Below, one piece after another: positions 1-22,794 of a stretch of 22,794 nt of DNA. The stretch is taken from positions 1 to 22,794 of IMG/VR virus record IMGVR_UViG_3300025168_000720. One strand, 5' to 3'. A program made the position numbers and the translations under genes. The notes beneath the pieces were generated by a model, which was not told the DNA's origin, did no database searches, and saw nothing but the letters and a program-made list of their open reading frames with translations. Each line of letters begins with the position of its first letter. Within the stretch, counting starts at the first letter, position 1. The DNA is from a virus.

Positions 1-1118
1 AAATAAAGAAAAGTTCCAGCAATTCCAAAGTTTTGTGGTTGTCTGTGATTGGTGAAGTCGCCAGGTGTGAGTAGATATCGATTGCTGTTTTTATATGTTT
101 TTGTTGTAGTTGCTGATAGTGCATTTCCTTTTAGATCACCGTTTATTGCAGAGCTAAATGTTTTTGTTCCGGCTATTGTTTGATTGCCAGTATCATAAAC
201 TCCATTTGTTACTGATCCAGCATTGCCGGTAGTTGCTTGATTCCAAGTAGGCACTGCTCCAGTCAAACCTGTATATGGTACTTTGGAAGCTGTAGCAGCT
301 GTCCCTGAAGTATCTTGTGTTCCTGCTTCGCTAACACCTGGCAAGCTTATACTGCTTAGTCCGTCAAACGTTACACCTCCTATTCTTCTGTTTCCAGCAA
401 TTTTATCTGCCACTCTGTTTTGTAATACTCTATTAGAATTAAGATGTCTTAAGCCGTTACCATCATTTGACATTCGCATGAAACCAATAGTTGTACCACC
501 ATCTCTAAATTCTATAGATCCTGTTGTTGTAATGATATGATCAAAAGAACCTGTACCTCCAGCTCCTGCAGACACATTACCTCCTGCTATAATTGATTGA
601 GTGCAAAATATATCACCAGATGCTGATATACTACCAGATTCCAATGCAATATCAGAACCTTTGATTCTTACTTTTCCTGTTGCTATCAAGTTCGTTGTCA
701 GAATATCTGAAGCTTCTATAGTATTCGTTGCGTAAATACTACCTGTGTTTATTGATACTTCAGATCCTATCGTTTTTATCCTGCCATATACTGTTACATC
801 AGTGCCAAATATATTTTCACCTAATTGTGCACTGCAACTTATAGTATCTGCAATGACATTCTTTGCGGTCACTTTTCCTGTCGCTTTAAAGTCTGCTGCG
901 CTTATTGACGCTGTAGTGTTGACATGCTGATCCATTGTCTCAACATATCCCCAATCATTTTCAGTGATTGTGTTATTATTCATCGTTTGTATCGATGTTA
1001 AATTTGATGCAGAAAATATAACACTTCCTGTTCCATCGAATATCGATGTACCATCTGTGTGTAATACTCTTTGATAAGTATCGTTTATATTAGAACCTGA
1101 TAGATTTGGTAAAGCCAT
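1..1118 (-). CDS. Phage tail fibre protein, N-terminal part (runs off left edge)
   Basis: A 372-codon open frame begins at ATG 1118 and is still open at base 1, so the C-terminus is missing. The start has a good Shine-Dalgarno site (AGGAG, overlapping the stop of the gene before it). The protein is rich in Ser, Thr, Gly and Ala, with short beta-strand-like repeats (TGSI, ATGKV, SGSISASGDI) typical of fibrous phage proteins. The N-terminal 70 residues (SIQTMN, DWGYVETMDQ) look like the heads of many marine phage fibres. Residues 246-276 (IGGVTFDG...LPGV...QDTSGTAAT) match a module in the 497-aa fibre at 2010-3503, with 20 of 31 residues identical by eye. It is probably a trimeric fibre or tip protein for host recognition. 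Whether it ends in an S74 chaperone cannot be seen. Confident as a phage fibre, less so on its place in the virion. Confidence 0.8.
   Translation of the reverse strand, partial: MALPNLSGSNINDTYQRVLHTDGTSIFDGTGSVIFSASNLTSIQTMNNNTITENDWGYVETMDQHVNTTASISAADFKATGKVTAKNVIADTISCSAQLGENIFGTDVTVYGRIKTIGSEVSINTGSIYATNTIEASDILTTNLIATGKVRIKGSDIALESGSISASGDIFCTQSIIAGGNVSAGAGGTGSFDHIITTTGSIEFRDGGTTIGFMRMSNDGNGLRHLNSNRVLQNRVADKIAGNRRIGGVTFDGLSSISLPGVSEAGTQDTSGTAATASKVPYTGLTGAVPTWNQATTGNAGSVTNGVYDTGNQTIAGTKTFSSAINGDLKGNALSATTTKTYKNSNRYLLTPGDFTNHRQPQNFGIAGTFLY
291..383 (-). repeat. IGGV fibre module in the left-edge fibre (codons 246-276)
   Basis: This 31-residue segment (IGGVTFDG, LPGV, QDTSGTAAT) has 20 identities by eye with codons 387-417 of the 497-aa fibre at 2253-2345. 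Such segments recur in marine and cyanophage fibres and mark exchangeable shaft modules. Confidence 0.7.
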
Positions 1119-1128
1119 TACCTATCTC

Positions 1129-1692
1129 CTATTTTTTAGTTTTGTTTAATACTTTTATAACTTTCTCTATAACTGGTCTTTTGAGATTTTCTGTTATAGG
1201 ATTTTTTTGTACGTATGTAGCTACTATATTGTTTAGCTTGTTCTTTTTTATGTGCAAGTTTTCTATATTGATATCTTCTTTTATTAGCATTTTAACTAAA
1301 TTAAGAATATGTTGCTTTTCCGTAAGTGTAGCCTGTGATATAATATGTGCAGAACCTTTACGATTTTTTATCATTTTTTTATTTTGCGTTTTTACTTCAA
1401 CTGTAACTGTTTTACTTGCTTGTACTTCGAACTTAGATTCCCAAGGAATGAAAAAAGTATCTTCAGCTATAACTTCTAGTCTTATAGATCCTTTAGTATT
1501 TTCTTCAATTAAACCTCTAAGTCGCTTAACTGGTATATTAACTTTTCCAGTATCAGAAATTGTGCCTTTGAACATTACGTCAAAGCCATCTGCTTCAACT
1601 ACCAATCTAGCTTTAGACTTTTTTAATGACGCTCCTTGAAGTTTTATCTTTGCTTCAAAATTTTCTATTTTATCCGTGTATAATTTGTACAT
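1129..1692 (-). CDS. Conserved-looking phage protein of unknown function, 187 aa
   Basis: I do not assign a function. The start ATG at 1692 lies inside the end of the preceding gene (23-base overlap) and is preceded by GAGGAGATAAAAACAA, a strong ribosome-binding site. Residues 1-100 alternate hydrophobic and charged residues in a beta-rich pattern, with the distinctive phrases GASLKKSKARLV, PVKRLRGLIEENT and EVIAEDTFFIPW. Residues 102-187 are Lys-rich and look mainly helical. There is no signal peptide, membrane segment or cysteine. From memory the N-terminal phrases resemble hypothetical proteins in marine phage tail clusters, but I cannot name a family. Its place between fibre genes suggests an assembly factor or small structural subunit, which is inference only. 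Confidence 0.75.
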   Translation of the reverse strand: MYKLYTDKIENFEAKIKLQGASLKKSKARLVVEADGFDVMFKGTISDTGKVNIPVKRLRGLIEENTKGSIRLEVIAEDTFFIPWESKFEVQASKTVTVEVKTQNKKMIKNRKGSAHIISQATLTEKQHILNLVKMLIKEDINIENLHIKKNKLNNIVATYVQKNPITENLKRPVIEKVIKVLNKTKK

Positions 1693-1981
1693 TTGTTTTT
1701 ATCTCCTCAGCTATAATTTTAATGTCATCTAAATATAAATCAATCTTTTCAACTTCTTTATTTTCGTCGTAAATCTTGATTCCTTTCTTCCACATCAAAA
1801 GTCTGATTACTTGTTTTTGCTTCTTCTTATTTTTATCTTTCTTCTTCCAATTGCTCCAACTTCTGCCGTGGATCATTATATCAAAGACCTCACCCCATAC
1901 AAGGTTTATGTATGTGCTAGATTCTTCAGTCCAATCGAATGAAGCTTGCTCCCATTGTATATCAGTTTCAGTTTTAGCCAT
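1670..1981 (-). CDS. Small phage protein of unknown function, 103 aa
   Basis: A short frame from ATG 1981 to TAA at 1670, overlapping the next gene by 23 bases, which suggests translational coupling. Only a weak GAGA lies upstream, and a TATTTATA element sits almost against the start codon. The N-terminus (residues 8-34) is rich in aromatic residues, in a pattern of Trp with acidic residues (IQWEQASFDW, LVWGEVFDIM) like small hypothetical proteins of tail-gene clusters. Residues 46-57 are almost all Lys. The last 40 residues look like an amphipathic helix or strand region. It has no membrane segment and no known motif. It is likely real from the tight packing and the composition, but the function is unknown. 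Confidence 0.65.
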   Translation of the reverse strand: MAKTETDIQWEQASFDWTEESSTYINLVWGEVFDIMIHGRSWSNWKKKDKNKKKQKQVIRLLMWKKGIKIYDENKEVEKIDLYLDDIKIIAEEIKTNVQIIHG

Positions 1982-1993
1982 ATATAAATATCA
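1981..1993 (-). promoter_or_regulatory. Recurring intergenic element TATTTATA, copy 1
   Basis: On the coding strand TGATATTTATATA sits in the 28-base gap between the 497-aa fibre and the 103-aa gene, almost touching the start codon. The 13 bases are identical to those at 7144-7156. On the opposite strand it reads TATAAATA, the T4 late-promoter core, but facing away from the genes. The function is unknown. Confidence 0.4.
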
Positions 1994-2009
1994 ATTTCTC
2001 ATTTGTTTA

Positions 2010-3503
2010 TTAAGCTAGAGTTAATACCACTTTCTCAGTACCAACTGAAAATGTTATTGTCCCTCCGCCTCTTTTGCCAGCTTCGTATTTTATTGAAATG
2101 CCGTTTAAAGATTCGACTAGTAAATTATTCTTTGCAGGATTATACTTAAGATCTGTGTCTGTTCTTAGCTGTTGAGTACCTGTTGCTGAGTCTACATATG
2201 TCAAGTAGTGATCAGCATTTTCATTGTCTGCTATTACTGTTGTTGATGTACCTACAGCCGCTGTTCCTGTTGTATCTTGATCACCTCTAGCATTAACACC
2301 TGGTAAGTCTATATTTCCCGATCCATCAAATGCAACACCTCCTATATTTTTAGCTGCTGCTAACTTAGTTGTTGTTGCTGAATTGCCGTCTACGTTACCT
2401 TTTACATTACCTGCAAGAGATCCTGTTATGTTAGGAGCTGTTAAACCACCTGTAAATGTTGCGTCAGTAAACATTGTAGCTTTGCTTTCATTTGTTACAT
2501 TTCCTAAGCCAACGTTAGCTGCTGTTGTTCCAGATCTAATAGTTGAAGTAGAATCGTTATCGACATTCCCTAGACCTACAGTCGTTTTATTAGGCGAGGC
2601 CAATCTCCAACCTCCAGATCCAATAGAGTTTACACCAGGCTCTCCTGCAACATATAGCTTCATGCTATCATTTGTGTCGATCCACTGATCGTTTGTTGCC
2701 AATGAAGTTGGAATTGCATCTTGAAAGAATGTTGTAGTTGATTGACTAGCTCTTGTGTGTACAGTTGTTATTTCATCTACGGCAACTCCATTTATAGTAC
2801 CTGTAAAATTACCTGATCTAATTGTGTTGTCGCTTGTGTTATCAACGTTCCCCAAACCAACATTTGCTTTTGTTGTTCCAGATCTAATAGTTGAAGTAGA
2901 GTCATTGTCAACACTTCCTAAACCAACATGTGCTTTTGTAACACCTGAAACAGTACCTGTAAATGTTGGATCTTTTATCTTTGCTGACGTTGCAACTTCA
3001 AAATCTTCGGTAGGGGTTTCAGTACCTATACCAACCTTTCCACTTGATGAAACATAGAATGCAACTTTATTTGATACTGCTCCTGCTGACTGTGTAGAAA
3101 ATATCTTTAAATTCCCATCATCATCAAGATCTATTGCCATCGCAACTGAACCTGAATAAGGATCCCATGATGCTGTGACATTGGAAGTCTCCTCCGCGGA
3201 AGATGAAAATATAGAATTAGAGCCAATAGGAATTCCATGAGAGTTGGTGCCTGATTCTGTATAATATATTTGCGTTCCTGCAACTGCCGAGCTTGTGCCA
3301 TAAAATGAGTGTGACGCTACCGAGCTTGATAGATAAGTTAAGTGCAGGCTTCCATTTCCTGAAATGACTCCAGATGCACTACCGCTTGCTATTAAATCAG
3401 GGTTACTTGATGACCACGCTGTCTGTATTTCTTGGAAGCTCGATGATAGGAATAGTATCGATGAGCCTGATACTACGGGTGTATATGTATTATGATTCGA
3501 CAT
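2010..3503 (-). CDS. Tail fibre protein with Phage-tail-repeat (PTR) motifs, 497 aa
   Basis: This is a Ser/Thr/Gly-rich fibre-like protein. Four copies of the VGLGNVDN-type motif lie at residues 189-208, 212-231, 306-325 and 328-347, the signature of the Phage tail repeat family (PF12789 by recollection). Residues 155-169 (GKVGIGTETPTEDFE) and 264-302 (SLATNDQWIDT...SMKLY...GGWRLA) are further typical fibre phrases. Residues 387-417 carry the IGGVAFDG...LPGV module shared with the fibre at 1-1118. It starts at ATG 3503, inside the last 14 bases of the S74 gene upstream, with GGAG six bases before it. No S74 chaperone is visible, and the protein ends soon after a DLKYNP fibre phrase. It is probably a receptor-binding or connecting fibre of the tail. 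Confidence 0.85.
   Translation of the reverse strand: MSNHNTYTPVVSGSSILFLSSSFQEIQTAWSSSNPDLIASGSASGVISGNGSLHLTYLSSSVASHSFYGTSSAVAGTQIYYTESGTNSHGIPIGSNSIFSSSAEETSNVTASWDPYSGSVAMAIDLDDDGNLKIFSTQSAGAVSNKVAFYVSSSGKVGIGTETPTEDFEVATSAKIKDPTFTGTVSGVTKAHVGLGSVDNDSTSTIRSGTTKANVGLGNVDNTSDNTIRSGNFTGTINGVAVDEITTVHTRASQSTTTFFQDAIPTSLATNDQWIDTNDSMKLYVAGEPGVNSIGSGGWRLASPNKTTVGLGNVDNDSTSTIRSGTTAANVGLGNVTNESKATMFTDATFTGGLTAPNITGSLAGNVKGNVDGNSATTTKLAAAKNIGGVAFDGSGNIDLPGVNARGDQDTTGTAAVGTSTTVIADNENADHYLTYVDSATGTQQLRTDTDLKYNPAKNNLLVESLNGISIKYEAGKRGGGTITFSVGTEKVVLTLA
2253..2345 (-). repeat. IGGV fibre module in the 497-aa fibre (codons 387-417)
   Basis: This is the partner of the module at 291-383, with IGGVAFDG, LPGV and QDTTGTAA conserved. 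It lies about 200 residues after the first PTR motif and just before the C-terminal region. Confidence 0.7.
2523..2552 (-). repeat. 30-base direct repeat, copy B (PTR motif 3)
   Basis: Identical over 30 bases to 2871-2900. It encodes STSTIRSGTT (residues 318-327). Confidence 0.9.
2871..2900 (-). repeat. 30-base direct repeat, copy A (PTR motif 1)
   Basis: Identical over 30 bases to 2523-2552. It encodes STSTIRSGTT (residues 202-211). The 348-base offset keeps the reading frame. Confidence 0.9.
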
Positions 3504-3822
3504 TGTTATTCTCCAACTTTTTTATTCTTTCACTTAACTGTTTTATAACTTCCTGTTGATCTTGAATAGATTTTATCATCATAGGTATTAGCTTGTCAGG
3601 TGCAACAGTCATAGGATCTTCGTCTACATTTCCATATTCATTTCCAAAAGCTGCTTCGGGATAAACTTCCTGTAGCTCTTGTGCTATAAAACCAGTCTCC
3701 TGAATACCTTCATCAATTATTTGTGCATTTTTATAATTAAAGTCTCTAACTTTAATTTTCATCAAATCACTGATTCCCCACTTGGTATCTTTTATATTAG
3801 TTTTTAGCCTTGCATCTGAAGA
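3490..3822 (-). other. Peptidase_S74 autoprocessing chaperone domain (codons 1103-1212)
   Basis: The SSDARLKTNI motif opens the domain, as in endosialidase-type chaperones, where release occurs at a conserved Ser-Asp. It continues with GFIAQELQEVYPEA and APDKLIPMMIKSI and ends in a Gln/Glu/Lys/Leu coiled coil of about 24 residues. The length of about 110 residues is usual for the family. The Ser, Asp and Lys of the motif are all present, so self-cleavage is expected. Confidence 0.88.
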
Positions 3823-6800
3823 GTATTCAAAGACTACTGTATTCTGATATGAATTACAGTGTTTTCTAATACCACCTGAAAAGTTTTGTCTACCTGAAGG
3901 ATAGTTATCGCTCTGTTCCCAGTGATAGAATGTAAGATAGTAAGCGTTTGCTAAACCTGATTTTCCAACAGTTTTTGAATAGAAAGTAGCAGTTTTTGGA
4001 TCCATGTATGAAGATCCAACCATAGGGCCAGGTAGTACTGACATTCCAGCTGCACAAGTAGATGTTAATGCAGTTTTGAATTTGCCTTTAGTTGGAACCA
4101 TAACACCTATAGGCACTGTTGATGTCATTATTTTAACACCGTGACCTGCTTGATCTCCAAGATCATAACAGGGAACATCGCCTTGATTAGCTGGAATTGG
4201 ATTTGCAGTTGTGTTGAATATGGCAGCGTATTTCACATCCGCTGATTCTGCATTATAAATGTGTGCCCAGTTGTTAACCTGTAACCAAGTTTTCTCTGCG
4301 TATTGATGATAGTACTCTGCTGAGTATGAAGGGTAAAAATAATTTCGTGGTCCGTTACCTATTGTTGTTGGGCAATTCATATTCAAACCTGCATTAACAA
4401 TATCGTATGTTGGATTCCACAACGCGTTACAGAATTCATATCCTGGTATAGCAACTGCAGTAGAAGTGCCTTCTCCGGAGCCACCGTATTCATGACTTGG
4501 ATCGTGATTCCAAACTGTAGTACAGCCTGATGATGGATCTGCTGGGTCGCCTGCTGCGGCTGCAAAGTCCAGTGTTCCATCACCATCTTGATATGTTACG
4601 ACTATATTTGTTTCTGTATTTCCAGTCACCATTTCACCTACTATGTCTTGTATGGCTTCTTTGTTGTACAGTCTTGTTTGAATAGTTTGAGTTCCTGGAT
4701 TTACTACTACTGTCTGTGCAGTTGCTGATGCAAGTATTTCGGCATAACTAAAAGTAATATGGTCATTATTAACAACATCAAAAGATTGAGTACCTGTGGT
4801 GTCTTGGACTGTAAATGATGTCATATTACCAGTTCCGCCACCACCATCACTAGCTGATATTGTAATTATTTTTATTGTCGAATCAGAAGGATGTTCTGCA
4901 TACGAAGTAGATACTCCGCCTGAGCCTGTAAATATAATTCTATCATTTGCAAATATAGATCCTGAAGATCCAACTGATGCTGGTCCATCACTTGCTGTAA
5001 AAAGAGCAACTGTACCATTAAGTTCGACAGTACCTGTAAATGAAGCTGTCTGTGTTACTTGCAAAAGATTTGTGTGTATGTGTGTAAATACTTGAGTAAA
5101 TTCGTTTTGCCAAGGAACTTTTTCAACGACAGCGGTGTAGTTTGATATTTCTCCATAATCATTGTAGAACTCGAACTTAAAGTCAAGTGAATCATATACA
5201 CCTACATTACATTTTACTGTAGGGAATATAACATCGAATGTTCCTGGAGTATATCCTTTTCTGTCCCAAGGTTTTATTGATATATCCCAGACGTGCCATA
5301 TACCTGAATCTATTTTAAATCTTGGCATACCTGTTTCAGTACCGTCTGCTTTAAATATAAATTTGTAACCTACTTCTTTGAAGTCATCATGTAAATCGAA
5401 TTCGACATGTTTCTTTCTAACTGATACATCTTCTATCTTACCTATATATTTACCATAGTCGTCAGTACCATCTGTAAATGCAGATCCTGTAATATATAGC
5501 TTCATGCTAGGTTCTACTATAGGATCTTGAGTAAGCTGAGTCCATGTGGGAACTAGTGTTTTTACAGAAACAGCTTTTAGTGATAATTCATACCACTGAT
5601 CTTGATAGAATGATGCTGACTCTTTAGCCTTCAGCCACCAAAATGCAGTACCGTCAAGATCTAAAGCTTGGTTGTTGTCACCTATCATTAAGTTATCATT
5701 TACTGGTGGATTTTCACCAGCACCTCCTTGAGTATATATAGACATTGATGGAGCTTGAGTTCCTACACCTTCTGTTTCCCAATACTTTTCCAGTGTAGAT
5801 ATATCTGTACCAACGCCCCAAGTAGAAAAATCCCCAATAGGCATTCTGTGCTTTTGGTGATCTCTTCTATATAAAAGCTCCTGTGCCTCGAGTGCATTAT
5901 CTGAAGCCATAACCCAATCGAATGGAGCTTGGTGGTTTTTCATATAACATTTTATTCGAGTTACATCACCTGTTAAAGGTTCTAGATTGTCGAACCTAAC
6001 TTTCGCATAAGATGTTCTAAGATCTTCACCTTGAGATCCTGTTGGGGCTGATGTATAAGTTAATGGCATTTCAGCAAACATCAACTCGTAGTTTGATGCA
6101 TCGAACTCAAAGTGTTCAAACTCTTGATATTGAGCCGTAGTAAGTCCTTGCCACGTTGTATGTGGAGAAGAAGTACGAGCTTCAAACGGAGACATTATCT
6201 CTAATATAGAAGTCATAAAACCACCTGGTATGAATGAACCACTACCATCATTTGCTTCTTCATCAAACAAACCATCACCTTGCTCTGTTTCTGCAAATAC
6301 AGGGTTTGCTGAATAACCATTTATGCTACTAGGTCTAGGATTTTCAGGATATTTTATCATTAAGATACCACCTTGCATATCAGGTGTAAATCCTCCAAAG
6401 TCTAATATATTACCTGAGTTTCCATCGTGTGCTGTTACGAAAAATTTGTCTCCACTCTTTCGATATGACATTTTAGTATTAGTATTTACTGATGATGAAA
6501 GTACATAGCTTGATGTTTCATTTCCTGTCCAACCTATTGATGATGATAGCTCTTGATTAAAACCTAAGTTATAAAATGGGTGTGATACTTCTTCTATAGA
6601 TATTTGTGGTCTGTTTGAATCATTGTATATAATTTGAGATTTATTAGGCTGATGAGGTTTTGCTGTAAAAACTCTAGTCCATTTCATGTTGGATCTGTTT
6701 CTCCAATCATTAGGAATTCTTGTCCCATCAGGTGCTACTCGTGCAGTACCTATAATTGTAAGTATCATATCTCCCGCAGGAGTTTGAGGTGTTATGTCTA

Positions 6801-7128
6801 AAGATATAACTCGTTCATGAGCATCGTTGTTTAAATCATAAATCTGAGTCTTTACAAGATCTCCTGCTGCATCGACTGCTTCTATTAAAAGCTCTGTCCC
6901 TACCTGCATCGTATCTGAATTACCTCTTATTGCAATTAGATTTTTACCTGCGTGTAAGTTAAAAGACGGATCGTAATCTAATCTAAAATAGTCACCTGAC
7001 TTATCGTCAAAATCATCAAAGTATACTTCTCTATTATATAAATCTTGAAAAAAGTACTGACCTTGTAAAGTCTCAATCTGAAGTCTTTCGACTACGTTTC
7101 TTCTATTTCTACTACTCGCTCTTGGCAT
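3490..7128 (-). CDS. Large tail/fibre protein with C-terminal S74 intramolecular chaperone, 1212 aa
   Basis: A modular tail protein. Residues 1-16 are basic (MPRASSRNRR). Residues 20-170 (NLIAIRGNSD, WTRVFTAKPHQPNKS) and 340-680 are large beta-rich regions that resemble tail proteins of marine phages. Residues 690-860 are fibre-like, with the phrase EAIQDIVGEMV...NTET..VVTYQDGDGTLDF (824-855) seen in many cyanophage and marine fibres. Residues 1103-1212 match Peptidase_S74: SSDARLKTNIKD, then FIAQELQEVYPE, then a terminal coiled coil (about 1185-1208). S74 domains drive trimer folding and then usually cleave themselves off near the conserved Ser-Asp, so the mature chain would be about 1100 residues. 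The start ATG 7128 has AGGAG upstream. It overlaps the next fibre gene by 14 bases. The role is probably host recognition at the tail tip; the exact position in the virion is unknown. Confidence 0.88.
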   Translation of the reverse strand: MPRASSRNRRNVVERLQIETLQGQYFFQDLYNREVYFDDFDDKSGDYFRLDYDPSFNLHAGKNLIAIRGNSDTMQVGTELLIEAVDAAGDLVKTQIYDLNNDAHERVISLDITPQTPAGDMILTIIGTARVAPDGTRIPNDWRNRSNMKWTRVFTAKPHQPNKSQIIYNDSNRPQISIEEVSHPFYNLGFNQELSSSIGWTGNETSSYVLSSSVNTNTKMSYRKSGDKFFVTAHDGNSGNILDFGGFTPDMQGGILMIKYPENPRPSSINGYSANPVFAETEQGDGLFDEEANDGSGSFIPGGFMTSILEIMSPFEARTSSPHTTWQGLTTAQYQEFEHFEFDASNYELMFAEMPLTYTSAPTGSQGEDLRTSYAKVRFDNLEPLTGDVTRIKCYMKNHQAPFDWVMASDNALEAQELLYRRDHQKHRMPIGDFSTWGVGTDISTLEKYWETEGVGTQAPSMSIYTQGGAGENPPVNDNLMIGDNNQALDLDGTAFWWLKAKESASFYQDQWYELSLKAVSVKTLVPTWTQLTQDPIVEPSMKLYITGSAFTDGTDDYGKYIGKIEDVSVRKKHVEFDLHDDFKEVGYKFIFKADGTETGMPRFKIDSGIWHVWDISIKPWDRKGYTPGTFDVIFPTVKCNVGVYDSLDFKFEFYNDYGEISNYTAVVEKVPWQNEFTQVFTHIHTNLLQVTQTASFTGTVELNGTVALFTASDGPASVGSSGSIFANDRIIFTGSGGVSTSYAEHPSDSTIKIITISASDGGGGTGNMTSFTVQDTTGTQSFDVVNNDHITFSYAEILASATAQTVVVNPGTQTIQTRLYNKEAIQDIVGEMVTGNTETNIVVTYQDGDGTLDFAAAAGDPADPSSGCTTVWNHDPSHEYGGSGEGTSTAVAIPGYEFCNALWNPTYDIVNAGLNMNCPTTIGNGPRNYFYPSYSAEYYHQYAEKTWLQVNNWAHIYNAESADVKYAAIFNTTANPIPANQGDVPCYDLGDQAGHGVKIMTSTVPIGVMVPTKGKFKTALTSTCAAGMSVLPGPMVGSSYMDPKTATFYSKTVGKSGLANAYYLTFYHWEQSDNYPSGRQNFSGGIRKHCNSYQNTVVFEYSSDARLKTNIKDTKWGISDLMKIKVRDFNYKNAQIIDEGIQETGFIAQELQEVYPEAAFGNEYGNVDEDPMTVAPDKLIPMMIKSIQDQQEVIKQLSERIKKLENNNVES

Positions 7129-7143
7129 GCTATTCTCCTATTA

Positions 7144-7156
7144 TATATAAATATCA
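7144..7156 (-). promoter_or_regulatory. Recurring intergenic element TATTTATA, copy 2
   Basis: The same 13 bases as copy 1, in the 29-base gap between the SbcD-SbcC gene and the S74 tail gene. The element begins one base after the TAG stop, and its TATTTATA core lies 17 bases before the next ATG. This is the junction where the DNA-metabolism island ends and structural genes resume. Confidence 0.4.
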
Positions 7157-7157
7157 G

Positions 7158-10100
7158 CTACTGAACAATAACGTTGCTTAAACCTTTGTTGACGTTAATT
7201 TCTACAAGTCCATCAACCATGTCTTTCATTATATCTATATGAGATATTATCATTACAAAATCAAATTCTACTTTCAGATAATCAAACAGCATAGAAAGCG
7301 AGTTTAGATTATCTGAGTCAAGATTTCCAAATCCTTCATCGACTGACAAGAAATTAGGTCTTGGCAAATTAGATATCTTAATTAGTGCAACTCTTATTGC
7401 TAGAGATGATATAAATTTTTCCATACCAGAAGTAAGCTCTAATGGCCATTTATTGTCATCGCTATATTTTATATAACTTAATATGTTTTTACCATCAACA
7501 TCGAATTCGATTTCAAACTCTACTATCTGAGAAAGAGTGTTGTTTATTTCCTCTTCCAAATAAGGCAGCGTTTGAGCTATAATCTCATAAGGTATACCGT
7601 CTCTCTTAATAGCATCTAAATAATACTCGTATGATTTAAGTTTTAATTCTAGTTCATGAGCTTCGGTTATAGTGTTTTTTATATGAGATATATTCTGATC
7701 AGTTATTGTTACGTTGCTATATGCCTTCTGAAGGTTAGACTGAACAACATCCAATTCTACCTTTATTGATGACTTCTCTATTTCTAATGTATCTATAGCT
7801 TTGTTAATGCGCTCATTGTTCTTTATAAATTCAACATTGCTATGGTACTTCTCGATATCACGTATAACACCCTTTAGTTCAGTTTTCTTTGCGCGTAGGT
7901 TGGACTTTCTTTCAAGTGATTTGATTCTTATTTCCGATTCATATTGGGAAATTGTCAACTTTTCTGATTGTAGCTTATTATGTATATCTATTAGGTTATT
8001 TACATCTAGATAGCCTTTTAGTACATCATCTGATATTGTTTTGTCGTTTAATAACTTCTTAACAATTACCTTTTCTTCTATCAATTCTATCTTAGCTTTG
8101 TCTGCAGCTTTAACAAATTCATTGTTGCAGCAGTAATTACAATTAGGGTCATATTCGTGTGTGTCCAACTTAGATATTAAATCAAGCTTGTTTCTAACGC
8201 TAACTTTCTTGATTTCTATAGACTGCTCGAGACCTATATTGTTTTGCTTCTCAACATTAAGTAATTCAAGTCTGTTATTCAAGGAATTTATATCTATTTT
8301 TGAAAGCTTACTGTTTATATCAACATACTTCTTTTTATTGTCTTTTGTATAATTTCGATACTTGTCTAATTTGTAATTGTGCACTTCAATATCTTTTTCT
8401 ATTCTAGATTTTACACCTTCTAGCTTGTCGATATCATTTTCTACTTTTATATTCTTTAGCTCTTTAGTCTTATGCTTTATACTGTCTTCTTTGTTTCCAT
8501 ACTTTTTTTGTATTTCGTTTTTATCATTTTCAAAATCCTTGTATACTTCTTTGAAGTTGCCAAGCTTCTCTTCTTCTTCGATAAGTTGTTCCGCATAATC
8601 TGTCTTTCCAAAGTTCTTTAATAGTATCTGAACCTCTTTTATTTCTTCGTTTGCTAAATGATATAACTCTTCAAATACAGTTATGTCTAAAAACTGCGAT
8701 AGTAAATCTTTCTTCTCAACTTGTGACTGATCTATAAATCCTGTGTTATTGTTTTGAACTGACATTGATGTTAGTACAAAGTCATTGTAAAAACCTAGAT
8801 AACCTCTTATGTTTTTATCTGTCTGAGTTCTTTGCTCACCGTTTAAATATATTATATTGTCATCTTCACCTATCATCCAAAATTGAACGTCAACTCTTAC
8901 GTGACCTGATTTTTCTTTCTTACCTTTCCGCTCGATGAAATAATCAACTCCATCTATTTCAAAATTTAATTTAGAGTAGAAAGATTTCTTTTTATTGTTA
9001 AGCACATCTGATGCTGATTTTGTTCTTGAGCATTTATGGAATATGTTAAACATAAGAGCATCTAGTATTGCAGACTTGCCTGAGTGGTTAGGTGCAAAAA
9101 TACCTACAACATCTCTAAGTTTTGTAAAGTCTATAGAGTTGTTTTCACCATAGCTAAACATATTTGAAAATTCAAATTTCTTAGGGAGCCAATTAACTCC
9201 ACGTGATATTTCTATATTTTTTAAATTCTTATTTAGCTCAGTGTTTATATTTTTAATACGCCTTATAGTTTCGTCATCAGCTGGATGGTTTGTTCCAATA
9301 TATTCTTCTAGTAATTCGTTTTGATATTGAACATTTCTTATATCTCTAGTTACAGATCGAGGTGTTTTATTTTGAGCATCAAGCTTATCGCTTTTTATGA
9401 TAACAATATCTTTAGTCGTGCATTTACTTTTAATTTCTTTTATAACATCTTTTAATTGAGCTTGAGTTGTATTAGAAGTCTTTATTCTTACTCTAGGATA
9501 TTTAGGTATATCATCAATGTTGGGGAGTGTTCCTGAATCTACTGCTACTGTATAAAAACCATGCACATTTTCAAAGTTTTTAAATGAAGCTACTCTTGTT
9601 TCAACATCCCATATTGCACAGCCGTGGTTGTCGAAAGCCTCTCCAAAGTTTTGTTGTATCAAAGATCCTACTTGTAGTATTGTTTTATTTTTATCATAAA
9701 ACTGACGCTTGTGTATATCACCTAGCATCACCATATCATATCCCTTAAACATTGATATTTTCAAGTTGTCGCTTTCTACTTTATATCCTGCATCTGTATA
9801 TGACATATCAAGAGCTCCGTGAAAAAGAGCAACCTTTGTCTTTGCTTTAAAAGAACTTGATTTTATAAATGTTGTTGGGTCATCAAATATACTGAATACG
9901 GTAAAGTGTGTACCTGCTATTTCGTGCACAGCTGAGTCCTTTAAGTAATGTAGCTGTGGGTGGTTTAAAGATTCTATCATCGGTGTTAACGAATCAAGTC
10001 TAGATGAGTTATTTAAGTTTGCATCATGATTACCTGTAATAACTATTGTGTGTCTTCTATCTGCTAAATTCTTAAAGAATTCTGTTGTTAAATCTATAAG

Positions 10101-10307
10101 CTCAGGTGATATATCAGTCTTGCTATGTACAACATCACCACCTACATACACTATAGAGTTTTTAGGTAAAGCGTCTACTTCTTTATAGAGCTGCCTAAAT
10201 ACTTTCCTGTATTCTTTGTGTCTTTGATAATTTCTTATATGTATATCAGCAACGTGTAATACTTTTTCTAATTTTTCAAATCCTACATCTATTTTGTTAA
10301 AGTCCAA
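7158..10307 (-). CDS. Fused SbcD(Mre11)-SbcC(Rad50) recombination nuclease/ATPase, 1049 aa
   Basis: This is one chain holding both halves of the gp47/gp46-type complex that resects DNA ends for recombination and repair. Residues 1-250 are the metallophosphoesterase: DIH (21-23), GGD (56-58), GNHD (92-95), FHG (162-164) and GDIH (196-199). Residues 375-550 hold the N-terminal ATPase lobe with Walker A APNHSGKS (405-412) and a Q-loop near SVQNN (516-520). Residues 550-900 are a long coiled coil with a Rad50 zinc hook, CNYC (723-726). Residues 950-1030 hold the signature TSGMEKF (959-965), Walker B FLSVDEGFG (986-994) and H-loop ISHID (1021-1025). T4 encodes the halves separately (about 339 and 560 aa). 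The start is TTG at 10307, with GGAG seven bases upstream; the next in-frame upstream stop lies only two codons away and no ATG comes before residue 110. It overlaps the primase gene by 11 bases. All key residues are present, so it is probably active. Confidence 0.92.
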   Translation of the reverse strand: MDFNKIDVGFEKLEKVLHVADIHIRNYQRHKEYRKVFRQLYKEVDALPKNSIVYVGGDVVHSKTDISPELIDLTTEFFKNLADRRHTIVITGNHDANLNNSSRLDSLTPMIESLNHPQLHYLKDSAVHEIAGTHFTVFSIFDDPTTFIKSSSFKAKTKVALFHGALDMSYTDAGYKVESDNLKISMFKGYDMVMLGDIHKRQFYDKNKTILQVGSLIQQNFGEAFDNHGCAIWDVETRVASFKNFENVHGFYTVAVDSGTLPNIDDIPKYPRVRIKTSNTTQAQLKDVIKEIKSKCTTKDIVIIKSDKLDAQNKTPRSVTRDIRNVQYQNELLEEYIGTNHPADDETIRRIKNINTELNKNLKNIEISRGVNWLPKKFEFSNMFSYGENNSIDFTKLRDVVGIFAPNHSGKSAILDALMFNIFHKCSRTKSASDVLNNKKKSFYSKLNFEIDGVDYFIERKGKKEKSGHVRVDVQFWMIGEDDNIIYLNGEQRTQTDKNIRGYLGFYNDFVLTSMSVQNNNTGFIDQSQVEKKDLLSQFLDITVFEELYHLANEEIKEVQILLKNFGKTDYAEQLIEEEEKLGNFKEVYKDFENDKNEIQKKYGNKEDSIKHKTKELKNIKVENDIDKLEGVKSRIEKDIEVHNYKLDKYRNYTKDNKKKYVDINSKLSKIDINSLNNRLELLNVEKQNNIGLEQSIEIKKVSVRNKLDLISKLDTHEYDPNCNYCCNNEFVKAADKAKIELIEEKVIVKKLLNDKTISDDVLKGYLDVNNLIDIHNKLQSEKLTISQYESEIRIKSLERKSNLRAKKTELKGVIRDIEKYHSNVEFIKNNERINKAIDTLEIEKSSIKVELDVVQSNLQKAYSNVTITDQNISHIKNTITEAHELELKLKSYEYYLDAIKRDGIPYEIIAQTLPYLEEEINNTLSQIVEFEIEFDVDGKNILSYIKYSDDNKWPLELTSGMEKFISSLAIRVALIKISNLPRPNFLSVDEGFGNLDSDNLNSLSMLFDYLKVEFDFVMIISHIDIMKDMVDGLVEINVNKGLSNVIVQ

Positions 10308-11202
10308 ATTTCATCTCCACTATTTTTCTCAAATCAAGAATTTCTGTACTACTTATTAACTTGTTTATTTTATCTTTCCCCATTTCGTTAGGGTCTGTAT
10401 CGATTGGTATGTCTATCATTCTTACGTCTATTCCTTCTGACAACAATGACTCTGAAAGTTCTAATGCTTCCTTTCTAGCATCGTTGTCAAGTACAATGTT
10501 AACTCTGCTAACTGATTCGTCTTTTAATTTCTGCTTTAACGCTTTAGGTAAAAACTTTCCAAATATAGGAATGGTATTCTCACCTATTGTCATTGCATCA
10601 AATACACCTTCACATATGTTAACGCTTTCTTTCCAATTTATTAAAAGCTCAAAGCCTATTATATCCTTTGATACTTTTGGATTTTTGTGTTTAAAGTCTG
10701 ATTCATAATATGATCTGCCTACAAAATAATTAAGTACGCCATCTTTATCATAGCTAGGAATTATAATCATTCCTGAATATGGTCCAGCTTCACAATAACC
10801 TATATTATGCCTAAGTACATCTATCTTACTTAAGCCTCGAGACTTTAAGTACTTAGCAGCATTTCTAAATTCAGGACTATTGATTGATCCGTTTATCATA
10901 GGTGTAAATTCTAGTGGAAGTGAAACATGTTCTTTCTCATCTTTTTTAGTAAAAGTTTTTATTTTTGAAAGACGTTTAAGAATAGGTATTTTGTCATACG
11001 CTTTCATTTTCTTAAATACGCGTTCCAAACCTATACCTTTGACTCCGCACACCCAACAGTGCCATTTTTCAGTTTGAGTGTTTATAACAAGCTTCATTTT
11101 GTGATGGTCGCAATAAGGACACGAAAACGTAGATTCATTACCACTAGTCTTTGACCTACCTAGTATACCTTCTAATAAGTTTATAAGTTGTCTGTTCTTC
11201 AT
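10297..11202 (-). CDS. DNA primase, zinc finger plus TOPRIM (gp61/DnaG-like), 301 aa
   Basis: This enzyme would synthesise RNA primers for lagging-strand replication. A CHC2-type zinc ribbon lies at residues 28-52, with Cys28, Cys31, Cys49 and Cys52 (SCPYC and HCWVC). The middle region (110-190) contains GLSKIDVLRHNIGYCE and MIIIPSYDKDG, as in the DnaG core. The TOPRIM domain has Glu198 in ICEGVFDAMT and the Asp-x-Asp pair D239/D241 in VLDNDAR. There is no helicase or DnaB-binding domain. The length of about 300 is close to T4 gp61 (about 342). The start ATG 11202 has no clear Shine-Dalgarno site, unlike most neighbours. Its last 11 bases overlap the SbcD-SbcC gene and supply that gene's ribosome-binding site, so the two are probably translationally coupled. 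Whether it is gp61 proper or another phage DnaG branch cannot be told by eye. Confidence 0.88.
   Translation of the reverse strand: MKNRQLINLLEGILGRSKTSGNESTFSCPYCDHHKMKLVINTQTEKWHCWVCGVKGIGLERVFKKMKAYDKIPILKRLSKIKTFTKKDEKEHVSLPLEFTPMINGSINSPEFRNAAKYLKSRGLSKIDVLRHNIGYCEAGPYSGMIIIPSYDKDGVLNYFVGRSYYESDFKHKNPKVSKDIIGFELLINWKESVNICEGVFDAMTIGENTIPIFGKFLPKALKQKLKDESVSRVNIVLDNDARKEALELSESLLSEGIDVRMIDIPIDTDPNEMGKDKINKLISSTEILDLRKIVEMKFGL
10305..10318 (-). promoter_or_regulatory. Ribosome-binding site and TTG start of the SbcD-SbcC gene
   Basis: On the coding strand GGAG (10318-10315) is followed by seven bases and then TTG (10307-10305). In this frame a TGA stop lies at 10313-10311, so translation cannot start further upstream, and there is no ATG until far inside the nuclease domain. 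The site lies within the last codons of the primase gene, which favours coupled translation. Confidence 0.75.
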
Positions 11203-11226
11203 AGATCTAATATAACAAATTATTCC

Positions 11227-11240
11227 GATATATTATAATT
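11227..11240 (-). promoter_or_regulatory. Candidate -10 element upstream of the primase (weak)
   Basis: A perfect TATAAT (11237-11232 on the coding strand) overlaps the stop codon of the GIY-YIG gene, 29 bases before the primase ATG. No convincing -35 lies 16-18 bases upstream (AAAGCA at 17). In DNA this AT-rich a chance match is likely. It is listed only because a replication gene inside a late operon would need its own promoter. Confidence 0.2.
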
Positions 11241-11673
11241 TTAACTCGTTTATTTGCTTTTCAGTTTTTGATGTGAACTTTACTTTTGCAAATCTTCTAG
11301 GGCCTATACAATCATTGTAGTATTCTTTTTTTATCGATACGTGATATCTATGATGTATGTTTTCTTCCAAGTAATTTACTTGACCTTTAGTCTCTCCCAT
11401 TATCAGTATTTCAAAACTAAAATTTTGCTTACCTAACTTTATAATATCTGCGTTGAGTTGTTTTGAAGATCCTGTATAATCTCTCCAATTTGAATCTTTT
11501 CTTATAACCTTGCGTCGCTTTTTGCCTTTTACTTTTACTCTGCGTGTAGTACCAAAGTATTTTCTACCGATGTATTTTTTGTCTGATTTTAAATTTGTAA
11601 TTAAATAAACGAATCCAAAATAACCTTCAGGTGCTTCATCGACACTTGTGTCTTTATATAACCAGTGACTCAT
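11233..11673 (-). CDS. GIY-YIG endonuclease (Seg-like, possibly homing), 146 aa
   Basis: A free-standing GIY-YIG nuclease. The catalytic core is visible: FVY at residues 21-23 (the GIY strand) and YIGRK at 34-38 with Arg37; Glu103 or Glu104 in YLEENI is the likely metal ligand, and Asn120 follows in the YYND stretch. A strongly basic insert (residues 42-60, rich in Arg and Lys) and NWRDYTGSS (62-70) follow the second strand and probably contact DNA. This arrangement recalls the Seg-like GIY-YIG proteins common in T4-like phages. The start ATG 11673 has AAGGAG upstream, and the gene lies 12 bases after the LamG structural gene. It stands exactly at the border between structural genes and the primase/SbcCD island. 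It could be a homing endonuclease or a resident nuclease; no intron or target site is visible. Confidence 0.85.
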   Translation of the reverse strand: MSHWLYKDTSVDEAPEGYFGFVYLITNLKSDKKYIGRKYFGTTRRVKVKGKKRRKVIRKDSNWRDYTGSSKQLNADIIKLGKQNFSFEILIMGETKGQVNYLEENIHHRYHVSIKKEYYNDCIGPRRFAKVKFTSKTEKQINELKL

Positions 11674-11685
11674 AAGTCTCTCCTT

Positions 11686-13629
11686 TTATGTATCAAATCT
11701 AACTATAAAGGTAGTATCATAATCTTCGGATTTTTTAATTGCCCGTGATAGCTTACCTATAGCTAGTAGTCTTGCATGTTCATCATATAAACCTATTGTT
11801 GTTATATATGGAGACCATGACGATTGTGTTACGTAGTGCTTTAATGTACCTAGTTTTGAGTCATCAACAATTGTTGGATTCATAGTGTACATATACTCTC
11901 TTTCTTTCAAGTGTACTGAGTATTCATGTTCAAGTATCTGGTGTGAGTTCTCCATTGAAAAAGTGCATTGGCCTAACATTGGAGTTGGATCATGAGTTGA
12001 CGGTGCCGTTATACCTTGTCTATATCTAAAGTCTTCACTAGTTATTGTAACGATTCCATGATTATAAAATACGTTGCCAACGAAATTAGTCATCCTACCT
12101 TTTGTTGCAACATAGTAAGATACTTCAGCTGGTGTAAATGCAGTATTGTATATATTGAAATTACTTATGCCACCTTGCCAATTAGCTCGATTTTCCATTG
12201 TTGCTTTCTGGAATGTGTTACCTGTGCCTGTTGTGCTAGATACTTGATATTGACCTCCCCATTGTCTAGTACAGCCAATAGTTATAGGAGCTTTGTTATG
12301 TATATTACCTGAAGGTATTGTTCCTGAATCTTCTAAATGGCCATCAATATACATAGAAAAAGTGTCGCCATCTTTTACCAATGCTACATCCCACCACTTG
12401 TTACCTGAGCCTGTAACAGATCCTGTGCTGTTGAGTTTTACAAAACCAGATCCTGCTTTTATTTGAGCTTGTAAATGGCCTGGTGTTCCAAAATCTCCAC
12501 CGGGTGAGTGATTTGATACTTGTCGCAATGAAAATGGATATCCTCCAGCGCCAGCAGATTTATAATCTTGCTTGTGCATAATAAACAAATGGTTATAATT
12601 ATGTAAACCATCATCATATGTTGGCTGGACTGCAGAGCATGATATTCTCATTGCTACTGTATAATCTTCGTTTCTTCTTAAATCTAAATTTTGAGTTGCA
12701 GAAATTTGTATGAAACTGTTTTTTAATTCATTTGATCTATCAACCACTGTTGTTTGTTCAATACCGTCTAGTTCTATATATGCTCCTTCGCTAGATCCTA
12801 CAGATGATATGGGATCGAGCTTAGCAGTAGCATTGTACATTTCAATTCTGTTTGTCCATCTTGATCTATCAAAAAATCTTACATCATTTCTTATATTGAA
12901 TTTATCTCCACCATATTTCTGCTGATATAGATTGTGAGAATTTATACTATTTGCTGTTATCTTATTTCCTGATTGGTTATATAATCCAGAAAAGTTAAGA
13001 GTCAGTAAGCTCTTTGAAACATAACTTTCATACCCACCAGCCAAAACAGATCCACTATCTACAGATCCTGTTATGTCGATATCATATAAGTTTCCAAAGC
13101 CATCATCACGTAAAGTTATTCTACTTCCTAAACTTCCTGATTGTATTTTTACAGTACCTTTATTTATGCTGTCGCCCATTATTCTTTGTGGTACTGATAA
13201 TACCTGAGCAGTGCTATTTAATTCTCTATACTCTTTATCATAACCGCTGTTATCTAAAGTGTAGCAAGGGTCATCAGGGTTTGTATAATACATACCTTGA
13301 ACTGAACCATGTATAGATCTTTTGAAATAGTTATTTGTAGTTCTTAAGTGGCCAGAATGACTTGTCTGTCCTTGATATTTGCCAAACTCGTCAGGGAAGA
13401 AGTCTCCTTTTTCAAAAGCTGCTTCGTATACGTATATGTCTAAATCGACAACTTTCTCTTCCAAAGGTGCGGAAGACGTTAAAGGATGATTGAAAATCCT
13501 TGATTGCTCGTAATACGGTTCATAATAACTGCCTGTGAAGTCTTCGATGTAAACAAGATACTCCTTGTGAGCATCATAGGGAGTAATTTGTATTTCGTCA
13601 CCTCTAAATGTTTTAAATGTGGTGGCCAT
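11686..13629 (-). CDS. Tail structural protein with LamG-like domain, 647 aa
   Basis: Residues 145-185 (VPQRIMGDSINKGTVKI, LRDDGFGNLYDID) match a phrase recurring in phage structural proteins. Residues about 283-510 form a LamG/concanavalin-like beta sandwich: AYIELDG, DYTVAMRISC, WWDVALVKDGDTFSMYIDG (412-430), APITIGC and FNIYNTAFTPAEV, the usual closing strand. Residues 568-647 (SVHLKEREYMYTMNP, YITTIGLYDEHARLLAIGKLS) are homologous to the C-terminus of the neighbouring 399-aa protein. It starts at ATG 13629 behind GGGATAAGGT, 14 bases after that neighbour. LamG folds in phage tails usually bind carbohydrate, so a role in surface attachment is likely. Its exact place in the tail is unknown. 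Confidence 0.8.
   Translation of the reverse strand: MATTFKTFRGDEIQITPYDAHKEYLVYIEDFTGSYYEPYYEQSRIFNHPLTSSAPLEEKVVDLDIYVYEAAFEKGDFFPDEFGKYQGQTSHSGHLRTTNNYFKRSIHGSVQGMYYTNPDDPCYTLDNSGYDKEYRELNSTAQVLSVPQRIMGDSINKGTVKIQSGSLGSRITLRDDGFGNLYDIDITGSVDSGSVLAGGYESYVSKSLLTLNFSGLYNQSGNKITANSINSHNLYQQKYGGDKFNIRNDVRFFDRSRWTNRIEMYNATAKLDPISSVGSSEGAYIELDGIEQTTVVDRSNELKNSFIQISATQNLDLRRNEDYTVAMRISCSAVQPTYDDGLHNYNHLFIMHKQDYKSAGAGGYPFSLRQVSNHSPGGDFGTPGHLQAQIKAGSGFVKLNSTGSVTGSGNKWWDVALVKDGDTFSMYIDGHLEDSGTIPSGNIHNKAPITIGCTRQWGGQYQVSSTTGTGNTFQKATMENRANWQGGISNFNIYNTAFTPAEVSYYVATKGRMTNFVGNVFYNHGIVTITSEDFRYRQGITAPSTHDPTPMLGQCTFSMENSHQILEHEYSVHLKEREYMYTMNPTIVDDSKLGTLKHYVTQSSWSPYITTIGLYDEHARLLAIGKLSRAIKKSEDYDTTFIVRFDT
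11689..11928 (-). repeat. C-terminal paralogous module, copy 2 (LamG protein, residues 568-647)
   Basis: This module of about 80 residues follows the pattern V/I-x-LK-x-x-E-Y-x-Y-x-x-NP ... YITT-V/I-G-L/M-Y ... LLAI-x-KLS ... R-V/F, and ends the protein. The partner copy ends the 399-aa protein at 13647-13883. The two genes are adjacent, consistent with tandem duplication or with a shared docking domain. Confidence 0.8.
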
Positions 13630-13643
13630 ACCTTATCCCTTTA

Positions 13644-14843
13644 TTAAAATTCTAGTTTAACTCTTATCAACGCCTCTCTTGTAAATGATTTTAACAATGG
13701 CTTGCTTAACTTTGCTATCGCTAATAATTCATTTCTGTCGTTATACATACCGACCGTTGTTATATAAACCTTAGGGTCTCTATACATTGATGGATGTGAA
13801 AACTCTCCTTGAGAACCAGATGTAAATGAAGGGTTATTACTATAGTTATATTCGTTATTTTTTAATCGTATGAAGTAATGAGTTGAATATATTCTTTCAG
13901 CACTCCTTGCTGCGAATTTAGCTACGTTTGCTGAGCCAGTAAAAGCTTGCACCAAATGGCCAATCTGAGGATTAACATTAGTACTGTTAACATCATTTGT
14001 TCCACCAGGACACCAGCAATAGTTTACTTCAGGTGGCATACCTAATTGGCGTGCTGATAGCATTATAACTCCCATGTCTGGATATATCCAACCAAATTGA
14101 GTTGCTGATGCATTTGAAGATCCTTGAGAGCCAGTTATAACTTTATATAGTGCTCCACTATCTCCTAACTTAGGACTTGTTACTGCTGAGTCATCTGTTA
14201 AAGTAAACATTGCTCCAGCTCCAGCTATTGCATTGTTTGTAAATGCTGAAGAAGAAATTGTCACTTCCCAGTTACCTGGGTCAATTCTTTCTTTAAACCT
14301 TTGTCTGTTTATGTTTATAAATACAGAGCCTGTTTCTGTGAATGTTGTATTGGATGCTGCATCTGTGATTGTGAAAAAATCATCGCCAGGAGCTAACAGT
14401 AAATTTCTATACTGTTGATATATTGCTTTTGTTGGTGTCATACCTTCAGAAGAGTATTCTGATATTGGTGCAGATCCAGATCCGTTTGAGTTACCGTATG
14501 CTATAGCGAACTGAGGTTCTGCTGATGCAGTTAACTGTGGTTCATCTCTATATAATTCTGCGTAATATAAACCAGAAGCAGCCATCTGAACAGATGAGGT
14601 ATATAATTCATTTGATACATCTAACAATTCACCATCGTTGTTTGACCACATAGCTGCTGTTATAGTATCTGCCTTTGCGTTCTGTACAATGTCTTCGTTT
14701 GTGAACCTGTTGTATATCGGTTGGATCACTCGTCTTCTAACAGGAGAAGTCGGCCGTCTATTTCCCCTACCTACTCTCGTAGAATAGTTCCTTGACAGAG
14801 CGTTATTCTTGTTGAATTTTTTACTATAATTACCTTTTGCCAT
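13644..14843 (-). CDS. Tail structural protein with basic N-terminus and shared C-terminal module, 399 aa
   Basis: The first 47 residues hold 13 Arg/Lys and no acidic residue (for example PVRRRVIQ), followed by a Ser/Ala/Thr-rich body. Phrases such as TPTKAIYQQYRNLLLAPGDD (136-155) and FININRQRFKERIDPGNWEV (175-193) resemble structural proteins found in tail clusters of large marine phages. Residues 321-399 (FIRLKNNEYNYSNNP, YITTVGMYNDRNELLAIAKLSKP) form the module shared with the LamG protein next door. The start ATG 14843 has AGGAG upstream, 19 bases after the 228-aa gene. It has no membrane segment or enzyme motif. It is confidently a virion protein by context and composition; its specific role is unknown. 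Confidence 0.75.
   Translation of the reverse strand: MAKGNYSKKFNKNNALSRNYSTRVGRGNRRPTSPVRRRVIQPIYNRFTNEDIVQNAKADTITAAMWSNNDGELLDVSNELYTSSVQMAASGLYYAELYRDEPQLTASAEPQFAIAYGNSNGSGSAPISEYSSEGMTPTKAIYQQYRNLLLAPGDDFFTITDAASNTTFTETGSVFININRQRFKERIDPGNWEVTISSSAFTNNAIAGAGAMFTLTDDSAVTSPKLGDSGALYKVITGSQGSSNASATQFGWIYPDMGVIMLSARQLGMPPEVNYCWCPGGTNDVNSTNVNPQIGHLVQAFTGSANVAKFAARSAERIYSTHYFIRLKNNEYNYSNNPSFTSGSQGEFSHPSMYRDPKVYITTVGMYNDRNELLAIAKLSKPLLKSFTREALIRVKLEF
13647..13883 (-). repeat. C-terminal paralogous module, copy 1 (399-aa protein, residues 321-399)
   Basis: This is the 79-residue partner of the module at 11689-11928. The best conserved part is YITTVGMYNDRNELLAIAKLS here, against YITTIGLYDEHARLLAIGKLS there. 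The conservation is in protein sequence; the DNA has diverged, so the duplication is old. Confidence 0.8.
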
Positions 14844-14862
14844 TTCTTTTTTCTCCTATTTC

Positions 14863-15549
14863 TTACATACTTGGTTGATCGTAGTAATAATCTTCAACTA
14901 AGTTTGTAGCTGTTGATTCTTTCTTAACAGTTACGTTTATTGTAACGTATCCACCAGTTTCATTACCTATCAATGTAAGAGTTGTCGTTTTGTCTTCAAT
15001 TGGTTGAGCCTTTGCAACGACTTCAAATCTTGTTCCTGTTACCGTAATTGAATTACCTGTATCTCCAATAAAGTCAGCAATTGTTGGATTGTATCCACTA
15101 GATATTCTTCCACCACTTGCAACGTTTAAATAACATACATCTGAATCAGCAAGTACAGCAGTGTAGCCGTATGTACTGTTTCCGTTTGCATAGTTTGCTG
15201 TGTTAGGTGTTATTGGAGCTTTATCACCACCAGAAAGTAGTGTTATGTCCGTAACACCAACTGTTACAGTAGGCATTCTCGAAATGTTTTTAGGAAGAGT
15301 TACCAATTTATGTTTCATTACATAAGTCTCGTTTGGTACAGCTTCTACTAATGGCATTGCTTCAATAGCCTGTCCGTAGTAATTAGAACCTAGTTGATGA
15401 TTAACATCCCATAATCCATAATCAACTTCGTCATCTGCTAATGCGAATTGCGTTATCTTAAATTGTTCAGAGCCCTTTGCAAGTAGCTCTCGGCCCTTTT
15501 TCGTTAAAATTGCATCGACCGTTATTGTTGTTTTATCTAAATATCCCAT
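14863..15549 (-). CDS. Phage structural protein (tail/baseplate-associated), 228 aa
   Basis: The N-terminus (TVDAILTKKGRELLAKG, residues 11-27; ITQFALADDEVDYGLWD, residues 32-48) is a strong signature I associate with a small structural protein recurring in tail clusters of large marine phages. It is followed by QAIEAMPLVEAVPNE and a beta-rich, Ig-like C-terminal half (residues 130-215: ITVTGTRFEVVA, TTTLTLIGNETGGYVTINVTV). The start ATG 15549 has GTGGGAA upstream, a weaker site than most genes here. It follows the longest gap in the window (52 bases), which contains the TATTTATA element and an AATAAATA stretch. It has no enzyme motif. Its exact place in the virion is unknown. Confidence 0.75.
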   Translation of the reverse strand: MGYLDKTTITVDAILTKKGRELLAKGSEQFKITQFALADDEVDYGLWDVNHQLGSNYYGQAIEAMPLVEAVPNETYVMKHKLVTLPKNISRMPTVTVGVTDITLLSGGDKAPITPNTANYANGNSTYGYTAVLADSDVCYLNVASGGRISSGYNPTIADFIGDTGNSITVTGTRFEVVAKAQPIEDKTTTLTLIGNETGGYVTINVTVKKESTATNLVEDYYYDQPSM

Positions 15550-15576
15550 GTGTTATTCCCACTATTTATTTCTTTA

Positions 15577-15586
15577 ATATAAATAT
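15577..15586 (-). promoter_or_regulatory. Recurring intergenic element TATTTATA, copy 3
   Basis: The 10-base core ATATTTATAT recurs in the 52-base gap after the 1500-aa gene, about 28 bases before the 228-aa gene start. The same gap also has AATAAATA on the coding strand (15570-15563), which resembles a degenerate T4-type late promoter pointing the right way. I see no terminator hairpin here. Confidence 0.4.
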
Positions 15587-15601
15587 ACGTTTAATTTATT
15601 T

Positions 15602-18600
15602 TTATACACCTCTAGTCATTGTTTGTCCTGTTGCAACAATGTCACCACCATCGGCTGTTCTATTTGCTATCATTATTCTATTAGGAGAAGTGTCTGTGAA
15701 TTCTACAACCGGTCCACCATCAACAGTGGTCAACACAGGCATATTAAAGTCAGAACCAACAAGCTTACAACCTCCATGATATAAATTGTTTTGTGCATGA
15801 GTTCTATAGTCTGATACTTCAGCTCGTTCATAACTTCTACTAACAGGTCTTATACCTGATCTGTACCAGCCGTTAGACAATTCTGCTGGGGACCAACCAC
15901 TCATACTAACAGCTGACGTTGGGTGGTTACCTGTACTAGCACTATTGTGCATATTGTTTTTTGGTGAAAAGTAATAAAACTTTTCTTTTAAATACTTCCT
16001 TGACATCCTACCTCTATAGTAATTTGGTATAACTCCAAAGTCTTCACCAAAGAATTTATCGTGCAGAGGGTTAGGTCCAGAAGCTTGTTTATGTGCAGCT
16101 TTTCTAGGTACATTATTTTTTAATTTCTGATTAACTTTGAATGCTGTCGTAGGACTTATTGTTCCATGTGACTCTGTACTCTGTCTATCTACAAGGTGTT
16201 CTATTTCCCAATGACTTAACGAGCTTATTGTCTGGTTTTGGAAAAATTCAAAATTGTTTTCATATGTTGCAGATGATTGCTGTTGGTATGCTGCTGGAGT
16301 TTGGTACATCTGACCTTGTACATAAGAACCACTTGATGGGTGTGTCCATGTCCAAGCATGTAAATATCTCCATATATATCTTGCACCATTATCTTCAAGG
16401 TCGTGGCCGTGATGAGTTCTAGTATCTAAGAAAACTACCAGCTCACCTTCAGATTGCTCTGTATATAATTTGTTATCTATAAATGAATTGCTTGCATAAG
16501 TCATGAAGCGTGTGTGTGCGTTCAATGCCTGAGTACCTGCTTGTACGTGACCTGATTCCCATTTATTAGAAAGAGGATTAAACCATTGGTGCATAGGACC
16601 ACCTAGTACAGTTGTGTTAGCTTTAACATGATAATTACTTGCATCTAGTGTTCCTGCTATATCGTGGTAAAATCTTTCAGCGACAGGTTGTTTTAGTTTA
16701 GGTCGCTCTAACATATTAGGTTTTACAAGCAAACCTATTTGAGCATTACATCTTGCTGGTACTATCTGTTCTATTTGTTTGAACAGTGTGTGATCTAAAT
16801 GACGGAGTATTTTTATATAATCATAAAAGTCATAAGGATTTTGGTGCTTATACCAATAGTGATTTCTTAGAACTCTTAATCTTTTATACTCATCATCTCT
16901 ATAATCTAAAGGATTACCTACGAAGTTATCAAATCTTGCACCACCAAGTTCTCTAGCAATATCTATGTCTATTTCAAATGAAGGAGCGAAGTATACACCA
17001 AGTCTATTAGAATCTAGTGGTGACTTATCGTATTGGCTACGTTCAACTTTTCTTTCGTTAGTAAGCCTACCTGTTAATGTCGATGACTCTATTCTTGTTT
17101 TGTCTGATAATTCTTTTGTTCCTACCAAATCTGGCATTGGTGTGAAATATCTTTCTTCTTCAGTTGGCCAATCGATTGATAGATCCATTCCAAAAGCTAC
17201 TGGCGTATAATTCAAATGATCTATAGTACCTGCAGAATAGGGATCTGGTAGTCTCCATGCACTTGGTGCAGATGAGCTCATAAAAGGAAGATTTGCATTT
17301 GCCGGGATCCATGATTGAGAATATCTGTTAAGATCTGCACCTAATGACCAGCGGCCTATTAGTTGGTTGTATGAACCTGTTGCTCCAACACCTTCAATCT
17401 GTTGAGGGTCGCGAGTATGATTATGAAATGATTCTAAAGAATTCCATTCATCTAATGTTGTTTGATCTTCATAAGGAAACATCCAATATCTAAATTCTTG
17501 CATTGAGCCAGAAAATCTAGCATAATTCGTGTCTGCTTGATTACCACCTAGTCTTGCTGTAAGTGATTTGTTCCAGTCATTTGAATTACCTCCGTCTTGA
17601 CCTTGAACAAACACTGATGAAGTATGCGTCACTCTTGCACCACCGTGATCAGGTGATTTTGCAATAGACACCTTGAATGTTTGGGACGCACCGTTGTATG
17701 AAGCAGTAACTCTAGACGCTACTACGTTCCACCAATCATTATCATATATTGGCATCCAGTCTGTATACATTATAGGGTCACCTGATACACCTGAATTTAT
17801 ATCTGCAACTACTGCTCCAAAATTGTAATAACCTGAAGCTGGATTTGTAGCTTGAGGGTGAGGACATATACCAAAGTGTATTTCACTTCCTAATGAAAGA
17901 AGTGATTGTGAAGTTGGTGTCCAAGTATTGAATCTTAGTTCTATTGCATCAGGCGTTCTGTTTGTTGTACCGTCATAAGGATGGTTTGTTACTTTTTTCC
18001 AAGCACCTTGTACAAATGATGATCCTGTAAATTCCAGTGAATAGCTAAACTTATCATACTTTACAAATGATCCTGTTTTTCTACTTTTTCTTGGGCCTCC
18101 ATATTCAAATACTCTTAAAAGAGTTGGGGGTAAACCATAGGTTGCTATCAATGCCTTTATACCTCGTTCACTTCCTTTTGTCTTAAGAAGATGAGGTATA
18201 TTGTTTAGCATTCTCTTCCAAGTTTCTCTAGACATTTCTTCTCTAGATATAGAACCTGATTTTAAAGTAGGTGAGGCCAGTATTATTTGTGAACTACCTG
18301 TTACGTTAACAGATGCAGGTGTTCCTGTTGCAAAGCCTGTTACGATAGCGCCTGTGACTATAGGTACGGCTGCATTGGTTCCAATTGTACCTGTTAGTAT
18401 TACGCTTTTATTATCATCGTCTTTAACTTTAACTTCGACAGCGCCATCTGCTACAGGACCTATCTGTTGAGTTGATTGGCCTGTTGTCCAAGAATATGTG
18501 TATGGAGGTTTTCCAGAATGGTGAACTACTTTTGCAAAACCATCGTTTAAACCAGCATTAGATTCGTTTGTTATTATTAGCTGTGCACTTATATTGTTAT

Positions 18601-20104
18601 TCTCCATAGAATAATTTGCTTCAGCATCTGTACCTAGTGCGTATTCCCAAAGATCATTAAAATGGAAGCCTTGAAAAGATTCCCAGCCAAATGATGCTAA
18701 TACATTATATATAACATCTTTTGATATACCATCATAAAGAGGATTTTCTCTACTGTTTATATCTGACGAATGTGAAAGATAAGTCCATACTTCATCGAAG
18801 TGATGGCCGGTCATATTTACAAATGTAATATAATTCTGATTGTCTTCATCTTCTCTTATGTGAAACGGTATTGTATTTTCTAAGTTGTGTTCGTTGATTA
18901 CGACATCATATTCTAAAGCTACGTTTGATTGAGATGTGAACCAAGCAACTCCTTCAGTTGAATCTACTGTCGCTATACCATAAGGTAAGCTATCTGTTGT
19001 CTTAGGCCAAGTTGTATCAGGGTATACACCTAGCGAGTTTGAAACATATGAAGAAGTTTCATAGTATAGATAATTTTCATATCCATCAAATCCATTCTTT
19101 ATGTCTTCAATCTTAGATTCCCACTCTGTTTCATTTGCTTTTGTTATAACAGATTTACTGTATTCAGGTATTGAATCTATTGTTGCAAGTGATGAGCTGT
19201 ACGCTTCTAAAAGTCTAAGCTTATATTTAAAGTTTTCTAATCTTTCTTTTGCTGAACTAAAATGTACAAATTGATTATAGTTTCTATAATCTACATTTAG
19301 TTGGGCTTGAGAGTCTGACCCTGAAACATATTTATTCAATAGCTTCTGTCTGTTGTCTTTGTTATAGCCTAGAACAGAATCCCAAGTTTCAAATGTCGAA
19401 GGTGTTATAGATTTCTTTATTTTTAATTCGAAGTTTGGTCCTGGTATAAATCTTCCGACACCTTCTGCTTCTGCTGGTACAAGCTTTATTCGATAGAATG
19501 CTGTCGCAGCCATTTCTTTTACTACCCAAAGCTTGTCCTTAACTTCTATGTTTCTTTCTAATGGTTCATATAATTTAAACATTATACCACCATCAGAATC
19601 TTTTCTCCAACCTGTCACAAGAGCTTGGTAGTTATCACCGAAGTTTAAAAGTAAATCTTCAAAGCAATCGTGAGTGTTACTACCTCTGTCGAATAAAAAA
19701 CTTCTAATATCGCTTAAAAAATCTTTTTCTAAAGATGTTGTACCTACCCTAATCTCAGTTCTAGAAGACGAAATTTCTTTTACATATAATCCGTCAATGT
19801 GTCCTTCATGACTTATTATGTTTCTAAAAAAATTATATTGTAAGTTATATCTACCTGATCTAAATCCAAATTGTCTTACATCATTGTGCACATCCAATTC
19901 AGCATGTGGTTCAGTGTTTAAATTCTTAGATGGATTAAAAGTATTTAATGTAAATGATTCAAGTTCGTGGTTCGAAGCAATGAGTCTATCTACACTGTAC
20001 ATGTGTAATTCAACTACGTCTTCAGGTTCTGATCCAAATTTTGTATATAAAACCTTAGAAGGTATAGTCTGTAAATCTTTATCAATGTATCTAGATAATC
20101 TCAT
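15602..20104 (-). CDS. Large baseplate/tail protein with KGS motif, SprB-like repeat and LamG-like domain, 1500 aa
   Basis: This is the largest gene in the window. Residues 1-500 have no family I can name. Residues about 504-575 form a SprB-type repeat (see separate entry). Residues 627-670 (WKRMLNNIPHLLKTKGSERG, LIATYGLP, EYGGP) recall the KGT motif of P2 gpI-type tail proteins and occur in large marine phage tail proteins. Residues 685-885 are LamG-like (YSLEFTGSSF, WWNVVASR, FSGSMQEFRYWMF). Residues 1100-1136 (LDHTLFKQIEQIVPARCNAQ, KPNMLERPK) are another phrase I associate with this protein type. Its ATG (20104) overlaps the stop of the preceding gene as TAATG, with only a weak GGGATA upstream, so its translation is probably coupled. 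It is likely a baseplate-to-fibre scaffold protein; this is inference from motifs and neighbours. Confidence 0.78.
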   Translation of the reverse strand: MRLSRYIDKDLQTIPSKVLYTKFGSEPEDVVELHMYSVDRLIASNHELESFTLNTFNPSKNLNTEPHAELDVHNDVRQFGFRSGRYNLQYNFFRNIISHEGHIDGLYVKEISSSRTEIRVGTTSLEKDFLSDIRSFLFDRGSNTHDCFEDLLLNFGDNYQALVTGWRKDSDGGIMFKLYEPLERNIEVKDKLWVVKEMAATAFYRIKLVPAEAEGVGRFIPGPNFELKIKKSITPSTFETWDSVLGYNKDNRQKLLNKYVSGSDSQAQLNVDYRNYNQFVHFSSAKERLENFKYKLRLLEAYSSSLATIDSIPEYSKSVITKANETEWESKIEDIKNGFDGYENYLYYETSSYVSNSLGVYPDTTWPKTTDSLPYGIATVDSTEGVAWFTSQSNVALEYDVVINEHNLENTIPFHIREDEDNQNYITFVNMTGHHFDEVWTYLSHSSDINSRENPLYDGISKDVIYNVLASFGWESFQGFHFNDLWEYALGTDAEANYSMENNNISAQLIITNESNAGLNDGFAKVVHHSGKPPYTYSWTTGQSTQQIGPVADGAVEVKVKDDDNKSVILTGTIGTNAAVPIVTGAIVTGFATGTPASVNVTGSSQIILASPTLKSGSISREEMSRETWKRMLNNIPHLLKTKGSERGIKALIATYGLPPTLLRVFEYGGPRKSRKTGSFVKYDKFSYSLEFTGSSFVQGAWKKVTNHPYDGTTNRTPDAIELRFNTWTPTSQSLLSLGSEIHFGICPHPQATNPASGYYNFGAVVADINSGVSGDPIMYTDWMPIYDNDWWNVVASRVTASYNGASQTFKVSIAKSPDHGGARVTHTSSVFVQGQDGGNSNDWNKSLTARLGGNQADTNYARFSGSMQEFRYWMFPYEDQTTLDEWNSLESFHNHTRDPQQIEGVGATGSYNQLIGRWSLGADLNRYSQSWIPANANLPFMSSSAPSAWRLPDPYSAGTIDHLNYTPVAFGMDLSIDWPTEEERYFTPMPDLVGTKELSDKTRIESSTLTGRLTNERKVERSQYDKSPLDSNRLGVYFAPSFEIDIDIARELGGARFDNFVGNPLDYRDDEYKRLRVLRNHYWYKHQNPYDFYDYIKILRHLDHTLFKQIEQIVPARCNAQIGLLVKPNMLERPKLKQPVAERFYHDIAGTLDASNYHVKANTTVLGGPMHQWFNPLSNKWESGHVQAGTQALNAHTRFMTYASNSFIDNKLYTEQSEGELVVFLDTRTHHGHDLEDNGARYIWRYLHAWTWTHPSSGSYVQGQMYQTPAAYQQQSSATYENNFEFFQNQTISSLSHWEIEHLVDRQSTESHGTISPTTAFKVNQKLKNNVPRKAAHKQASGPNPLHDKFFGEDFGVIPNYYRGRMSRKYLKEKFYYFSPKNNMHNSASTGNHPTSAVSMSGWSPAELSNGWYRSGIRPVSRSYERAEVSDYRTHAQNNLYHGGCKLVGSDFNMPVLTTVDGGPVVEFTDTSPNRIMIANRTADGGDIVATGQTMTRGV
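18380..18595 (-). other. SprB-like repeat domain inserted in the 1500-aa tail protein
   Basis: Codons about 504-575 read as a single SprB-type repeat: NDG (520-522), then KPPYTYSWTTGQSTQQIG (532-549), then VADGAVEVKVKDDDN (551-565). This matches the family pattern of NDG, PYTYSW, G-x-T, a short turn, then YxVxVxD. The repeat is named for the gliding adhesin SprB of Bacteroidota. It is placed just before the KGS segment. Confidence 0.65.
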
Positions 20105-21381
20105 TATATTCTGTATCCCATGTCGTTATTTAAAGTTCCTGGCTCATCTGCATCTTCCCATGTATCTCCTCTTGCTGGACCTCGTGATTCGTTAGAGTAT
20201 GGAGTGTTGTCGTCTTCATTATACCACATGTCATTTGATTCTTGATAATATATGCTATGCCAATCTTCGTCTACAAAATTATAGACTTGCTTGTTATCAG
20301 TAGGAGTTATCTTTTCATCATGCTCATCAGATGCGTCGTTAGCAATCCATTCGAATTGATTTGTAAGTATTTCTGATACTTCTCCACCAGGTGACTCTAC
20401 CTCTATTCTTACTTCTCTTACTTCTCCTGGTCTTTCAACTTCTAAATCAATAGGGAAGCTTAAATTCTTTCCATATTTATTTTCAACAACACAAGTAAAT
20501 GTACCTGTATGTTCTCTTTGTACATTTTCTATTGACAACATTCTGCTTGTACCTACAACTTTATCAAGATCTTTTTTCTCGTAATTAGTATCACCTGCGG
20601 ACCACAACCACTTGTAAGTTATACCTGCTCTGTCCTCTTCCTCCATCTCATCGTCGATCCAATTAAAAGCATCAACTACTACTATGAAGTGATGGTTTGC
20701 TCGTATTGTAAACTTGAACGAATTAGGATCTTTTCCTCTACCCATTAAATCCATTACGTGAGCACGTCCATGATCTGTCATTCCTAACTTCTGTAGTTTA
20801 CCTCCTTCCATTGTACGGTATATGTTTGCTACATCGAACTGATCAAGTGTTGGAGCAATTTGAGGTCGTTCTAAATGCTTGACATCAAGATCTTCAAATT
20901 CTGTTATCAAAATCTCACGAGCTGATGAGCCATTAAGACAGAGTCTGCCTAAAGGTATGTAGAATTTTTCTTTATCCCAATTGTTCTTATTGTTTTCATC
21001 TGATATTATTGTTGTACCTGCGTTGTATAATTCATTTAACTTTAGTTCAGAATCAAAGCTTATAGGTTCGCTATTTATATCATATGTATTATCAGTCTGT
21101 AGTTCGATGTTTGAGTATATATCAGTATATAGATCTACTGGTCTATCTTTTACAATCTCTTCTACTTTTAAGTTTCCTATCTCATCAGTAAGTCTTGTAG
21201 ATTGTATCTTAAGCTTTCGCTTATTTCTCCACTTACCTGAATATCCTTTTTGAATCTTGCCTAGACGAGTATTATTGCTACGCATTTTTCTACCAGGAAT
21301 TCTAGTTGTTGCAACTGGTACAGTATTTGATCGACCAGTTATCCCTGATCGTCTGCCTGGTACTCTGCTAGATCTTGCCAT
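20104..21381 (-). CDS. Ig-domain tail/virion protein with basic head and acidic tail, 425 aa
   Basis: The first 60 residues carry 18 Arg/Lys and no acidic residue. Residues 80-215 form a globular region without a known motif (IYSNIELQTDN, QFDVANIYRTMEGGKLQKLGMTDHGRAHVMDLM). Residues about 225-316 form an I-set-like immunoglobulin domain: YKWLWS (256-261), MLSIENVQREHTGTFTCVVE (281-300), then FPIDLEV. The usual first cysteine of the fold is missing, so only Cys297 of the pair is present. The last 85 residues are very acidic, about 22 Asp/Glu. The start ATG 21381 has AAGGTGGTGAG upstream, and the stop overlaps the next ATG. Ig domains on phage virions are usually accessory surface-binding modules. 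It is probably a baseplate or tail component by position. Confidence 0.75.
   Translation of the reverse strand: MARSSRVPGRRSGITGRSNTVPVATTRIPGRKMRSNNTRLGKIQKGYSGKWRNKRKLKIQSTRLTDEIGNLKVEEIVKDRPVDLYTDIYSNIELQTDNTYDINSEPISFDSELKLNELYNAGTTIISDENNKNNWDKEKFYIPLGRLCLNGSSAREILITEFEDLDVKHLERPQIAPTLDQFDVANIYRTMEGGKLQKLGMTDHGRAHVMDLMGRGKDPNSFKFTIRANHHFIVVVDAFNWIDDEMEEEDRAGITYKWLWSAGDTNYEKKDLDKVVGTSRMLSIENVQREHTGTFTCVVENKYGKNLSFPIDLEVERPGEVREVRIEVESPGGEVSEILTNQFEWIANDASDEHDEKITPTDNKQVYNFVDEDWHSIYYQESNDMWYNEDDNTPYSNESRGPARGDTWEDADEPGTLNNDMGYRI
20434..20709 (-). other. Immunoglobulin-like domain with a missing cysteine (codons 225-316)
   Basis: The domain shows a core Trp (258 or 260), then a Leu-x-Ile strand, the E-H-T-G-T-F-T-C corner and a closing hydrophobic strand, the usual I-set layout. 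Only one of the two disulfide cysteines is present, as expected of a domain folding in the reducing cytoplasm. Confidence 0.75.
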
Positions 21382-21383
21382 AA

Positions 21384-22532
21384 TTATCTCACCACCTTAA
21401 ATGTATCTTTAATATCATAATATGTATAATCTATTGATGATGTTGTTGGTCTATATCTTAATTGTATTTTATAATATCGCTCTTCGAATAAGCTATCTGA
21501 ATATATGTCAAAGAAATTACCTATTGTTGCATTACATGATATGTTAGTATATACTGCATCATAAGGTATTACTGTTTCGTTTGTTTTGCAGTCTATAATA
21601 GAATAACATACTCTATCTCCTAGAACGTGTTTTATGTCAAGCTCTGCTGATGTAGTACCATAGGTTTTAACAGGGTATTTTTCTCTACCATTTATATTGA
21701 ATCTTATTTTACTTCCTCGTTTATAAGTACCTCCGTTGTTTTTAAGATAGAAAAATACTGCTCCAGTATCTTGCACATTCAATGCTGTCAGGCCTGATGT
21801 GTCCCAGTATTTATCATCCCAACATATTTCCAATCGTGGAGGATATATTGTATGAGTGTTCCTAGAAAAGAATTTGTGAGATCCAAATATAGTAGGGCCG
21901 GTTTCATTAGAAGCTGTAAGTGCTGCTATCATTCCATAATTAGGAAAGTGAGATGAACTCCATGCAGCTACTATGTCTGTAACGTTTGCTCTAAAATCTT
22001 GTGATTCGTTTGTTGGGTAGTTGTATGTAGATGACGAATCAACGTACCAAGTTCCACCACCATTGAATGCTTGTCCGCCATTACCGTTTGACCCTGCATT
22101 GAACGAACCTGTCTTCCAAGGACTTCCCGAACCTCCATCTCCAAATCTGTTTGTCCAACTTGAACCATCTGTTGTTACTGGCTTGTTGTTTTCTCTACCT
22201 TTACCTTCTACCCATGATTGTGATATCGCGGCTATTGTAAATGTCGGTGTAGCGGAAGGTTGTATTACCTCTGTTGCGTATAGATTTAGATATGCTGATG
22301 ATGACGCCCAATTGAATTCAGCGCCTGCATTTAATTTTGCAAAATCTATATTGAATTGAGTTAGCACTCTTGATATATAAGTTCCAGCAGTGTTTGATGA
22401 TGATACTATCTTACTTATTTCTAGTATCTCGTCTATACCTGTATTTCTATATTTTATAATATCAGCTGTTGCAGAAACAGAATTACCTTCATATAATGTT
22501 GTGTCTTGGTTTGTATATATACTATATATCAT
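21384..22532 (-). CDS. DNRLRE-like structural protein, 382 aa
   Basis: Residues 1-235 follow the pattern of DNRLRE domains: DTTLYEG near the start (10-16), EILEISKI, then SRVLTQFNI, YLNLYATE, SQSWVEGKG and a Gly-rich SW..RFGDGGSG stretch, closing with DIVAAW, NYGMIAAL and PPRLEICW. This is a beta-sandwich type found in extracellular and phage structural proteins. Residues 250-382 (GAVFFYLKNNGGTYKRGSKIRFNI, EERYYKIQLRYRPT, DTFKVVR) form a second beta-rich region. It starts at ATG 22532, one base after the preceding stop, with GTGGGA upstream inside the last codons of that gene. It is a virion protein of the tail/baseplate block; a role in baseplate or sheath is not determinable here. Confidence 0.68.
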   Translation of the reverse strand: MIYSIYTNQDTTLYEGNSVSATADIIKYRNTGIDEILEISKIVSSSNTAGTYISRVLTQFNIDFAKLNAGAEFNWASSSAYLNLYATEVIQPSATPTFTIAAISQSWVEGKGRENNKPVTTDGSSWTNRFGDGGSGSPWKTGSFNAGSNGNGGQAFNGGGTWYVDSSSTYNYPTNESQDFRANVTDIVAAWSSSHFPNYGMIAALTASNETGPTIFGSHKFFSRNTHTIYPPRLEICWDDKYWDTSGLTALNVQDTGAVFFYLKNNGGTYKRGSKIRFNINGREKYPVKTYGTTSAELDIKHVLGDRVCYSIIDCKTNETVIPYDAVYTNISCNATIGNFFDIYSDSLFEERYYKIQLRYRPTTSSIDYTYYDIKDTFKVVR

Positions 22533-22533
22533 T

Positions 22534-22794
22534 TTAGTATCCCACGATTCTAGCTTTTAAATCTTTGTTAGGATATTTTACTTCGAATATAGAAGGATCC
22601 ATAGATGGATATACAACCGCGTGTTTTGTAGCGGTTTTTATATCGTATATGTTTCCACTATATCCTAGATTTTCATCCCAGTTATTAAAGATTCGTAAAT
22701 TTTTAATTGTTTGAACACCTTCAACCTTGTCTAACTCTACAGCAATTTTAGGAAGTATTATAGGTTCGTTTATTGACCAGTTATCTATATCAAA
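22534..22794 (-). CDS. Baseplate-wedge-like protein, C-terminal 86 residues (runs off right edge)
   Basis: The frame is open at the right edge and ends at TAA 22536-22534, one base before the next ATG. The visible residues (SINEPIILPKIAVELDKVEGVQTIKNL, then GYSGNIYDIKTAT, VYPSMDPSIFEVKYPNKDLKARI) resemble the C-terminus of a large gp6/baseplate-J-like protein of marine myoviruses; the EGVQ and SMDPSIFEVKYPN phrases are the most telling. In T4, gp6 forms the baseplate wedge core. The assignment rests on remembered motifs, and most of the protein lies outside the window. This is too short to judge completeness or domains. Confidence 0.5.
   Translation of the reverse strand, partial: FDIDNWSINEPIILPKIAVELDKVEGVQTIKNLRIFNNWDENLGYSGNIYDIKTATKHAVVYPSMDPSIFEVKYPNKDLKARIVGY

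Follow-up and report, generated by a model that had tools for sequence, protein, structure and literature searches.

Fused Mre11-Rad50 proteins were described in 2011, when Mimivirus R555 was reported together with twelve other fusions of this kind, which spanned bacteria, eukaryotes and plasmids and included one from a Bacillus phage (Yoshida, Claverie and Ogata; PMC3175470). Homologues of R555 were found to be abundant in aquatic viral fractions, phage primases were located on the same scaffolds, and a phage origin was suggested for some of them (PMC3175470). The R555-type fusions retain the helix-loop-helix (HLH), the native gap to be bridged is approx. 28 Å and needs 9-12 residues, and the active site of R555 departs from the usual one at two positions: the third Asp of GDxxD is replaced by His, and His206 by Asp (PMC3175470). 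The same two activities are encoded, in the same gene order (47 then 46), by gp47 and gp46 of T4 and by their cyanophage and pelagiphage homologues, but in T4, Syn19, HTVC008M and LR756511 these are two separate genes with the canonical GHxH motif. The bacterial SbcD/SbcC and the archaeal and eukaryotic Mre11/Rad50 enzymes are likewise made of two polypeptides.

The fused gene and its domains

The window (the whole stretch of 22,794 nucleotides that was analysed) is a contig recorded as a virus in IMG/VR, and no tRNA gene was found in it. Its minus strand carries one uninterrupted reading frame of 1049 codons at positions 7158-10307, while the plus strand of the same region is full of stops. 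A Shine-Dalgarno sequence, GGAG, lies at 10315-10318, 7 nt upstream of the TTG start. The preliminary description had placed a single-chain fusion here, nuclease first and ATPase second; its coordinates were right, the strand is added now, and the reading frame together with the family and fold matches bore out the domain order. The features are as follows.

7158 to 10307, minus strand: fused Mre11/SbcD-Rad50/SbcC gene, 1049 aa, TTG start, stop included
9567 to 10307, minus strand: Mre11 calcineurin-like nuclease domain, residues 1-247; D21/H23, G57-D58-xx-H61, GNHD 92-95, H163, GDIH 196-199
9393 to 9557, minus strand: Mre11 capping domain, residues 251-305, from AlphaFold models aligned with the SbcD/Mre11 capping region
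9228 to 9332, minus strand: Mre11 helix-loop-helix (Rad50-binding motif), residues 326-340 and 345-360, from the models and the 7yzo_B alignment
9192 to 9227, minus strand: the true inter-protein linker, residues 361-372
8628 to 9191, minus strand: Rad50 N-lobe, residues 373-560; Walker A APNHSGKS (9072-9095), Q-loop Q518
8172 to 8681, minus strand: ascending coiled coil, residues 543-712, from the model
8130 to 8141, minus strand: zinc hook, C723-N-Y-C726
7608 to 8120, minus strand: descending coiled coil, residues 730-900, from the model
7161 to 7595, minus strand: Rad50 C-lobe, residues 905-1049; signature TSGMEK (7416-7433), Walker B FLSVDE (7335-7352), H-loop H1023
10297 to 11202, minus strand: DNA primase (Toprim), 301 aa, overlapping the start of the fusion by 11 bp

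The chain thus runs from the nuclease through the capping domain, the helix-loop-helix and a 12-residue connector to the Rad50 N-lobe, the coiled coil with its zinc hook, and the C-lobe. Family and fold matches were significant for both halves. In Pfam, Metallophos was matched at residues 15-200 (E 1.9e-10, above the cut-off) and AAA_23 at residues 381-602 (E 1.7e-5, one bit under its cut-off), and in PHROGs the SbcD-like phrog_100 covered residues 15-354 (E 7.6e-30) and the SbcC-like phrog_77 residues 276-1046 (E 2.9e-41). Searches of NCBIfam and of PDB sequences concurred for both halves with weaker scores, thus the protein is a divergent member. The model of residues 1-372 matched Mre11/SbcD structures with a Z score of 22.9, and the E. 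coli SbcD chain 7yzo_B could be aligned through residue 363 (Z 21.7). Residues 373-1049 matched E. coli SbcC and archaeal Rad50 with Z up to 27.7, the value obtained for E. coli SbcC. With the two-polypeptide enzymes of bacteria, archaea and eukaryotes the protein shares the zinc hook and the folds of its two halves (Z 22.9 for the Mre11 half, 27.7 for the Rad50 half), at an identity of roughly 12-21% in the structural alignments. The mean pLDDT of the AlphaFold models was 78.9 for the full chain and 84.1 for residues 1-372; with a pTM of 0.44 the full-length model is usable for the domains, but the relative placement of the halves in it is unreliable.

The catalytic, ATP-binding and zinc-hook residues were kept in nearly all of 103 distinct full-length relatives. 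The Walker A, Q-loop, Walker B, D-loop, H-loop and zinc-hook motifs of the Rad50 half were conserved among them, and both cysteines of the CxxC hook at the coiled-coil apex (C723 and C726) were present in 103/103. The first arm of the coiled coil varied in length from about 168 to 247. The five Mre11 motifs were also conserved in the fused relatives, with two replaced positions: GDxxD is changed to GDxxH (H61 in 102 of the 103) and GHxH to GDxH (D197 in all 103). The change from His to Asp at the metal-ligand position D197 could alter metal binding or activity. The ABC signature reads S-G-M-E in each of the 103 fused relatives, compared with S-E-G-E in T4, Syn19 and HTVC008M. The statement that every motif of both partners is present was hence correct in that the motifs of both were found, but it passed over the GDxxH and GDxH replacements and the S-G-M-E signature.

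The junction between the two halves

A linker of about 125 residues had been proposed between the two partners. About 125 residues do part the nuclease from the ATPase; however, they consist of the capping domain, modelled as strands and helix, and the helix-loop-helix, and only residues 361-372 form a connector. Its length is practically fixed: 12 residues in 101 of the 103 distinct relatives, 11 in one and 13 in another. The loop between the capping domain and the HLH varies from 20 to 24 in the same proteins, and W373, directly after the connector, is invariant. Since the HLH is retained and the connector agrees with the 9-12 residues estimated in 2011 for the native gap of about 28 Å, the suggestion that the fusion may change the docking of the Mre11 C-terminal helix was weakened. 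In each chain the helix-loop-helix would probably dock in cis, on that chain's own coiled coil; no conclusion on docking geometry was drawn from the full-length model because of its pTM. Nor does the idea that the fusion fixes the stoichiometry add much, since the separate Mre11 and Rad50 proteins already assemble as M2R2.

The reading frame as a single product

The contig is metagenomic, and T4 and the cyanophages have separate 47 and 46 genes, close together and in the same order, so adjacent genes might have been joined by a stop or frameshift missed in the linker during sequencing or assembly. Independent, uninterrupted relatives refuted this artefact. A second contig (L002) differed from the window by 4 mismatches and by no indel in 9692 bases (99.96% identity), and the fetched loci, a few of them on cut contigs, contained 124 full-length fused proteins (window included), 103 of them distinct and from different contigs. 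These read through the same region, and no frame break is hidden in the linker. The constant connector length of 12 residues in 101/103 speaks against the artefact as well, as does Microcystis phage Mel-JY01, whose complete genome also has the gene in fused form. The dN/dS values were low over both halves and the junction, although they are indicative only, dS being near or above saturation for most pairs; in these sequence comparisons the fusion gene is under purifying selection, and the low values at the junction count against the artefact too. The probability left to a joining error is negligible. In one locus (L052) a stop was present at residue 834 of the fusion.

One reading frame might still give two products, either through an internal start that yields a free Rad50 or through processing of the chain into two. 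Nearly all relatives conserve an in-frame ATG (M383) near the start of the Rad50 half. The protein itself accounts for this, because M383 lies within the first Rad50 strand motif, FSNMFSYG, and a product starting there would lose the first strand. No Shine-Dalgarno sequence precedes M383 in any relative scanned, so that an internal start was rejected and a free Rad50 is unlikely; two products from the one frame are thus highly improbable.

Relation to known fusions

A profile search of IMG/VR gave at least 575 relatives, a figure that counts profile matches and not proteins each checked as fused; with the 103 distinct full-length fusions this answers the proposal to look for other fused proteins in viral databases. 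Compared with the published description of R555, the window gene appears to be an R555-type fusion, a known kind. It resembles R555 in the domain order within one chain, in the retained HLH, in a connector of about 9-12 residues and in both unusual Mre11 substitutions, GDxxH and GDxH, and the R555-like genes are similar in their abundance in aquatic viral fractions and in the phage primases on the same scaffolds. It differs in length (1049 aa as against 1351 aa in R555, so the coiled coil is shorter here) and in its carriers, which for the window family are tailed phages with T4-type capsid relatives. The best viral structural matches were DNA repair exonucleases of giant viruses of about 1.2-1.4 thousand residues, Tupanvirus first (E 6e-66), followed by phage proteins including those of pT24 and PTm1 and H9NCG5; from its length of 1301 aa we infer that H9NCG5 is PAU gp288.

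Among named phages, Mel-JY01 infects a freshwater cyanobacterium, and its protein (WWT39521.1) is 41% identical over 98% of the chain. It is annotated as an 'AAA domain containing protein', the fusion being unrecognised there. Single reading frames with an N-terminal Mre11-like and then a Rad50-like part also occur in cultured jumbo phages: Sphingomonas phage PAU (gp288), Tenacibaculum phages pT24, PTm1 and PTm5, and Chryseobacterium phages MA9V-1 and MA9V-2. These proteins are longer (about 1300 aa); compared with the LR756501 fusion, the query of the search, their identity is only approx. 23-24%, and in PAU and PTm1 one or both of the R555-type substitutions are missing. They are annotated as metallo-phosphoesterase or DNA repair proteins, those of PAU (L186) and PTm1 (L187) only as metallo-phosphoesterase in RefSeq. 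The novelty implied in the preliminary description was accordingly not upheld: the fusion was described in 2011, R555-like genes were already abundant in aquatic viromes and cultured jumbo phages have it too, so that for the most part it is both common and already described.

Two large phage genomes showed further arrangements. In the 484-kb LR756508.1, the Mre11 half of the fusion is interrupted shortly past the GDIHKRQ motif by a 305-aa reading frame with a TnsA-like endonuclease domain (L067:3692-4609); no Rfam match to a group I intron was found in the interrupted gene. The 735-kb LR756501.1 (L068/L161) has, besides its 1202-aa fusion, a separate SbcC-like gene at another place in the genome.

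The phages that carry the fusion

Since the window contig has no capsid gene (gp23), long relatives were used to place the carriers. A T4-type gp23 was present in 10 of 12 long relatives and RecA/UvsX in 8 of the 12, and the only strong phrog_77 (SbcC-family) match in each long record was the fusion itself. In the relative with 82% identity, gp23 was nearest to those of Mel-JY01 (48%), Flavobacterium phage immuto (46%), the 484-kb LR756508 (46%) and RM378 (35%). As the gp23 proteins of the long relatives are nearest to those of Mel-JY01, immuto and RM378, the carriers appear to be uncultured phages of the distant Far-T4 group, a label that for the window itself rests on its relatives. RM378 is the isolate that is linked to the Far-T4 group, and Bacteroidetes hosts have been assigned to one marine genome of the group (PMC4360716, PMC7198788); the text of neither paper mentions Rad50. 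No Mre11 or Rad50 homologue could be detected in immuto (L151) and RM378 (L152), two gp23 relatives of the phages with the fusion.

A tree was built from 19 fused and 4 separate forms, and a single, fully supported branch divided the fused from the separate ones. The tree contains only four separate forms and long branches, and the PAU and PTm1 fusions and the interrupted LR756508 gene were left out; its topology fits one fusion event without proving that there was only one. No plasmid match was obtained, and plasmids were rejected as carriers. A cellular origin was rejected as well, only five MAG contigs being matched in 84,980 genomes. At least two of these five show the same primase-fusion neighbourhood, therefore they are probably phage.

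The primase gene is a constant neighbour: a homologue lies directly upstream of the fusion in 136 of the 138 loci with enough flank, and the two genes overlap in a large subset of loci. The pair is flanked by tail-type genes. A SegE-like GIY-YIG reading frame (window 11233-11673) adjoins the primase and has homologues, with up to 86% identity, in 68/138 loci, a position unusually constant for a homing-type nuclease. The order GIY-YIG, primase, fusion is the same in Mel-JY01, where a small reading frame lies between primase and fusion.

Proposed function

We take the gene to encode a fused R555-type Mre11-Rad50 (SbcD-SbcC) nuclease-ATPase of uncultured Far-T4 phages, which would process DNA ends as an M2R2 assembly for recombination-dependent replication; the probability of this reading is put at about 0.82. 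As SbcCD and T4 gp46/47 are its homologues, two chains would be expected to pair through their Mre11 and Rad50 heads into the same M2R2 head as in SbcCD, acting as a presumably Mn-dependent nuclease and ATPase. ATP binding and hydrolysis would open and close the access of the nuclease to DNA ends. Double-strand ends would then be trimmed or resected, handing 3' single strands to the phage RecA/UvsX, and these strands may serve recombination-dependent replication and repair, as with T4 gp46/gp47.

The protein might instead be a repurposed relative, such as a nuclease that degrades the host genome or counters defence, and not a recombination or repair factor. T4 gp46/gp47 are annotated as needed for host-DNA degradation in addition to recombination, the active site and the ABC signature are variant, and the primase-fusion pair lies among tail-type genes. 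PADLOC also gave matches to LmuB and mad8; these were weak and partial and are probably due to the ABC fold that the proteins have in common, and a defence function was rejected. The constant primase neighbour and the presence of RecA/UvsX in the same genomes favour replication and recombination, and no defence-type partner was seen in the loci examined. Repurposing is thus unlikely.

The recombination enzyme might also differ in mechanism from its two-subunit counterparts. The connector could be a functional strut that ties the HLH to the N-lobe of its own chain and forces docking in cis, coupling the ATP-driven closure of the head to the nuclease in a way unlike the two-subunit enzyme; with GDxH and SGME this would define a mechanistically distinct single-chain class, found widely in Far-T4 phages of aquatic habitats and, through gene transfer, in giant viruses as well. 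We offer this extension tentatively and consider it rather doubtful.

Significance

The fusion is genuine, and it is very common among the phages of aquatic habitats. The 2011 study suspected phages, but the carriers were then uncertain; the loci analysed here place R555-like fusions in Far-T4 phages, where each record has one clear copy of the gene, with a primase as its fixed neighbour. The fusion is under-recognised, since only one of its halves is named in several database records. At about 1050 residues, this natural single-chain Mre11-Rad50 is a practical object for structures of the ATP-gated nuclease.
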